A stretch of 64,000 nt of DNA, taken from the NCBI GenBank assembly GCA_029260575.1, contig JAJDDB010000023.1, positions 1-64,000 on the forward strand. The letters are read 5' to 3'. The stretch is from Phycisphaerales bacterium (lineage in GTDB: Bacteria; Planctomycetota; Phycisphaerae; Phycisphaerales; SM1A02). Position numbers and translations under genes: made by a program. The notes beneath the pieces are model-generated. The model was not told the DNA's origin, did not search any database, and worked only from the letters and a program-made list of their open reading frames with translations. This document shows positions 1-64,000 of the stretch, piece by piece. Positions within the stretch are counted from its first letter, which is position 1, and every line of letters begins with the position of its first letter.

Positions 1-146
1 TTGCGCGCGGACGTGGTGCGCCTGTGAAGTGGTCGCACGGCTGTACCCGCCGCTGTTACAAGTGCATCACATGCTGCGAATGGCCGATAAAAGGCGTATG
101 CCAAAGCCTGTCGTTTCAATCCTCATCCCCAACTTCGACCACGGCA
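1..146 (+). pseudogene. 5' fragment of a family-2 glycosyltransferase gene, cut by an IS
   Basis: A reading frame with ATG codons at 71, 80 and 98 encodes [15 protein letters not shown]. This resembles the first beta strand and loop of GT2 glycosyltransferases (VSILIPNYNHG). The match stops near 140-146, where the sequence becomes the IS-B transposase sequence on the other strand (compare 57289 onward). The rest of the glycosyltransferase is therefore missing here. A separate frame ends at a TGA at 25-27 and may be the tail of an upstream gene. The similarity covers only about 15 residues, so the call is tentative. Confidence 0.4.
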
Positions 147-627
147 TATGTTTCTTGCGTTCAGGTACCGGCTCAATGCCAAATTGTTTCAGAATCCACC
201 GTACACTCGAACGCGAGACTGTGAGTCTCCGTTTGGAATGCTCACCACCGATCCGGGTGTAGCCCCAGCCTTCATTGTCAGTTGCCATTCGAACAACCAG
301 TTCGCGAACGTCTTTGCTGACCCGCGGCCGGCCTGGTCGTCGCTTGGCACTGCCATCGTATTTGCGAGCAATCAATTCACGGTGCCAGCGCAGAATCGTA
401 TCCGGCGTTACGATCGTTCCAAATTCACATAGCACACGCCTTCCGAGTCGTTTTCCCTTGGCAGCCAATCGAGATCGCTGATCATTAGTAAAGCGAAGCC
501 TGCGATCGCCATTGAGTTCCAGCAGCACACGAACCTGCTCCTGAAGAAATTCGATCTTCTGCCGCTGCTCCTCATTCAGCCACCCGGCAATGGCAAGTAG
601 CAGCATTTGCATTGGGAACGTCAACAT
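67..627 (-). pseudogene. IS-B transposase, N-terminal fragment
   Basis: The frame encodes 186 residues. Residues 1 to about 160 match the other IS-B copies (18008 and 56711): a hydrophobic N-terminal helix, a coiled coil ([17 protein letters not shown]), an HTH-like segment ending [16 protein letters not shown], and the linker RRPGRP. The protein then runs out at HMPW, exactly where the rve catalytic core starts in the 56711 copy. The last ~25 residues are read from the flanking glycosyltransferase DNA in antisense. With no DDE residues it cannot be an active transposase. Confidence 0.8.
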
Positions 628-743
628 GACGCCAGTCTACCGTACCAGATTACGGTGATGTCGTCCGAAACCAGCCACTTCGCATGCGTTGCATCTTCGC
701 ACAAACAAACGACTTATACGTAGGCTGATAAATGGAACACGAC
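141..743 (-). mobile_element. IS-B remnant (N-terminal half of element)
   Basis: This is the 5' part of an IS-B element lying on the minus strand. Its outer end at 733-743 reads TGGAACACGAC. That is the approximate inverse of the GTGCTGTTCCA ends seen at 35756, 47214 and 56684. The inner edge near 141 is a break, since the transposase catalytic half is absent. It abuts a short terminal piece of IS-A (741-778), so IS-B appears to have inserted into or next to an IS-A copy that was later lost. Confidence 0.75.
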
Positions 744-778
744 GGGACTTGCGATTCGGCTGAATAATTGCACCATAC
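741..778. repeat. IS-A terminal fragment
   Basis: The sequence GGGACTTGC-GATTCGGCTGAATAATTGCACCATAC matches the transposase-proximal end of IS-A at 3939-3975 and 20528-20566. Only the end is left. The rest of that copy has been replaced by IS-B on the left. Confidence 0.7.
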
Positions 779-793
779 GCCGTCAGTCAGAAC

Positions 794-1087
794 CTAACGG
801 ACATTCTTGACAGGCGGTGATATTCTGGATGCGAATATATTTTCGAATATCACAAATACAACAATGCCAACAATAATATTTACAGTGTACATGCCAACTG
901 CCATCACCCCGTGTTCCATCCAATTTGGCAAGTGATCGCCGTAGGCTTGGCTTGCTAGAGCTCGCAATACTCCATATGGAAAATACGTTACGTAAGTATT
1001 TCCTACACTGAACATTGTACCGAGAACAATTGCTATAGAAACCGCAAATGTTCTCGCGCCAATTATGGATCGCATGTGTGTACTCAC
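794..1087 (-). CDS. Small membrane protein of RHS locus 0
   Basis: The protein is 97 residues and matches no family I recognise. Two hydrophobic segments (about residues 13-36 and 60-85) suggest two membrane spans with a short polar loop between them. Its start overlaps the stop of the preceding gene (1084-2028) by four bases (ATGA), so the two are probably translationally coupled. It is the last of three co-directional genes behind the RHS tip at 2006-2791. In polymorphic toxin loci that position is typical of immunity genes or of further cargo. A role in immunity is inference from position and membrane topology only. Confidence 0.6.
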   Translation of the reverse strand: MSTHMRSIIGARTFAVSIAIVLGTMFSVGNTYVTYFPYGVLRALASQAYGDHLPNWMEHGVMAVGMYTVNIIVGIVVFVIFENIFASRISPPVKNVR

Positions 1088-2028
1088 TCTAAAAGCTTTT
1101 GAGAAATGACAGTTCTTGCGTACTGCTCCCAGTCGCTACACTCTTGGGCATCGATTAGGTATTCTGGATCTACATTCTCAAGCACATATCGTACTTGTTC
1201 ACATGTATAGGTATCGCTTGCAGGAGCATCAAGTCCTTTGTTAATGTGAATAATTGTTAGCGCGCACTGATCAATATCTGGGCCTAAATCTCTATAGGCA
1301 GCAAGCAGCTGCAATCGCCTTTGATCACCAATTGGACTATCTTGGAACGCCCATTTAATGAATAACCGCATCTCCGGCTGAAGCAACATGCCTTTGGCAC
1401 GTCGTTCGCGGCATTGTTCGTTAAAATCACTCCATAGTGACTCTATGTCCGTTGATCCAGTGTGCAAACTGTTGGGCGGAAGTACGAATCCAAGACCGGA
1501 CAGAGTAGCGTCCAGTTCTCTGAGCTGTTTGGTGGAGGTGCCTTTTGTAGAGATGTCTTCGTACATTGTGAGGAATGCCGGTACGGTTGCCGCATATGCG
1601 TTCCGGCACACTTTGATGAACTCCTGCTGTTGTGAGGTAGATGCAAATTGAGATTCTAATGACCATCGACAGATTGCGTGTATTTCTTGCGGGCTTAGTT
1701 CGGGTAAACGTTGCTTGAATAGTCGTATGAGCGACCCCTGTCTTGCAGGGTTGCTGTTTGACTGGCGTAGGTCATTCACCAAGTCCATTTGTTGAAATGT
1801 GTGATCATCAATAATTCCTAGCGGCGCATGTGTTTGTGGGGCGGATCTCATAAAAGGAAGTACAAGGAAGACGAATCCGGTTAATGCGCCACCTAGAATG
1901 AGACTGGAAACTGTAATAATCAGCCAACCGGTATCTTGTCGCGTGCGATTTTTGTTCTTTGTCAAATCTGCTAAATTGTTCAATTGGGTTCCTTGTGCCG
2001 TTGGTCTAATTATAGAGTAAACCATCAT
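1084..2028 (-). CDS. Membrane-anchored hypothetical protein of RHS locus 0
   Basis: The product is 314 residues. A polar N-terminus of about 33 residues precedes one clear transmembrane helix (WLIITVSSLILGGALTGFVF, near residues 35-57). A mostly helical, soluble C-terminal region of about 250 residues with scattered cysteines follows. No family is recognised. The gene overlaps the end of the RHS tip gene by 23 bases and the next membrane gene by 4, so the three form one transcription unit. Its place directly behind a toxin tip makes it the first candidate for the cognate immunity protein, but no residue-level evidence supports that. Confidence 0.6.
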   Translation of the reverse strand: MMVYSIIRPTAQGTQLNNLADLTKNKNRTRQDTGWLIITVSSLILGGALTGFVFLVLPFMRSAPQTHAPLGIIDDHTFQQMDLVNDLRQSNSNPARQGSLIRLFKQRLPELSPQEIHAICRWSLESQFASTSQQQEFIKVCRNAYAATVPAFLTMYEDISTKGTSTKQLRELDATLSGLGFVLPPNSLHTGSTDIESLWSDFNEQCRERRAKGMLLQPEMRLFIKWAFQDSPIGDQRRLQLLAAYRDLGPDIDQCALTIIHINKGLDAPASDTYTCEQVRYVLENVDPEYLIDAQECSDWEQYARTVISQKLLE

Positions 2029-2791
2029 CTATCATACATTCCGGCTTGCACTCGGCTTCGTACTGAAGAAAATCTGTACAGTCCCTGTTGGCGTTGCGCC
2101 AAGCTTTAAGAGCATATTCGTACTCCTTGTGCCCGGCGAGTTGCCAATGACGATTCGACGAGCAATAGAGGATGTTGAACTTGTCAAGACATTTGATCCA
2201 TTTATTGTGATTGGATCGGTGTCTATTTATCTCTTTTTGCAATGCCGGTAACGCTGCGCATGGATCTGAGAGGCATAATACTTCGTATACGCGAGCAAAA
2301 TTACCTTTTTGGTAGCCGACAAGTTTCCGCTCTTTATCCTTTCTAGCATTTCTTGTGACGGGCATCTGGCTTTCACCAACATATCGTATGGCAGGGTATC
2401 CGCCACGATCGACGCAGTCTTGCACATACTTCTCCATTAAGGCATTGCTTGCAGCGTCAAACAGAGGTTTGTACATCACGAGCCAAACTTGGGGGGCCTT
2501 TTCAATTATTGCTTTGATAGCAGTGCCACGAGCACTGAGGCCTTTTTCTTTGGGGCAGAATATGTTGCCGGGCTTGGGAAGTTGGCGTGTATACGGTTTT
2601 TTCTTGCCAGGAGGTGTCTTGTATCCTTTTGGCGCTGGATACTTGGAACCGGAGCCCAGACCCGAGGGATCCTGCAAGTCAACTGGGGATGAATGTACAT
2701 ACTCAAAGAGATTCAACGAATCTTCGTATTCAAGCGGGTCCCTTTCCATCCACCGCCCGTATGGTGCAAGTATTCGTTCAACCAAATTCAC
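2006..2791 (-). pseudogene. Orphan RHS core and C-terminal toxin tip (5'-truncated)
   Basis: The frame opens inside the end of IS-A. From about 2755 it reads GRWMERDPLEYEDSLNLFEY and then SSPVDLQDPSGL, the RHS-associated core that closes the YD shell and marks the self-cleavage point. About 215 residues of variable tip follow, with eight or more cysteines and a basic Pro/Lys linker (PAPKGYKTPPGKKKP). All upstream YD repeats and any export signal are missing, removed with the IS-A insertion. It may still be read as a promoterless cassette, or survive as a donor for recombination with intact RHS genes. The tip matches no toxin family I know. Confidence 0.75.
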
Positions 2792-3975
2792 GCCGCCCTC
2801 CGATGATAGGTGCGAAGCAGGCCATCGAGCCTAGCGGTACATTCAACTGATTGTGCCAGTGTTGACTCGACACGCACAGGATTGATTGTCTGGTTGCCGA
2901 TTCCCTGATGTGGTCGTTCTTCGTTGTAGTGATCGATGTACTCGTCGATCGCATATTGCAAAGAGCGTTCACCAAAGAAGATCAATCGATCAGTGCATTC
3001 AGTCTTAATAGAGCGAACGAATCGCTCAGCATAGGCGTTCAGGTTTGGTGAGCGGGGTGGAAGGCGCACTGGTGTGACTCCTGATTGTTCCAGCATCTGC
3101 CGGAATTCATAGGAGTACTTGCTGTCGCGATCGATGATCAGGAATCGTTTGCCGAGAAGGAAACCTTCAAATGGATCGGTGAGGTTCCTCGCCATTTGCA
3201 GCATCCAACATTCGTTTGGATTGCGCGTGATGCCGGCAACATGCACTCGACGTGTTGAAAGATTGAGAACGAACAGCACGTAGTGCGTGACGAGCCCGCG
3301 GCAGGTCCAGACTTCGACCGTGAAGAAATCTGCGGCTGCCAGGCATGACCAGTTTGCGCGCAGGAATTGGCGCCACGTTGTTCGTTTTCGCCGTTCTGGC
3401 GATGGCTCGATCCCATTCGCCTTCAGAATGTTGCGCACGGTTGTCGGCGAAAGTTGATGCCCGAGCTTCTTGATCTCACCTTCGATGCGGTCATAGCCCC
3501 ACAGTGGATTCTCCAGCGCCATGCGAGCTACCAACCGGCGGAGCAGATCGATCACCGGTGGCCTGCCGGGTTTGCGTCGATTGCTGAAGTCGAAATTGGC
3601 CGCGATCAATCGTCGATGCCAGCGCAGAATAGTGTCAGGCGTGACTAAGGACGCCCATTCACCCAGCAGTTTGCGACCGAGCTTCTTGCCGAGCACAGCA
3701 AGTCGAATTCGTTGGTCATCTGTCAGTCGGGGTCGTTTGCCCAACTGTTCACGCAGAATGCGATTCTCTTCTCGTAGATACAGGTTGATTGCTCGCTCAC
3801 GCTCGGTAAGCATGCCAGCGAAACACAACAGCATCAATTCGAGCGGTCGAAGGAGTTCAAGCATGGCCCGAGCGTATCACGCCACAATGTCGTCGGCCGA
3901 GATCCGCGTGTATTCACACTTCATACACTCTTACAAACACAGGACTTGCAGCTCGGCTGAATAGTTGCACCATAC
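2759..3975 (-). mobile_element. IS-A copy 1 (complete, about 1217 bp)
   Basis: Ends are inverted: GTATGGTGCAAGTATTCG on the left and the inverse of CGGCTGAATAGTTGCACCATAC on the right. One transposase gene (2788-3864) fills the element. No target duplication is visible: the left flank is RHS coding sequence and the right flank is an HTH regulator gene. The insertion was therefore probably followed by a deletion that removed the RHS body. Confidence 0.8.
2788..3864 (-). CDS. IS-A transposase (rve/DDE integrase-core family)
   Basis: The protein is 358 residues. It begins with a hydrophobic helix ([13 protein letters not shown]) and a coiled coil ([11 protein letters not shown]). An HTH-type segment ending [15 protein letters not shown] and the linker RRKPGRPP come next. 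The rve catalytic core carries the first Asp in AADFF, the second in the IDRDSKY region, and the Glu in [11 protein letters not shown]. The C-terminus ends YHRRAA, a variant of the YYRQAA ending shared by the other elements here. It carries out cut-and-paste or copy-out transposition of IS-A. All three catalytic positions are present, so it may be active. Confidence 0.85.
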
Positions 3976-4011
3976 GCGGTCAACACTTCACTTCAATGGC
4001 TCTTTCACCAG

Positions 4012-4317
4012 TTGGGCGTGACCCACAACTGGGAGATTCTGCAGATGCTCGCACGAGCATCGTGCAGCATTCATCATCTCGCAGAGTATTTGAAACTGGC
4101 CGATGCAGAGATCAGTCGCAGCCTGCGCATGCTGAATGAACTAGGGCTTGTGACGTTTCGTAATCTTAAGAGGAACCAAATCTATGCGCTGGCGAAGGAC
4201 GTGACGCTCACGCTACATGATGATGGAGCGTTGAAGATTCAGTTTCAGTGGGAATTGAACACCTCGATTCTGATTGAAATTTGTCCGACTGGTGACATTG
4301 ACTTGGCTAGAGACTGA
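4012..4317 (+). CDS. ArsR-like winged-helix regulator, probably 5'-truncated
   Basis: The product is 101 residues from a TTG codon. The open frame runs back to 3961 and gives extra helix-like sequence (SLQWLFHQLGVTHNWEIL), so the true N-terminus was probably lost at the IS-A border at 3975. The winged-helix fold is recognisable: WEILQMLARASCSIHHLAEYL as the first helices, then AEISRSLRMLNELGLV as the recognition helix, then a short wing. The residues after it (LHDDGALKIQFQWE) are beta-rich. No metal-binding Cys pair of the ArsR/SmtB type is visible. The regulated genes are unknown; the next gene downstream runs convergently. Confidence 0.6.
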   Translation: MGVTHNWEILQMLARASCSIHHLAEYLKLADAEISRSLRMLNELGLVTFRNLKRNQIYALAKDVTLTLHDDGALKIQFQWELNTSILIEICPTGDIDLARD

Positions 4318-4346
4318 CGGCCTCCGAATCTGACCTGCAGCGCAGA

Positions 4347-4496
4347 CTATTCAGCCTCAAACGCTGTCGCGAACTGGGATTCAACAGTCGCCAGATGAGC
4401 GCTGAGGCGCACTTGGGCAGCGATTACGTTCGAGTCACTACGAATCTCCGCCAGCAGCGCCTGCTCGGCGTTGTATGCATCGACTTCCTTCTTCGT
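4347..4496 (-). pseudogene. Detached 3' end, paralogous to the secreted protein at 7165-7878
   Basis: Read on the minus strand, this stretch encodes VDAYNAEQALLAEIRSD, then AAQVRLSAHLATVESQF, then a terminal AFEAE and a stop. It closely parallels the last 49 residues of the 237-residue protein at 7165-7878 (IDEYNAEQVLLSEIRSD and onward). No matching upstream part is present. It overlaps, in another frame, the tail of the PEP-CTERM-type protein at 4424-5059, so a deletion or illegitimate recombination seems to have joined the two genes. Confidence 0.75.
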
Positions 4497-5059
4497 CGCC
4501 GGCGCGTGATGAGTTGCACGAATGCCAACGGCGCGAATGCCCCTGGCGCGGGAACACTGATCGGCGGACCGAAGTGCAGGTCGTCGATCACAGTGAGATT
4601 GTCAGTTGGATCGAACACTCGCACGCGGTCAAATGCGACGTCGGAGATCACACCGCTGAACTGCTCCGGAAGCGGTCGCTGGAATTCAAAGAGCAGTGTG
4701 TCACCGAGATACAACTCCATTCGAACAGAGCCGAGATAGTCCGAAGCAATCCAGTTGATCGGCTCATCGAAGAACAGATCATTGCCGTCGAAGATGCGCA
4801 GTCCCCAGTCGTCGGCAAACGAAGGTACATCAAGAGTGATGAAGTTGGTTCCTTCGAAATTCAACCCCATCGGCGCATATTGGTCAGTGAGGCTCGAGTT
4901 ATTGGGAAGTCCCGTGAACCCGATTGTGGTGATGTGTGCAGCGCCACCTGCGTCTGTAAACCAATTGTCCCTTTCAGACTCTCCGTAGACGACGAATTCG
5001 GCGTGGGAAACCGTCGCAAGGAGCATTGGAAGCAAGAGCGCTGTCTTTCGGAGTTTCAT
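4424..5059 (-). CDS. Exported protein with PEP-CTERM-like tail, C-terminus altered
   Basis: The product is 211 residues. A signal peptide (KTALLLPMLLATVSHA) is followed by a beta-rich domain with FEGTNFITLDVP and FDRVRVFDPTDNLTVIDDLHF, as in many secreted planctomycete beta-sandwich proteins. Near residue 170 comes VPAPGAFAPLAFVQLITRRRRRR, a sorting-tail arrangement of Pro-Ala-Pro motif, hydrophobic segment and Arg run. The natural protein should end just after the arginines. Here it continues about 20 residues because it is fused out of frame to the paralogous tail at 4347-4496. A purine-rich GAGAGAGA sequence precedes the ATG. Confidence 0.7.
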   Translation of the reverse strand: MKLRKTALLLPMLLATVSHAEFVVYGESERDNWFTDAGGAAHITTIGFTGLPNNSSLTDQYAPMGLNFEGTNFITLDVPSFADDWGLRIFDGNDLFFDEPINWIASDYLGSVRMELYLGDTLLFEFQRPLPEQFSGVISDVAFDRVRVFDPTDNLTVIDDLHFGPPISVPAPGAFAPLAFVQLITRRRRRRKSMHTTPSRRCWRRFVVTRT

Positions 5060-5132
5060 GGAAGTCTCTCTCTCTTCAAAGTCCTAAAGCGAGCCGCCCG
5101 CCGCAACGAGCGGCTCGCGCAGTAGTTGTCAA

Positions 5133-6842
5133 TCAATCAAAAGGATCAGTATCCGGGCACGGCGGACATGTCGTGCAACCGCTGAGGTAGTTTTTCATCC
5201 AGCAGTTCCAGTTCGTCTTGACCTTCCCCGACTCCTGGCTGTCGGTCATCACGTCTTGATAATCGTCCCAGTCGTCCATGGTCAGGCCGGCGCCAGTGAC
5301 CTCGTCTTCGAGCGAAAGCACTTCGCTGGGAATCGCGCCGATCTGGCATCCCCAGTCGGCGAGGAGGTCCAGCAGATCAAAGACGTCGACAATGTTCGTC
5401 GGGGAGGCGATGTCGCGACCTTCCTTGTCCGTGTTCCAGTTGTCAAGTAAGGCAAGTAGATCGAACACATCCACAACACCATCCGGGTGCAGTGTCGTCG
5501 GGCTGGCAATATCCCCGGGGCAGACATTTGTGCGGTATTCATCGTACGGAATGAGGACACCGGAGCGATACTCGATAGGGCTGGCTCCCTGTTCGCCCCA
5601 AACGACAATCCAACCATCGTCATTGATCGCTGTTGCACATATCAACTGATTGAAGTCGCGCAAATCGTCGATCACATCAGCGGTGTCACCGCTGATGTCA
5701 ATCGTTGACCACGAACTGGAGCCGTCATCGTAGCGCCACAACAGCGCTTTCGACGCCGTCGTGTTGCGGCCGACGACTTCGATCGTGCCATCGCCGAGAG
5801 TATCGCGAATGTCAAGCGCCATTTCCGAATGCGATGACTGAGAAACAAGCAGCGGCAATCGATCCGGACTATCACCGGGGCCGTTGCGCCAGACGTATCC
5901 GAACTGGCGGCAGGTTATCGAGTCAACCGGGTCGTGGCCGAAACCTGCGACCAGGGCATCGTCAATTCCGTCGTCACTTACGGCATGGCCGACGATAAAC
6001 TCGGTTGGCTCAACCTGCCCGTCCACGTCTGGCTCAAGATCGATGCCATTTGCAGACGGATCGGGCCAGAATGCACCGTCGGTACCGTCGTCACAGCCAC
6101 CGCCAAAACATATAATTGGGTTCTGATCACAGGATTTCAGGCCGGAAATGAGTACGTCGCCCTGCGCTATGATTGTGTCCGACACACCGAACGCGACCCC
6201 TGTGAGTGGACTCGGCAGGGGAAGGTCGGTGGTGCTGCCGCCAATCTCATGAATGAAACTTTCTTTGTACGTCGGAGAAGGAAAGCTCGAGAACACGTAT
6301 TCGTAGTAGGCGCCGTCGCCGCCGACAAGGATCGCATCGTCGTCGTTGTTGATGGAAAAGGCGTTGAACCGATCGCTGAGAATTGTACGTAGGCCCGGAC
6401 CCGACAGATCCCAGATGATGGCGTCCTTGTCCGTGCCCACGTGGCTTCGCCCGACGGCTACGCCTTCATCGTTAATGTCAAAAGCGATCGTTCCGTCATC
6501 GGCTGCAGTCGCGCCGGGGTTGAAAGTGAAGATCTCGTCGATTTCCTCCAACCCCGCGCCGACACCATACCCGCCAAACGGCAGCCAGATCACCGCTTCA
6601 AACGGATCACCCGCGTCGTCCAGCCGAAGCCCGACAACCTGGCCGAGGTTGTTGATGCCGAACATAATTACTCTCTCATCCTCAGAATCGATATCGCCGC
6701 ATTCTATGAGTATGAAATCAGCAGGCTCATACGTCGCGGCGGAGGTTGGCGCAACGGCAGCGCCGAGCAACCCTCCAATCAGTATGGACTTCAACCATCG
6801 TGATGAGCAAGGATTCAGCACCGAATTTGTACATTGCATCAT
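5133..6842 (-). CDS. Exported HAF-repeat protein with dockerin-like C-terminus
   Basis: The product is 569 residues. After an N-terminal signal region (about residues 17-36) it shows repeated motifs of the type FGINNLGQVVG, FDINDEGVAVG and FSINNDDDAILVGG. These are characteristic of HAF-type extracellular beta-propeller repeats. At about residues 440-500 there are two dockerin-like calcium-binding motifs (VVDVFDLLALLDNW and IVDVFDLLDLLADW), preceded by CPGDIASPT. That is the standard C-terminal module of Phycisphaerae exoproteins. A Cys-rich end (CTTCPPCPDTD) follows. It is probably secreted or surface-attached; the ligand is unknown. Confidence 0.8.
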   Translation of the reverse strand: MMQCTNSVLNPCSSRWLKSILIGGLLGAAVAPTSAATYEPADFILIECGDIDSEDERVIMFGINNLGQVVGLRLDDAGDPFEAVIWLPFGGYGVGAGLEEIDEIFTFNPGATAADDGTIAFDINDEGVAVGRSHVGTDKDAIIWDLSGPGLRTILSDRFNAFSINNDDDAILVGGDGAYYEYVFSSFPSPTYKESFIHEIGGSTTDLPLPSPLTGVAFGVSDTIIAQGDVLISGLKSCDQNPIICFGGGCDDGTDGAFWPDPSANGIDLEPDVDGQVEPTEFIVGHAVSDDGIDDALVAGFGHDPVDSITCRQFGYVWRNGPGDSPDRLPLLVSQSSHSEMALDIRDTLGDGTIEVVGRNTTASKALLWRYDDGSSSWSTIDISGDTADVIDDLRDFNQLICATAINDDGWIVVWGEQGASPIEYRSGVLIPYDEYRTNVCPGDIASPTTLHPDGVVDVFDLLALLDNWNTDKEGRDIASPTNIVDVFDLLDLLADWGCQIGAIPSEVLSLEDEVTGAGLTMDDWDDYQDVMTDSQESGKVKTNWNCWMKNYLSGCTTCPPCPDTDPFD

Positions 6843-7164
6843 TCAAGCCTCCAGAAGGTGGTGATTCTGGGCAACGCACAATGCGTCGCCTCTACATGTA
6901 GGTGCGTACCCAACCACCCAGATGTGTACAAAAGTGGCGACTTCTGGCAACGTGCCGGTTCTGGGAGGCGAATGAAATCCAGCTTTAGATAGAGCTGATT
7001 GTTGGTGTAAGCGGTTGGACGTGAGGTGGTCATTTAGCTCGGATATTGGACCTTCGACCGTTGTGAGCCCAGAACCCGTATGGTGGGTTAGTTAGCCGAA
7101 CAGCCGGTGGCGGCTGTAGCCGAGACATCGGTTCCCTTGTTGTTCGATTTGTTTGAATCACGGT
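6843..7164. other. Intergenic region
   Basis: This 322-base stretch lies between two minus-strand genes. No convincing gene, IS end or terminator was seen. It presumably holds the promoter of the HAF-repeat gene. Confidence 0.4.
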
Positions 7165-7878
7165 CTATTCCGCATCGAATGCCGTTTCGAACTGCGATTC
7201 AACAAGATCCAGATGAGCGGTCAGGCGAACCTGAGCAGCAGTCACATTCAGATCACTACGAATCTCCGACAGCAACACCTGCTCAGCGTTGTACTCGTCG
7301 ATCTCCTCTTCTTCATCGAGATCACCGGTGCCGACTCGTGCTATTCGCTGTTCCGAGCGCAGTGCTTCTTTCACTGCTTTCCACTCGTCATCACTGCGAT
7401 CCTGTGCACAGAACGATGCCGGCATGTCATGCCCGGCGGCGTTCTTCCAGATGGCTAGTGCTGCGATCTTCTGCGCATTCAGACCGTCTGTTACGCGTTC
7501 AAGAAGCTCTGCTTTGGCATTGTCAAGTTGGCTGTGGAACGTCCTCAGGCTCTGAACTGCAGTTCGATAGTCCTGAAACGCTTGCCCGACGCCTGGATTC
7601 GCTCGACAGACTTCGAGTCGGTTATTGACGTTGGCTATGCCAAGCTGGCAATGGCCTTCCAAAGTATCGATGGCGCTGATCAGATCGCGGTTGGATTCGA
7701 ATCGGCCCAAGATTGTGCCGGCGTCAGCCTGCAGATCGGCAACGACAATCGATTCCGGCGTGATGCCGACATCTGCTGCCGCTCGAGCGAGATCAGTCTC
7801 TGCTGCAGCAATGGTGCAGAATCCGACTGCGACAATAGCGGCAAGAGCGGTCTTCATTGGTCGTGGAATCAGGAACAT
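7165..7878 (-). CDS. Secreted hypothetical protein
   Basis: The product is 237 residues. The start at 7878 is favoured by GGAGGACGCACC directly upstream. A signal peptide follows (MKTALAAIVAVGFCTIAAA, with cleavage likely at the AAA-ET junction). The mature part is helical, with three cysteines and an acidic patch (DLDEEEEIDEYNAEQ). The C-terminal helix is the segment duplicated at 4347-4496. No known family is recognised. It is divergent from the DUF1573/RHS operon and separated from it by a perfect inverted repeat (7995-8035), so the two may share control. Confidence 0.7.
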   Translation of the reverse strand: MFLIPRPMKTALAAIVAVGFCTIAAAETDLARAAADVGITPESIVVADLQADAGTILGRFESNRDLISAIDTLEGHCQLGIANVNNRLEVCRANPGVGQAFQDYRTAVQSLRTFHSQLDNAKAELLERVTDGLNAQKIAALAIWKNAAGHDMPASFCAQDRSDDEWKAVKEALRSEQRIARVGTGDLDEEEEIDEYNAEQVLLSEIRSDLNVTAAQVRLTAHLDLVESQFETAFDAE

Positions 7879-7994
7879 GGTGCGTCCTCCGAGTTGTGAG
7901 AGGCGAGGTGAGCTGTTTCCGCAGCGCCTGCATTCAGGTTGCTGACAGACGAGACAGATTGAACACTCGTATTAGGACGCCCCTCAGAGGCCAG

Positions 7995-8035
7995 TTCAAC
8001 TATTCCTAATTCCTAAGGAATTGAGAATAGTTGAA
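7995..8035. promoter_or_regulatory. Inverted repeat between divergent genes
   Basis: The arms TTCAACTATTC (7995-8005) and GAATAGTTGAA (8025-8035) are perfect 11-base inverses. A nested inner pair, AATTCC and GGAATT, lies between them. No U-tract follows on either strand, so an operator or RNA hairpin is likelier than an intrinsic terminator. It sits between the secreted protein gene (minus) and the DUF1573-RHS operon (plus). Confidence 0.45.
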
Positions 8036-8047
8036 ATCGCTTTCCGC

Positions 8048-9304
8048 ATGCGCATTTATAGAGTCATGCAAGGCAACCGTTCTCACGACAATTCACCGTT
8101 CGAAGGCATTGACCCGAACATCGAATCGATCCGCGAGAGATGGCGGCAATTCGACCTAGCCTCCTCCCGCTTCGTTGGATCCGCATTATGCGTGGCAATC
8201 ATCGTATTCATGAGCGGATGCGTGGATCGCACGGCGAAGGAAGATTCAACTGAGCGTTTTGGCGTACTGAGTGATGCTGCTCCTCAGACAAGCGATGTTC
8301 CAGAGGTTCGGCTCGATCCTCCGTCAATCGACTTCGGCTTTGTTCATCCGGGAACAACTCTTCACGCATCTGTCCAGATTATCAATGGTCTGGAAGATTC
8401 AGTTCAGGTTCTGAAGACCAGGGCAAATTGCGGCTGTACCGTCGCGGAGAAGCCTGAGCAACCCATTGATCCCGGCAAGTCTGCACCGCTTGAAATCCGA
8501 TTCACACCTCGCGGAGATGACGGCGCAGTCGTTGCCAAGAGCGTCACTGTACTCATGGATGGCGAGCATGAGCCGTTGACGCTAAATCTTCGGGCAACGA
8601 TTCGAGAAATCGTCTCGATCAAGCCGCGATCGATCGATTCAGCAGTGAACGAAAGCGCAACAGTCATCGTTCGTTCGCAAGACGATGAAGCATTCACGCT
8701 CGTTGCAATTGATCCTCCAATTCTTGTAGCCAAACACGATGGCGCATCGGGTACCGCTCATGAACTGACGTGGAGTCGAGTTGGTTGGGAGGCGGCGGGA
8801 CAACCAAACCACATCCGTCTGACAACCTCGCACCCAACAACCGGCACCATCTCGTCTATTGTGCAGGTCAAGACAGCAAAGCAACGTGCATCGCTGCCGC
8901 GCAATGGGTACCGACCTGCTCCACTCGATCTTCGACCGCGCCGAATCAATCTCGGATCAATCGATCAGGTCAGCACAGTGCATATTCCTGTGCGCATTCT
9001 GAACGCAGAAATTGACGACGCGGTCGACGTCGTTGTCTCCTGCGACATTGAAGATTTCAATACGGACTTGATCGAAGCGACCGCGGATTCGAACTCGATA
9101 CTTCTCTCGATCCAAATCACACCTACGGCAGCAACGGCATCGCCACACGAGCGAGTCGTACTCCCAATCCGCATCGCCTACGGCGATCGGTCGCAGGTGC
9201 TGCACGCTGTTTTGCGTGTGCACAACACCTCTCCAATTCAAGAAACGACACCGTCACATACCACGACGTACGAACATCTTTCGACCGAAGGAAATGCACG
9301 ATGA
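8048..9304 (+). CDS. DUF1573 lipoprotein, first gene of the RHS operon
   Basis: The product is 418 residues from the ATG at 8048. A TTG at 8021 and an ATG at 8066 are alternatives; the TTG lies inside the inverted repeat and is unlikely. A hydrophobic segment ending in the lipobox-like FMSGC lies about 50 residues in. Next comes a DUF1573 beta-sandwich: LDPPSIDFGFVHPG, ANCGCTVAE (the typical Cys pair), and PGKSAPLEIRF. Further Ig-like beta domains continue to the end. Its stop overlaps the RHS start by four bases (ATGA), so the two are co-translated. A role in anchoring or exporting the RHS product at the cell surface is inference. Confidence 0.75.
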   Translation: MRIYRVMQGNRSHDNSPFEGIDPNIESIRERWRQFDLASSRFVGSALCVAIIVFMSGCVDRTAKEDSTERFGVLSDAAPQTSDVPEVRLDPPSIDFGFVHPGTTLHASVQIINGLEDSVQVLKTRANCGCTVAEKPEQPIDPGKSAPLEIRFTPRGDDGAVVAKSVTVLMDGEHEPLTLNLRATIREIVSIKPRSIDSAVNESATVIVRSQDDEAFTLVAIDPPILVAKHDGASGTAHELTWSRVGWEAAGQPNHIRLTTSHPTTGTISSIVQVKTAKQRASLPRNGYRPAPLDLRPRRINLGSIDQVSTVHIPVRILNAEIDDAVDVVVSCDIEDFNTDLIEATADSNSILLSIQITPTAATASPHERVVLPIRIAYGDRSQVLHAVLRVHNTSPIQETTPSHTTTYEHLSTEGNAR

Positions 9305-12300
9305 ACGCTATCTCTTGCAACCCATGTCAACATCAGCATGACGCCGCAGCACGTAGGTTGGGCAACAAACGCATCTGGCTTGGATTGAGATCGATCCTTG
9401 TGATTGTCACCGCTGCAATTCTGATGTCGAATAGCACTGCTGTCGCACAATGTCTTTGCGAAGACAATGAGTGTCCGCCATGTATCGATTCCTCATGCCC
9501 ATCAAACTGCGATGGATCCGAAGGGAAAGTGCCCACCGGCGGGGGATGTGTGCACATCGATGATAGTGGTACAGATGACGTTGAGTGTGATCTTGGGATG
9601 AGCTGTTCAACATTCCAAATGGAAGAGGAACCAGCGGAATGTGGTTGTGGGAACGACGGCAATCGCATTTGTCGTACGGTAGACGTGTACTGCAACTTCA
9701 TGGAATTCTGTGCGACAGAGCCGCCGGCCGATTGCGATATTGTCGGTCAAAACGGCGTCGATTGTGATGATCTTCGTGAGTATGTCACAGACCGTTATGA
9801 AGACCTTGTAATGAATTCATCGTACATGGACTGCTGTGCCAATAACGACAAAGAAGCAGTGTTCGTCATGCTTGTCGCTGCATTCATTGAGCATTGCGCG
9901 GATGAATGGTGCGATTCCGTCTGCAATCCGCCGGTGAATTGCACGCCAAGTACTTCATGTCCCGAATTTTGTGACCTCTTGGCAAAATGCATCGTCGATC
10001 TTGCAGATGATCTTGATCTCTCAGATTTTGACGATGCCCAAATTCAGGAACTCCAAGACGCCGCCGGCATGTGCGATCTGGATGACATCGGCGATGCTCT
10101 CGACGGTAACGAGGCCGATGGAAAAGGCGAGGGACCTAGTGATACTGACTCATGTCCAACTTTCCAAAATGCTTCTGATAATCCTGTTGATTTGGTTTAC
10201 GGCGACAAACTCGAATCGATTGTGGATCTCCGCGTACCTGTAGTCGGCAAAGACTTTGTCGTAACGCGGACCTACCGCAGTGAACCGGACTATGAAGCTC
10301 CGCCACTACTCGGCGAGAAGTGGTCGCTGTCAGTATTTCGGCACATTGACTACGAAGACGTCTCAGGAGATACGTTCTTCCGGACCGGTGCAGGTATCGG
10401 TCAACACCAGCGACTACTTCATGATCCCGATCCGCCTGCACAAGACCCGATCCATGAAGGCTTTGATGGAGATAATCGACTCTATCCCGAGGGATCAACC
10501 ACTCAATACATCGAGCGCACCAGTTTGGATGTCGGAGGCACGGACTATCCGGTGTACCGCATTGTCGAGCCCGGGCGATGGGCCAACTCGTATTACCGAG
10601 CAAAGGAGACCTCTGAGACAACTCTAACTGACCCGGGAGATTTGATCGGTTTCATGGCGCAAACTGAAGACCCGTTTGGAAATTCGCATACGTATGAGTA
10701 TGTGAATATCAAGGCAAATACGCCGCGTCTTGACCAGATCTATCTCAATCAACCAGCAACAGGTGATCCGGATGCGCGCATAGATTTCAGTTGGAATATG
10801 TTCAGCGGCCGATTGCTGTCTATTCGTGTCTATCGATTCGATAGCGATGGAGAATCGATTCTGACACAGAAGGTCAGCTATCGCTACATGCATGAGACGG
10901 ATTCCACACTGTCGGCCGATCTTGGCACTGATGACGATCTTGTTCAGGTCATTAAACTGATCAGAGTTGATCCCGATTCGGCATCGTCTGACGACACGTT
11001 CCGGACACTGATCACGCAATACCGCTACCACGGCAACTCAGGCGAGAGCAACGGTGCGCGCGACTTTACGTGGGTGGGCAACACGAATCAACTCAAGATG
11101 GTGATCCTACCGGAGCAGATCGAGTACTACGCTCAGCAGGAAAACGATGGAGCCAGCACAAGCAAGTCACTCGCGACACTTGCTGAAGAACTCCTTGACA
11201 AGAATGATGATGCGACTGCATTCACCGGCGGCTCCGCCAAAGTCGTTGATCTCGCGGCGAAGGTTATCGAAGAATACGAGACGACTGGTGAGAAACGAGT
11301 TGAAGTGCAATATCTGCAGACCGCCTGTGGCTGTGGTGGCGGATCCACACAGGGCTATCAGCAGACGTACTCGTATGCGAACACGTCGACTGGTAAATGG
11401 ACAACTCGTGTTGTCGAGAAATGGTATGACACAGGGACCTCGTCATGGAAAGACCATCGAACGGTCTATCACGATATGGAAGAATTTGGACCATATGACG
11501 TGCCGTACCTCGTCACAAAGGCGATCATAGACGATACAGCAGGATCAAGCCTTCAATGGGTGACGCACTACGAATTCGATGACTCCGAAAACGGTGATCG
11601 CAACCTCGTTCGAGAGTTCACACCGGCAGCAACGGCAAGTTACTCTCCGCCCTCCACATTCGGAGGTACGAACACTGACTCAACCTGGACCCCTGAGCCC
11701 AGTGCTGGCCTGGTCTATCGATACGAATACACAAACAGCGAGGAATCGATTCTCGACAACCGAATGTCTGAGATGCGCGTTGGTGAAGGGGACAACGGAT
11801 CGTCACTCGCAAACTCCATCTTGATCACAAAAACGACGTATGGCGATGCAGGCGCTGAGTGGACGACGAGTAATTCCCGCGACTTCCTCGTGAGCAAAGT
11901 CGAGAGATACCGGGACGAAACTGACACTGATCCAGAAGACATAGAAGTCACAAAGTTCTTCTATGGCTTTCATACATCAGGAACGACGTCCGAGGATGTC
12001 GCCTGGATCGAAACTGAGACTGAAGCAGAGTTGGTTGCTGAGAACGGCCCCGGCGGGTCATATAGTTCCTTCGAACTTTTCGATGATCAGGGCAATTCGG
12101 TCTGGAGTATCGATGAGAGCGGTACGTTTACACGTCGCCTCTGTGATGTGCATTCCGGCGATTACGTAGAGCAAGATTACCCCGGTATCACTCTTGTTGA
12201 CTCGCGCACGGGTCAAGTCGTCATCACAGAGCAGAACTCGAAGAAGTGGACTTCGACCGAAGAGACCAATATGGGTTTGGTTATTCCGGGCGACGCGCCA

Positions 12301-15300
12301 TCATCCGATCGATACACCGACGATGGCAAATCGCTCGTCATGACCTACATCCGAGACATGCTCGGCCGCGTCCAGGAACGGATCACACCCGGCCTGGTCA
12401 GCACATTCATGCGGCGCGAGATGCGCGAGCATCCCAGTCGACCAGACTTAGAGTATTACGCTGAAGTCACGTTGCCCTTCGAATGGATGGTTGGGCAGGA
12501 CGAAGACTATAACGGTCCGGCAACAATTACCTGGTACAACGCCGACAACGATGTCATTGCATCCAGAAATTATGAAGTCGATTCCGGTGGCTACAGTGGG
12601 TACAAGACATCGACCGGTGGTGGATATCAGTCGATTTACAGCACGTACGACTTGAAGGATACGACAAGCACGGATCACATTGCCGCATCGGAGATCGACC
12701 ACGACATCTCCGGTCTGGTCACCGCGCAACGCGTCTGGCACAGCGTGGCGGGTATTGGCGCAGGTACAGGTAAGTATGAAACGACCTACACGTATGATCC
12801 GCTCGGTCGGCTCGAAATCGAAGAAAATCCCAACGAGACGCTGACGGTCTACAGCGACTATGACGTTCTCAACCGTATGCTTGAAGTCAAAGTCGGTACC
12901 GATCCCGACGAATCGACTGGAGATCTCGTCACCGTCGCCCAATACGTCTACGACGGCAGCGGCCTCACGCAGGGAGACGGCAACGGCAATGTGACACTCG
13001 TCCGCATGATCGAAGACGGATCAACGAATCGGGACACGGAGTACACATACGACTTCCGCGATCGGCCCATATTCGCTGAATCACCGATTGTACCCCATCA
13101 GGCCGTCGCATTCGACAATCTTGATCGCGTCACACACGCTGCTGTGCTGATAGCCGTGCCTACTGGTACGCATGACTTCGGCGCAGATGATGATGACCGC
13201 CAACGACTCACCGTGATGCACTACAGTCAACGTGGTCTCGTGTACCAACAACAACTCGCAGTGGATCCGACGGATCCGACTGCATCAATCGAGTTCTTCG
13301 CAACTGATACGTGGTACGACGAAGTAGGACGTGCCGTCGGTGTGCGCAATATCAACGGCCCTGACAACAAGACCACGTACGACGGCCTCGGGCGCCCGAC
13401 TGTCGCCTACTTGACAGACAAGCGCACTGATGCAGCGCCAGGCGCAACTGGCAACTATGCCGACGTCTACAACGCCACAACCCAGGAAGCAGATGTGGTC
13501 GGCGATGTGATCTTCGAGCAGTCTGAATACGACTATATCGACGATGAAGGCCTACTCGACTTAGTGACAGTACTTCGCCGCACCCATAACACGACGGATT
13601 CGAATACCGGTGATCTTGGAGGTATTGGCACCAAACTCACCATCAAGACATACAGCGGCACTTACTTCGACGATGCGGATCGCATGATCCGCTCAGTCAA
13701 CTTCGGCACCAATACCACTGACTTCCGCTACGGTGGATCCGAGCCGTCGATCATTCAAGCCAGCCCGCCGGACCACACGAGTTCGGACCTCGTCAATGCA
13801 ATGACGTACAACGCGCGCGGCCTTACAGACACAATGACGTCGCCTGATGGTGATGTCACTGAGTATGTGTATGACGATCTTAACCGCACGATTGCCATCA
13901 TAGAACAGCAGGATGAAGATGATGTTGGCGGTGATGTAAACGCCGTGACATGGAACGGCACGCTCGGACGCTGGCTGGTCAGCAACGTCGGAGGAGGCGG
14001 CTCACCAATTGTACTTGACGTAGATCGTGCGACGAGCTTCGTTTACGACGGCATCGGCAACGTGACATTCCAAACTGCCCACCAGCCAGATGACCAGTCG
14101 GCCGGCGACATGGATCAGGTGACAGAGTACATCTACAAGGTGGACACCGATACGACCGGCAATCCCCTGGCTTCCGATCTCGTCTCCAACAATCTCCTCG
14201 GACAAGTGATCTATCCTGATGAAGGTGCTGGTGGCGCTTTGGAGGAAGCTCGCACCGTCCACTATGCATACAACCGCCTTGGTGAACTGATCGCCATGGA
14301 AGATCAGAACGATACGACACACGACTACACGCGCGATGAACTTGGTCGCATTACCGTAGATGCCGCGACCGTTCCCGGCGGCAGCGACATCGACGATTTG
14401 ATCGATTCGATTGAGTACGAATACACAGACTTCGGCCTGCTCCAAAAGGTAATGTCGAAGGACGGATCAACAATCGAAAACGCAGTGGAGTATGCCTACG
14501 AATCGTACTGGGCGATCAATACTATCGATCAGGACAACAACAGTGACATTGATGTCGGCGGCGCATCGCCGGTCATTGATTACGATTGGACCGTCGGTGA
14601 CACCGACGGGATCAATGGCTTCCGCGTTCTAGACATCACCGCGCCCGGTGGCGGCGTCTCCGGCTACACGTATGGCAGTGCCGGCTCCTCAGATGACAAA
14701 GCATTCCGTGTCCGTGAAGTCGGCGATAGCACCGGGAAGGTCGGCTACGATCACATCGGCTGGAACATGATTGCTGAGGTCGATTACCAGGACCCCGATG
14801 TGCAGCTTGACTACACCGCCTCTCGTGATGGCACTCGGCACACACAGTCCAAATCCGGCAACAGCGGCATTTATCCCGGCTACGACAAATTCGGCAGAGT
14901 GGGCCACCACATGTGGGTGGATGGCGGCTTTACGACCAATGTCACGGGCATTTCCAACGTCCCACCAATTATGGAGTTCCTGCACAGCTACGACAAAGAC
15001 TCAAACCGTACCGGCTCCTATGATTATCGCATCGGCGCTACACAGAATCTGAGCTACCAGTACACCTATGATGGTTTGGACCGCCTTAAGAAAGCAATAC
15101 GCGGCAGCGGTTTCAATACGTTGACGCAATTCGCCTTTATCTACAACACCGGCGGCGAACAGTGGAACCTCGACATGCTCGGGAATTGGTACACCGACGA
15201 AGATCCAAATCCGGATATCCCGGCCCACATTCTCGACGACGCCGCGGTCTTCGGAACATTCGACAGCAGCGACACCGTACAGAACCGTGATCACAACGAC

Positions 15301-16830
15301 GTCAATGAACTCGAAGACATTGACGGCAATGCTCTGACCTACGACGATTCGGGCAACCTGCGGCTCCGGGACCTCAATGCCAGCTTTTCATATCGCTACA
15401 CCCACGATGCCTGGAACCGACTCGTAGAGGTTGAGTATGTGTATGACGCCGGCGGAGGCGGTGAATCGACGAACATCATCGGCGAATACGATTACAACGG
15501 CCTGCACCAGCGCACCGTGCGCCGTCTCGATTCGGATGATCCACCCGACAACAACCTCGATCAGCAGCGCAACATCTTCTACGATGCGTCCTGGCGTATG
15601 TGCGAGGAAGAGATCTGGGATGCCTGGACGTCAGGCACACCAGGCGTGATCGATCGCGGCGTGCACTATACCTGGGGTATGCGCTACATCGATGAATTGT
15701 TGTTCCGTCGCATTGACGGTAACGGCAACGGCTTCTTCGACTTTGAGTACTATCACCTCTACGACGTGCAGTTCTCCTCGCGCATCATCATCGATTCATC
15801 TGCCGACATTATCGAATGGGTCGACTACACACCATACGGCGTGGCTCGGCATCATCCCAAATACGATGTCGATGGCGATGGCGATTTCGACGGCGTTGAT
15901 CGCGGTATCGTGAGCCAACTTTCGGGAATTCGACAATTCCCGGCCAATCCGACTGATATTGACGAGGCCGGCTATCGCGCCGAAGCGGATCTCAATCGCG
16001 ATGGCACTATTAATTCAACTGACAACACCATCGCCAACGGCGCAAGTAACGAATCAGCCATCGGCGCGGGTTTGATTTCAACGCTCGGCGGAACCAATGG
16101 TTCAGACAACCAGATCGGCTACGACGGCTACTGCTTCAACTCCGAAGCATTGCAGTATGCGGTTCGATATCGCGTTTATGTTCCGGCACTGGGCAGGTGG
16201 ATTGAGAGAGATCCAGCGGGATACGTGGACGGTAGAAACCTGTATGAGTCAACCAAGTCTTCACCCGTAACCCTTACAGATCCATTCGGCCTTATTAGTG
16301 ATGAAGACGTGGAGGCTCTTAGACAAGAACACCGTCGCCTTTCAATGCGATGGCGTGCCGAATTCGGAGCAGGGAAAGGCAAGATCGATTGGTGCCTTGT
16401 CTATCTGCTCCAATTCAAAGATGCGGCAGTTCAGAAGATTCTGGCAAAGGAGCTTGAATGCAGAGATGATGGATACCCTAAAGGTTGTCTGGATGAAGTA
16501 ATTAAGCTAAAACAACTCTTGGGCTGGCTCCCTAAACCCAAGAAGCAGAAGTTACCCAAAGAACCTGCCCTCGTTGGCTATCTTCGGAATGTGTTTTCCT
16601 ACCTCGTTCCAGGGGGAGAATTTGTGACCGCTGCAGAAACAGTATTGCAAGCAGACAAAGTAAATGATTACTTAATAGGACAACTTAAAAATGTAAAAGG
16701 GGCCACCGGATGCTTTACCGAACGAGACTGCTGTCGCAACAAACAATGCGCCGCGTGGTTGCTTCTCGTAAAGATGATGAAGAACAACGTTGACTGGAAT
16801 AAAGAAAAACTAACTGGCGCCATGCCATAG
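9301..16830 (+). CDS. Giant RHS/YD-repeat protein with variable tip (RHS-1)
   Basis: The product is 2509 residues. It has a signal/transmembrane segment near residues 27-49, then a Cys-rich region to about 235. A DUF6531-like entry to the RHS shell (VDLVYGDKLESIVDLRVPV) lies near 290-330. Many YD repeats follow (YDPLGRL, YDDLNRT, YDGLDRL). A calcium-binding dockerin-like insert (YDVDGDGDFDG, then ADLNRDGTINSTD) lies near 2186-2240. The RHS core GRWIERDPAGYVDGRNLYE ends at DPFGL near 2333, and the last ~175 residues form a Cys/Lys-rich tip. RHS shells enclose and deliver C-terminal toxins. This tip matches no toxin family I recognise. It is the only intact RHS gene in the window. Confidence 0.9.
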   Translation: MNAISCNPCQHQHDAAARRLGNKRIWLGLRSILVIVTAAILMSNSTAVAQCLCEDNECPPCIDSSCPSNCDGSEGKVPTGGGCVHIDDSGTDDVECDLGMSCSTFQMEEEPAECGCGNDGNRICRTVDVYCNFMEFCATEPPADCDIVGQNGVDCDDLREYVTDRYEDLVMNSSYMDCCANNDKEAVFVMLVAAFIEHCADEWCDSVCNPPVNCTPSTSCPEFCDLLAKCIVDLADDLDLSDFDDAQIQELQDAAGMCDLDDIGDALDGNEADGKGEGPSDTDSCPTFQNASDNPVDLVYGDKLESIVDLRVPVVGKDFVVTRTYRSEPDYEAPPLLGEKWSLSVFRHIDYEDVSGDTFFRTGAGIGQHQRLLHDPDPPAQDPIHEGFDGDNRLYPEGSTTQYIERTSLDVGGTDYPVYRIVEPGRWANSYYRAKETSETTLTDPGDLIGFMAQTEDPFGNSHTYEYVNIKANTPRLDQIYLNQPATGDPDARIDFSWNMFSGRLLSIRVYRFDSDGESILTQKVSYRYMHETDSTLSADLGTDDDLVQVIKLIRVDPDSASSDDTFRTLITQYRYHGNSGESNGARDFTWVGNTNQLKMVILPEQIEYYAQQENDGASTSKSLATLAEELLDKNDDATAFTGGSAKVVDLAAKVIEEYETTGEKRVEVQYLQTACGCGGGSTQGYQQTYSYANTSTGKWTTRVVEKWYDTGTSSWKDHRTVYHDMEEFGPYDVPYLVTKAIIDDTAGSSLQWVTHYEFDDSENGDRNLVREFTPAATASYSPPSTFGGTNTDSTWTPEPSAGLVYRYEYTNSEESILDNRMSEMRVGEGDNGSSLANSILITKTTYGDAGAEWTTSNSRDFLVSKVERYRDETDTDPEDIEVTKFFYGFHTSGTTSEDVAWIETETEAELVAENGPGGSYSSFELFDDQGNSVWSIDESGTFTRRLCDVHSGDYVEQDYPGITLVDSRTGQVVITEQNSKKWTSTEETNMGLVIPGDAPSSDRYTDDGKSLVMTYIRDMLGRVQERITPGLVSTFMRREMREHPSRPDLEYYAEVTLPFEWMVGQDEDYNGPATITWYNADNDVIASRNYEVDSGGYSGYKTSTGGGYQSIYSTYDLKDTTSTDHIAASEIDHDISGLVTAQRVWHSVAGIGAGTGKYETTYTYDPLGRLEIEENPNETLTVYSDYDVLNRMLEVKVGTDPDESTGDLVTVAQYVYDGSGLTQGDGNGNVTLVRMIEDGSTNRDTEYTYDFRDRPIFAESPIVPHQAVAFDNLDRVTHAAVLIAVPTGTHDFGADDDDRQRLTVMHYSQRGLVYQQQLAVDPTDPTASIEFFATDTWYDEVGRAVGVRNINGPDNKTTYDGLGRPTVAYLTDKRTDAAPGATGNYADVYNATTQEADVVGDVIFEQSEYDYIDDEGLLDLVTVLRRTHNTTDSNTGDLGGIGTKLTIKTYSGTYFDDADRMIRSVNFGTNTTDFRYGGSEPSIIQASPPDHTSSDLVNAMTYNARGLTDTMTSPDGDVTEYVYDDLNRTIAIIEQQDEDDVGGDVNAVTWNGTLGRWLVSNVGGGGSPIVLDVDRATSFVYDGIGNVTFQTAHQPDDQSAGDMDQVTEYIYKVDTDTTGNPLASDLVSNNLLGQVIYPDEGAGGALEEARTVHYAYNRLGELIAMEDQNDTTHDYTRDELGRITVDAATVPGGSDIDDLIDSIEYEYTDFGLLQKVMSKDGSTIENAVEYAYESYWAINTIDQDNNSDIDVGGASPVIDYDWTVGDTDGINGFRVLDITAPGGGVSGYTYGSAGSSDDKAFRVREVGDSTGKVGYDHIGWNMIAEVDYQDPDVQLDYTASRDGTRHTQSKSGNSGIYPGYDKFGRVGHHMWVDGGFTTNVTGISNVPPIMEFLHSYDKDSNRTGSYDYRIGATQNLSYQYTYDGLDRLKKAIRGSGFNTLTQFAFIYNTGGEQWNLDMLGNWYTDEDPNPDIPAHILDDAAVFGTFDSSDTVQNRDHNDVNELEDIDGNALTYDDSGNLRLRDLNASFSYRYTHDAWNRLVEVEYVYDAGGGGESTNIIGEYDYNGLHQRTVRRLDSDDPPDNNLDQQRNIFYDASWRMCEEEIWDAWTSGTPGVIDRGVHYTWGMRYIDELLFRRIDGNGNGFFDFEYYHLYDVQFSSRIIIDSSADIIEWVDYTPYGVARHHPKYDVDGDGDFDGVDRGIVSQLSGIRQFPANPTDIDEAGYRAEADLNRDGTINSTDNTIANGASNESAIGAGLISTLGGTNGSDNQIGYDGYCFNSEALQYAVRYRVYVPALGRWIERDPAGYVDGRNLYESTKSSPVTLTDPFGLISDEDVEALRQEHRRLSMRWRAEFGAGKGKIDWCLVYLLQFKDAAVQKILAKELECRDDGYPKGCLDEVIKLKQLLGWLPKPKKQKLPKEPALVGYLRNVFSYLVPGGEFVTAAETVLQADKVNDYLIGQLKNVKGATGCFTERDCCRNKQCAAWLLLVKMMKNNVDWNKEKLTGAMP

Positions 16831-16840
16831 GGGTACAGAA

Positions 16841-17416
16841 TTGGACCGCCTCAGACGATTTATTATTATCATGACAATTGCCGCCATCACGTTTGTTTGC
16901 GGATTACTGGTGAGAGATGTTTTGCCTGAGACTATTTTTCATGAATCTCCAGTGGACATGCACCTCGCGGCTGTAATCGATAGCGAATCAGATGGCAGGA
17001 CATTTGAATACGCAATAGAGATTGACGGCGGCGAAAGCCGGATGTCCCGCCACTCTTTTACTCTATTCGTGTCAACAAAAGAAGACGGGACAATAGACAA
17101 AGCGAATATCATGTATCCATCGCAAGATGGTTCGGTTGTGTTAATGCACACACTCATAGGTGACTCTCTGCAGACATTCTTGACATTGGCGGGAGAATGG
17201 GCAGCCATCGACCTTAACGACGATGGGTATATAGACTCTATCCGACAATTCAGTGGGTCTCCGCCAGAGTCTGAAGATCGTTACGTTTTGATTTACTACC
17301 AAAACCAATGGATCGATGGTCAGCTTGAGGATAATCAACATGCAATGATCGATGGGCACAGCTATTTATTTGATGGTGGCGAGTGGCGACAGACTTCGGA
17401 GGACGACGACGGCTAA
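16841..17416 (+). CDS. Membrane-anchored candidate immunity protein of RHS-1
   Basis: The product is 191 residues. The frame starts at TTG 16841, ten bases after the RHS-1 stop. One N-terminal transmembrane helix (FIIIMTIAAITFVCGLLV) is followed by an acidic, beta-rich extracytoplasmic domain. That domain has an EF-hand-like stretch (DLNDDGYIDS) and ends in EDDDG. No family is recognised. Position directly behind the toxin tip, small size and acidity (the tip is Lys-rich) fit an immunity protein acting at the membrane. This is inference from context. Confidence 0.55.
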   Translation: MDRLRRFIIIMTIAAITFVCGLLVRDVLPETIFHESPVDMHLAAVIDSESDGRTFEYAIEIDGGESRMSRHSFTLFVSTKEDGTIDKANIMYPSQDGSVVLMHTLIGDSLQTFLTLAGEWAAIDLNDDGYIDSIRQFSGSPPESEDRYVLIYYQNQWIDGQLEDNQHAMIDGHSYLFDGGEWRQTSEDDDG

Positions 17417-17573
17417 GACGACATCGCTAATTTCGGAACACGCCGCCCGTATGGCGTATGGGTCCAATATTTAGCCCACCCATAAACACAGTCAATCCAG
17501 CATGTTAAGGCACAGTGGAAATGGCTGTGTATGGCCGAGATTCGTGATCATGGCGCTGTAATCTGGCCGTCCC

Positions 17574-17895
17574 GTGTGGTTCCATTATTTAGCCCAACTG
17601 CAAATCACGGCAGAACAACATGTTAAGACTCTGTGGAAACGGCTGCGCACGGCCGAGATTCGTGCTGATGACGCTGTAATCTGATGCCATGCAGTTCACT
17701 CCATGGCAATTGCTCTCGGTGATCGTCGCAGGATGGATGTCACGATAGCAGCAACAAATCATTGACTATCTCCGTGAAGAGAATCGCGTGCTGCGAGAAA
17801 AGTTCGACGTCAAGCGAGTGCGCTTGAATGACAATCAGCGGCGGCGTCTGGCTGTGAAGGCGAAAGTATTGGGGCGCAAGGCGCTTACGGCGTGG
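17574..17895 (+). mobile_element. IS-C second copy, 5' part
   Basis: The end TGTGGTTCCATTATTTAGCCC resembles the outer IS-C ends. The leader (CATGTTAAGACTCTGTGGAAACGGCTG..., then GCCGAGATTCGTG) is nearly the same as that at 17500-17560. The element is cut at about 17892 by IS-B. Confidence 0.7.
17689..17895 (+). pseudogene. IS-C transposase, N-terminal fragment with stop codon
   Basis: From ATG 17689 the frame reads MQFTPWQLLSVIVAGWMSR, then an in-frame TAG, then QQQIIDYLREENRVLREK and RLNDNQRRRLAVKAKVLGRK. This is the same layout (hydrophobic helix, coiled coil, DxQRxRLA motif) as the N-termini of the IS-A and IS-B transposases. The gene is broken twice, by the stop codon and by insertion of IS-B at about 17892. 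Confidence 0.75.
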
Positions 17896-18372
17896 TGTTC
17901 CATTTGTCAGCCGACGTGCAAGTCGTTTGTTTTTGCGAAGATGTGACGCGTGAGAGATGGCTGATTTCGGACGAATTTGCGATGATTTGGAACGCTAGAC
18001 TGTCGTTATGCTGACGTTTCCAATGCGAATGCTGCTACTTGCGATTGCCGGATGGTTGAACGAGGAGCAGCGACAAAAAATCGAGTTCCTTCAGGAGCAG
18101 GTACGCGTTCTGCTGGAACTAAATGGCGATCGCCGACTTCGTTTCACCAATGATCAGCGATCTCGATTGGCTGCCAAGGGAAAACGACTCGGAAGGCGTG
18201 TGCTACGTGAACTCGGAACGATCGTGACGCCAGACACGATTCTGCGCTGGCATCGCGAACTGATCGCCCGCAAGTACGATGGCAGCGCCAAACGACGACC
18301 AGGCCGACCGCAAATCAGCAACGAAATGCGTAAGCTCGTCATCCGCATGGCTCAAGACAACGAAGGCTGGGC
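17892..18372 (+). mobile_element. IS-B fragment inside IS-C
   Basis: The end GTGGTGTTCCATTTGTCAGC matches the inverse of the IS-B end at 733-743. The element carries the 5' part of the transposase gene and stops at 18372, where IS-A begins. Confidence 0.75.
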
Positions 18373-18427
18373 GTATGGTGCACTTATTCCGCCGAGCCAC
18401 AAGTCATGTGTTTTCAAGCGTGTATGA
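18008..18427 (+). pseudogene. IS-B transposase, N-terminal fragment
   Basis: The first ~122 residues are nearly identical to the IS-B fragment at 67-627 ([26 protein letters not shown]-type coiled coil, [22 protein letters not shown]). The frame crosses into the IS-A end after NEGWAYG and terminates 17 codons later. No catalytic core remains. Confidence 0.8.
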
Positions 18428-19128
18428 AGTGTGGACAGGCTTGATGTTTGGCCGAAGAAGCCTCGGCGTGATAGGCTCGAACCATGCTTGATGTCCTTCG
18501 ACCGCTGGAATTGATGCTGCTGTGTTTTGCTGGCATGCTCACCGAGCGTGAACGGGCGATCAACCTGTATCTGCGAGAAGAGAATCGGATTCTTCGCGAG
18601 CAGTTGGGCAAGCGCCCTCGACTGACGGATGACCAACGAGTTCGACTTGCCGTGCGTGGCAAAAAGCTAGGGCGCAAACTGCTCGGTGAATGGGCGTCTA
18701 TCGTCACTCCGGACACCATCCTGCGTTGGCATCGACGATTGATCGCGGCCAAGTTCGATTTCAGCGATCGACGCGGCCCAGGCAGACCTCCGGTGATCAA
18801 TCTGCTTCGCCAATTGGTTGTTCGCATGGCGCTGGAGAATCCGCAGTGGGGTTATGACCGCATTGAAGGAGAGATCAAGAAGCTTGGACATCAGCTCGCG
18901 CCGACGACTGTGCGCAACATCCTGAGAGCCAATGGAGTCGAGCCATCGCCGGAACGTCGCAAACGTACAACGTGGCGCGACTTTCTACGTTCGAACTGGT
19001 CATGTCTGGCTGCTGCAGATTTCTTCACTGTAGAAGTATGGACATGCCGCGGGCTTGTCACATATTACGTGCTGTTCGTACTCGATCTTTCGACACGTCG
19101 TGTACATGTTGCCGGCATCACGAGCAAC
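18373..19128 (+). mobile_element. IS-A copy 2, 5' part
   Basis: The end GTATGGTGCACTTATTCCG is an IS-A end. The copy reads on the plus strand and is cut at 19128 by another IS-A copy in the opposite orientation. Confidence 0.75.
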
Positions 19129-19191
19129 GTATGGTGCATTTACTTGGGCGCGGAGAACCTGAACGTGCAGAACTTCTGGGTGTCAAATTGA
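18484..19191 (+). pseudogene. IS-A transposase, truncated within the catalytic core
   Basis: The first ~216 residues match the 358-residue IS-A transposase, including the N-terminal hydrophobic helix, the coiled coil, [16 protein letters not shown] and the first catalytic Asp (AADFF). The match ends at HVAGIT. Foreign residues follow from the neighbouring element up to a stop at 19191. The second Asp and the Glu are missing, so it is inactive. Confidence 0.85.
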
Positions 19192-19220
19192 TGCTGAATC
19201 ACCAGAGCTGAATCACCGCT

Positions 19221-19382
19221 TCAACGACTCACGATTTCCGCGCTCCGCAGGCGCTGGTTCTCCTTAAGCAACTGCTTCAACTCTCGGTGGGATTCCAGAT
19301 TGATCCAACCGAACAGCCACAGACGAGCACGCATCAGGTGCGTTCGAAACGGCCAACGTGGCAGTCGTTCGCGAGGACTCAT
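19221..19382 (-). CDS. 53-residue frame overlapping the IS-A transposase stop
   Basis: The ATG at 19382 overlaps the transposase stop (ATGA). The product is basic at its N-terminus (SPRERLPRWPFRTHLMRARL), then WLFGWINLESHRELKQLLKENQRLRSAE. That part resembles the hydrophobic helix plus coiled coil at the start of the IS-A, IS-B and IS-C transposases. It may be a leftover N-terminal piece of a fifth related transposase, or a small accessory protein carried by this IS-A copy. IS-A copy 1 lacks it. Confidence 0.4.
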   Translation of the reverse strand: MSPRERLPRWPFRTHLMRARLWLFGWINLESHRELKQLLKENQRLRSAEIVSR

Positions 19383-20455
19383 GCAGCCTGCCCTCGGTAC
19401 GAACGAAGGAGACCGCCCAAACGTTCATCGCATTGAACTACATGTGCCGGCGTTGACTCAATGCACGTAGAATTGATTGTCCAATTGCCGATTCCCTGAT
19501 GCGGTCGCTCTTCGTTATAATGCTCGATGTATTCATCGATCGCGTGACGTAATGATCGCTCTCCGAAGAAGATCAGCCGCTCAGTACACTCGGTCTTCAT
19601 GGAACGGACAAATCGTTCTGCGTACGCGTTCAAATTCGGCGAACGTGCTGGAAGTCGCACCGGCGTAACGCCTGAGCGAACAAGCATCTGCCGGAATTCG
19701 TGAGAGTACTTGCTGTCGCGATCGATCATCAGAAAGCGCTTGTCTCGCAGAAAGCCGTCAAATGGATCCGTGAGATTCCTCACTATTTGCATCATCCAGT
19801 GTTCGTTTGGATTACGTGTGATGCCGGCAACATGCACGCGACGTGTTGAAAGATCGAGAACGAACAGCACGTAATGCGTGACGAGCCCGCGGCAGGTCCA
19901 GACTTCGACCGTGAAGAAATCTGCGGCTGCCAGGCATGACCAGTTCGCTCGCAGGAAATTGCGCCATGTCGTTCGCTTTCGACGTTCTGGTGATGGTTCG
20001 ATCCCATGTGCCTTCAAGATGTTGCGCACAGTTGTCGGTGCGAGTTGATGCCCGAGCTTCTTTATCTCGCCTTCGATGCGGTCATAGCCCCACAGCGGAT
20101 TCTCCAGAGCCATGCGAACAATTAGTCGCCGAAGGAGATTGATCACCGGTGGCCTGCCAGGACCGCGTCGACTGCTGAAGTCAAACTTGGCTGCAATCAA
20201 GCATCGATGCCAACGTAGGATCGTGTCAGGTGTGACGATAGACGCCCATTCACCCAACAGCTTGCGCCCGAGCTTCTTGCCGAGCACAGCGAGTCGAATT
20301 CGTTGATCGTCCGTTAGACGTGGTCGCTTGCCCAATTGCTCGCGAAGGATCCGGTTCTCTTCTCGCAGATACAGATTGATTGCTCGTTCACGTTCAGTGA
20401 GAATTCCCGCGAAACACAGCAACATCAACTCAAGCGGTCGAAGCATGTCAAGCAT
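19379..20455 (-). CDS. IS-A transposase (rve/DDE integrase-core family)
   Basis: The product is 358 residues, the same length as IS-A copy 1 and very similar throughout. The catalytic Asp residues (AADFF and IDRDSKY) and the Glu (RSMKTECTERL) are present. The C-terminus is SYRGQAA. It catalyses transposition of its element. It reads opposite to the truncated IS-A copy 2 beside it, so the two copies form an inverted pair. Confidence 0.85.
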   Translation of the reverse strand: MLDMLRPLELMLLCFAGILTERERAINLYLREENRILREQLGKRPRLTDDQRIRLAVLGKKLGRKLLGEWASIVTPDTILRWHRCLIAAKFDFSSRRGPGRPPVINLLRRLIVRMALENPLWGYDRIEGEIKKLGHQLAPTTVRNILKAHGIEPSPERRKRTTWRNFLRANWSCLAAADFFTVEVWTCRGLVTHYVLFVLDLSTRRVHVAGITRNPNEHWMMQIVRNLTDPFDGFLRDKRFLMIDRDSKYSHEFRQMLVRSGVTPVRLPARSPNLNAYAERFVRSMKTECTERLIFFGERSLRHAIDEYIEHYNEERPHQGIGNWTINSTCIESTPAHVVQCDERLGGLLRSYRGQAA

Positions 20456-20566
20456 AGTCCGAGCTTACAGTGCAGTTGGTTGATCGGCCGAATTAGAACC
20501 TCATCAACGCGTCGTCCACCGTTGCAAACACAGGACTTGCAGTTCGGCCGAATACTTGCACCATAC

Positions 20567-20641
20567 GCGTTTCCACTGTGCCTTAACATGCTAGAATGAC
20601 TGTGTTTGCGGGTGGGCTAAATATTGGACCCATACGCCATA
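20567..20641. repeat. IS-C right end
   Basis: The inverse complement of this stretch (ATGGCGTATGGGTCCAATA, then TTTAGCCCACCC and GTTAAGGCACAGTGGAAA) matches 17451-17522. It closes the nested block and is interrupted internally by IS-A copy 3. Confidence 0.75.
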
Positions 20642-20686
20642 TCAGTCTTGAACGTTGTCATTTGCAGACTCTTTGGTCGCCACGGA

Positions 20687-20905
20687 TCATTGCCTAGGAC
20701 TTAGAACCTTAATGTCCTGGATGTCAGCCTCAGTGAATGGGATCTCGGATGATCCGGCTACTTCGGTGACAATACCGCCTGCTATGACTGCATTCTCAAA
20801 TCGGCGCCCATCGTTCAATACAATAACAGCAATCTGATATCCCATCCCAGTCTCGGGCTGTTCAAGGAGTATTGGAGCCCACTTCTTGCTAAGCTTCAGT
20901 GACAT
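20687..20905 (-). CDS. Small candidate immunity protein of RHS-2
   Basis: The product is 72 residues: a helix (LSKKWAPILLEQPETGMGYQ), then a short beta sheet (IAVIVLNDGRRFENAVIAGG), then IPFTEADIQDIKVL. I recall this pattern (KW...L..QPE.GMGYQ...L.DGR) as a recurring small bacterial family found next to toxin-like genes; that memory is not checked. The start lies 11 bases behind the RHS-2 stop, the usual place for an immunity gene. It has no signal or membrane segment, so it would neutralise the toxin in the cytoplasm. Confidence 0.6.
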   Translation of the reverse strand: MSLKLSKKWAPILLEQPETGMGYQIAVIVLNDGRRFENAVIAGGIVTEVAGSSEIPFTEADIQDIKVLSPRQ

Positions 20906-20916
20906 CTGTGTTCCTC

Positions 20917-23900
20917 CTACGGGATTGTAGGAATCAAATTGCCCACTGTACCCGGACTAGTACCAAATGGGAAGAATACTTCTGCCCCACTTCCACCAAT
21001 CACTGGACGCGGGCCAACAATCCACGTTCCTTCTGACGGCGATACTATGAACGCCCTAGTTCGAGGCACATCAGGATAGGGAAGGTTGTATCGGCTATTC
21101 AGCAACGGCCGAGGCAACATACCTTCGGATGAGGGTGCCGCATATGTTCCAGGCGCTAGGCCTCGATCGGCCGATACGCGACTGAACTCAGGATCACCCG
21201 TTTCATATCGAATGAACGTCTCGTTCGGTTGCGTTTGACGATACGTTGACAGCCGCTGACCTTCCGGAATTGTATCAGCTGACGGTCGGGTTGGTGCAGG
21301 AACGGCAGCGGGGCGAAAGAGCTGGAATGCCTTTGCGTCTGGCATGTAGCCGGCACGCAAACCGGCTAAAGCCAATAGACCTTCACCGGTCAAATCGAAA
21401 GCGTCTCCGATTGCTTCAGCATCGCCTCTACACACACCCTCTGCAGTATCTGCGACATTTTCGCCAAAGCCTGCCATGGAACCACCAGCCATAATCAACG
21501 CGATGTCGCCCGTAGATGCTGACGAATCTGCCAGCGCAATCTCAGTTGCAGCCTGCATTAAGGCTGACTTCCTAAATGCCTCTTCGTCACCCATCATTCC
21601 GACTCGATTCTGAGTCAGAACTTTCGCTTCTTGCACAGTGCGATGAATACCAAGCAACTTCTTTTCCACGCGCGATCGCGAAGATTCTTGGAAACCGCGA
21701 ATTGCAGCCCTGTATTCTTCGTCACTTGCATTCCAGTCTCCAGCATATAACAACTTGAGCAATCCGAGTCCTAGTGGATCAATGGCCACCACTGGACTGC
21801 TTCGGACAAACTCATACAAACTTGCGCCATCCCCATACCCCGCCGGGTCGCGCGTGATGAACCGTCCGAGCTGCGGATCGTAACACCGATACCGCACCGC
21901 GTACTGCTGCGTTTCGTTGTTGAAGCAGTAGCCGTGGTAGCCGAGGATATTATCCGTCGGCGTCATGCCAGTCACCGGACTCAGCTCACCGGCGTTGATC
22001 CCGGAATCCGATGAAAGCCCGTCATATAAATTGAGGTCCGCGGTATCGACGTCGCCGTCCCGATCCAGATCGGCTTCGGCGCGATATCCCGCCTCGGTAA
22101 TGAGTGTCGGGTCCACTGGGAACTTGCGCACACCGGCCAATGATGAGACGATTGATCTGTCGCTGCCGTCACGGTCACCATCCGCATCGACGTCATACTT
22201 CGGATGATGCTGCGCAACGCCGTAGGCCGTGTAACTGTTGCGCTCCACGACCTCTGCAGCCTCATCGAGCTGCGCCACGGTCGTGCCCTGCACATCATCG
22301 AGGTGGTAGTAGTAGTCCACTTCTTCCGCAGGCGCGAGTACGAAATCGAAGGCACCGTCGCCATCGGTATCGGTCCGGCGCACCACGAGGTCGTCAATGC
22401 CGCGAAGACCCCACAGGTAATTGATATTCCGATCGATCGACCCCGGCGAACCCGAGGACCAGCTGTCCCAGACATCTTCATCGATGATCTGCCAGTCCGC
22501 GGTGTAGTACATGTCACGACGCTGATCGAGCATGCCGTCGAGATCGGTGTCAGTGCGACGCTTGATTCGATGATGCAGGCCGTTGTATTCGTACTCGCCG
22601 CGAGTCTCGGCGGTCTCCGACTGCATCACATTGTCGACGTCAACGTACTCGACCTTGACGAGACGATTCCACGCATCGTGCGTGTATCGAAACAGAAAAT
22701 CCTGATCTACATCTGCATCGGGAAACTCATGATCGTCAATGTTGCCGGCATCGTCGTACGAGATGTCGCCGGGATCAGTTGCATCGGTGTCCAATTCGGT
22801 GAGTTCGTTGATCGCATCATCGTGATCTCTCTTGACGAATGAGTCAACGTTCGGTCCCATGTCATCAAACGTGCCATATGGCGCCGTGTCATCGGTAATG
22901 ATTTGGTCCCAGTTGCCGAGCATGTCCAGCGACCAATTCTCGCCGCCGGAGTCCGCAGTGAACGCGAAGGTGGTCACCAATTCATATCCACTGCCGCGTG
23001 TTGCATGCGTCAATCTGTCCAGATCGTCATATGTGTATTTGTTACTCTGGTTCTGTTGAGCGCCTTGTCGTCGATCAAATGAAGCAGTTCGATTTGAATC
23101 TTCATCGTAGTTGTACAATCGTTCGACAATAGCCGGAATGTTCGAGACGGCTGAAGAGCTGCCGTGAATGGTGAAATCGCCATCGACCCATGTATGCCGC
23201 AGGACCCGGCCGAATCGATCGAATCCCGGATAGATGCCTGCGTTTTCGGTCTTCGTACCGAAGTTGCGTTCGCCGGTGTGGGACGTGGTGTAGTCGAGTT
23301 GTACGTCAACTTCATAGAGATCGGCCACAGCAAGCATCGTGACACCGATGTGGTCATACTCGACGCCAACGTCAAACGCCGAGGGTGAAACCATATCGTC
23401 TTCGAGCTTGACAACGCGACTAATCAGATCATCGAGCCCGTCCGCTGTGCCGTATTCAACCGTCCATCCGGCGCTGTTGACACCTTCAACTTCTGACTGG
23501 CGATAGTGATTCCTGGATTCGCTGGACGCATAGGAGTACGCGACCTTGGGGGTCGAACCATCGACTGCTCCTAGATGATCTTGCCAAACTTCATTGATGT
23601 CCCACGTCGTTTCGTAGGTGAATTCAACCTGATTGCGTATAGTTGACCCTGTTGTGACACCCGCATAGGACGTGACTTCATGAACACGACCAGCATTATC
23701 AAATGCGATACCGATCGACTTGATCCAGTCGTCCGCTTCTCCACTTGGAATGGTTGTGGCCTTGTCAAGCGTGACACGACCAAGCAGATCACGCTCATAC
23801 TCGTGAACCACGCCGCGTTGATCCTCAATGGTGATGACTTCGCCCAGTTGATTGTAGGCATGCAGCACCGAGTCACCGTCCGGGTATTTCACCTCGCGCA

Positions 23901-26900
23901 GAAGGTCGTTGGAATTCAGTTCTGACGGATGAGGGGAATCCGAGTCCGTAACGACGTACATGTATTCCGTAACCTGTGTCAGTCCACTGTCTTCTTCCGG
24001 TGCGCTTGTATCACTCGGAACGTGTAATACGCGTTGTGTCATATTGCCAATACCGTCATAAGCAAACGTCGTAACACGATCCTTGTCGAGCTCTGTATCG
24101 TCAAGGCCCCCGGTAATCTTCCATCGCAGATTTGTGTTGTCCCAATCTATGTCAGTTGCACTCACCTTGCCTGCGTCGTCTTCGGCGGCCTCCACAACAG
24201 CGATCGCGCGATTCAAATCATCATAGAAGTAATTCGTTATTTGCCCTCTTGAATCAGTGACTGATTCAACAAGACCGCGTTTGTCATAAGTTGTTTCGAC
24301 CTCAAGATCAGCTCCAACCGTCGTCCATGTGCGCGGATCCGCCGAATCATTGGCGGGCGCTGTGCCTCCATACTCAAAGTTGGTCTTGCGCGTGCCAAAG
24401 TTGATTTCACTGACAACTCGATCCGCAGTGTCATACTCGAACCCGAAATACGACGTTATAACTTTCTTGGCATCTTGTCCCGTGAACGCCGACAGTGCAC
24501 CAGCGACTGTGTCGTTGTCGTGCGTGCGAAGGTATTGCGTTGTCAGTGCCAGAAGATTCTGCTCATCAATGTAATCAAACACCGTCTGCTGCAGTACGAC
24601 ATCATCACTCACGACTGCTTCATGCGTCGATGTCGAATAAACGTCATCGTAATCATCGTCAAAAGTGCTCGCCCCGTTGTCACTGCCGTCGGTCACATAC
24701 GAAGTCTCAACGCGCCCAAGACCGTCATAGGTCATCTTTCGTCGAGGTGTATTCGGTCCCCACTCACCAACCGGACGACCGACTTCATCGAACCATCGAC
24801 GCACTTCCAAATATGTCGGACTGCCCTGGCTGGGATCAATCGCCGTCTTGACGCTGTACACGCGACCGCGCTGACTGTAGAAGATATCACGATATTGACT
24901 TCGGTTTGTTTCTGAATCGGCTGCGGGAGGTGAAGAAGGAGCTGAACTCGGTGCAAAGAGGGCCTCTTCGGTCACCCGATCAAGGTTGTCGTACGCCGTT
25001 GCGCTGGCATACGGCTTTTCGGGGCGAACGACGCCCGTCTGCCGATCACGGAAGTCATAGAAATAGTCCGTGATGCGATCAGTCGCATCCTCAGACTCAA
25101 CAACCCGAGTGAGATTCCCGTTGCCCACGCCTTGCGTACTTGTTCCAGATGCTCCGTCGTAAATCAGTTGCTGCGTCGTGACCATGTCACCCGTTTGGTC
25201 GTCGGGATCCGTGCCAATACCGGCGGCAGTCACTCGGTCAAGTACATCATAGGTGAATGACTGATATGTCCCGTTTGGATTCTTGGAATGAAGCAGACGC
25301 CCAAGCGCGTCGTAGGTAAATTCGCTTACATACTTCTCAGGCTCAAGTGCACCTGCATCGACATCATGCCATACAGTCGTCTCCTTAACCAGACCACTCA
25401 GATCATGAGTCACCGCACTTCGCGTCAACAGGTCGACAGCATCCTCGTCTAGGTCATAGATCGATATTGGCCACGTATATCCACTAGTTGCTGTGTAAAA
25501 AGTATAGGCCGCTTCAACCTCGCAGTCTTGTGTCGCAATCACGTCATTGTCAGCATTGCGCCACGTAATTGTTGCGGGACCGTTGTACTCACTGCCTGCC
25601 GACAACTCGTGCGGCAAACGAATTTCTGCGTAGTACTCGATTCCATCGCGATCCGGAGAGTCACGCATTTCACGCCTGATATACGTGTGAACTCCACCCG
25701 GAGATGTCGTCTGCTGCACGCGACCAAGCAGGTCATAGACGATCTCCGTCGTCAATGAGTCTCCGTCCGAATTCCGCCCATCAAAGTGCACGTCTGTGGG
25801 AAGACTCCCCGGCAGGTCACCGGCTAAAAACTCCGTGCCTGCTACCGGCGAATCGGCATTCCGTTCAATCTGCGTTGGTAGCCCGGTACCAACATGAAAC
25901 TCACGCCTCGTGAGCACATTGTCAGCTGTACGACTCCAGTAATTGCGCCCCTGCGTGTCGAAAAACTCGTGGGTGTAGAAATGGCCGCCGGGTCCGTATT
26001 CGTCTTCAGTACTCGTGTCATCTGCCTCAGCCTCAACCTTCGTTTCAATCCACTCAATGTCGTCATCATCGACGCTCGCGCCATGAAACTCGTATAGAAA
26101 CTCGATCTTCTCTATGTCGTCGGCATTGGAACTGCTTGCACTTTGATAGCGTTGAATACTGGTAGGCAGGTGTCTTCGTTCATTTCCAGAATCCGCACTC
26201 GGATACTCGATCTCTTCGATGAGTGTGCAATCCGTGCAGCTGTCGTTGACGTCAAAATTCGGATCGCCCTCTTTGATCTCACGCTCGATCAGACGATTGT
26301 CGTCGTTAAAATCGAACACGTACACCAATCCAGAGCTCTCCTCTGTGATTGACGGTGCGGTGGTACCGTTGCCGGCGGTATACCCGCTCAGCGATGATGG
26401 CGTGTACTCTGCAATTCGATTGCCTGCATCGTCGTACTTATATTGCCGAAGCCATGTGCCAACATTGGCTGTTGTGTCGTCCTGCACGGCAATGATCTGC
26501 ACATATGGCACGTCCTCGTCACCGAGTTTCTCCATTTCATAGAAATAGGTGCGATAGTCGTCAAAGCCGCTCGCGCCGAGGCTCTCTTCGACACACCTGA
26601 TCGTTGTGGCTCCGGGAAGAGAACCATCACGATCCCAATACGTGTAGGACTTGCGTTTGCCTTGTGTCCCCGAACCCCCACAACCACATGCTGACTGAAT
26701 ATGTTGCACCAACACGCGGCCGGGACTAGCCTCATATTCTTCAATAACCTTCGCGGCAAGATCAGCAACGTAGTATGTGTCCATTCCATCTGAGAACGTA
26801 GCGCCGTCATCTTGACTGAGTAGATGTGTTGCGGCTTCTTCGACATCATCTGTGTTGCCAGTTGTGTCTCCTTGCGCAAAATACTCAATCTGCTCGGGCA

Positions 26901-27618
26901 AAATCACCATCTTGAGCTGATGCTCATCGCCAGCCCAAATGAATCGCTCACTACCCATCTCTCCAACTGAACCGGATTCGTTGCCATCATCTCGGTGATA
27001 CCTGTACTGCGTAATCAACGGCCGCCACGCTTCGCCAAAAAAACCACTGTCCGGATCAATACGAACGAGACGTGTTACCTGAACGAGATCACCGGTTGTA
27101 CCGAGATCGTCACTTAGATCCGTGTCAGTATCATCCATATACGTATAGATGATGTGTTGCGTGACTACTGGAACGGTCGTTCCTTCTTCGCCGTTGTAGC
27201 GGGCGACCTTGACTTCCTTTAAACGTCCCTGATTGGCCGATGACGTTTTTGAATCCCAGAAGAAGCTGATGTCTGCTTCCGGAAACGTCGCCTCATCAAG
27301 ATCACCGTTGATTCGGATCTGCGTAACGCGTGCTACAGTTGGATTGCTGTAGATCGTGTACTTGTAAGTATGGGCATTGCCATAAATGTCTCGTCGTTGG
27401 AGCAGGAGACCTTCGTACGGCCCTGTGTCAGTCACATCAAAGTAACCCGACGTTTCACCTGAACCATTCTCTCGATAGAAATCCATCTCCCACTGCCCGG
27501 CCTCAATCACTCTCCAAACAGGAATGATCAAATCATCGTGCAATCCGTCAATCGTTACGGTCGCTCGCGTCACGATCTGGGTCGTTGATCCAGGAACTGG
27601 CCAAGGGGGACCGTCCAT
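20917..27618 (-). CDS. Giant RHS/YD-repeat protein, 5'-truncated by IS-D (RHS-2)
   Basis: The frame encodes 2233 residues from the ATG at 27618. Its first residues (STTQIVTRATVTIDGL, then VWRVIEAGQWEMDFYRENG) align with RHS-1 around residue 400. The signal peptide, Cys-rich region and shell entry are therefore missing, cut by IS-D at 27644. YD repeats (YDALGRL, YDGLGRV, YDDLDRL) are followed by a dockerin-like insert (YDVDADGDRDG, ADLDRDGDVDTAD) near 1806-1866 and the core GRFITRDPAGYGDGASLYE ending DPLGL. A 284-residue tip follows. Its last ~110 residues (ETFIRYETGDPEFSRV, GTYAAP) recall ADP-ribosyltransferase-like toxins. Without a signal it may be silent. Confidence 0.85.
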   Translation of the reverse strand: MDGPPWPVPGSTTQIVTRATVTIDGLHDDLIIPVWRVIEAGQWEMDFYRENGSGETSGYFDVTDTGPYEGLLLQRRDIYGNAHTYKYTIYSNPTVARVTQIRINGDLDEATFPEADISFFWDSKTSSANQGRLKEVKVARYNGEEGTTVPVVTQHIIYTYMDDTDTDLSDDLGTTGDLVQVTRLVRIDPDSGFFGEAWRPLITQYRYHRDDGNESGSVGEMGSERFIWAGDEHQLKMVILPEQIEYFAQGDTTGNTDDVEEAATHLLSQDDGATFSDGMDTYYVADLAAKVIEEYEASPGRVLVQHIQSACGCGGSGTQGKRKSYTYWDRDGSLPGATTIRCVEESLGASGFDDYRTYFYEMEKLGDEDVPYVQIIAVQDDTTANVGTWLRQYKYDDAGNRIAEYTPSSLSGYTAGNGTTAPSITEESSGLVYVFDFNDDNRLIEREIKEGDPNFDVNDSCTDCTLIEEIEYPSADSGNERRHLPTSIQRYQSASSSNADDIEKIEFLYEFHGASVDDDDIEWIETKVEAEADDTSTEDEYGPGGHFYTHEFFDTQGRNYWSRTADNVLTRREFHVGTGLPTQIERNADSPVAGTEFLAGDLPGSLPTDVHFDGRNSDGDSLTTEIVYDLLGRVQQTTSPGGVHTYIRREMRDSPDRDGIEYYAEIRLPHELSAGSEYNGPATITWRNADNDVIATQDCEVEAAYTFYTATSGYTWPISIYDLDEDAVDLLTRSAVTHDLSGLVKETTVWHDVDAGALEPEKYVSEFTYDALGRLLHSKNPNGTYQSFTYDVLDRVTAAGIGTDPDDQTGDMVTTQQLIYDGASGTSTQGVGNGNLTRVVESEDATDRITDYFYDFRDRQTGVVRPEKPYASATAYDNLDRVTEEALFAPSSAPSSPPAADSETNRSQYRDIFYSQRGRVYSVKTAIDPSQGSPTYLEVRRWFDEVGRPVGEWGPNTPRRKMTYDGLGRVETSYVTDGSDNGASTFDDDYDDVYSTSTHEAVVSDDVVLQQTVFDYIDEQNLLALTTQYLRTHDNDTVAGALSAFTGQDAKKVITSYFGFEYDTADRVVSEINFGTRKTNFEYGGTAPANDSADPRTWTTVGADLEVETTYDKRGLVESVTDSRGQITNYFYDDLNRAIAVVEAAEDDAGKVSATDIDWDNTNLRWKITGGLDDTELDKDRVTTFAYDGIGNMTQRVLHVPSDTSAPEEDSGLTQVTEYMYVVTDSDSPHPSELNSNDLLREVKYPDGDSVLHAYNQLGEVITIEDQRGVVHEYERDLLGRVTLDKATTIPSGEADDWIKSIGIAFDNAGRVHEVTSYAGVTTGSTIRNQVEFTYETTWDINEVWQDHLGAVDGSTPKVAYSYASSESRNHYRQSEVEGVNSAGWTVEYGTADGLDDLISRVVKLEDDMVSPSAFDVGVEYDHIGVTMLAVADLYEVDVQLDYTTSHTGERNFGTKTENAGIYPGFDRFGRVLRHTWVDGDFTIHGSSSAVSNIPAIVERLYNYDEDSNRTASFDRRQGAQQNQSNKYTYDDLDRLTHATRGSGYELVTTFAFTADSGGENWSLDMLGNWDQIITDDTAPYGTFDDMGPNVDSFVKRDHDDAINELTELDTDATDPGDISYDDAGNIDDHEFPDADVDQDFLFRYTHDAWNRLVKVEYVDVDNVMQSETAETRGEYEYNGLHHRIKRRTDTDLDGMLDQRRDMYYTADWQIIDEDVWDSWSSGSPGSIDRNINYLWGLRGIDDLVVRRTDTDGDGAFDFVLAPAEEVDYYYHLDDVQGTTVAQLDEAAEVVERNSYTAYGVAQHHPKYDVDADGDRDGSDRSIVSSLAGVRKFPVDPTLITEAGYRAEADLDRDGDVDTADLNLYDGLSSDSGINAGELSPVTGMTPTDNILGYHGYCFNNETQQYAVRYRCYDPQLGRFITRDPAGYGDGASLYEFVRSSPVVAIDPLGLGLLKLLYAGDWNASDEEYRAAIRGFQESSRSRVEKKLLGIHRTVQEAKVLTQNRVGMMGDEEAFRKSALMQAATEIALADSSASTGDIALIMAGGSMAGFGENVADTAEGVCRGDAEAIGDAFDLTGEGLLALAGLRAGYMPDAKAFQLFRPAAVPAPTRPSADTIPEGQRLSTYRQTQPNETFIRYETGDPEFSRVSADRGLAPGTYAAPSSEGMLPRPLLNSRYNLPYPDVPRTRAFIVSPSEGTWIVGPRPVIGGSGAEVFFPFGTSPGTVGNLIPTIP

Positions 27619-27643
27619 ATCGTCAACAGGAATGTTCGTACCC

Positions 27644-29015
27644 GACCCGCTGATTAAGAGTTAGCGTGCAGGCCCCTCTCACAGGCCGGAATCGGCCCTG
27701 CCTCGACGAAAAAGCCACTGTATGACCACTGGAGCGCCAGAAGAACTCCACTGTATTTGGCGCGCTTTTGGCGCGCGCGGGGTCAAAACGCTGCTGGCGG
27801 GGGACCATCGGTGTACACGGTTGCGCTTGCCTGCAGGCTGCTGCGCGTGGGGTGTAATAACTCTGTTCCACTTCCGGAGCAGTTGCTCATGACCCGTTTT
27901 TTCCATCCTCTATTGTTCTGGATCGCGCGCAGCACAGAATCCGAGCTGACGAAATATCTGCAGTATCTGAAAGAGGAAAACCAATTGCTGCGGGGTCGTC
28001 TGCCGAAGCAGGTCCGCACGACGCCGGCTGAACGGGCGCGATTGGTGCAGTTTGGATTGGAATTGGGGGACGCCATCTACGATCTCGTGACCATTGTCCG
28101 TCCTCAGACGTTCAGACGGTGGATCAGAGAGCAGGGCAACAGTTGTCAACGTCGAGTGGCGCCACATCGGCCCATTGGTCGTCCTCGAACGGCCGAGTCC
28201 ATTCGACAGCTGGTTGTTCAACTGGCGCGAGAGAACACGTGGGGGTATACGAGAATTCTTGGTGAGTTACGCAAGCTTGGCATCAATTCGATCTCCCGAG
28301 CAACGGTGCGCAACATCCTGAAGGAACACGGGATCAATCCTGCGCCGGAACGAGATCACGGAACATGGTCACAGTTCCTGAAGATGCATGCTGATACGCT
28401 CTGGGCATGTGATTTCTTCTCGATGCCTGTTTGCACACTTCGCGGCATGGTTCCGTACTTCGTGTTGTTCTTCATCCATCTGAAGAGTAGGGGAGTGTGG
28501 GTGTCATCTGCCACTGCACACCCAGATCGTCATTGGACGACTCAGCAGGCTCGGAACTTCTGTATGGATCATGGTTACGCGACTACGCGTTTGATCCGTG
28601 ATCACGACCGTAAGTTCACAGCATCATTTGATGACGTTTTCGTATCTGAACAAGCGAGGATTGTGCTGCCGACAGTGCGATCACCGGCACTCAATGCATA
28701 CGCAGAACGTTGGGTTCGATCGATCAAACATGAATGCCTGAATCACTTCGTCATACTCGGCGAACGACACCTGAATCACCTGGTGTACGAGTACGCTGCC
28801 TTCTACAACAAGTGTCGGCCGCATTCGGGGCGTGGTTATCTGCCGCCGTTAAGGGTAGGGCCGTATCCTGGGGATGGCATAGTCCGTAGCGACAACCGCT
28901 TGGGCGGTTTGCTGAAACACTATTACCGACAGGCGGCGTAGCTGGCTCAGCCGCGCGAAATCAAGCGAGAAGTATATGGCTGCAGGTAGCTGTGCGCAGA
29001 GTTTTTGAACGGGTC
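27644..29015 (+). mobile_element. IS-D copy 1 (complete, 1372 bp)
   Basis: Ends are GACCCGCTGATTAAGAG on the left and the inverse TTGAACGGGTC on the right. The second IS-D copy (57679-59050) has exactly the same length, which fixes the boundaries well. The copy has removed the 5' part of RHS-2, and it ends 36 bp before the -35 box of the his operon promoter. Confidence 0.85.
27889..28941 (+). CDS. IS-D transposase (rve/DDE integrase-core family)
   Basis: The product is 350 residues from the ATG at 27889, which has CCGGAG upstream. The frame is open further upstream, but that part does not resemble the family. The layout is a hydrophobic N-terminus ([20 protein letters not shown]), a coiled coil ([14 protein letters not shown]), HTH-like TFRRWIRE and PIGRPRT. 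The rve core has Asp in WACDFFSM, Asp in LIRDHDRKF and Glu in RSIKHECLNH. The C-terminus is YYRQAA. It moves IS-D and appears intact. Confidence 0.85.
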   Translation: MTRFFHPLLFWIARSTESELTKYLQYLKEENQLLRGRLPKQVRTTPAERARLVQFGLELGDAIYDLVTIVRPQTFRRWIREQGNSCQRRVAPHRPIGRPRTAESIRQLVVQLARENTWGYTRILGELRKLGINSISRATVRNILKEHGINPAPERDHGTWSQFLKMHADTLWACDFFSMPVCTLRGMVPYFVLFFIHLKSRGVWVSSATAHPDRHWTTQQARNFCMDHGYATTRLIRDHDRKFTASFDDVFVSEQARIVLPTVRSPALNAYAERWVRSIKHECLNHFVILGERHLNHLVYEYAAFYNKCRPHSGRGYLPPLRVGPYPGDGIVRSDNRLGGLLKHYYRQAA

Positions 29016-29051
29016 GGCTTTGGATTGTTCAGATTCCCACAGGAAGAGCAC

Positions 29052-29079
29052 TTGACTCCGCTGGTTTCGGACCTATTCT
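29052..29079 (+). promoter_or_regulatory. his operon promoter
   Basis: The -35 box TTGACT (29052-29057) and the -10 box TATTCT (29074-29079) are separated by 16 bases. Transcription would start at about 29085-29088, practically at the ATG of the leader peptide, so the leader mRNA may be leaderless or nearly so. Confidence 0.65.
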
Positions 29080-29087
29080 GACTAGTT

Positions 29088-29156
29088 ATGAGTTCGTACA
29101 TCTTCTTCAGTCATCATCATGATCATGCCCATCACCTGCGCGGGAGCTGGCTGTGA
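29088..29156 (+). CDS. hisL: His-rich leader peptide of the his operon attenuator
   Basis: The frame has 22 codons, ATG 29088 to TGA 29156, and contains SHHHDHAHHLRG, six His codons within eight positions. It lies between a good promoter and a terminator hairpin, directly upstream of hisG. In the classical mechanism, scarce charged His-tRNA stalls the ribosome on the His run and the terminator fails to form. The last codons include GCTGGCT (29146-29152). The same heptamer forms the 5' arm of the terminator (29196-29202), so a ribosome-free leader could pair with the terminator's 3' arm instead. Confidence 0.85.
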   Translation: MSSYIFFSHHHDHAHHLRGSWL

Positions 29157-29183
29157 TTGTGTATTGAGGTTGTAGTGACTTTC

Positions 29184-29224
29184 AAAACGATCGATGCTGG
29201 CTTCAGGCCAGCATTTCTCGTTTT
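29184..29224 (+). terminator. his attenuator terminator hairpin
   Basis: ATGCTGGC (29194-29201), loop TTCAG, GCCAGCAT (29207-29214) form a perfect 8-bp stem, followed by TTTCTCGTTTT. An outer pair AAAACGA (29184-29190) and TCGTTTT (29218-29224) can extend it. It lies 38 bases after the leader stop and 62 before the hisG ATG. Confidence 0.75.
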
Positions 29225-29285
29225 GGGCAATTCCTGAATTCGAGTGTGCCGCCTGTTGCCGGAGCTATTACCGGAGATCAAGGCG

Positions 29286-30161
29286 ATGCAGCTCATTCGC
29301 GATTCGAAAACCATACGCTTTGCGATTCCAAAGGGACGCATGTACGACGGTGTCGCCCGTCTGCTTCAGGAAGCAGGTCTTCAGCTCTCTACGACAGGGC
29401 GTGGCTACCGTCCTGCGCTTTGTGTTGAGGGCTTCGAAGTCAAAATCCTGAAGCCTCGAGCGATCGTGGAAATGCTGAATATCGGCGCACGCGATCTGGG
29501 GTTCGCAGGTGCAGATTGGGTCGAAGAAACAGGTGCGGATCTGGTTGAACTGATCGACACAGGTCTCGATCAGGTTCGACTGATCGTAGCGGCTCCGGAA
29601 TCGATTCTTGGGGAAAACAAACTTCCTGATCGTTCGCTCATCGTGGCATCAGAGTATGCCAACATCGCTTCGAAATGGGTTGCCAACAAGAATCTCAATG
29701 CCACGATTCTTCGTTCGTACGGCGCAACAGAAGTTCTGCCGCCGGAAAACGCTGATTGCATTATTGACAACACTGCGACTGGTTCGACGCTTGCAGCCAA
29801 CGGTCTGCGAATCATTGATGAGCTTATGACATCATCGACTCGGTTGTATGCATCTCAAGACGCTATGCGGTGTCCAACCAAGCGAACACGCATCGAAAGC
29901 AATGTCTTGCTTGTGCAATCGGTTCTTGAAGCTCGGCAGCGAGTCATGCTGGAACTTAACGTTTCCGCTGACAAACTGACCAGCGTTATCGACGTTCTGC
30001 CGTGCATGCGTGAGCCTACAGTGGCACCGATGCATCGCGCCGCCGGTTTCGCTGTAAAAGTAGCCATTTTGCGTGCGCAATTGCCCGAAGTGATTCCGTT
30101 GGCAAAGGCTCGTGGCGGCACGGACATCGTGGTCACCATCCCGGAGCAAATAGTGCCATGA
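29286..30161 (+). CDS. hisG: ATP phosphoribosyltransferase, long form (HisG)
   Basis: HisG joins ATP and PRPP in the first step of histidine synthesis. The product is 291 residues from ATG 29286, preceded by GGAGATCAAGG. A GTG at 29244 is possible but less likely. Diagnostic segments are RFAIPKGRMYDGV, GARDLGFAGADWVEE, and the PRPP-loop region ENADCIIDNTATGSTL near residue 160. Length and a C-terminal ~85-residue ACT-like domain (ELNVSADKLTSVIDVLPCMREPTVAP) identify the long form, which is feedback-inhibited by histidine and needs no HisZ. Its stop overlaps hisC by four bases. Confidence 0.93.
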   Translation: MQLIRDSKTIRFAIPKGRMYDGVARLLQEAGLQLSTTGRGYRPALCVEGFEVKILKPRAIVEMLNIGARDLGFAGADWVEETGADLVELIDTGLDQVRLIVAAPESILGENKLPDRSLIVASEYANIASKWVANKNLNATILRSYGATEVLPPENADCIIDNTATGSTLAANGLRIIDELMTSSTRLYASQDAMRCPTKRTRIESNVLLVQSVLEARQRVMLELNVSADKLTSVIDVLPCMREPTVAPMHRAAGFAVKVAILRAQLPEVIPLAKARGGTDIVVTIPEQIVP

Positions 30162-31237
30162 GTTACGTTTATCTCCCAAATAATTCGATCGTGTCCCCTG
30201 CACGTCGAGTGTCTGGACTGAACCCGTATCGGCCGCCGAGGCACGATCGACAGGACATGATGCGCCTTGATGCCAATGAAGGTGCGCCACCGTCTCCTCA
30301 GATTTGCGCCGTCCTGCGTTCGATCACCGCTGAGGCGTTGTGCAGATACCCAGATGCGTCAACTCTTGAGTCTGCGATTGCTACCTCTTGGGGCATCACT
30401 CCCGAACGGGTCGTTGTAACCAACGGTGGTGATGATGCGATTGATCGTGTGTGTCGCGCTGTTCTTGAACCTGGTCGAACAATGTTGCTGCACACGCCTA
30501 CTTTCAAGATGATTGAGCGTTATGCTCATCTTGCGTACGGGTCTGTGCGGTTAATTTCGTGGTTCGATGGATCATTTCCAACCGAACAGTTCATTGCAGC
30601 AATAGATTTCGGTACACGCCTCATCGCGATTGTGTCGCCAAACAATCCGACAGGTGGAGTTGTTCCGTTGGAAGTGATCACTGCAGTCGCCGCGGCAGCA
30701 AAACAAGTAGGTGCGGTCGTCTTGCTCGATTTCGCCTATGTCGAATTTGCCGACCACGATCCGACAGCAGTGCTTCTTGATGCAGGCAATATCGTAATAG
30801 TTCGGACATTTTCGAAAGCGCTGGGGCTAGCCGGCCTGCGAGTCGGTTATGCGATCGCACCGCCGAAGATTGCCTCATGGCTGCGCGCCGTCGGCGGGCC
30901 GTATCCGGTCACATGTGTTTCCTTGAAATTGGCTGAAGAAATGTTCGCCAATATTGAATTGCGAAGTTCTTTCATTACGGTCGTTCAACAGCAACGAGAT
31001 GAACTTGTGACAACATTGCAGGAGTGTGGCGCAATGCCTATGCCATCACAGGCAAACTTCGTAATCGCACGATTTGATGATGTCGCAGCACTGCAGCAGC
31101 GGTTGTCTGAAACAGGAATCGCAGTGCGCGGCTTTGGGTCAGATTCGGGACTCTCCGAGTATCTGCGTATCACTGTTCCGGGGGATAAACAGCTTTTCGG
31201 GAAGCTTCAACTGGCACTGAGAGGGTGTGCCGAATGA
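30158..31237 (+). CDS. hisC: Histidinol-phosphate aminotransferase (HisC)
   Basis: This PLP enzyme converts imidazole-acetol phosphate and glutamate to histidinol phosphate. The product is 359 residues of aminotransferase fold I. Visible landmarks are RLDANEGAPPSP near the N-terminus, SPNNPTGGVVP for substrate/PLP contacts, and LLDFAYVEF with the Asp that contacts the pyridine nitrogen. The PLP Lys lies in RTFSKALGLAGLRVGYAI. It overlaps hisG upstream and hisB downstream (ATGA in each case), which implies tight translational coupling. Confidence 0.93.
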   Translation: MSYVYLPNNSIVSPARRVSGLNPYRPPRHDRQDMMRLDANEGAPPSPQICAVLRSITAEALCRYPDASTLESAIATSWGITPERVVVTNGGDDAIDRVCRAVLEPGRTMLLHTPTFKMIERYAHLAYGSVRLISWFDGSFPTEQFIAAIDFGTRLIAIVSPNNPTGGVVPLEVITAVAAAAKQVGAVVLLDFAYVEFADHDPTAVLLDAGNIVIVRTFSKALGLAGLRVGYAIAPPKIASWLRAVGGPYPVTCVSLKLAEEMFANIELRSSFITVVQQQRDELVTTLQECGAMPMPSQANFVIARFDDVAALQQRLSETGIAVRGFGSDSGLSEYLRITVPGDKQLFGKLQLALRGCAE

Positions 31238-31830
31238 CCAAACAACGATCAGCCAAAGTACAGCGCACAACGAGTGAGACCGACGTGTATGTCGCGATCA
31301 CACTGAATGGTACCGGTGAGTCAGATATTACGACTGGACTGGGGTTCCTCGATCACATGCTGGAGTCAGTGGCACGACATGCTCGCATCAATCTGTCGCT
31401 GCGCTGCACTGGAGATGTTCAGGTCGATGATCATCACACTGTCGAGGATTGTGCGCTGGTGTTTGGACAGGCATGCAGTGACGCGCTCGGTGAACGGTGT
31501 GGTATCGAACGCTTTGGGTACACGTACGCACCTCTTGATGAATCGTTGTGCCGTGCAGTCGTCGATTTCTCAGGTCGACCGCACGCTACAGTAAATCTTG
31601 ACTTCAGCCGAGACATGATCGGTGCGGTTTCTACGGAGAATATATCTCACTTCTTTAGATCATTTACTGTAACAGCACGCTGCACGCTGCACATAGACCT
31701 AATTCGCGGTGAGAACGATCATCACATCGTAGAAGCAGCTATGAAGGCCTTCGCGCTCGCCCTACGAAACGCAATTCACCTTAATGCGTTGTCTTCGGCT
31801 GTTCCTTCAACCAAAGGAACACTGACATGA
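31234..31830 (+). CDS. hisB: Imidazoleglycerol-phosphate dehydratase (HisB)
   Basis: It dehydrates imidazoleglycerol phosphate to imidazole-acetol phosphate with two Mn ions. The product is 198 residues from ATG 31234, which overlaps the hisC stop; an upstream GTG at 31225 is less likely. The metal-binding His clusters are clear: FLDHMLESVARHA, DDHHTVED and ENDHHIVEAAMKAFA. It is the monofunctional form, without the N-terminal histidinol-phosphatase domain of enterobacterial HisB. That activity must therefore be encoded elsewhere. Confidence 0.93.
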   Translation: MTKQRSAKVQRTTSETDVYVAITLNGTGESDITTGLGFLDHMLESVARHARINLSLRCTGDVQVDDHHTVEDCALVFGQACSDALGERCGIERFGYTYAPLDESLCRAVVDFSGRPHATVNLDFSRDMIGAVSTENISHFFRSFTVTARCTLHIDLIRGENDHHIVEAAMKAFALALRNAIHLNALSSAVPSTKGTLT

Positions 31831-32447
31831 CTGCATCTGAGATTACGATTGTGAACACTGGTGTTGCTAATACCGCATCGCTTGTGGGTGCGTTTGAGAG
31901 ATGTGGTGTGCGTGCTGTCGTCACACATGCTGCAGATCGCATTGATCGTGCCGCACTTCTCGTACTGCCAGGCGTTGGCACGTTCGGTGCAGTGATGTCC
32001 CAGCTGCGCGAGCAGCGCCTTGTTGATCCGCTACGTCGGAGAATTATCGAGAATCGTCCAACGCTCGCAATCTGTGTCGGTATGCAGTTGCTCTGCATGG
32101 CTTCTGGAGAATCGCCCAGTATCGACGGCCTACAGATTGTTGACACAATCGTCCTCCGCTTTCCCAACGGAGTGCGCCGTCCACAGTTCGGATGGAATCG
32201 TGTGTATCCGACAAGTGGATGTACTCTCATAGAACCGGGATTCGCATACTTTGCAAATTCATATCGAGTAGTCGATATGCCGTTCGGGTGGGAACAGGTT
32301 CGCGCCGACCATGGCGGATCTTTTGTCGCGGCATTTGAACGTGGGAACATCCTCGGCTGCCAGTTTCACCCAGAATTATCCGGCCGCTGGGGTACGAAGC
32401 TTCTGCAACGCTGGTTGACTCGGTCACAGGAGTGTGTGCCATGCTGA
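31827..32447 (+). CDS. hisH: Imidazole glycerol phosphate synthase, glutaminase subunit (HisH)
   Basis: It releases ammonia from glutamine and passes it to HisF. The product is 206 residues, a class I glutamine amidotransferase. The nucleophile Cys lies in LAICVGMQLLC, and the His/Glu of the triad are in GCQFHPELSG. The N-terminal NTGVANTASLVGAFERCG is typical. The oxyanion strand and the GVGTFG loop are present. Its start overlaps the hisB stop by four bases, and its stop overlaps the hisF start region. Confidence 0.92.
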   Translation: MTASEITIVNTGVANTASLVGAFERCGVRAVVTHAADRIDRAALLVLPGVGTFGAVMSQLREQRLVDPLRRRIIENRPTLAICVGMQLLCMASGESPSIDGLQIVDTIVLRFPNGVRRPQFGWNRVYPTSGCTLIEPGFAYFANSYRVVDMPFGWEQVRADHGGSFVAAFERGNILGCQFHPELSGRWGTKLLQRWLTRSQECVPC

Positions 32448-33202
32448 CCAGTCGAGTCATTCCATGCCTTGATATTCGTGATGATCGAGTGGTCAAAGGC
32501 GTTCGTTTTGCGAATCTACGCGATGCAGGCGATCCGGTGCAGCAAGCACAGTTTTATGAAGCACAGGGCGCAGACGAATTGGTCATCCTTGACGTGTCGG
32601 CAACTGTCGGGCAACAAACGACAACACTTGATGTTGTACGGGCGGTGCGGGCACGTCTGTCTCTACCCTTGACGATTGGGGGCGGCATTCGATGCATTGA
32701 AGATGCTTTGTCACTTCTTCGTGCGGGAGCGGACAAGGTGGCTGTTAACACCGTCGCCGTCGAGAGACCAGAAGTTCTGTCCGAGCTTGCAGCCGTTGTC
32801 GGCAGACAGTGTGTGGTTCTTGCTTGTGACGCAGCTCAGTGCCCAAATTCAGCACAGCAATGGGAAATTGTTACGCGATCGGGAACACATCGAACGGGTA
32901 TTGACATAATGAAGTGGGTGGCGCAAAGCGAACGTCTTGGTGTTGGGGAAGTATTGCTGACAAGCTGGGATCGTGACGGCACCCAGAGTGGTTACGACCT
33001 CGAATTGCTTGCAGCAGTGCGCACAGCAGTGGACATACCAATCATTGCTTCAGGCGGCGCATCGTCGGCGGAACACATGATTGCCGCATTCAACACTGGC
33101 GCAGATGCAGTTCTTGCTGCTTCGATCTTTCATGATTCACACACAACAGTGCATGAAATCAAGACCGTTCTTGCTGAGTCCGGCGTGGAGGTGAGAATAT
33201 GA
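32441..33202 (+). CDS. hisF: Imidazole glycerol phosphate synthase, cyclase subunit (HisF)
   Basis: It closes the imidazole ring and releases AICAR, using ammonia from HisH. The product is 253 residues, a (beta-alpha)8 barrel. The start at ATG 32441 lies inside the last codons of hisH. Catalytic Asp11 (IPCLDIRDDRVVKG) and Asp ~130 (LACDAAQ) are present, as are phosphate-binding loops (TIGGGIRC, ASGGASS). The loop after Asp130 is slightly unusual (AAQCPNSAQQ), where many HisF proteins have basic residues. Confidence 0.92.
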   Translation: MLTSRVIPCLDIRDDRVVKGVRFANLRDAGDPVQQAQFYEAQGADELVILDVSATVGQQTTTLDVVRAVRARLSLPLTIGGGIRCIEDALSLLRAGADKVAVNTVAVERPEVLSELAAVVGRQCVVLACDAAQCPNSAQQWEIVTRSGTHRTGIDIMKWVAQSERLGVGEVLLTSWDRDGTQSGYDLELLAAVRTAVDIPIIASGGASSAEHMIAAFNTGADAVLAASIFHDSHTTVHEIKTVLAESGVEVRI

Positions 33203-34467
33203 TCGTTCCATCGATTGACATTATGGATGGTCGTGCAGTGCAACTTGTCGAAGGCAAAGAGAAAGTGCTCGATGCAGGTGATCCGCGTCCACTTGCAAAG
33301 CACTTCGGCCGCATCGGCGAGGTCGCGGTCATCGATCTCGATGCAGCGCTCGGATGTGGTAATAACACAGGCGTCATTCGAGAATTGCTTGAATTGGCGC
33401 CATGCTGTGTTGGTGGGGGGATTCGTGATGTGCAGGCCGCTCTCGAGTGGTTGGATGCAGGTGCGCACAAAGTAATTCTTGGCACAGCGGCAAAACCAGA
33501 GATCCTGCGTCATCTGCCTTGTGATCGAATGATCGCTGCACTTGACACAAGAGGCGATCGTGTCGTTGTTGAGGGTTGGACAAAGGTAACCAATGCAAAT
33601 GTTCTGCAATGCATTGATGAGTTGCGCGGATATGTAAGCGGTTTTCTAGTTACGTTCGTTGAACACGAAGGCCGAATGGGTGGTTTGCCACATGATCGTG
33701 TTCAAGAGCTGGTTGAAAGATGCAAAGGGGCTCGTTTGACTGTTGCTGGTGGAGTGCGAAATCCTGAAGACGTTGCTGCAGCCGATCGCGTGGGTGCCGA
33801 TGTGCAGGTCGGGATGGCGCTATACACCGACTCGTTCGATCTTGCAGACGGATTCTGCGCGCCGCTGAAATCCGACCGTTCCGATGGATTGTGGCCGACA
33901 ATCGTCACCGATCCGACTGGTAACGTACTTGGATTGGTCTATTCGTCGAGGCAAAGCATTCGAGAATCTCTGGAGTGTGGGTATGGCACCTATTACTCGC
34001 GCTCTCGCAATCGACTGTGGCGCAAAGGAGAGTCATCTGGAAACGCGCAGGAATTGTTACGCATTGGTGTAGATTGTGATCGGGATGCGCTTCAGTTTAC
34101 AGTTCGACAACACGGAGAAGGATTTTGCCACACCGGACAATCAAGTTGCTTTGGCAGTACACGCGGAATCGCACAGTTGCAGCGTACAATCATACAGCGT
34201 GCATTGAATGCACATCCAGATTCATACACGCGACGACTGTTGAACGACAAACAATTGTTGAAGTCGAAACTACTTGAGGAAGCTACCGAACTCGCAGAAG
34301 CGAACAGCCGGGATGATGTTGCATGGGAAAGTGCTGATCTTCTGTACTTCACACTGGTGACAGCAACGCGAGCTGGCGTGTCATTGGAACATATCGAACG
34401 AGAGCTCGATCAGCGATCACTTCAGGTGTCGCGCAGATCTGGCGATGCCAATGAGGGCGTGCGATGA
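33199..34467 (+). CDS. hisA/hisIE: Trifunctional HisA-HisI-HisE fusion
   Basis: One 422-residue protein carries three consecutive pathway activities. Residues 1 to ~228 are HisA (ProFAR isomerase barrel), with catalytic Asp7 in PSIDIMDGRAVQL, Asp115 in LDTRGD, and phosphate loops CVGGGIRD and VAGGVRNPED. Residues ~230-325 are HisI (phosphoribosyl-AMP cyclohydrolase), with SRSRNRLWRKGESSGN, DCDRDAL and the zinc-site sequence FCHTGQSSCF. Residues ~330-415 are HisE (phosphoribosyl-ATP pyrophosphatase), with KLLEEATELAEA and WESADLLYFTL. HisI-HisE fusions are common; HisA joined in front of them is unusual. It overlaps hisF and hisD by four bases each. Confidence 0.9.
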   Translation: MIVPSIDIMDGRAVQLVEGKEKVLDAGDPRPLAKHFGRIGEVAVIDLDAALGCGNNTGVIRELLELAPCCVGGGIRDVQAALEWLDAGAHKVILGTAAKPEILRHLPCDRMIAALDTRGDRVVVEGWTKVTNANVLQCIDELRGYVSGFLVTFVEHEGRMGGLPHDRVQELVERCKGARLTVAGGVRNPEDVAAADRVGADVQVGMALYTDSFDLADGFCAPLKSDRSDGLWPTIVTDPTGNVLGLVYSSRQSIRESLECGYGTYYSRSRNRLWRKGESSGNAQELLRIGVDCDRDALQFTVRQHGEGFCHTGQSSCFGSTRGIAQLQRTIIQRALNAHPDSYTRRLLNDKQLLKSKLLEEATELAEANSRDDVAWESADLLYFTLVTATRAGVSLEHIERELDQRSLQVSRRSGDANEGVR

Positions 34468-35741
34468 TAGATGCGAACACTCCTTTTCTGCGTCGAGTCA
34501 GTTGTGCCGAAATCTCGAAAACTGCGATGCTTTCGCTTGATGATGCCACACTCCAATCAGCACGTGAAATCGTCAACAACGTTCGCACGGAGGGAGAAGT
34601 TGCCATACGGCGATATGTTGAGAAGTTTGAGCAAAGAAAACCGGGCACGCAGTTGACGTGCTGCCGAAGGGAAATGCAGGAGGCATTAGACACGCTTGAC
34701 AGCGAATCGCGAGCCATCCTTGAACGGACTGCGCAACGAATACAGAAATTTGCAGAAGCGCAGCACCGCACCATTCGTGAGATGTCAATTGCTGTTGCAG
34801 GCGGCGAAGCTGGGCACACAATCGAACCCATTGAATCAGCAGGGTGTTATGCCCCGGCGGGGAGATATCCACTCGTCTCTTCGGTTCTTATGACTGCCAT
34901 CACAGCTCGAATCGCAGGTTGTTTGCGTGTTGTGGTTACATCACCAAGTACATCACCGATCATGTTGGCTGCGGCAGCGATTGCAGACGCCGATGAATTT
35001 CTCGTTGCGGGTGGGGCGCACAGTATTGCTGCAATGGCGTACGGATTTACCGGATTCGAACCCTGTGACATGATCGTTGGCCCGGGAAACAAGTGGGTTA
35101 CAGCAGCCAAGCACATCGTCAGCAACTTAGTAGGAATTGATATGCTCGCAGGGCCATCGGAATTACTCGTGCTCGCGGATGAATCAGCAGATCCTGCCTT
35201 GATAGCATCCGACTTGCTTGCACAGGCAGAACACGACGAAGATGCTCGCGTGATGCTTGTGACCGACGATGTCGAGCTTTATGAGCACGTTGAACGTCAG
35301 ATCGAAGTTCAATTGGAGGCATTACCGACTGGGGAGTGTGCTAGACGCGCATTAACTGCAAGTATGGCGTGCGTCGCACAAGACATGGACACCGCTATTC
35401 AGATCGTCAATAGATTGGCGCCTGAGCACGTTGAAATCATGACAGCCAATGCGAATGGAGTCGCATCACGGATACGAAATGCTGGCGCTATATTCATCGG
35501 GGCCGAATCCGCACAAGTATGTGGCGACTTCGGTGCCGGGCCGAATCACACGCTTCCCACCTCAGGTACAGCTCGATTCCAGGCAGGTTTGTCTGTACTG
35601 CATTTTCTGCGGTTGCGAACTTGGTTACGTATTACTGATATCGGAGAAGCGCGAGAATTCTTCTCTGATGTCCAGCATCTCGCTGCATTTGAAGGTTTGC
35701 CTGGGCACGCGGTTTCAGCAAAGCAGCGGAGCAGAATATGA
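34464..35741 (+). CDS. hisD: Histidinol dehydrogenase (HisD)
   Basis: It performs the last two oxidations, histidinol to histidine, with NAD and zinc. The product is 425 residues, normal for the family. Visible signatures are YAPAGRYPLVSSVLMTAI, VGPGNKWVTAAKHIV, MLAGPSELLVLADESADP, the zinc-site stretch LLAQAEHDEDA, EHVEIM and GPNHTLPTSGTARF. It closes the his operon. A miniature IS-B derivative begins 15 bases after the stop. No histidinol-phosphate phosphatase follows. Confidence 0.93.
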   Translation: MIDANTPFLRRVSCAEISKTAMLSLDDATLQSAREIVNNVRTEGEVAIRRYVEKFEQRKPGTQLTCCRREMQEALDTLDSESRAILERTAQRIQKFAEAQHRTIREMSIAVAGGEAGHTIEPIESAGCYAPAGRYPLVSSVLMTAITARIAGCLRVVVTSPSTSPIMLAAAAIADADEFLVAGGAHSIAAMAYGFTGFEPCDMIVGPGNKWVTAAKHIVSNLVGIDMLAGPSELLVLADESADPALIASDLLAQAEHDEDARVMLVTDDVELYEHVERQIEVQLEALPTGECARRALTASMACVAQDMDTAIQIVNRLAPEHVEIMTANANGVASRIRNAGAIFIGAESAQVCGDFGAGPNHTLPTSGTARFQAGLSVLHFLRLRTWLRITDIGEAREFFSDVQHLAAFEGLPGHAVSAKQRSRI

Positions 35742-35755
35742 AGCCTGCTGTGCCC

Positions 35756-36112
35756 GTGCTGTTCGAATGCTCAATCGACGCATCATGCAGCCCTACGGTA
35801 GTACGAGTTCAGTACGTCAATCAGCCGTTGACGATGCTCGATTCGCCCAACTGTGCTTTCTAGAACACCATCAATTAGTTGGGTGTCCAAACCCTGATGT
35901 GTCCGTTCGATGTGATAATGCTCACGTACTCATTGATCGCATGGCGCAGTACATGATGCTCCCCATCAGCAGCATTCCCATCGGGATTGTCAACATGATG
36001 CCAGTCTACCGTTCCAAATCGACGCACATTCGTCCGAAATCCCCCGTCTCGCATATGGCACATCTTCCGAAAATCCAGCGACTTGCACGTCGACTGACAA
36101 CTGGAACAGGAC
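35756..36112 (-). mobile_element. Miniature IS-B derivative (internal deletion, 357 bp)
   Basis: It has IS-B ends (GTGCTGTTCGAATGCTCAA, and inverse TGGAACAGGAC). On the minus strand it keeps only the last ~70 codons of a transposase (ending YYRRAA-like) and the leader plus first codons (ATG and MLLMG region). The inner ~1 kb is missing, so it has no catalytic core. It could be moved only by a transposase supplied in trans. It lies directly behind hisD. Confidence 0.75.
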
Positions 36113-36398
36113 GAAGTCGTTGGTCACGACCGCATCGTCCGAAGCGATCAGAACGGTTGATCCCGGCTCCCCAGGCAGGATCCAGAACACATCCAACCAT
36201 CGGCATACTCAAGACCGATACCCAAGGGCACGTCGATCGTTGTGATATCACGCGCGCTGACCGTTTTCAAGATTTCGTCGCGCCATCCCGCGATGCAAGT
36301 TTACGTGCACGCCTCGTTCGCTCGCAAGAGTTGCGTTTGTCTTTGAAGCTGTACCAGTCGGAGTGCGAGCGGGCATCTTGGCATCTAAACCGACAGCG
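36113..36398 (-). pseudogene. Possible gene remnant between mini-IS-B and thrA
   Basis: On the minus strand two frames give protein-like sequence in succession: AGWRDEILKTVSARDITTID then PLGIGLEYADGW, and, after a shift, WILPGEPGSTVLIASDDAVV then NDFVLFQ. This runs into the mini-IS at 36112. It may be a frameshifted, IS-cut remnant of an unidentified gene. The evidence is weak. Confidence 0.3.
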
Positions 36399-38165
36399 TC
36401 ATGGCTTGTAACTCAATTGACGCCTCACGGCCAAGCCAGAATCGTTGCTGATCTGTGCGTTCTCATGCACGTCCCACCATGGCAGGTTGCGCCGAATCGT
36501 GGCGAGATCGGCAATGACAGCCTCGGCAGTAGGCCAACGACCGGCGCCGCGTCCCTGCACAACGTGAGTGATGCCGCTTGCCCGTTGAATCACAGCCTTG
36601 TTCCAGATCGACGGCACATCAAAGAGCGGATCGTCAAAATCCAAGGCTTTGAGTTCCACGTTCACATGAATCCCCTCACTAGAGTTGCACAGAGTTGAAA
36701 CCTGACGTAATCGCAAGCCTTCGGCAGCGAGCGACTGCGCACGGCTCATCTCTGTTGCAGTGATAGCATCGCACTCCACACGTTCTGGATCGTCATGCCC
36801 CCATCCCATCAATTGAGCAAGCACGCAGAGCTTGTCAACCGCATCCTGGCCGGTGAGATCGCGCTGTGGATCACGTTCGCACAATCCGCGCCGCTGCGCT
36901 CCTTTGATCGCGTCATCAAGTGATTGACCGGCAGCGCCGCATTCAAGCAGAAAATTGCATGTGCCGTTCAACACCGCACGCACACTTACGACCTGATCCT
37001 CTCGCAAGGCCACGGCTTCACAGATCGGCATACTTCCCCCAACTGCAGCGCCGTACCGCAGTTGCACGCTGCGCTTGACGGCAGCTTCGTGTATCTGTGC
37101 ACCGTGGGCCGCAAGCAGAGCTTTGTTTGCCGTAATGACATGTGCACCGCAGTCAAGCGCAGCGTCGACACAATGGCGCGCGATCGCTGTTCCGCCGATC
37201 AACTCAATGACGACATCGGCACCTGACGTTGCAGCACGGATCGCATCATCTGTGAGAATGGATCGCGGAATTGCTACAGGGCGACGCTTGTTCACATGCT
37301 GGCAGGCGATGGCGCAGACGTCATAGTCATGACGAAGATTCTGCAGATGTTGCCACACACCGCTGCCGACAGTTCCGAGGCCGAGCAATGCAATGCGCAG
37401 CTGGCGTTTTCGCTGTGGCGTTGCCAGTACAGTTGTCCGACTGCCTACTCGTGAAGGATTATCATCGTTGAATTGACCAAGTTCGAAGGGAAATTGTACT
37501 TCTCGAGCTATATGCACAGCTTTGTGCTGCACAATTGACCCGTCGGTTGTGAGCGCATCATCCCACGTCGCGTGATCAAACCTCCGCGGCGCGGGCCCGG
37601 GTGTATTGGGATCGTATTGGTACAGCCCGTCAACATCCTTGATGAGCCGACACAGCTGCGCCTTGAGTTGCTGTGCCAGAAATATTGCAGTGAGATCGGA
37701 GCCGCCTCGCCCGAGTACGACTGTTTGCGCATGGTGATCCACAGCAATGAATCCGGGCAACACGACAACCCCCGACTGGTTCAATGCATGATGGACAGCA
37801 TTTTGATCAACAGACACAACACGAGCATCCAACGGTTCGCCTTCTGCCAGCAGACGGATCGCTGCTGGATGCTGTACTGTTGCGGCAATGCCCGCCCGAT
37901 CGAGGGCGAGCCCAAGCAACGAAGCAGCGTGCAATTCGCCAGTTGCAACATGTGCTGCGGTCGCGCACGGCGACGGATCGTCGACGCACGAAGCACATTC
38001 GTAGAACAATTCATCCGTCCGTCCAAACAGCGCCGAGACTACTGTAACGACGCACCAGCCATCGCATCGCCAACGATAGATTTCATGCACGACGCGTGCG
38101 AGATCGGACTCCGTTCGCAACACTGATCCCCCAAATTTCAGAACAATCAGCCGGAAACTGCACAC
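36399..38165 (-). CDS. thrA: Bifunctional aspartate kinase-homoserine dehydrogenase without ACT domains
   Basis: The product is 588 residues, against about 820 for enterobacterial ThrA. Residues 1 to ~255 are an aspartokinase catalytic domain (VLKFGGSVL at the start, VLGRGGSDLTA, then KDVDGLYQYDP). Residues ~258-580 are homoserine dehydrogenase (LLGLGTVGSGVW NAD loop, GAAVGGSMPICE, VLNGTCNFLLE, DLTGQDAVDKLCVLAQ). The ACT pair that normally lies between them and carries allosteric control is absent. GTG 38165 is preceded by GGGGAGGTG. The gene overlaps the end of metB by 19 bases, so SAM-responsive control upstream of metB would cover it too. Confidence 0.9.
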   Translation of the reverse strand: MCSFRLIVLKFGGSVLRTESDLARVVHEIYRWRCDGWCVVTVVSALFGRTDELFYECASCVDDPSPCATAAHVATGELHAASLLGLALDRAGIAATVQHPAAIRLLAEGEPLDARVVSVDQNAVHHALNQSGVVVLPGFIAVDHHAQTVVLGRGGSDLTAIFLAQQLKAQLCRLIKDVDGLYQYDPNTPGPAPRRFDHATWDDALTTDGSIVQHKAVHIAREVQFPFELGQFNDDNPSRVGSRTTVLATPQRKRQLRIALLGLGTVGSGVWQHLQNLRHDYDVCAIACQHVNKRRPVAIPRSILTDDAIRAATSGADVVIELIGGTAIARHCVDAALDCGAHVITANKALLAAHGAQIHEAAVKRSVQLRYGAAVGGSMPICEAVALREDQVVSVRAVLNGTCNFLLECGAAGQSLDDAIKGAQRRGLCERDPQRDLTGQDAVDKLCVLAQLMGWGHDDPERVECDAITATEMSRAQSLAAEGLRLRQVSTLCNSSEGIHVNVELKALDFDDPLFDVPSIWNKAVIQRASGITHVVQGRGAGRWPTAEAVIADLATIRRNLPWWDVHENAQISNDSGLAVRRQLSYKP

Positions 38166-39370
38166 GATTGCACCTCCCCATTGTTCGTGTGTACAACGCT
38201 TGCCGCAGTCGTAATAGCCTGTTCGAGATCAGCGATCAATTCAGATACATCTTCCAATCCGATAGACAAACGCAAGAGACCATCGCTGATCCCGACTGCT
38301 TCTCGTTGATCTCGTGCGACATCCGCATGTGTCATTGACGCTGGATGTGTCACCAGTGATTCGACCGATCCGACATGCTCGCAGAGTGCGAACAGCTTGA
38401 TCGCGCGCAAGAATTTCTGGACGCCATTTTCACTGCTCACGAGTTCAAATGAGACAACCGCACCGTTGTGATTCGATTCACGCTGCGTGGTTGCGACACG
38501 CTGCTGCACATCGCTTGCGAAACCCGGGAAATACACTTTTCGTACATGCGGATGATCACGCAACCAACGAGCAATCTCGATGGCAGTATCAGATTGCCTG
38601 CGCAACCGCAGTGGTAATGTCTTGAGCCCTTGCAATGTCGTCCATGCATTGAATGGGGACTGAATGCTGCCTACGCACTTTCTCACAAAGCGAATACGCT
38701 CGAGTAAATCCTCTTTTCGAGTGACGATTGCGCCCCCAAGTGATGATGAATGGCCATCGATGTACTTTGTTGTGGAATAGACGGAAATGTCAGCACCGAG
38801 CTGGAGTGGTTGTTGCAATACAGCTGTCAGAAACGTGTTATCCACCGCCAATAAAGCGTTCTGCACATGCGCAATCTCAGCAAGTGCGCGAATGTCAGAA
38901 ACTTCAAGCGTTGGATTGGCTGGCGTTTCGATGAAGAGCAGCTTTGTGAAAGGCGTTACCGCCTGCCGAACCTGATCGATCTGCGTCGTGTCGACGAACG
39001 TAACACTGACGCCGAGCGGCTGGATGACTTGTTCAAGCAGCCGGGTGGTTCCGCCGTAACACGCTCGGCCGCACACGACATGATTGCCTGGCTTGAGCAA
39101 TGTCAGAAACAGCGCCGCCTCAGCAGCAAGACCGGTCGCAAAGCTGACCGCTGGTGGTGCTGATTCGAGCCGCCCAAGTGCTGTTTCGAGCGCATCAACC
39201 GTGGGATTGGATACGCGCGAATAGGCGTGCCGAGCGTTGCTGATCACACTTTGGCGATGAAATGTTGAGCTGTGAACGATCGGCGTGACAAGAGGATCGC
39301 CATCGTCACGTGGCCACGGCGGCTGCAGGCAACGGGTGTCAAACGAGAGATTGTGTGCATGATGCTCCAT
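38147..39370 (-). CDS. metB: Cystathionine gamma-synthase-type PLP enzyme
   Basis: The product is 407 residues of the Cys/Met metabolism PLP family. The PLP Lys lies in VYSTTKYIDGHSSSLGG. Other landmarks are YSRVSNPTVDALE, ATGLAAEAA, ETPANPTLEVSDI and SLGG. It would form cystathionine from an O-acyl-homoserine and cysteine. A gamma-lyase or O-acylhomoserine sulfhydrylase role cannot be excluded from sequence alone. Co-transcription with thrA and a SAM riboswitch favour methionine synthesis. The ATG lies at the foot of a hairpin that encloses the ribosome-binding site. Confidence 0.87.
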   Translation of the reverse strand: MEHHAHNLSFDTRCLQPPWPRDDGDPLVTPIVHSSTFHRQSVISNARHAYSRVSNPTVDALETALGRLESAPPAVSFATGLAAEAALFLTLLKPGNHVVCGRACYGGTTRLLEQVIQPLGVSVTFVDTTQIDQVRQAVTPFTKLLFIETPANPTLEVSDIRALAEIAHVQNALLAVDNTFLTAVLQQPLQLGADISVYSTTKYIDGHSSSLGGAIVTRKEDLLERIRFVRKCVGSIQSPFNAWTTLQGLKTLPLRLRRQSDTAIEIARWLRDHPHVRKVYFPGFASDVQQRVATTQRESNHNGAVVSFELVSSENGVQKFLRAIKLFALCEHVGSVESLVTHPASMTHADVARDQREAVGISDGLLRLSIGLEDVSELIADLEQAITTAASVVHTNNGEVQSCAVSG

Positions 39371-39391
39371 GTCGTGAACTCCTCACGACAT
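39369..39391 (-). promoter_or_regulatory. Hairpin enclosing the metB ribosome-binding site
   Basis: On the minus strand ATGTCGTGA and TCACGACAT are perfect 9-base inverses around the loop GGAGT. The Shine-Dalgarno-like GGAG is in the loop, and the start codon ATG overlaps the stem's end. The hairpin would limit ribosome access unless it is opened by upstream pairing or by translation. Confidence 0.6.
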
Positions 39392-39486
39392 CAAGAGCAG
39401 CCGATTGTGACGTGGGCGGCCGCCACGAGGCGGCCAATTTTTGACGACTTCCGCTTCAGGTCCGCATCGGCCTGACGGTTTCGTCC

Positions 39487-39591
39487 GCATCGTTCCCCAC
39501 GTCGGGGCTGGTCTCGGCACCGTGGCGCTGCGTTTTTCGCAGGCTCGGTTGCCGCCTGGGACCTGTTGAGACTTCCCAGGACTCTTGATGC
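39487..39591 (-). ncRNA. SAM riboswitch of the SAM-I/SAM-IV clan
   Basis: Read on the minus strand, the elements come in canonical order. P1 is GCATC (39591-39587) with GATGC (39491-39487), followed by the conserved AAGAG. P2 is CCTGGGA with TCCCAGG. CGGCAACC is next, then P3 CTGCG-AAAAA-CGCAG, GGTGCC, and P4 CCCC-GACGT-GGGG. The P2 loop GTCTC (39572-39568) can pair with GAGAC (39515-39511) just after GGTGCC, forming the clan's pseudoknot. P2 lacks the long kink-turn arm of standard SAM-I, as in SAM-IV and SAM-I/IV variants. It lies ahead of metB-thrA. Confidence 0.82.
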
Positions 39592-39599
39592 TTTGCGAG

Positions 39600-39627
39600 A
39601 CAATAACTGCAAACGCGGGCGTGTCAA
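39600..39627 (-). promoter_or_regulatory. metB-thrA promoter
   Basis: On the minus strand, TTGACA (39627-39622) and TATTGT (39605-39600) are separated by 16 bases. The expected start near 39593 is two bases before the P1 helix of the riboswitch, so promoter and aptamer assignments support each other. Confidence 0.7.
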
Positions 39628-40096
39628 TAGCGAAAGTGTTGAAAATTCATGCTGCGAAAGTCAGTCGGCGACTCGTTCAATTCCTACTCACGACAGAAGA
39701 TCACCCAAATGCTCAGGTTGATTTCTGGACACCGATTTATGTGTCTATACGCGCGGAATTCTTCAGAATTAACATTTGCATGATTGAAAAACTACTACAG
39801 CATATGTGCGTGTATTGGCCCATATTGCGCTCAACACGAATCCAGATCCCATATCGTTCCAAGATTCAACGGCACACAAAACAGCCCTGAAAACAATCCA
39901 CTGATCTATGTGTCGCAGGTAACACGGTACGCCATTAACCAGGAGCAGAGAGCAGCTTATCCTGCTCTGCGAGTGTGTCGTCAGCAGTTCGAATGACAAT
40001 TCGCTGATCATGCTGATTCGCATCATATCGTGGTGAAAGACAAACTTATTTTGACTGAATCCGCGCTTGCTTGCCTCTGCTAAGTCCTTTCAAAAA
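39628..40096. other. Intergenic region
   Basis: No convincing gene was seen in this ~470-base stretch. Short frames here lack family features or plausible ribosome-binding sites. Confidence 0.4.
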
Positions 40097-40124
40097 CACG
40101 GCACGTCGTCGTGGACGTGCCGTG
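40097..40124 (-). terminator. Intrinsic terminator of the gene at 40384-41634
   Basis: The arms CACGGCACGTC (40097-40107) and GACGTGCCGTG (40114-40124) form an 11-bp stem with a six-base loop. On the minus strand the stem is followed by TTTTTG. A degenerate second copy of the stem lies near 40197-40232. Confidence 0.75.
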
Positions 40125-40383
40125 CGAGCCCGACTCAACGCGTGTGAACGTGAGGCGGGGCGAATCCGGAGCTTGATGCACCTGAATGGAATGAAAACAC
40201 GGCACATCCTGTGAGACATACCGTGTGCGCCCCCACTAGGAACAATTCTGATGTCGCGTGGAGAAGCGGTTAGGAGGATTTTTGAGTAGCAAATATCACA
40301 CTCAAGCGACATCTCAGCATGCACGCTCGTATGAAGACATTGGCTCCTTTGATTTTGGCAAAAAGAAACGAACGCCTCACTCT

Positions 40384-41634
40384 TCATACTTGGCCCTTCT
40401 CCGGCAACTCGAACTGGACCACAACTGAGGAAGGCATAATCGGGTAGTCAACCCGGCACCGATAAACATCGAAACGCTCACCGTCCCAACCCATACGATC
40501 AAAAGCGTACTGGGCCATTTCCGGATAGCGCGGTACATCAGTTGTGTGCAGGACACTCGGTCCTTTTCCGAGATAGACGACCGATTCCTTAGTCGCGAGT
40601 AGATCGCATGTTCGCGGAAGTATGACTGCATCGACGTCACGATGATCGCCGTACACAAGAACCTCCGGTGAGATATCGCCAAACGTTCCTTCATATATGA
40701 ATATGTCGTTGATCAACAAACGGCAGGGCGTACGGATCCTCGTTTGACATCGTTGCACCTGATTGTGATCATCTTTGTAACGAGACAGTGAGTTGCGGGC
40801 GATCTTGCCAAATGGGCAACTGATGGCGGACTTGATGCCGATACCGTTTGCCCTCAGAACTACATTGGCATCACCAGATCCATCGAGATCGGTTTCGAGT
40901 GTCGGTAGTGGCGTGCTGCAGAAATCTTGCAGTAACCCAAACTCCGAGTTTGGATCGAGAGATTCCATCTTAAATGACTCTCTGATTTCACCATCATCAT
41001 CCGAAAAACCTGTCCTCGAAACGACCCAGGGAACGTCGTGTCGAATTCTCTGTAAGCCAAGTAGCCCGTGAATCCCCAGAAAATCCAATCGGTTAGAGTT
41101 TGCAGCTGCGGGGTGCGCAAAGAATGAACTAAGGTGCACATTCGCATGTGCGCCAAAGATATGACTGTTGCAGGCATATCCGGAACGCTTGTATTGCAGA
41201 TCGATCCCGTCAGATTCCTGATCCGCGAGCGCGCTGATCATAGAATCGAACGTCTTTCGAGTGCCCGCGTGAGTTTTGATAAGGCCGCCTAACTCGTCCA
41301 TGGCCTGTGACACGGCCTGAGTGAACTCGCTCGAGACGCCGGCTCGCTTCGCTGCTTGCAAGAAGCGTTTCATTGCGCCGGGGCCGGGGACATGTCGCGC
41401 CTCTGCAATCGGATTGTCAGCTCGAGCAACTTTGTATAGCTGCCATGCCAAGGTGCTTCGGATACCGAGTGCGCGTTCAAGATCTGCAGCTCGCTGAAGC
41501 TCATTGCTCCCAGGAATCGCACTAATGACGGCTAGGAGTGTCGAACGAAGCCGCTGAAGGGTGCGGGTCGCCGCATCCTCGAACGTTTCGAGTGACGCCA
41601 CTTCGTTCTGCAGAATCTGCTCGGTAATCGTCAT
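40384..41634 (-). CDS. Hypothetical protein with helical N-terminus and beta-rich C-terminus
   Basis: The product is 416 residues with no signal peptide. The first ~130 residues are helical and read like a helix-turn-helix-containing regulator: RAADLERALGIRSTLAWQLYKVARA, then GPGAMKRFLQAAKRAGVS. The remaining ~280 residues are mixed alpha/beta with several cysteines, ending YPIMPSSVVVQFELPEKGQV. I recognise no named family. A regulator with a ligand- or signal-binding C-terminal domain is a guess. The last ~35 residues are duplicated in degenerate form at 43577-43678. A strong terminator lies downstream. Confidence 0.7.
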   Translation of the reverse strand: MTITEQILQNEVASLETFEDAATRTLQRLRSTLLAVISAIPGSNELQRAADLERALGIRSTLAWQLYKVARADNPIAEARHVPGPGAMKRFLQAAKRAGVSSEFTQAVSQAMDELGGLIKTHAGTRKTFDSMISALADQESDGIDLQYKRSGYACNSHIFGAHANVHLSSFFAHPAAANSNRLDFLGIHGLLGLQRIRHDVPWVVSRTGFSDDDGEIRESFKMESLDPNSEFGLLQDFCSTPLPTLETDLDGSGDANVVLRANGIGIKSAISCPFGKIARNSLSRYKDDHNQVQRCQTRIRTPCRLLINDIFIYEGTFGDISPEVLVYGDHRDVDAVILPRTCDLLATKESVVYLGKGPSVLHTTDVPRYPEMAQYAFDRMGWDGERFDVYRCRVDYPIMPSSVVVQFELPEKGQV

Positions 41635-41951
41635 ATACCACCTATACCGTCCCGTGCCACCAAGAGCCAGTGTAGCACATTTTGACAGCCGAACGAGTCT
41701 TCTAACAAAAATTCAAACGAATTTTCAAAACAGCATTGCATTGCCGCTGGGTGGGTTTATCCTCTAGGTGATCGGACTGCCTCAACTTCACTCCGACCGG
41801 GCGGTGGCGGATGGTGAGTCAGCTCCGTGCCAGTAGTTCGGTCGGTGGTTTTGTCGTTGTCGAATGCTGCGGCGTTAGCGCGTGACTCCACTGATCGCAA
41901 TTGCCATGCAGAAGAACCACAGCTCAACCACTAGCAGTAAGGAACAAGACG
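41635..41951. other. Divergent intergenic region
   Basis: This 317-base region lies between a minus-strand and a plus-strand gene and should hold both promoters. It has an AT-rich inverted repeat, AAAATTC (41708-41714) and GAATTTT (41719-41725). No gene was seen. Confidence 0.45.
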
Positions 41952-42779
41952 ATGAAGCGAATAATCCAGGCTCTTACGATCGCACTTGTTGGATGCACGA
42001 CATCCTCAGTATTTGCGCAGTCAATGAACGTTGACTTTGACATGTCAAATGAGGAGCCTGAGAGTTGTTTCTTGCCAACGAACGACTACGCCGCAGCTGG
42101 TAACGCCGGGCATTGGAATTCCATCAACAATATTTTTGGCGAAATGATCAACCCCGTGGGCGGCTTGCGTGATCTGAACGGCGATACGACCAATGCAATT
42201 GTCGATTATGACGATGAGACGGCTGCGTTCTGCCACTTGAACCCGGACATTGTAGATATCAATCATCGAGCGCTTTTGTCTGACGCTTGGTATCTCGGAT
42301 ATCTGGGCAAATTTCCAGACGTCATAACATTTCAGTTCACAGGTCTGCAGAACGGCACATATGAGGTCATCACGTATGCCTTCATTGCTGAAGACGCCTC
42401 GTCAATTACTAGCATCGATGTCGTGGGTTCGCCAGAAGGGCCGCTGTTGTCGGGTGGTGAATGGACTGGCAGTCCGGTGGAGGGTGTGACGCACGTTGTT
42501 CACCACGTGGATGTCACAGATGGAACAATCACGATTCCTGCTACAAAGATTGCTGGACTGGACAACATGGTAAACGGCTTTCAGTTGACACTGATACCGC
42601 CGGATTGCCCTGCGGACATTGATGGTAATGACAATGACGTGAATGTCTTCGACCTGCTTGCTCTGCTTAGCGCGTGGGGCACGAATGGTGCCGGTGCAGG
42701 TATTGCCGCACCCACAGATGTCGTAGACGTGTTTGACTTACTCGGCCTGCTAGGTGCCTGGGGACAGTGCTCGAATTGA
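41952..42779 (+). CDS. Exported protein with dockerin-like C-terminus
   Basis: The product is 275 residues from ATG 41952 (AAGGAACAAGACG upstream). A signal peptide (IIQALTIALVGCTTSSVFA) is followed by a beta-sandwich-like domain (ITFQFTGLQNGTYEVITYAF), as in secreted planctomycete proteins. At the end two dockerin-like motifs follow CPADIDGND: VNVFDLLALLSAWG and VVDVFDLLGLLGAWGQC. They are the same module as in the 5133-6842 protein. The role is unknown, probably attachment or assembly of surface structures. Confidence 0.75.
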   Translation: MKRIIQALTIALVGCTTSSVFAQSMNVDFDMSNEEPESCFLPTNDYAAAGNAGHWNSINNIFGEMINPVGGLRDLNGDTTNAIVDYDDETAAFCHLNPDIVDINHRALLSDAWYLGYLGKFPDVITFQFTGLQNGTYEVITYAFIAEDASSITSIDVVGSPEGPLLSGGEWTGSPVEGVTHVVHHVDVTDGTITIPATKIAGLDNMVNGFQLTLIPPDCPADIDGNDNDVNVFDLLALLSAWGTNGAGAGIAAPTDVVDVFDLLGLLGAWGQCSN

Positions 42780-42878
42780 AGAATTGGCAGGACTTGGTGG
42801 CCATGCTGAAGTGAATGTATTTTTGAAGAGAGTGAGTGCAATTCTTTACAAGACTCATACTCGAACGGGAGGGCTCAC

Positions 42879-43535
42879 ATGCTCAATCAAGAACAGAAAC
42901 GACAGAGTGTACAATTTAAGCCACAAGACTTGCTGGCGGCTGCGGCGATGATCGCGGTCGGGACGCAAGCATATGGCGAAGTTATTCGCTTCGACAATCC
43001 CGCGTCTGGTGATCCGGGACACTTTGCTTGGAGTCACACATCGGAATCGGATCCTTTGGCGTGGCTCGACATTACCAGGCCATCGACAGACCAAGGGGGA
43101 GGGTTTGGGCCGACAAGTATTGTGCAAAGCGACGGATCCACCGGACAGAGTTTCCATGGCGGGGACGCATACATCGGTAATAGTGGTGGTTTTTATTATG
43201 GGTTAACCGACTCATTTGCAGCCGGAGCTTTGATCGACGGATCGGTGACATTTGAACAACGCGCATATCATTATTACAACGGGGCCAGCAATCTCACCGC
43301 TTCACCGAATTACATCGCAGTGCGCTTCCAGGACATAGACGGTGCGCATTATGGCTGGATTGGTGTGACGCGCAATGGTATTCAGCTGGACGCGTTTGCA
43401 TGGGCATACGAAACCGAAGCCGGAGTTGGTATCGTAACTGGTGCTGGAGTGCCCGTTCCTGGATCGCTTGCAGCTCTTGCATTTGGGGCGGTGGTCTTGC
43501 GACGCAGCCGGAATCGCAAAGAAGTTCGGAATTGA
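42879..43535 (+). CDS. Exported protein with PEP-CTERM-like tail
   Basis: The product is 218 residues. An N-terminal region with LLAAAAMIAVGTQAYG as signal is followed by a beta-rich domain (YIAVRFQDIDGAHYGWIGVTRNG), common in secreted planctomycete proteins. The C-terminus VPVPGSLAALAFGAVVLRRSRNRK has the Pro motif, hydrophobic helix and basic end of PEP-CTERM-type sorting signals. An exosortase-type processing system would act on it, but none is encoded in the window. Confidence 0.75.
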   Translation: MLNQEQKRQSVQFKPQDLLAAAAMIAVGTQAYGEVIRFDNPASGDPGHFAWSHTSESDPLAWLDITRPSTDQGGGFGPTSIVQSDGSTGQSFHGGDAYIGNSGGFYYGLTDSFAAGALIDGSVTFEQRAYHYYNGASNLTASPNYIAVRFQDIDGAHYGWIGVTRNGIQLDAFAWAYETEAGVGIVTGAGVPVPGSLAALAFGAVVLRRSRNRKEVRN

Positions 43536-43576
43536 GGCAATTACGACTTGCGAGTTCTTCTGCGCTAGTGTCAATC

Positions 43577-43678
43577 AGGCCGGACGCAGAGAAGTTCGAT
43601 GTGTATCGGTGCTGGGTTGAATATCCGGTGATGTCCTCGACGACGATATTCCAATTCGAGAAGCCGACGGATCGCTAG
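43577..43678 (+). pseudogene. Detached 3' end, paralogous to the gene at 40384-41634
   Basis: The last 33 codons before TAG 43678 read DAEKFDVYRCWVEYPVMSS, then TIFQFEKP. This parallels the end of the 416-residue protein (ERFDVYRCRVDYPIMPSS, VVQFELP). No upstream part is present. It is the second case in this window of an isolated gene tail close to its complete paralogue. Confidence 0.65.
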
Positions 43679-43684
43679 GTGAAG

Positions 43685-43732
43685 GGGTGACATGGTGTAT
43701 GGGTGACACGGTGTATGGGTGACAGGGTGAAT
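43685..43732. repeat. 16-bp tandem repeat, three units
   Basis: Units are GGGTGACATGGTGTAT, GGGTGACACGGTGTAT and GGGTGACAGGGTGAAT. Related single units occur in inverted orientation near 43763-43782 and directly at 44089-44100, on both sides of the LuxR-type gene. Confidence 0.8.
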
Positions 43733-43833
43733 CGTGCAAGAATCGCACATCCCGCACCCAATCACCTTGTCACCTCCTCATATATTACCACGTGCGGCTT
43801 AGGTCAATCGATGCTTGATTCTTGTGGAGCAGT

Positions 43834-44079
43834 ATGGTGTTGACTGACGCGGAGTGGGCGCAGTTGCAGCGCAAACTGCGGCTCACGGACCGGGAACTGG
43901 AAGTGTTGCGGTGTTTATTCGAAGAACAGCCGGATGAGGCGATTGCTCGGTCGCTAGACATCTCACAGAGCACGGTCCGGGCGCATCTCATGAAACTATT
44001 TCGCAAGTGCAAGTGCCGGACCCGGACGGGTGTGGTGGCGTCGGCGTTTCGTGCCTATGTCGATGTTCGGGACAAGTGA
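43834..44079 (+). CDS. LuxR-type DNA-binding protein (HTH domain only)
   Basis: The product is 81 residues from ATG 43834 (GGAG five bases upstream); a TTG at 43822 is an alternative. Nearly the whole protein is a LuxR/FixJ helix-turn-helix: LTDRELEVLRCLFEEQPDEA, IARSLDISQSTVRAHLMKLF, RKC. No receiver or sensory domain is attached. Such single-domain regulators act through a partner or constitutively. It is flanked by short repeat arrays and stands 350 bp ahead of the phosphodiesterase-sulfotransferase operon, which it may control. Confidence 0.8.
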   Translation: MVLTDAEWAQLQRKLRLTDRELEVLRCLFEEQPDEAIARSLDISQSTVRAHLMKLFRKCKCRTRTGVVASAFRAYVDVRDK

Positions 44080-44138
44080 AAGGATGATGGGGTGACAAGG
44101 CGATGGTGGACGTCCGGGAAGATCGGCGATGGCAGCGC

Positions 44139-44369
44139 CGGATCGGGAGATGGTCGTTTGCCTTCGCGATCTCGCGTGGGGAGATCGCGAATTGGCGCCG
44201 GGAGATCGTGAAATGGTGCGAGGAGATCGTGAATTGGCGCGGGGAGATCGCGAAGGCGCGCCGGCAGTTCGTGAATTAGCGCGGGGAGTTCGCTATCTGC
44301 TGCCAGGAAATCGTGAATTGGCGCGAGGAGTTCACGAGTTTGCGCCGGGAGATCACGAAATGCCGCTCG
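44139..44369. repeat. 21-bp tandem repeat array, about 11 degenerate units
   Basis: The units follow the pattern GAGATCGYGAATTGGCGCSGG, and nine well-aligned ones run from 44181 to 44369. Because 21 is a multiple of three, long frames appear on both strands. One plus frame (44129-44443) encodes a repeated GDRELAR heptapeptide, and another gives coiled-coil-like EIVNWRR heptads broken by one stop. Most units contain GATC. Whether it is translated or acts as a DNA or RNA element is unclear. Confidence 0.8.
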
Positions 44370-44429
44370 CAATCGGACAGTGGAAGAGTCGCACTACCAT
44401 GATGCGGACGACGGTTCGGGAGGGCACTG

Positions 44430-46571
44430 ATGGCGAAGCATGAGAAACATGATGGCCGCTGCGAAGGCGCGGCGACCGGGGGTGCGCGGCGGCGCGTGCT
44501 GTTGATCGGCTGGGACGCGGCAGACTGGAAGATGATCAACCCGCTGCTGGAGCAGGGGCACATGCCGTGCCTGGCAAAACTGATTGATCGCGGGGTGATG
44601 GGGAACATCGCCAGCTTGACGCCGATGCTGTCGCCGATGTTGTGGACGAGCATCGTCACCGGCAAGCATGCGGACAAGCATGGGATCATGGGCTTTGCTG
44701 AGCCGAACCCGGCGCATCCGGAGGTGGCGGCGGCGCTGGGTCATGCTTCGCCGGCGGGTGGCGAAAATGAGAAGAACGCAGGGCCAGCGATGCGGCCGGT
44801 AACGAGCACATCGCGCCAGTGCAAGGCGCTGTGGAACATTCTCTCGGAGCGCGGCAAGCGATCGGTCGTCCTCAACTGGTTCGCCAGCCAGCCGGCGGAA
44901 CGCATTAACGGCGTGATCGTGACCGATCGGTTCGCGCATGCAGTGGCTACGCCGGACAAAGACTGGCCGGCAGTGCCAGGTTCAGTACATCCAGCTGAAT
45001 TGCTTGAAGAGTTGTGCGAGTTGCGGGTACATCCTGCTAGCACAACGCCGATGCAGGTGGCGCCGTTCATTCCGAAGCTCGCCGAGAAAGAGCCCGGATT
45101 TGATCCGCTGAAGGATCAAGGCGTACACGAGTTGCGCGTTTTGCTGGCGCAATGCGCAAGTGTCCATGCTGCGGCGGTTGCGCTGATGGACGATGACACT
45201 TTCGGCGGGTGGGATTTCTTCGCGGTGTATTACGACACGATCGACCGCTTTGCGCATGAGTTCATGCAGTATCACCCGCCGAAGATGAATCATGTGTTGG
45301 ATGAGGAGTTCGAGCGATACAAGGATGTGATGATCGGGTGTTACCGGTTCCACGACATGATGCTGGCGCGGCTGCTGGAACTGGCCGGGTCGGAGACGAC
45401 GGTCGTACTGCTGAGCGATCACGGTTTTCACAGCGATCACCTTCGGCCGGAGGGAAGCAGCGCGATCAAGGACGGCCAGCCCGTTGCGTGGCATCGTCAG
45501 CACGGAATCGTGGTGATCGCGGGGCCTGGCATCAAGGAAGATGAGCGCGTGTATGGGGCTTCGCTGCTGGACATTACGCCGACAATCCTGCACCTGTTTG
45601 GTTTGCCGGTGGCGAAGGACATGGATGGCAACGCATTGACGCAGATTCAATTGGAGCCGACGTCACTCGAAATGATCGAAACGTATGAAGGCGGCGACGA
45701 TGACGGAATAGTGGCGAGCGAAGCGTCGGTGTCGGAAACGGATGAAGACGATCCGTGGGTGGCGCAGCAGGTGCTCGATCAGCTTGCGCAGCTCGGGTAC
45801 ATCGACCCCAACGCGAGTCTGGATGGATTGCTGTGCGATCGCCTGCGCAATCTCGGGCAGGTGTATTCCTCGACGGGTCGGGCGAAGCTGGCCATCGAGC
45901 AGTTTGAGCAGGTCTTGCAGAAGCAGCCGGAGGACAAAGGCGCGAAGATGGCAATTGCATCATGCCTGATGCAACTGGGTCGGCTTGATGAATGCGAAAC
46001 GATGGCCCACGAGGTGATGAACGGCGAGGAGGATACGCCACGGGCGCACCTTTATATGGGGATGATCTGCTTCCGGCGTGATCAGCCGGAGGAAGCGCTG
46101 TCGCATCTGCTCAAGGCAGAACAGACGGATGCGATGATGCCCGGACTGCACGTGCAGATCGGCCAGGTGTATTTGCGGCGACAGCAGTGGGAAGATGCCG
46201 AGCGCGCGTTCAGTAAAGCGCTGGACTCCAATCCAGATGATGCCGAGGCGCATGATGGACTGGGGGTGGTGTATCGCGCGCAGGGCAAGTCTGCTGAGGC
46301 AGTCGAGGAACATATGCGCTCGGTTGCGCTGCAACATCATCGGCCGCAGACGCATATCCATCTGGGCCTGGCGCTGGCAGAGGTAGGTGAAATCGATTGG
46401 GCCATTCGCGCGTTCAATGTGGCGATTGAGCAGAACCCGCGCAATCCGTTGCCGCATCGGTGTCTCGCTCAACTGTACAGTCACGCGCAGTGGGATGCGG
46501 AGAAAGCGGAGGCACATCGCGTCAAAGCGGAGGAATTGCGAACTGCACTGTCAACGGATAAATCAGAATGA
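44430..46571 (+). CDS. Type I phosphodiesterase/alkaline-phosphatase-fold enzyme with TPR domain
   Basis: The product is 713 residues. Residues ~20-430 form an alkaline-phosphatase-superfamily domain: LLIGWDAADWKMINPLL (metal Asp), SPMLWTSIVTGK (Thr nucleophile near 71), YYDTIDRFAHEF, VLLSDHGFHSDH and HRQHGIVVIAGPGI supply the expected metal ligands. Residues ~470-700 are TPR repeats (AKLAIEQFEQVLQKQPEDKG, AERAFSKALDSNPDDAEAHD). No signal peptide is seen, so it is probably cytoplasmic. The substrate is unknown. It overlaps the sulfotransferase-like gene by four bases. Confidence 0.82.
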   Translation: MAKHEKHDGRCEGAATGGARRRVLLIGWDAADWKMINPLLEQGHMPCLAKLIDRGVMGNIASLTPMLSPMLWTSIVTGKHADKHGIMGFAEPNPAHPEVAAALGHASPAGGENEKNAGPAMRPVTSTSRQCKALWNILSERGKRSVVLNWFASQPAERINGVIVTDRFAHAVATPDKDWPAVPGSVHPAELLEELCELRVHPASTTPMQVAPFIPKLAEKEPGFDPLKDQGVHELRVLLAQCASVHAAAVALMDDDTFGGWDFFAVYYDTIDRFAHEFMQYHPPKMNHVLDEEFERYKDVMIGCYRFHDMMLARLLELAGSETTVVLLSDHGFHSDHLRPEGSSAIKDGQPVAWHRQHGIVVIAGPGIKEDERVYGASLLDITPTILHLFGLPVAKDMDGNALTQIQLEPTSLEMIETYEGGDDDGIVASEASVSETDEDDPWVAQQVLDQLAQLGYIDPNASLDGLLCDRLRNLGQVYSSTGRAKLAIEQFEQVLQKQPEDKGAKMAIASCLMQLGRLDECETMAHEVMNGEEDTPRAHLYMGMICFRRDQPEEALSHLLKAEQTDAMMPGLHVQIGQVYLRRQQWEDAERAFSKALDSNPDDAEAHDGLGVVYRAQGKSAEAVEEHMRSVALQHHRPQTHIHLGLALAEVGEIDWAIRAFNVAIEQNPRNPLPHRCLAQLYSHAQWDAEKAEAHRVKAEELRTALSTDKSE

Positions 46572-47146
46572 ACGCGACTCACGCACCGATCACGATTGTC
46601 TCTGGACTGCCGCGCTCCGGCACGTCGATGACGATGCGTATGCTCGAAGCAGGTGGGATGCCGGTGCTGACGGACGGCATTCGTTCCGCCGATGAAGACA
46701 ACCCCAACGGCTATTACGAGTTGGAGGCGGTCAAGCAGACGAAATCTGATTCATCGTGGGCCAACGATGCTGTCGGAAAGGTTGTCAAGATGGTGCATCT
46801 GCTGCTGTACGATTTGCCGGCTGATCATACGTATCGGGTCGTGTTCATTCGGCGTAATCCGCAGGAGATCGTCGCATCGCAGACGGCGATGCTCGAACGA
46901 GTGGGTAAACCTGGCAGTGGTTTGAATCCGGAGCTGCTCATCAATCAGTACAACCGCCAGATCGATGTCATACTGAACTGGTTGATCGAGCAGCCGAACT
47001 TCGAAGTGCTGGAAGTCTCATACAACGAGATCATCCGCAACAACGCTCCGGTCATCGACACGATCTGCACCTTCCTCGGCCAATCGCTTGATCGCGACGC
47101 GATGCGCGCGGTCGTTGATCCAACGCTCTATCGGCAGCGAAGATGA
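46568..47146 (+). CDS. Sulfotransferase-family protein
   Basis: The product is 192 residues. The N-terminal VSGLPRSGTSMTMRMLEAGG is the 5'-phosphosulfate-binding loop of PAPS-dependent sulfotransferases. VVFIRRNPQEIVASQ is the 3'-phosphate-binding segment, and EVLEVSYNEII follows. It is short but keeps the core. It is translationally coupled to the phosphodiesterase-TPR gene, and the pairing of TPR and sulfotransferase modules recurs in planctomycetes. The acceptor is unknown. The stop codon lies within a small inverted repeat (CAGCGAA ... TTCGCTG, 47135-47156). Confidence 0.8.
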   Translation: MNATHAPITIVSGLPRSGTSMTMRMLEAGGMPVLTDGIRSADEDNPNGYYELEAVKQTKSDSSWANDAVGKVVKMVHLLLYDLPADHTYRVVFIRRNPQEIVASQTAMLERVGKPGSGLNPELLINQYNRQIDVILNWLIEQPNFEVLEVSYNEIIRNNAPVIDTICTFLGQSLDRDAMRAVVDPTLYRQRR

Positions 47147-47213
47147 GTATTCGCTGTTCGTAGATTTGGGGCCCTCTAGACATTGCATGCTACATGCTAT
47201 GCGCATCCACCCC

Positions 47214-47540
47214 GTGCTGTTCCAATATTCAACAGACGCATTATGCAGCCTCGCGATAGTACGAGTTCAATAAACCGCCCAGCCGTTGACGGCGCTCGAT
47301 TCGTCCATCAGTGCATTCTTGAACGCCGTCAATCAGCTGATTGCCGAGACCCTGGTGCGTTCGTTCGATGCGGTAATGCTCGACGTACTCATCGATTGCT
47401 CGGCGCAAATGTGCTTCACCAAGCATGCTCACTCGATCAAGACACTCAGACTTAATTGAGAGTACGAATCGTTCGGCATAGGCATTCAGGTTCGGACTCT
47501 TCGGAGGCAGATGAACCGATTCGATTCCCGTGTGGTGCAA
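47214..47540 (-). pseudogene. IS-B 3' remnant with transposase C-terminus
   Basis: The end GTGCTGTTCCAATATTCAAC lies at 47214. The minus frame 47241-47540 encodes 99 residues: [26 protein letters not shown] with the catalytic Glu, [19 protein letters not shown], and [10 protein letters not shown]. The N-terminal half and both catalytic Asp residues are absent, cut by the IS-A-derived fragment to the right. Confidence 0.8.
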
Positions 47541-47735
47541 TTACTTGTCCAACCATGCTCAGGTCGCAAATTGCTAATAGAAATGGAGCAGTCCGCCTAG
47601 TCGATCGGTTTGGATCGAAGCACTTCAAGCATGGTTCGAGCCAGCCGCAACTCTGCGTCTACGGCCGAATTGCGGACTCATCAACACGCCATTTGTAGTT
47701 GTAAGCGAACGAATTGCGGCTCGGCTGAATACAAC
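47530..47735. mobile_element. Miniature IS-A derivative (about 206 bp)
   Basis: It starts with GTGTGGTGCAATTACTTG and ends with ATTGCGGCTCGGCTGAATACAAC, both degenerate IS-A ends. Inside it is the region around the transposase start (GCACTTCAAGCATGGTTCGAGC). The coding body has been deleted. It interrupts the IS-B remnant at 47214. Confidence 0.6.
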
Positions 47736-47766
47736 ATGTCGATACTGTACGACTTGATGAAGTTCA

Positions 47767-49650
47767 TCAAGCCGGAGTTCGCTGGACCACAGGTGACTCC
47801 AACGTGGGATCTATCCGAGTACTCAGCGGGATCTGCTCGGTCGTGATTGTGACGACAGGCGGTATGTGGCTTGCGGGATCGGTGCCAACGTTTCGCATCG
47901 GGATCGAACTGGTCGGCGGTTCGCTCAACCGTTCGATCTTTCCGAACATCAACCGAAGTGCCCAACTGAGCGTTCGGCGAAAGTTCTGCGTCACGCCGAG
48001 AATGCCAAACACCTGCATTCGTGCCGGCCGTCCGCCGACCTTGGTCTTCTTCCTTCGGTGTATCGCCAGCAGCAGCCACAGCGGGTTGTAGAAATACACG
48101 TAACCGGACAGGATGTTGAGTTGTTTTCGCCAGGGTTGGCTATGGTTCGATGCAATCACGTAGTTGCCATCGTGCATGTGCGGTTTGACCATACGACTGC
48201 CAACACGACTGTATACCTGCCCGGAGGTGTATGTCCCATCAAACAACTTGGAACCCGGCGAAGGGGTGATCATCAGAACCTGCAACGAGACTGCACCGGC
48301 TTTCCGTAGCAGCTTGATCTGATTGAGGAGCCCGTAGTTACCGGTCCGCGTGTAGAGAGGCTGCTTGTCGTGATGCATCATCATGGGCATTGGACAAATC
48401 CCCGCATCACGAAGGAACTGAAAAGCCTCGTTGGTCTTGTCAACGCTCTGGCCTTTCTTCACCAGTGTAGCGGTCATGTCTTCAACACCTAGCCACAATG
48501 CGCGGCAACCAGACTCCCGAACCAACGGCAAGTGCTCAGCCATCAGCAACGTATCGTGAACGGTGACCTCTGTGTGCCAGCGAATCCTGCTAGGGAGTTT
48601 CACTCCGTCGTACGTTGTGCGGGCTAGCGTTTCGATAATTCCAAGCGTCCGTTCCTTGTTATTGAAGAAGTTGTCATCAGCACCAAAGAAGTACTTGATT
48701 CCGTATGCGGAGTTGAGCCGCCACATCTCTTCAGCCATCCGTTCGCCACTCTTGGCGCGGTATTGCCGTTGGTTGTACGCAGGGATCGGACAATACGGAC
48801 AGGCGAATTTACATCCGAACGTCATCACGATCGACCCGATCGGGCTGAGCCTGCGTATGCGGCCGGCAGGGACCGGCTGAGATCCCATTGTAGTTCCTCG
48901 GCTGGGCGGTTCGAGCAATCCATAACCGGAAACTGGATCCGGCAGTTCATTGAGATCGCCCACCAATCGTTGGATGCCTGTGTCGATCAACTCTTCCGCT
49001 ACACCATTGCGCTCACCGCGTGCGTAGACCAGACCTGGAATGGAATCCAGTGCGCCGCTATCTCGGGCACGATGGAATGCAGATACCATTGATTCACCGC
49101 TTGCGCGGAACGACAAGAGAATTTCCAACAAGCTCAGGAACACATATTCCTCACCAGCGACGACAATATCCGCACTTGCTGTATTGGATGAGTCCGCACT
49201 GAAGAGATCCCATGGTTCGTACAGACACTTGGGCCCGCCTGCGATGATCAACGGTCGATACTTCGGATCAATTCGATGCGCATCGCGGATCAACTCCATG
49301 CACCGTTCGTAGTGCAGGTTCATGCTCGACACCAGAAACATGTCGGGGATCCTGCCATCCAACTCCATGCGCGACGGACGGAAATTCCTGTTCCACTGCT
49401 GCAGAACAATGCGCGTCTTCTCAAAGCCGGAATCAGCCAAGGCCGATCCGATAGCGCGAACACCGGCTGGCACCATTCTGGTGTCGGCGAAGATGAATGG
49501 CAGCATTCGCGTTCGATGATCAAACGCGCATGCGATCACAGTAGCCAAGTCGTGCTTGGGCGCAATCATTCGCAGCCGTTGACGGACTGCGGCCAATTCA
49601 CCAGGCTTGAGCAGCTCATCACCGCGAATGCGGCGGGGTAGTTCCATCAC
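47767..49650 (-). CDS. B12-binding-type radical SAM protein
   Basis: The product is 627 residues. The N-terminal ~200 residues look like a cobalamin-binding-type Rossmann domain (MFLVSSMNLHYERCMELI, LIIAGGPKCLYEPWDLF, DIVVAGEEYVF). The radical SAM cluster motif FGCKFACPYCPIP (CxxxCxxC) lies near residue 280, and FFGADDNFFNNK is the typical next strand. The C-terminal ~130 residues are basic, with a hydrophobic segment. Related enzymes methylate or rearrange lipids, hopanoids or cofactors; the substrate here cannot be told. It is separated from the Rrf2 gene by a divergent intergenic region. Confidence 0.82.
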   Translation of the reverse strand: MMELPRRIRGDELLKPGELAAVRQRLRMIAPKHDLATVIACAFDHRTRMLPFIFADTRMVPAGVRAIGSALADSGFEKTRIVLQQWNRNFRPSRMELDGRIPDMFLVSSMNLHYERCMELIRDAHRIDPKYRPLIIAGGPKCLYEPWDLFSADSSNTASADIVVAGEEYVFLSLLEILLSFRASGESMVSAFHRARDSGALDSIPGLVYARGERNGVAEELIDTGIQRLVGDLNELPDPVSGYGLLEPPSRGTTMGSQPVPAGRIRRLSPIGSIVMTFGCKFACPYCPIPAYNQRQYRAKSGERMAEEMWRLNSAYGIKYFFGADDNFFNNKERTLGIIETLARTTYDGVKLPSRIRWHTEVTVHDTLLMAEHLPLVRESGCRALWLGVEDMTATLVKKGQSVDKTNEAFQFLRDAGICPMPMMMHHDKQPLYTRTGNYGLLNQIKLLRKAGAVSLQVLMITPSPGSKLFDGTYTSGQVYSRVGSRMVKPHMHDGNYVIASNHSQPWRKQLNILSGYVYFYNPLWLLLAIHRRKKTKVGGRPARMQVFGILGVTQNFRRTLSWALRLMFGKIERLSEPPTSSIPMRNVGTDPASHIPPVVTITTEQIPLSTRIDPTLESPVVQRTPA

Positions 49651-49845
49651 AACACCTTACATACGAAATACGTTCAGCCCGATCGCCAAACATTGTGAAA
49701 GTGAGTACGACTTTCTCCAGGTTGTTGCATCAGTTTCTATGGCGGATGGCCTCCGTCTGGCGGCCGGTGAGCGGGCTGGTTGCGCGCCCCAGGCTCATAG
49801 CCAGTACGCGTGGAACATATCGACTACGGGGGGAGAATTCAAGAG

Positions 49846-49867
49846 ATAATGATAAACATTTCATTAT
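49846..49867. promoter_or_regulatory. Palindromic operator ahead of the Rrf2 gene
   Basis: ATAATGA (49846-49852) and TCATTAT (49861-49867) are perfect inverses around an 8-base spacer. It sits five bases before the -35 box of the Rrf2 gene. Rrf2 proteins often bind such AT-rich dyads in their own promoters. Confidence 0.6.
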
Positions 49868-49871
49868 TTGA

Positions 49872-49898
49872 TTGACGATGTCGAAGTTGTACTAGAAT
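49872..49898 (+). promoter_or_regulatory. Promoter of the Rrf2-tpl operon
   Basis: TTGACG (49872-49877) and TAGAAT (49893-49898) are separated by 15 bases, slightly short. It lies between the dyad and the Rrf2 start. Confidence 0.5.
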
Positions 49899-49934
49899 GA
49901 TGAAGTAGAACGAGACAATGATGGGGCTTTGTGC

Positions 49935-50408
49935 ATGTATGGAAAGCAGACAGAAGCTGCGATTGCTGCCATGAGTCGACTGGCTGAGGTGTACGACGAA
50001 GGGCAAACCAGGTTGTCCGCAGTAGAAATAGCCGATTCACGATCGCTGCAACGGCCGCGCGTTGCGAAAGTTCTGTCGGTGTTGTCTCAGGCGGGGCTTG
50101 TCAACGGTGCCACCGGACCCGGAGGCGGGTTTGCGCTGGCTAGGCATCCGAGCAAGATAACGATCCACGATGTTTTCATTCTGTTCGAGCGACAGAACGA
50201 GACAAAACAATGTTCGTTCGGCGGCGGCATCTGCGGGCGCGGCCAAGGCTGTCCGCTGCACGATGAACTCAACGCGGTCAACAACGCAATGGATCGTTTC
50301 CTGAATGAAACGACTTTCGAGAGATTCAGATACGCCTTCCAAAACGATGGGTGGCGACCAGCCCGTTCAAGCGGCTGGATAAGTAAGAGACACCGCGCAA
50401 ATGGTTAG
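49935..50408 (+). CDS. Rrf2-family transcriptional regulator with cluster-type cysteines
   Basis: The product is 157 residues from ATG 49935 (GGGG upstream). The winged helix is clear: AAIAAMSRLAEVYDEGQTRL, AVEIADSRSLQRPRVAKVLS, QAGLVNGATGPGGGFALAR. After it, CSFGGGICGRGQGCPLHDE holds three cysteines spaced Cx6Cx5C, like the iron-sulfur ligands of IscR, NsrR and RirA. It probably senses oxygen, NO or iron state. It is only 15 bases ahead of tpl and is probably co-transcribed with it. The palindrome at 49846 suggests autoregulation. Confidence 0.87.
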   Translation: MYGKQTEAAIAAMSRLAEVYDEGQTRLSAVEIADSRSLQRPRVAKVLSVLSQAGLVNGATGPGGGFALARHPSKITIHDVFILFERQNETKQCSFGGGICGRGQGCPLHDELNAVNNAMDRFLNETTFERFRYAFQNDGWRPARSSGWISKRHRANG

Positions 50409-50423
50409 TAAGAGGAGGATCTC

Positions 50424-51878
50424 ATGACCGGGCGATCGTGGGCTGAACCGTACAAGATCAAGATGGTTGAACCGTTGCGCATGACTACGCGTGAACATCG
50501 CAATCGCGCGATTGTCGAGGCAGGGTTCAACACGTTCTTGCTCCGCAGTGATGATGTCTACATCGACCTCTTGACCGACTCTGGAACGAACGCGATGAGC
50601 GATCGCCAGTGGGCTGGTCTGATGCTCGGTGATGAGGCGTACGCAGGTTCTGTGAACTTCGAACATCTTGAAAGCGTCGTTCGCAAGTATTACGGTTTCA
50701 AGCACATCATTCCGACGCACCAAGGCCGCGGTGCTGAGCACATTCTCAGCCAAATCTGCATAAAGCCAGACGATTCAGTACCTGGCAACATGTATTTCAC
50801 AACAACGAAGTTTCACCAGGAACTGGCCGGCGCGCGGTTCGTTGATGTCATCATCGACGAGGCGCACGATCCTGCAAGCAATCATCCGTTCAAGGGAAAC
50901 GTTGATCTTTGCAAGCTTGAACGTCTCATAGAGAGTGTCGGTGCCGAGCGTATTCCCTATTTATCATTGGAAACGAATGTCAACATGGCCGGTGGACAGC
51001 CGTGTAGTCTCGAGAACATTCGCGCGACATGCGAACTCTGTCATCAGCATGGCATTCGTGTTTTTCTTGATGCCACCCGAGCTTCCGAAAACTGCTACTT
51101 CATTCGAGAGCGTGAGCCGGAACAGGAGCAGCGCAGTATTCCGGAGATCCTCCTTGAGATCTGTTCGTACGCAGATGGATGCACCGTCTCTGCAAAGAAA
51201 GACGGGATCGTCAACATCGGCGGATTTCTGGCAGTGAACGATGATGATATTGCTGAAGAGGCGCGCAATCTATGTGTAGTCTACGAAGGTCTGCACACGT
51301 ACGGCGGGCTGGCCGGTCGCGACATGGAAGCAATGGCCATCGGTATCACTGAATCAATGGATCTAGATCATCAGCGTGCGCGCATTGGGCAGGTGGAATA
51401 TCTTGGCAATAAGCTTGCACAGGCGGGCATTCCCATCGTTCATCCCATCGGCGGCCATGCGGTGTTTATTGATGCGGCTGCTTTCCTTCCGCAAATTCCA
51501 CGAGAGCAGTTCCCGGCGCAGACATTAGTTGCAGCAATCTATATCGACTCAGGTATTCGCTCAATGGAACGGGGTTCAGTCTCAGCCGGTCGTGATCACG
51601 CAACCGGTGAAAATGTCCAATCCCGTCTTGAACTCGTTCGGCTGACGCTTCCAAGACGTGTGTACACGCAAGCTCATATGGATGTAACCGTCGAGTCGGT
51701 GCGAGCAGTGTATGAGCAGCGGGATCAACTTGTGGGTTTGCGATTCACCTATGAACCACAGCGGCTTCGGTTCTTCCAGTCACGGTTTGCTCCGATTGTC
51801 GGCACATCCGTATTTGCGAATTTCGCGTTCAATGACGATCAAACTGTTCAACAATCCAATCTTGTATCTCGGTCATGA
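50424..51878 (+). CDS. tpl: Tyrosine phenol-lyase
   Basis: This PLP enzyme splits tyrosine to phenol, pyruvate and ammonia. The product is 484 residues with a strong AAGAGGAGG site. It follows the known tyrosine phenol-lyase sequence closely: IDLLTDSGTNAMSDRQWAG, GDEAYAG, IPTHQGRGAEHILSQ, MYFTTTKFHQE, the PLP Lys in DGCTVSAKKDGIVNIGG, the Arg-containing RSMERGSVSAGRD and LPRRVYTQAHMDV. GSVSAGRD and TTTKFHQE favour Tpl over tryptophanase. About 25 extra residues follow the usual C-terminus (SRFAPI). Confidence 0.9.
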   Translation: MTGRSWAEPYKIKMVEPLRMTTREHRNRAIVEAGFNTFLLRSDDVYIDLLTDSGTNAMSDRQWAGLMLGDEAYAGSVNFEHLESVVRKYYGFKHIIPTHQGRGAEHILSQICIKPDDSVPGNMYFTTTKFHQELAGARFVDVIIDEAHDPASNHPFKGNVDLCKLERLIESVGAERIPYLSLETNVNMAGGQPCSLENIRATCELCHQHGIRVFLDATRASENCYFIREREPEQEQRSIPEILLEICSYADGCTVSAKKDGIVNIGGFLAVNDDDIAEEARNLCVVYEGLHTYGGLAGRDMEAMAIGITESMDLDHQRARIGQVEYLGNKLAQAGIPIVHPIGGHAVFIDAAAFLPQIPREQFPAQTLVAAIYIDSGIRSMERGSVSAGRDHATGENVQSRLELVRLTLPRRVYTQAHMDVTVESVRAVYEQRDQLVGLRFTYEPQRLRFFQSRFAPIVGTSVFANFAFNDDQTVQQSNLVSRS

Positions 51879-51904
51879 CCATGTGAAATGTGAGGAGTAT
51901 CAAA

Positions 51905-51991
51905 GTGTCGCTCATCTTCGATGAACTAATGGCTCCGGATGTGATCGCCGATCCGCATCTGAAGTTTTCGACAACGATTCGACCGAGATGA
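51905..51991 (+). CDS. 28-residue frame, possible truncated gene start
   Basis: GTG 51905 is preceded by TGAGGAG. The product SLIFDELMAPDVIADPHLKF resembles the opening of bacterial cytochrome P450s (PEVIADPYPxF), then ends. It may be a remnant or a chance frame. The rest of the 384-base gap between tpl and pdxH shows no gene. Confidence 0.25.
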   Translation: MSLIFDELMAPDVIADPHLKFSTTIRPR

Positions 51992-52262
51992 CGTAACGAT
52001 ATCGAATTCAGATCGATCACAACAAATGCGTTGGATCAATGCTTTGCATTCAGTTTGCGGCCGGCGTGTTCGCCATCAACGCCAACGGCAGTCGACAGTC
52101 TTGGCTGCTGACGGTGAATCGGCTGCGAATATTCTTGACGCGGCGGCGCAGTGTCTGCAGTGCGCAATCATTCTTGAAGACGCTGAATCCGGCGAAATGA
52201 TGTTTCCGTGAAGCATGGCATGATCGATCACCAACACATTCGATGGGGAAGAGGACCTGCCG

Positions 52263-52877
52263 TTGATAGATCTTCGCTCCGTCCCAAGTGATCCGTGCGA
52301 GCTTCTTAGCGATTGGTTCGTCCGGGCAGAGCAGGAAAACGATGTGATCAATCACAACGTGATGATGCTCGCGACCGTTGGCAACGATGGTCGGCCGAGC
52401 GTTCGAGCCGTGCTCCACAAGTCGTTCGACATGGTCACTGGGCGCCTCACGTTCTTCACAAACTACAATAGCCGCAAGTCGCGCGAGATCGAAGCGCAGC
52501 CGCATGTGGCGATTGTGATGTACTGGGATCGCCTGCAACGACAGGTTCGCATCGAAGGGCGGGCTGAGCGGGTCTCCGAATCTGAATCAGATGCATATTT
52601 CCGTACTCGGCCCCGAGCACACCAGATCGGTGCCTGGGCGAGCGAGCAATCACAACCAGTGCAGGGGCCAAAAACTCTCATGGCCCGCGCTGCGCTCGTT
52701 ACTGTACGATTCCTTGGCAAGGCAATCGAGCGCCCGCCGCACTGGGGCGGCTATGCAGTGATACCTCATTCCATAGAGTTCTGGCAGGCCGGCGAAGGTC
52801 GGATCCACCAGCGCCTGCTTTATACGTGCAGCGCCGAATCAGAAAGCGACTGGACCGCGCAGTGGCTGTTCCCTTGA
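52263..52877 (+). CDS. pdxH: Pyridoxine/pyridoxamine 5'-phosphate oxidase
   Basis: This FMN enzyme oxidises PNP or PMP to pyridoxal phosphate. The product is 204 residues from TTG 52263, preceded by GGGGAAGAGG at good spacing. Landmarks are MLATVGNDGRPSVRAVLHKS, FFTNYNSRKSREIEAQPHVA and RQVRIEGRAERVSE for FMN and phosphate contacts, RPRAHQIGAWASEQS, and the C-terminal PNPOx signature IEFWQAGEGRIHQRLLY. It lies between two PLP-dependent lyase genes, so it probably supplies their cofactor. It converges with tnaA; only seven bases separate the two stops. Confidence 0.9.
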   Translation: MIDLRSVPSDPCELLSDWFVRAEQENDVINHNVMMLATVGNDGRPSVRAVLHKSFDMVTGRLTFFTNYNSRKSREIEAQPHVAIVMYWDRLQRQVRIEGRAERVSESESDAYFRTRPRAHQIGAWASEQSQPVQGPKTLMARAALVTVRFLGKAIERPPHWGGYAVIPHSIEFWQAGEGRIHQRLLYTCSAESESDWTAQWLFP

Positions 52878-52884
52878 TCCGCGC

Positions 52885-54243
52885 TCAAACCGGCGCAAAT
52901 CGAGCTGTGAAATGTCGCAGAGCCGGCGCCTGTTCGATGATTTGCATGCCTGGGATCAATTTGCGACGTTCTTGGAGGTCAAGTACGACTTCGATGACGT
53001 AGTCGATGTGTGACTGTGTATACGTTCGCCTAGGAATGGCGAGGCGTACAAGCTCCATGACTGCATGATCCCCGAGCATGACCGAGCCGATTTCGCAGGC
53101 GCGGATACCGCCATGTTCATACAATGCACACACCAACGCCTGGCCGGGAAAGTGCTCACGCGGAATGTGAGAACAGAATGCCTCAGCATCGATATAGACA
53201 GCGTGTCCGCCCGGTGGTTGCATAATCGACACGCCGCCATCAAGAAGTTTCTCGCCCAGATACTCAACAGATCGCAGTCGATAGCGCAGGTAGTCTTCGC
53301 GAAGCGCTTCGGTGAAACCGATCGCCATAGCTTCGAGATCGCGACCTGCCAATCCACCATAGGTCACGAAACCCTCGGTGAGAATCAGCAGATTGCTCGC
53401 TCGCTGAAACATCTCGTCATCGCGCAGAAGCAGGACGCCGCCGATGTTGACGATGCCGTCCTTTTTTGCAGAGATGGTTGCGCCATCGCAGAGATCAAAC
53501 ATGTCGCGCGTGATGGCGCTGGGCGATCGATCGCCTTGTCCGGGTTCTCGCTGCCTGATCAGCCAGCTGTTTTCCGCAAATCGGGCCGCATCGAGTATCA
53601 ATGGTTTGCCGTACTTGTCGCAGATAGCACGGACAGCCCGGAGGTTCTCAAGTGAAACGGGTTGCCCGCCGTTGCTGTTGCACGTTACGGTCATCATGAC
53701 AAATGGAACGTCAGCAGCGCGATCATTCAGTAATTTCTTGAGGGCGACCGTATCCATGTTGCCCTTGAACGGAGCCTCAAGGGTTGGCTGAAGTCCCGCT
53801 TCGGTAAGCAGATCGATCGCTTGAGCGTTGCAGTGTTCTATGTTCGCGCGGGTTGTATCAAAGTGGGCGTTGTTCGGTACCACAAGGCCGCGCCCAGCGT
53901 CACCGCTACCGATCAGCGCTTCCACGAGCAGGCGCTCGCTGGCACGACCCTGATGTGTTGGCAAGATGTTGGGGATGCCCGTTAGATTCTCGACAGCAGT
54001 ATGGAATCGATAGTAGCTCTTGGCACCTGCGTATGACTCATCACCTTCCATCATTCCTGCCCATTGAGCGCTGCTCATCGCGCCGGTTCCTGAATCTGTC
54101 AGCAAATCGATAATCACGTGCTCAGCAGGAATACGAAAGAGATTGAATTCGGCCTGTTGAAGATGGCGCCGTCGTTCCTCAGGTTCAGACATGCGAATAG
54201 GGTCAACAGATTTGATTCGAAACGGTTCTATGATCGTGTTCAT
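52885..54243 (-). CDS. tnaA: Tryptophanase (beta-eliminating lyase)
   Basis: It would cleave tryptophan to indole, pyruvate and ammonia. The product is 452 residues from ATG 54243 (GAGG upstream); the frame extends 21 codons further up. Key segments are IIDLLTDSGTGAMSSAQWAG, ILPTHQGRASERLLVEA, VTCNSNGGQPVSLENLRAVR, PLILDAARFAENSW, the PLP Lys in DGATISAKKDGIVNIGG, and IPRRTYTQSHIDYV. FDTTRANIE and the CEIGSVMLG region differ from Tpl and fit tryptophanase. A substrate switch within this family cannot be excluded from sequence alone. Confidence 0.82.
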   Translation of the reverse strand: MNTIIEPFRIKSVDPIRMSEPEERRRHLQQAEFNLFRIPAEHVIIDLLTDSGTGAMSSAQWAGMMEGDESYAGAKSYYRFHTAVENLTGIPNILPTHQGRASERLLVEALIGSGDAGRGLVVPNNAHFDTTRANIEHCNAQAIDLLTEAGLQPTLEAPFKGNMDTVALKKLLNDRAADVPFVMMTVTCNSNGGQPVSLENLRAVRAICDKYGKPLILDAARFAENSWLIRQREPGQGDRSPSAITRDMFDLCDGATISAKKDGIVNIGGVLLLRDDEMFQRASNLLILTEGFVTYGGLAGRDLEAMAIGFTEALREDYLRYRLRSVEYLGEKLLDGGVSIMQPPGGHAVYIDAEAFCSHIPREHFPGQALVCALYEHGGIRACEIGSVMLGDHAVMELVRLAIPRRTYTQSHIDYVIEVVLDLQERRKLIPGMQIIEQAPALRHFTARFAPV

Positions 54244-54846
54244 AGTCGAACCTCGTCGCTCATTGCACAACAGTACTAGTATCATACGCGTATTGTGCTG
54301 ATACATCGATCGACGGAGATCTATTGCGCGGGCTGTTTGGTGTCAGACTGCTTCAAATCATCAGACACTGATGATCAAGCCGGACGTCTTGTAAAGGTGA
54401 TCTGCTTTTCCGTGAATCGCTTCCACTTCATCGCAAATGCCTCCCGTACAGAGGCCGCAATCTACTTGATTCACACTCTCTCCGATTGGATCAGGATTCG
54501 GGTTTGAGCGTCGCTACTGACCTTAGCTGGAGTGTTCCAATCGGGCGATTGCTCAAGTGCATCGCGACTCTGAACTTTCAAAGTCTGCAAGCATTTTAGG
54601 TTGTGAATCTCACGTAAAATCAGTGCAAAATCAAGGGCTGAATTCGCAGCTGATTCTGCCTCAGGTTTAGAGAATTGCATCCCTTAGTCCAGATTGGCAG
54701 GCGTTTCCAATGCTGATAGACTTAAAAAACACAAACGGAAAAACGAATCTGAAAATTGATAGTCGCTCAGTTTAGTGCATCACAAATTGCGAAGAGAGTA
54801 ATCCTGAACTGTTAGGAGCCACGAGAATACGTGGGATGACATCTAT
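54244..54846. other. Divergent intergenic region, tnaA and nitronate monooxygenase
   Basis: Directly upstream of tnaA are GCACAA (54265-54270) and TTGTGC (54293-54298), inverted around a stretch that contains the palindrome ATACGCGTAT (54284-54293). These could be operator sites. No Trp-containing TnaC-like leader was found. A 69-codon minus frame (54471-54680) has protein-like composition but no family match and was not called. The remainder appears empty. Confidence 0.45.
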
Positions 54847-56319
54847 ATGACGCACGATAAATTACCGATCATTATCCAAGGCGGTATGGGGGCAGGTGTC
54901 TCCAGTTGGTCGCTTGCGCAAGCTGTGTCGAAGACGGGTCAACTCGGCGTGGTGTCTGGAACAGCGATGGATTTGATTCTGGTCCGACGACTACAGCTTG
55001 GAGATGTTGGCGGTCACATGCGCAGGGCGCTTAGTTGCTTTCCAATACCCGGTGTAGCGAAACGAATCCTTGATCGCTACTTCATCCCCGACGGCAAACC
55101 AGAGGATAAGCCATTTAAGGCCAAGCCAGTCCCGAACCAAAGACCATCTCGCCATTTAGTGGAGTTGCTGCTTGCAGGCACTTTCGCAGAAGTGTTCCTT
55201 GCAAAAGAAGGGCACAATGCGCCGGTAGGGATTAACTTTCTTGAAAAGATCCAGCTTCCGACTCTTCCTTCAATTTATGGCGCAATGCTCGCCGGTGTGA
55301 CATACGTTCTGATGGGGGCAGGCATCCCCAAATCCATCCCCGGCATACTTGATCGCCTGGCCAGGCATGAGCCTGTTAAGTTACATCTTGATGTTCAGAA
55401 TGCAGATCGCAGCGATGATTTTTCAACTAGTTTCGATCCCAACTCGTTTTTTGATGGCGAGATTCCAAATCTCATTCGGCCCGATTTCATTGCCATTGTC
55501 TCCTCCGCAACACTTGCAAACATGCTCGCACGCAAGGCCAGCGGCCGAGTAAACGGATTCGTCATTGAAGGTCCCACCGCGGGCGGTCACAATGCTCCAC
55601 CACGTGGGCGGCCGCAGCAGAGCGTCCATGGCGAGCCAATCTATGGTGATCGCGATGTTCCCGATCTTGAGGCGATCCAAGCGCTCGGACTTCCATTCTG
55701 GCTTGCTGGCTCCTATGCAAAACCGGAACGAGTTGTTGAGGCGCTTCAGTTGGGCGCTACAGGAGTTCAGATTGGAACGGCATTCGCCTATTGCGAGGAA
55801 TCCGGACTCGATCCGAAACTCAAGAAAGCGGCTCTGGCATTGATTCAAGCAGGTGAAACAAAAATCTTTACCGATCCAATTGCCTCTCCGACTGGTTTTC
55901 CGTTCAAGGTTCTGCAGATGGAGGATAGCCAATCTTGTACCATGACTTATGAAAAGAGAACGCGCATCTGCGATCTTGGCTATTTACGTCATGCTTTCAA
56001 AAAATCAGATGGCACATTGGGGTGGCGATGCCCCTCTGAGCCGGTAGAGGATTACGTGCGCAAGGGTGGCAATGAAGAGGATACGCGTGGGCGCAAATGT
56101 GTCTGTAACGGACTACTAGCGAACATTGGCCTCGGCCAGATCCTCAGTGAAGGCAACACCGAGAAACCGCTTGTCACGTCTGGAGATGATATTTCCAATG
56201 TTGTGAATTTCATCAAGCCAGGCGCGTACACGTACAAAGCAGTCGATGTTATTGAATACTTGTTACCAGATAGAAATGATGCACTTGTACCTATTCCTGT
56301 AACAACAGACACAGCGTAA
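54847..56319 (+). CDS. Nitronate monooxygenase/2-nitropropane dioxygenase family protein
   Basis: The product is 490 residues, an FMN-binding TIM barrel. The start IIIQGGMGAGVSSWSLAQAV, the flavin-contact region GFVIEGPTAGGHNAPPRG with its conserved His, and the C-terminal phosphate site ALQLGATGVQIGTAFAYCEESG are diagnostic. It is longer than standard Ncd2 proteins (~330-360). A ~130-residue extension carries several cysteines (SCTMTYEKRTRICDLGYL, GRKCVCNGLLANIG) that could bind a metal. The physiological substrate, nitronate or another oxidant, is unknown. IS remnants start about 90 bp downstream. Confidence 0.85.
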   Translation: MTHDKLPIIIQGGMGAGVSSWSLAQAVSKTGQLGVVSGTAMDLILVRRLQLGDVGGHMRRALSCFPIPGVAKRILDRYFIPDGKPEDKPFKAKPVPNQRPSRHLVELLLAGTFAEVFLAKEGHNAPVGINFLEKIQLPTLPSIYGAMLAGVTYVLMGAGIPKSIPGILDRLARHEPVKLHLDVQNADRSDDFSTSFDPNSFFDGEIPNLIRPDFIAIVSSATLANMLARKASGRVNGFVIEGPTAGGHNAPPRGRPQQSVHGEPIYGDRDVPDLEAIQALGLPFWLAGSYAKPERVVEALQLGATGVQIGTAFAYCEESGLDPKLKKAALALIQAGETKIFTDPIASPTGFPFKVLQMEDSQSCTMTYEKRTRICDLGYLRHAFKKSDGTLGWRCPSEPVEDYVRKGGNEEDTRGRKCVCNGLLANIGLGQILSEGNTEKPLVTSGDDISNVVNFIKPGAYTYKAVDVIEYLLPDRNDALVPIPVTTDTA

Positions 56320-56405
56320 GTCTCGAACCTTATCCAAGGTGTTCTGCATTGAGTAGAAGTTCTCGTAACGATCATCCCACTTCTGTGAATTCATACTGAG
56401 CAAGC

Positions 56406-56683
56406 TCAACTAGATGTTGTTCTGGATTGCCCGTTGTGCCGAGTCTGAACTGACCAAATACTTGCAGTAGCTGAGGGAAGAAAACCATTTGCTACGTGCT
56501 CGTTTGCCGAAGCAGATTCGCACAACGCTGGCTGAAAGGGCATGCTTGGTGCGGTTCGGCTTGGAAGTGGGGGTGCCATCAACGATCTTGAGACCATTGT
56601 CCATCCGACGACGTTTAGGCGATGGATTCGAGAGCAGGGGAACAGTTGTCAACGTCGAGTGGTGCCGTACCGGCCCATTGGTC
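56406..56683 (+). pseudogene. Degenerate IS-D transposase 5' remnant
   Basis: The frame [18 protein letters not shown], stop, [34 protein letters not shown] and later fragments matches the IS-D transposase N-terminus, with stops and shifts. It ends at 56683, where an IS-B copy begins. It is the oldest layer of the block up to 59050. Confidence 0.75.
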
Positions 56684-57678
56684 GTGCTGTTCCAATATTC
56701 AAACGATGCATCATGCGGCCTTACGGTAGTACGAGTTCAGCCAACCGCCCAGACGCTCGTATCGATTCACCCGACCATCAGTGCATTCTGGAACGCCATC
56801 AATCAGTTCATTACCGATGCCTTGATGCGTCCGTTCGATGTGATAGTGCTCCACGTACTCATCGATCGCAAGGCGTAGATGACGCTCTCCCAGCAGTAGC
56901 ATCCGGTCAAGACATTCGGATTTGATCGAAAGCACGAACCGCTCGGCGAATGCATTGAGGTTCGGACTCTTCGGTGGTAATCGAACTGACTCGATGCCAC
57001 CACTCCCGAGAATCTCACGAAACTCTTTCGTGAACAATGGATCTCGATCGTGAATCAGGTGTGTCTTGCTTCGTAGAAAGCCGTTGAAGCTGTCCGTGAG
57101 ATTCCGCGCAATCTGTTTCATCCACATACCATTGGGAGCCGGGCTGATGCCGGCGATTTCAACACGTCGAGTCGGTAGGTCAATCACAAACAGCACGAAG
57201 TAGCGGGTCAATCCTGTTTTCGCCCACACTTCGATCGTGAAGAAGTCTGCAGCCGCCAGCCCAGACCAATGCGCCTTCAGGAAATTTGCCCACGGCATGT
57301 GATTCTTGCGTTCAGGCGCAGGCTCTATGCCGTGAGCTTTGAGAATCCGGCGCACGCTTGATCGCGAGACTGAGTGCCCCAGCTTGGAAAGCTCACCGAC
57401 AATGCGCGTAAAGCCCCAGCCTTCATTGTCCGTTGCCATTCGAACAACCAGTTCTCGAACGTCGTTGCTGACTCGCGGTCGGCCTGGTCGTCGTTTGGTG
57501 CTGCCATCGTACTTGCGAGCAATCAGTTCACGATGCCACCGAAGAATCGTGTCCGGCGTCACAATCGTCCCCAGTTCGCGCAACACACGCCGGCTAAGTC
57601 GTTTGCCTTTGGCAGCCAGTCGACAGCGCTGATCATCAGTGAATCGAAGCCTTCGATCACCGTTCAGTTCCAGAAGAC
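56684..57678 (-). mobile_element. IS-B copy, 5' end removed by IS-D
   Basis: The end GTGCTGTTCCAATATTCAAA lies at 56684. The element reads on the minus strand and keeps most of the transposase gene. At 57678 it is cut by IS-D copy 2 within codons for [11 protein letters not shown], and the missing N-terminus is not found on the far side. Confidence 0.8.
56711..57678 (-). pseudogene. IS-B transposase, N-terminus missing
   Basis: It is the most complete IS-B transposase in the window. The frame is open from IS-D to the stop: [36 protein letters not shown], then the rve core with Asp in [10 protein letters not shown], Asp in LIHDRDPLF, Glu in [11 protein letters not shown], and the end SYYRKAA. 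All three catalytic residues remain. The first ~50 residues (hydrophobic helix and coiled coil) are gone. An internal ATG at 57586 would give a 291-residue protein. Confidence 0.85.
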
Positions 57679-59050
57679 GACCCGCTGATTAAGAGTTAGC
57701 GTGCAGGCCTTTCTCACAGCCCGCAATCGGCCCTGCCTCGACGAAAAAGCCACTGTATGACCACTGGAGCGCCAGAAGAACTCCACTGTATTTGGCGCGC
57801 TTTTGGCGCGCGCGGGGTCAAATCGCTCTCGGCAGGGGACTGCCGGTGTACACGGTTGCGCTTGCCTGCAGGAGCTGGCGCGTGGGGTGTACTAACTCTG
57901 TTCCACCTCCGGAGCAGTTGATCATGACTCGCTTGTTCCATCCTCTGTTGTTCTGGATCGCGCGCAGCACAGAGTCCGAACTGACGAAGTATCTGCAGTT
58001 TCTGAAAGAGGAAAACCAACTGCTGCGGGCTCGTCTGCCGAAGCAGATCCGCACGACGCCGGCAGAAAGGGCGCGATTGGTGCGATTCGGATTAGAAGTG
58101 GGGGACGCCATCTTTGATCTCGTGACCATTGTCCGTCCTGGGACGTTCAGACGCTGGATTGGAGAGCAGCACAACAGTTGTCAACGCCAAGTGGTAGCGC
58201 AACGGCCCATTGGTCGCCCTCGAACGGCAGAGTCCATTCGACAACTGGTTGTCCAATTGGCGCGAGAGAACACGTGGGGGTATACAAGAATTCTCGGAGA
58301 GTTACGTAAGCTTGGTATCAACTCCATCTCACGAGCGACAGTGCGCAACATCCTGAAGGAACACGGGATCAATCCGGCTCCCGAACGAGATCACGGCACG
58401 TGGTCGCAGTTCCTGAAGATGCACGCCGACACACTGTGGGCGTGCGATTTCTTTTCAATGCCGGTCTGCACACTTCGCGGCATCGTGCCGTATTTCGTGC
58501 TGTTCTTCATCCATCTGAAGAGCAGGGGAGTGTGGGTGTCATCAGCAACTGCACATCCGGACCGTCGATGGTCAACACAACAAGCTCGCAACTTCTGTTT
58601 TGAGCATGGAGATGCGATCACGCACTTGATTCGTGACCATGACAGCAAGTTCACGAGATCGTTCGATGAGGTGTTTAATTCTCAGCAAGCGAAGGTTGTG
58701 TTGCCAACTGTGCGATCGCCAGCACTGAACGGCTACGCGGAACGCTGGGTGCGATCAGTCAAACACGAGTGTTTGAATCACTTTGTGATCTTGGGCGGGC
58801 GGCACTTGAATCATCTGGTGGATGAGTACGCGGCGTTCTACAACCAGTGCCGACCGCATTCCGGTAGGGGGGCATCTACCGCCGTTGAGAGCAGGGCGGT
58901 ATCCTCACGACGGTATTGTCTGCAGCGACAACCGGCTAGGAGGATTGCTGAAGCACTATTATCGACAGGCGGCTTGAGGAGTTCAGCCGTGAGAAATCAA
59001 CGGAACACGAATGGCGATAGGAAGCAGTGCACAGGATTCTTGAACGGGTC
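57679..59050 (+). mobile_element. IS-D copy 2 (1372 bp)
   Basis: Ends GACCCGCTGATTAAGAG and TTGAACGGGTC are identical in position and type to copy 1 at 27644-29015, and total length is the same. It is inserted in IS-B. Confidence 0.85.
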
Positions 59051-59084
59051 AGAGTCGACGAATCGCCAAAGCTCTTTTTCGTAA
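57924..59084 (+). pseudogene. IS-D transposase with C-terminal frameshift
   Basis: From ATG 57924 it matches the intact IS-D transposase through the full catalytic core ([28 protein letters not shown]). In a G-run at about 58866 one extra base shifts the frame after CRPHSGRG. The normal end ([13 protein letters not shown]) lies in another frame at 58935-58977. The shifted protein ends at 59084, just outside the element. Catalytic residues remain, but the altered tail probably impairs it. Confidence 0.8.
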
Positions 59085-59413
59085 AAGCTTATCCAATATG
59101 CATTTGTGGTTTGCAGGTTTGGAGAAGGACAACATTAGCTTAATGAGCCCATGCGGCAGTCGTATTAATCAATAGTGAGGGAACAATATGACGTGGCGTA
59201 TGACGACACCACGTTGAAACAGAGGCCAGCGTTTTGGCAGGCAGTATGCTGGAACATGGCTGGAAGCCAGCCGTTGGCGAGTTTGCAGAAAAAGAAGGCG
59301 AGCGTGAATTATCTTGATTCTGATACCTCGCTTTTGTCCGGAATGCAGTTTGGGCGCAACAATTAAATACGTATGAGATGCTCTTAAGGGTAGTGAACCA
59401 CGGACAAAATCCC
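59051..59413. other. Intergenic region
   Basis: No convincing gene was seen. The expected remainder of IS-B is not here, so the IS-D insertion was followed by loss of sequence. A 63-codon frame (59175-59366) has no recognisable features. Confidence 0.4.
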
Positions 59414-59977
59414 ATGATTGTGATGCTCAGGCAGAAGTGTGATATACCACGATTGATTTGGTCAACCATAGGCGTGTTAGGTGTGGTTGCCGTTTGTTTT
59501 CTGTTTGGTGGATGCGACTTCAGTACTGAACAAATGCCCGCTCCTCAAGATAATTCATCGTCGAAATCTTCTGTGCCACAATCGACAGTTTTCGTGTCAG
59601 GTACTGTTGTTGCGATTAGTGATATTTCTGGCTATCAAGCAAACCCTTATTCCAGCGGATCGATTTTCATTGTGCCTGAAGCGTCTCTTGCTGATTTTCA
59701 AAAAATGTTACCACAATTACCTGGTCCATTGACGGCAAGTGTCGAATCTGATAGTGGAATTACACTGACACTCATCGACAAAAATGGCGAATTTTTAGTA
59801 GCGCTTGCGCCGGGGACATATGCATTTGCGTTAGCAAATCTTGGACAATCTCACCCCGATCCCACACACGATCCAGCTACCATCTATGGCTGGACAATTC
59901 TCGATGTGCCTTACACTGAAACACACCGTATTCAACTCCGGTACGACGGGGAGGCTCGACAAGTAACTGCGGAATAA
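59414..59977 (+). CDS. Lipoprotein of unknown function
   Basis: The product is 187 residues from ATG 59414 (GGAC upstream); a frame opening at 59378 is an alternative. The hydrophobic segment STIGVLGVVAVCFLFGGC ends in a lipobox, so the mature protein would be lipid-anchored at Cys. A Ser/Pro linker is followed by a beta-rich domain (VFVSGTVVAISDISGY, GSIFIVPEASLADF, EFLVALAPGTYAFALANLG). It resembles carboxypeptidase-regulatory-like Ig folds. It is 42 bases ahead of the large exoprotein gene and may be co-transcribed. Confidence 0.65.
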   Translation: MIVMLRQKCDIPRLIWSTIGVLGVVAVCFLFGGCDFSTEQMPAPQDNSSSKSSVPQSTVFVSGTVVAISDISGYQANPYSSGSIFIVPEASLADFQKMLPQLPGPLTASVESDSGITLTLIDKNGEFLVALAPGTYAFALANLGQSHPDPTHDPATIYGWTILDVPYTETHRIQLRYDGEARQVTAE

Positions 59978-60019
59978 ACTCATCTGAATAATCTGGACTG
60001 TATTTTGGAAGGGACAAAG

Positions 60020-63000
60020 ATGAAGGTTCGGTTGCATGATGTGGTGTATTTAGTGATCATTGTTCTCAGCTTCGTGAATTCCCATGCCCACTCTGGACCG
60101 CCTGCTCAGGCTAGTCTTGACATTGCATTCGTCATGGACGGATCAGGTAGCATTGACAGCACAGACTTCGCGCTTCAGAAAAATGGGCTGCGGGCGGCTA
60201 TTCTGAACCAGGATTTGGTCCCACGCGATGGAACAATTGCAATCACGCTTGTGCAGTACGCCGGATCATCTACGAATGTTGAAGTCCCTTTCACTGTTAT
60301 CAACTCGACATCTGATGCGACTAGTGTTGCCAATCAGATTTCTGCGATCTCACAACTGGGTGGGGCAACGAATCCTGGCGATGGAGTGAATAGTGCCGCT
60401 AGTATCTTAAGTGTTAATGCGCGACCCAATGCAAATCAAAACATTTGCCTATCGACTGATGGCATTCCAAATAGCGGTGCATCAATTGCCTCTGCTGTGG
60501 CATCGGCGATGGCATCGGGTATCGACTCTTTCGGAGTGATTGGAATCCGCTGTCCCGGAATATTTGAAGAAAGCAATCTAAACTCAGTCTATGACCCGCT
60601 AGTATTCGGCGGGGGTGGCACCACGATGGTTTTCAGCTCGGCCGAATTCGCCAATGCTGTCGGCCCTGCTTGTTTTGGAGATCAAATCAAGCTCATTGGA
60701 CTTGAGGTGATCCAATCAGTGCAAGATTGGAAAAACACTGCGACGCTTATAGAAGGCAAGCTCACCTACGTTCGCGCGCATTTTGAGCCGGCCGATCCTG
60801 CTGTCATGGAAACCACGGCCTCTGCCCGTTTGCGCGGATACCGTGGCGGCGTGGAACTTGCGGGCTCTCCGCTGACGGCGAGCAATCCAGGGGCGCGAAT
60901 CAAGGCCCGTCAGAACGCTGCGTCCCGTCGAGGATCATGGGCAGATAGTCTGAACTTCCGACTTCCAAATGCTTGGGCCAATGGAACTGTCAGACTTGTG
61001 CTTGAAGGTCTTGGCGGGGACATTGATTGCACGATGGCTGCAATCGGTATGGATTGTGAAACAACCGTCACTTTCGAAACCACAAATACACCAGATATCA
61101 AGTGGATCGCAGTGAATTGGAGCCATGGCGGGACCAATCATAATCCAACAGCTGCTGACATAACGCAACTTCAGCAGCGATTTAACAGTATGGCACCGAT
61201 TAGCTCTTCCTTGGCATCTACCGGATCGATGACTTACTCCGGGCCGTTTTCTGGTGGCAAGCCAATCACGACAAACGTAAATGAACAATTAGAAAGTAAA
61301 CGCTTTTGGGACGGCTGCATCTCGTTCTTCGGTTGCGATCGCTTGTATTACGGCGCGCTTGTAGGTCCGGATATCGGAGGTCGGGCGAATGGAATTCCTG
61401 GAACTGTGGCGTGTGGAACCAAGCAGAATGCGGGCTATGGTGTAAACAGACACACTCATGAAATCGGTCACACGGTTGGGGTTCGGCACGCTCCGTATTG
61501 TGGAGCAGTTGATCCGAGCGCACCGACGTTTCCCTATACTGCAAATATCGGAGGTATGGTCGTTCCGACACTTGGCCCAATGAGCATGGGGCCTGACGAC
61601 ATGATTTGGGGCCTGGCCGCTAATTCACAGACAGTAATCGATCCGAATACAATCTTTGACCTAATGGGTTATTGCGGAGGATTTCGGTGGAATTCGAAGT
61701 TCACCTACAACAATCTTCGTACGGGCTTCAACAGCACATTCAATGTCTCGAGTTCTAGTTCATCAAGCGGGTTAACTCCCCCGCTTTTGGGAGCAGATCC
61801 CCACTTGCTTGTTCGGGGCATTATAGATCTGCAGATAAACACTGCGTCAGTTCTCCCATTGGGTGTCATTGAATTGCCACAATCGCCGCCAGAACCCATC
61901 GCTGGTCCATATTCGCTTGAATTGTTGGATATGAACGGAGGTGTGCTGAATTCCATCCCATTTGATGTTGTTGCGAGCGCACCAGATTGTTCCCGTCTTC
62001 CAATATATGACTGCAATGATACAGGCGCGGATGACCGTCCCGTCGGTGGCCCGCTTCCTGATGATCAAATTGGATCGTTTCACATTCCTGTAGCACTAAC
62101 ATCTGATATCAGGGGCGTGCAGATTAAGTTTAATGGAGTGGTTATAGGTGATGCGATAGCAAGCCCGAATTCACCGATTGTGGTTGTGCAATTTCCCAAT
62201 GGAGGTGAAAATATTGATTCAGATACATTCGATATTCAATGGATGGCAAGCGATGCAGATAATGATCCCTTGTGCTACATAGTGCAATATAGTGCTGATG
62301 GCGGTGCTATATGGGAGACGCTTGCAATAGATTGGAAGGCGACAACATTGACTGTTCCGACAAATTTCATTTCCGGTTCTGACATGGCGCTGATTCGAGT
62401 GTACGCTAGCGATGGTTTTAATATTGGATTTGATGAATCTGATCAGTTTTTTCTGACCGATGGGCCGCCGTTACTTCACGTACTTTCACCCAATGATGGA
62501 GATTCCTTCTCCGGAGTTCAGAACATCTATTTCTCTGCAACTGCACAGGACGTTGAAGATGGCATCTTGTCAGATGATTCTGTTAGCTGGACATCAGATG
62601 TTGATGGGCTCCTTGGAACAGGCAAGAATCTTATAGTTTCTGCAACAATGTTGTCCGAAGCGAATCATGCGATTACTGCTAAGATTATGGATTCGGCGGG
62701 CAATCAAGTAACACAGACGGTTAATATTGCCGTGGAGGTAATTTTCGAGCCGCCTGCGCCGGATTGTAATGGTAATGAGATACCTGACAGTGAAGAGACT
62801 GAGCCAGATTTCATTGCACCTAACCTCAACGCTTCGCCGCAGCCAATCTGCACAAACGCAGAATACATCTGCCCGTCAGTAGAGTATTCTGGAAGTAATC
62901 TAAGTGATTACAATGGAGATGTTCTGTTCTGCAGTTCACTTTTTGGCGCGAACGACATCTGGTATCGCTATAGACCATCTTGGACCGGGCAAGTATTCAT

Positions 63001-63508
63001 ATCAGTTGCAGGGCCGCCACTTGAATGGCTCTATGCAGTCTACGATGGCTGTCCGGATGAAGGTGGCCAGTTTATCGACTGCAACTCAACTGGTCATTTT
63101 TCTGTTGTATTTGATGGGGAACGTGGCCATGACTACTTCATACGCATAGCTAGCCGCGCATTCTCGCAAGGGACTTTCTCACTCATACTTCAGGGGCCAG
63201 ATTGCTTGGCGAACGAACTTGACATCGATGCAGATGGTATGCCAGATGATTGCCAATGCCTTCTGGATGTGAATGGGGATGGATTAGTCGATGTCCATGA
63301 CTTTGCACAAGCGGTATTGGCTCAAGGACCGTGCAATGGCTGTCCAGAAGATGTCGATGGAAGTGGTGAAGTCAACGAATTCGATTTCCGCTTGATATTG
63401 AACAACCTTGGCCCGTGCGAAAGCACTTCTGCCAATCTATCGACTATTGTTGTAAGAGAACCTAACAAGTTACAGAGTGAACGGCAGAAGTGGGTGATAG
63501 GTGAATGA
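60020..63508 (+). CDS. VWA-domain metalloprotease-like exoprotein with dockerin-type end
   Basis: The product is 1162 residues from ATG 60020 (GGAAGGGAC upstream). A signal peptide (VVYLVIIVLSFVNSHA) is followed by a von Willebrand A domain with a MIDAS-type start (DIAFVMDGSGSID) and LSTDGIPNSG (residues ~35-220). Near residue 475-500 is a zinc-protease motif HEIGHTVGVRHA with a downstream DLMGYCGG, a Met-turn-like element. Ig-like beta domains follow (~720-920), then a PPC-like domain. Two EF-hand/dockerin motifs near the end are DVNGDGLVDVHDFAQAVL and DVDGSGEVNEFDFRLIL. It is probably a secreted or surface protease. Confidence 0.8.
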   Translation: MKVRLHDVVYLVIIVLSFVNSHAHSGPPAQASLDIAFVMDGSGSIDSTDFALQKNGLRAAILNQDLVPRDGTIAITLVQYAGSSTNVEVPFTVINSTSDATSVANQISAISQLGGATNPGDGVNSAASILSVNARPNANQNICLSTDGIPNSGASIASAVASAMASGIDSFGVIGIRCPGIFEESNLNSVYDPLVFGGGGTTMVFSSAEFANAVGPACFGDQIKLIGLEVIQSVQDWKNTATLIEGKLTYVRAHFEPADPAVMETTASARLRGYRGGVELAGSPLTASNPGARIKARQNAASRRGSWADSLNFRLPNAWANGTVRLVLEGLGGDIDCTMAAIGMDCETTVTFETTNTPDIKWIAVNWSHGGTNHNPTAADITQLQQRFNSMAPISSSLASTGSMTYSGPFSGGKPITTNVNEQLESKRFWDGCISFFGCDRLYYGALVGPDIGGRANGIPGTVACGTKQNAGYGVNRHTHEIGHTVGVRHAPYCGAVDPSAPTFPYTANIGGMVVPTLGPMSMGPDDMIWGLAANSQTVIDPNTIFDLMGYCGGFRWNSKFTYNNLRTGFNSTFNVSSSSSSSGLTPPLLGADPHLLVRGIIDLQINTASVLPLGVIELPQSPPEPIAGPYSLELLDMNGGVLNSIPFDVVASAPDCSRLPIYDCNDTGADDRPVGGPLPDDQIGSFHIPVALTSDIRGVQIKFNGVVIGDAIASPNSPIVVVQFPNGGENIDSDTFDIQWMASDADNDPLCYIVQYSADGGAIWETLAIDWKATTLTVPTNFISGSDMALIRVYASDGFNIGFDESDQFFLTDGPPLLHVLSPNDGDSFSGVQNIYFSATAQDVEDGILSDDSVSWTSDVDGLLGTGKNLIVSATMLSEANHAITAKIMDSAGNQVTQTVNIAVEVIFEPPAPDCNGNEIPDSEETEPDFIAPNLNASPQPICTNAEYICPSVEYSGSNLSDYNGDVLFCSSLFGANDIWYRYRPSWTGQVFISVAGPPLEWLYAVYDGCPDEGGQFIDCNSTGHFSVVFDGERGHDYFIRIASRAFSQGTFSLILQGPDCLANELDIDADGMPDDCQCLLDVNGDGLVDVHDFAQAVLAQGPCNGCPEDVDGSGEVNEFDFRLILNNLGPCESTSANLSTIVVREPNKLQSERQKWVIGE

Positions 63509-63542
63509 CATCTCAGGCATTCAACGACTCTCTGATCCCATC

Positions 63543-63600
63543 TTGTCCCAATTCAACTGACGCGTTATGCAGCCTCACGGTAGTACGAGTTCAATAGAAC
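63543..63600 (-). repeat. IS-B 3' terminal remnant
   Basis: CTTGTCCCAATTCAACTGACGCG and CACGGTAGTACGAGTTCAAT match the transposase-end side of IS-B at 47218-47270 and 56688-56740, covering only the last ~10 codons. Confidence 0.7.
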
Positions 63601-64000
63601 CAATCCCAAAACCCAAATCTGGACTTTGACATGTTATGTTGGTGCGGCTGAAACCCGAAAGAAACGACAATCTCGAAATTCGCAAACGGCCCAATTGATG
63701 GTTTTAGGATAGCCTCTAGGGTCTGTATCAAGCTACAGTGATGTTTGGTGGAGAGTTTTCGTATTTTCACCGCGAAAGTAGGGTCCGCGTTTCTGGACTC
63801 AAATAGGCCGATATGACTGGTAAAAAGTTCAACTGGCGTCCTGGCACACCGATTGCAGTGATGGTTCGTGCCATGCAAGTGCCACTCCTGAAGGCATTTG
63901 CGCGCCAGTTCAACGGCGTCCTCTCACTCCATAGTCTAGGTATCGTCAGTTGAACCGTTCGCTTGGCTATAGGGCTGGGACGCTCGGGGTGTAGTACAAT
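63601..64000. other. Region without recognised features
   Basis: No convincing gene, RNA or IS end was seen in the last 400 bases. Confidence 0.4.

Follow-up and report, generated by a model that had tools for sequence, protein, structure and literature searches.

The his operon of a Phycisphaerales bacterium (GCA_029260575.1, contig JAJDDB010000023.1) is very probably governed by a ribosome-mediated transcription attenuator in which a leaderless mRNA encodes the leader peptide. The window, by which we mean the whole stretch of DNA analysed, comprises 64,000 nucleotides (positions 1–64,000, forward strand). As a motif around the leader stop codon at many loci, GATSGT, is complementary to His codons (CACCATC, CACGATC), we divided the RNA into four segments: A, the His codons; B, the stop region; and C and D, the 5′ and 3′ arms of the terminator. 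RNA polymerase would initiate at or beside the leader ATG, and a ribosome would load on the 5′ AUG without a Shine–Dalgarno site. With no ribosome on the RNA, A would pair with B and C with D, and transcription would end. When charged His-tRNA is ample, the ribosome would reach the stop codon and cover B, leaving C:D to terminate. When it is scarce, the ribosome would stall on the His codons and cover A; B could then pair with C while D has yet to be transcribed, and RNA polymerase would continue into hisG. The leader stop codon itself would form part of B, and the switch would be kinetic: with D the last segment to be transcribed, B:C would have an opportunity to form. Sequence and comparison establish the component parts, how they are arranged and conserved, and the promoter–start distance; the alternative structures are predicted by folding. 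What makes the case for a predicted attenuator strong is the joint conservation of codon bias, promoter distance and alternative pairing; the exact antiterminator, a product of modelling, is the weakest part of that case.

An earlier note on this DNA had described a promoter, a His-rich leader frame and a hairpin before hisG, and all three lie where it placed them, on the + strand, as do all features in this paragraph. A consensus scan located a −35 box, TTGACT (29052–29057), and a −10 box, TATTCT (29074–29079), with a 16-nt spacer and 9 of 12 matches to a sigma-70-like consensus; a TTGAC-type box is found in most relatives. The gap between the −10 box and the leader ATG is 8 nt, and transcription is expected to start at about 29086–29088. 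The leader ORF (29088–29156) runs from an ATG at 29088–29090 to a TGA at 29154–29156, and its translation, MSSYIFFSHHHDHAHHLRGSWL, agrees with the reported 22-codon frame with six His in eight codons. These are residues 9–16, and they correspond to segment A, the His-rich control codons (HHHDHAHH, 29112–29135). The leader is the sole ORF of 8–40 codons with at least six His in eight codons on either strand of the window, and no ORF with that His density occurred in 30 first-order Markov windows of 64 kb. No Shine–Dalgarno-like tetramer could be read upstream of its ATG. Segment B, consisting of the last leader codons, the stop codon and the following bases, spans 29143–29161 in the pairing tests and folding. 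The hairpin (29193–29215) has eight Watson–Crick pairs between two flanking G–U pairs and a TCA loop, so that its stem, previously called perfect, deserves the word for its eight-pair core but not for the G–U pairs. Its 5′ arm occupies 29193–29202 (segment C plus the bases immediately preceding it, as it figures in the folding at the H11 stall, covers 29187–29204), and its 3′ arm, segment D, recovered by the hairpin scan and by comparison with relatives, occupies 29206–29215. The T tract that follows in the same scan (29216–29225) is interrupted: TCTCGTTTTG. The heptamer GCTGGCT, reported to be repeated, was found at 29146–29152 and 29196–29202. Further downstream come a Shine–Dalgarno-like GGAG (29273–29276, read from the sequence) and hisG, the first structural gene (29286–30161; Pfam HisG, E = 7.1e-34; HisG_C, E = 5.4e-16). 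ORFs and Pfam matches place hisC, hisB, hisH, hisF, a hisA–hisI–hisE fusion and hisD at 30158–35741, with hisC and hisH assigned by class and context. The his operon behind the leader is complete.

The distance between promoter and start codon was examined in 110 leaders: 87 from the window's own family (f1) and a second family of the same order (f2), all satisfying a leader rule (four or more His within eight codons of a reading frame), and 23 picked by hand from a wider scan for at least four His, which inform the promoter distance, not prevalence. The start codon was taken as the first one met when reading upstream from the His run, and the 110 nt before it were scanned for the best sigma-70-like promoter. 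The best-scoring promoter ends 5–10 nt ahead of the start codon in 100 of the 110, with a peak at 8 nt, compared with a mean of 17.9 in shuffled upstream sequences (s.d. 3.7, maximum 27; 100 rounds); in both real and shuffled sequences, ties were counted if one of the tied promoters lay at 5–10 nt. Loci with a single best promoter gave 87 out of 97, and the proportion was 82/87 in the f1 and f2 leaders and 18/23 in the wider-scan leaders. The start codon is ATG in 98 leaders and GTG in 12, and a Shine–Dalgarno-like tetramer stands at the usual place in 10. Because so many of the leaders (100 of 110) have a promoter ending just ahead of the start codon, the mRNA is predicted to be leaderless, with the start codon no more than about 3 nt from the transcript 5′ end, and we regard this as a strong claim from sequence. 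That the leader ATG nearly coincides with the transcript start of a his attenuator, as had been noted, is thus well supported by conservation, for a 5′ end that is predicted. Were these instead ordinary his attenuators with a 5′ UTR, the promoter adjacent to the ATG going unused, the best promoters 21–61 nt away in three wider-scan loci (L132, L143 and L179) would be accounted for; the leader start site is itself a prediction, and hisL of Escherichia coli K-12, put through the same promoter script, has no best promoter at 5–10 nt. Set against the fixed promoter distance (100 leaders, 17.9 in shuffles) and the few Shine–Dalgarno-like sites, we consider this very unlikely.

Conservation of the leader was assessed at 95 hisG loci, namely all 12 f1 matches and 83 of 88 f2 places; those left out were fragments or contig ends (G210, G229 twice, G180 and G108:C173). 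The sequences compared are nearly all MAGs, and offsets in the hisG start (25 nt in L057; 1 nt in some minus-strand stretches) shift distances to hisG, not leader or terminator sequences. The leader rule is satisfied in 87 of the 95. The earlier note had named non-conservation in relatives as a way for its proposal to fail, and the comparison upstream of hisG found both His codons and hairpin conserved. Four of the eight exceptions belong to one genus of f2, g107, in which a TTGAC box is kept together with a VTKALHQLQHCMKP.. type ORF containing two to four His; the peptides (L071, L074, L076 and L079) share the core ALHQLQHCMKP and variants of it, and their specificity may be in the course of being lost or altered. 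Another exception, L075, has MRSGHHHARRSRAHRPCR downstream of its TTGAC box, and L056 has a dispersed His leader resembling those of L058 and L059. Upstream of hisG in L107 and L109, a His-rich leader is absent. In two further families, f5 and f6, whose HisG is 32–34% identical to that of the window, 13 of 19 matches were examined (six had no locus), and none of the 13 loci has a His leader: their short upstream ORFs contain at most one His per eight codons, and no reading window rises above three His. Counting against an attenuator are the interrupted T tract of the window, the 8 of 95 loci that miss the His rule and the 10 of 110 leaders that miss the promoter distance.

Across the 110 leaders, His makes up 32% of the residues after the start (384 CAT and 317 CAC codons), and Arg, the second commonest, 9%. 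A functional peptide would be another reason for a His run, for instance in metal binding, of which HHHDHAHH could be capable; equally, the hairpin might merely terminate a transcript from upstream, where a transposase-like ORF ends at 28941. We consider either of these extremely unlikely. The listed peptides have little in common outside the His run, 87 of 95 loci have the ORF ahead of hisG, against 0 of 13 with the other HisG type, and His codons and stop regions match each other better than permuted ones (see below). The hairpin, for its part, sits downstream of the leader's own promoter.

An intrinsic terminator between leader and first gene, as ribosome-mediated attenuation would have it, is predicted from the sequence. 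In relatives, most stems are variants of AACGCCGGC-loop-GCCGGCGTT with a T-rich stretch behind them. Removal of the 2 of 110 loci that gave no terminator, and of 22 of the remaining 108 as redundant, left 86 non-redundant loci, in which the terminator starts 21–53 nt (median 34) past the leader stop codon. A terminator-related motif (GCCGGTGA, GCTGGCTGTGA or GTCGGCGATGA) is frequent in the final leader codons and stop codon, and GATSGT around the stop codon occurs at 27 of the 86 loci, compared with 1.5 in shuffles. The leaders of four Spirochaetota (L135, L145, L156 and L160) read through GATGATCGT in frame and end in VAMIVIP, VTMIVIP or VAMIVLP; in the other leaders this RNA motif lies at or past the stop codon. 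In the Spirochaetota leaders it thus seems to be the RNA motif, not the peptide, that is kept.

Pairing between segments was analysed by a permutation test, in which mean duplex energies (kcal/mol) of each locus's own segments were compared with those of segments from other loci (86 loci, 10,000 permutations). No permutation was as low as the observed value for C:D (−19.4 versus −15.1) or A:B (−17.7 versus −15.7); with overlap barred, A:B gave −18.8 versus −17.9 (13 of 10,000 as low). For B:C the values were −11.2 and −10.8 (68 of 10,000), and for B:D −11.0 and −10.8 (1,318 of 10,000), and pairing of the spacer with C was not better than with permuted partners. Against shuffled B, the gains were similar for B:D (−11.01 versus −9.48) and B:C (−11.19 versus −9.51). 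The evidence that B may have been selected to fit C rather than D is therefore real but modest, because C hardly varies. A first test, on 85 loci with close relatives included, had given 0 of 5,000 as low for B:C and 74% for B:D; the non-redundant repeat weakened the B:C signal, and it is on its figures that we rely.

These energies bear on a variant put forward in the earlier note, in which the end of the leader pairs directly with the terminator 3′ arm (B:D) and there is no antiterminator involving the 5′ arm. The end of the window leader does form the stronger isolated duplex with the 3′ arm (−14.0, versus −9.8 with the 5′ arm). Among 85 loci, the 3′ arm was the better partner in isolated duplexes in 39 and the 5′ arm in 45, and B:D beats shuffled B about as B:C does. 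With the ribosome stalled at H16 and both arms made, the window RNA is expected to have 4.19 pairs with the 3′ arm and 2.02 with the 5′ arm. What stands against direct capture of the 3′ arm is that B:D gains nothing over permuted partners, that at the H11 stall a forced B:D structure (−25.4 kcal/mol) is 4.3 kcal/mol less stable than a forced B:C structure (−29.7 kcal/mol), and that D is transcribed last, so that B:C can form before the 3′ arm exists. We hold the variant to be unlikely.

The preferred scheme, with B:C as antiterminator, was examined by folding each of the 86 RNAs in three states: ribosome-free, with a ribosome at codon three of the His run, and with one at the stop codon. The downstream edge of the footprint was assumed to fall 13 nt beyond the first base of the codon in the A site. 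With C just made, the mean number of expected B:C pairs is 11.5 in stalled and 3.4 in ribosome-free RNAs; stalling adds at least two pairs in 67 of the 86 and never removes two. At least five B:C pairs are expected in 78 stalled and 23 ribosome-free RNAs, and at least six A:B pairs form in 80. C:D is nearly complete both in ribosome-free RNAs and in those with a ribosome at the stop codon (9.8 of 10.3 pairs on average). Among stalled RNAs, 69 of 86 have four or more bases of C paired with B in the minimum free energy (MFE) structure, compared with 48 (s.d. 3.4) when B is shuffled. When C was swapped for that of another locus, 76–79 of 86 kept at least five B:C pairs, suggesting that the switch is a shared design and not the result of fine tuning. 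An exclusive antiterminator that a ribosome at the stop codon would block is thus a prediction of folding only, the covariation signal being modest.

In the window, the model RNA free of ribosomes pairs 29118–29129 with 29149–29151 and 29153–29161 before C is made. Once C has been made, 5.1 A:B and 4.7 B:C pairs are expected, so the A:B protector looks leaky in the model; when D is also made, A:B and the terminator form together. With the ribosome stalled anywhere from H9 to H15 before D is made, about 7.9 B:C pairs are expected (MFE −23.0 to −24.1). At H11, 29143–29151 pairs with 29196–29204 and 29154–29160 with 29187–29193, giving a 9-bp and a 7-bp helix. With D made, equilibrium favours the terminator at H9, a mixture at H11 and H13, and mainly B:C at H15; at H16, B:D equals C:D. 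The free optimum at H11 is the terminator, at −29.8 kcal/mol. As the terminator is as stable as the antiterminator and wins for H9, the switch would have to be kinetic. A ribosome at the stop codon leaves the terminator only. Folding with and without a ribosome, proposed in the earlier note, bears out a terminator and an alternative in the stalled state, but with the 5′ arm, not the 3′ arm, as the preferred partner at H11.

The distribution of the leader was followed in a wider scan of named genome contigs for window-type HisG, from which the best 80 of 459 loci were taken; 78 had enough upstream DNA and 53 of these have at least four His in eight codons. Planctomycete or Phycisphaer- titles account for 37 of the 53. 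The remaining 16 include four Spirochaetota, all with the promoter 7 nt away; three Acidobacteriota, two leaderless by geometry and one, L179, with a gap of 21; four loci titled Myxococcota by NCBI, two of which (L132 and L143) probably have a 5′ UTR; one Armatimonadota; and three Pseudomonadota MAGs. The label of the sixteenth, a ‘Cyanobacteria’ record (L131), is probably wrong, because it adjoins a Phycisphaerales record in the HisG tree and its leader peptide is identical to that of L052 in f2. The leader is also present in two Pirellulaceae/Planctomycetaceae MAGs (L177 and L178), and an alphaproteobacterial Geminicoccaceae-like group among the same best 80 loci is without it. A phylum-wide draw of 292 genomes gave a HisG match in 168, and among 21 further planctomycete loci examined, a His leader complete with start codon was present in 13 (two resemble loci already seen). 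In 10 of these 13 the best promoter lies at 5–10 nt, two of the ten being weak. Of six loci examined there with a more distant HisG (<240 bits), five show at most three His, and the sixth, L215, has a His-rich stretch without a start codon. A HisG tree built by a quick method (78 rows, 9 near-duplicates omitted) leaves 39 of 75 inner branches unresolved and requires the leader trait to change 16 times; its resolution does not suffice to separate inheritance from transfer. We give an even chance to the reading that one old attenuator type, leaderless and with the stop codon in the antiterminator, follows one HisG/his-operon lineage across Planctomycetota, Spirochaetota, Acidobacteriota, Myxococcota, Armatimonadota and some Pseudomonadota MAGs; the type might be a portable module.

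Known RNA families were searched with Rfam. The whole window gave no match at gathering thresholds, and ten loci gave none to His_leader (RF00514) at E values up to 1. The T-box riboswitch, presumably among the models of the library used, had no match in the window or the ten loci. The only match, in the His leader region of a deltaproteobacterial record (L181, 1028–1138), was to Thr_leader, at 28.8 bits (E = 0.13), below the gathering threshold of 55. The planctomycete system resembles enterobacterial hisL in that consecutive His codons lie in a short leader ORF, a terminator precedes hisG and alternative structures depend on the ribosome. It differs in that the start codon directly follows the promoter with no Shine–Dalgarno-like site: the site that hisL has in its 5′ UTR is absent from the window, and the tetramer occurs in just the 10 of 110 leaders given above. 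Mycobacterial polycysteine leaderless short ORFs, described by Canestrari in 2020, are reportedly amino-acid-responsive attenuators. They involve cysteine and, according to a citing passage, translation attenuation, whereas the planctomycete leader has a predicted transcription terminator.

His-leader attenuators are described in Firmicutes (PMC9413887; PMC2965389 for hisZ/hisS in bacilli). They share with the planctomycete leader a His leader peptide and a terminator/antiterminator outside Proteobacteria; they belong to a different phylum and have three to five His codons in a row, and the text consulted makes no mention of a leaderless start for them. The trpL attenuator RNA of Sinorhizobium meliloti has its mapped 5′ end at the leader ORF ATG (PMC7298713); it concerns Trp codons, trpE(G) and an alphaproteobacterium, and its 5′ end is mapped, whereas that of the planctomycete leader is predicted. 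Leaderless attenuator leaders (trp, Cys) and His-leader attenuators outside Proteobacteria (Firmicutes) are already known. The open-access text searched yielded neither a leaderless his leader nor, in planctomycetes, any amino-acid attenuator, his included. A comparative study of this class by Lopatovskaya, from 2010, may contain predictions in some of these phyla.

If the reading of a single old type is true, leaderless and not Shine–Dalgarno initiation would be the rule for his attenuation in many bacteria. Amino-acid attenuation would be extended to a phylum for which the open-access search showed none, and tight coupling of transcription and translation on nascent RNA is predicted in planctomycetes. 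The leaders would provide about 100 natural leaderless ORFs with a clear translation read-out. Because the distance from promoter to start codon is so constant, these leaders make it testable whether the first ribosome gains from a leaderless start in reaching the control codons before the terminator/antiterminator decision.

Elsewhere in the same genome, no Trp-rich leader was seen upstream of a trpE-type match (PF04715), and none was found at the single PF00682 match, which is not established as leuA. A HisG match is present in 12 of 181 genomes of f1, and in 4 of 104 among the most complete; the others may be histidine auxotrophs or users of another HisG. Upstream of the leader, the transposase-like ORF (27757–28941, + strand; rve_3, E = 6.9e-10) ends about 110 bp before the his promoter, and no clear terminal inverted repeats, sought as signs of an inserted element that brought the promoter, flank it. 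A 2,233-aa ORF (20917–27618, − strand) looks by eye like an RHS/YD-repeat protein. Within the operon, an ORF of 422 aa (33199–34467, + strand) unites HisA (PF00977), HisI (PF01502) and HisE (PF01503) in one protein.
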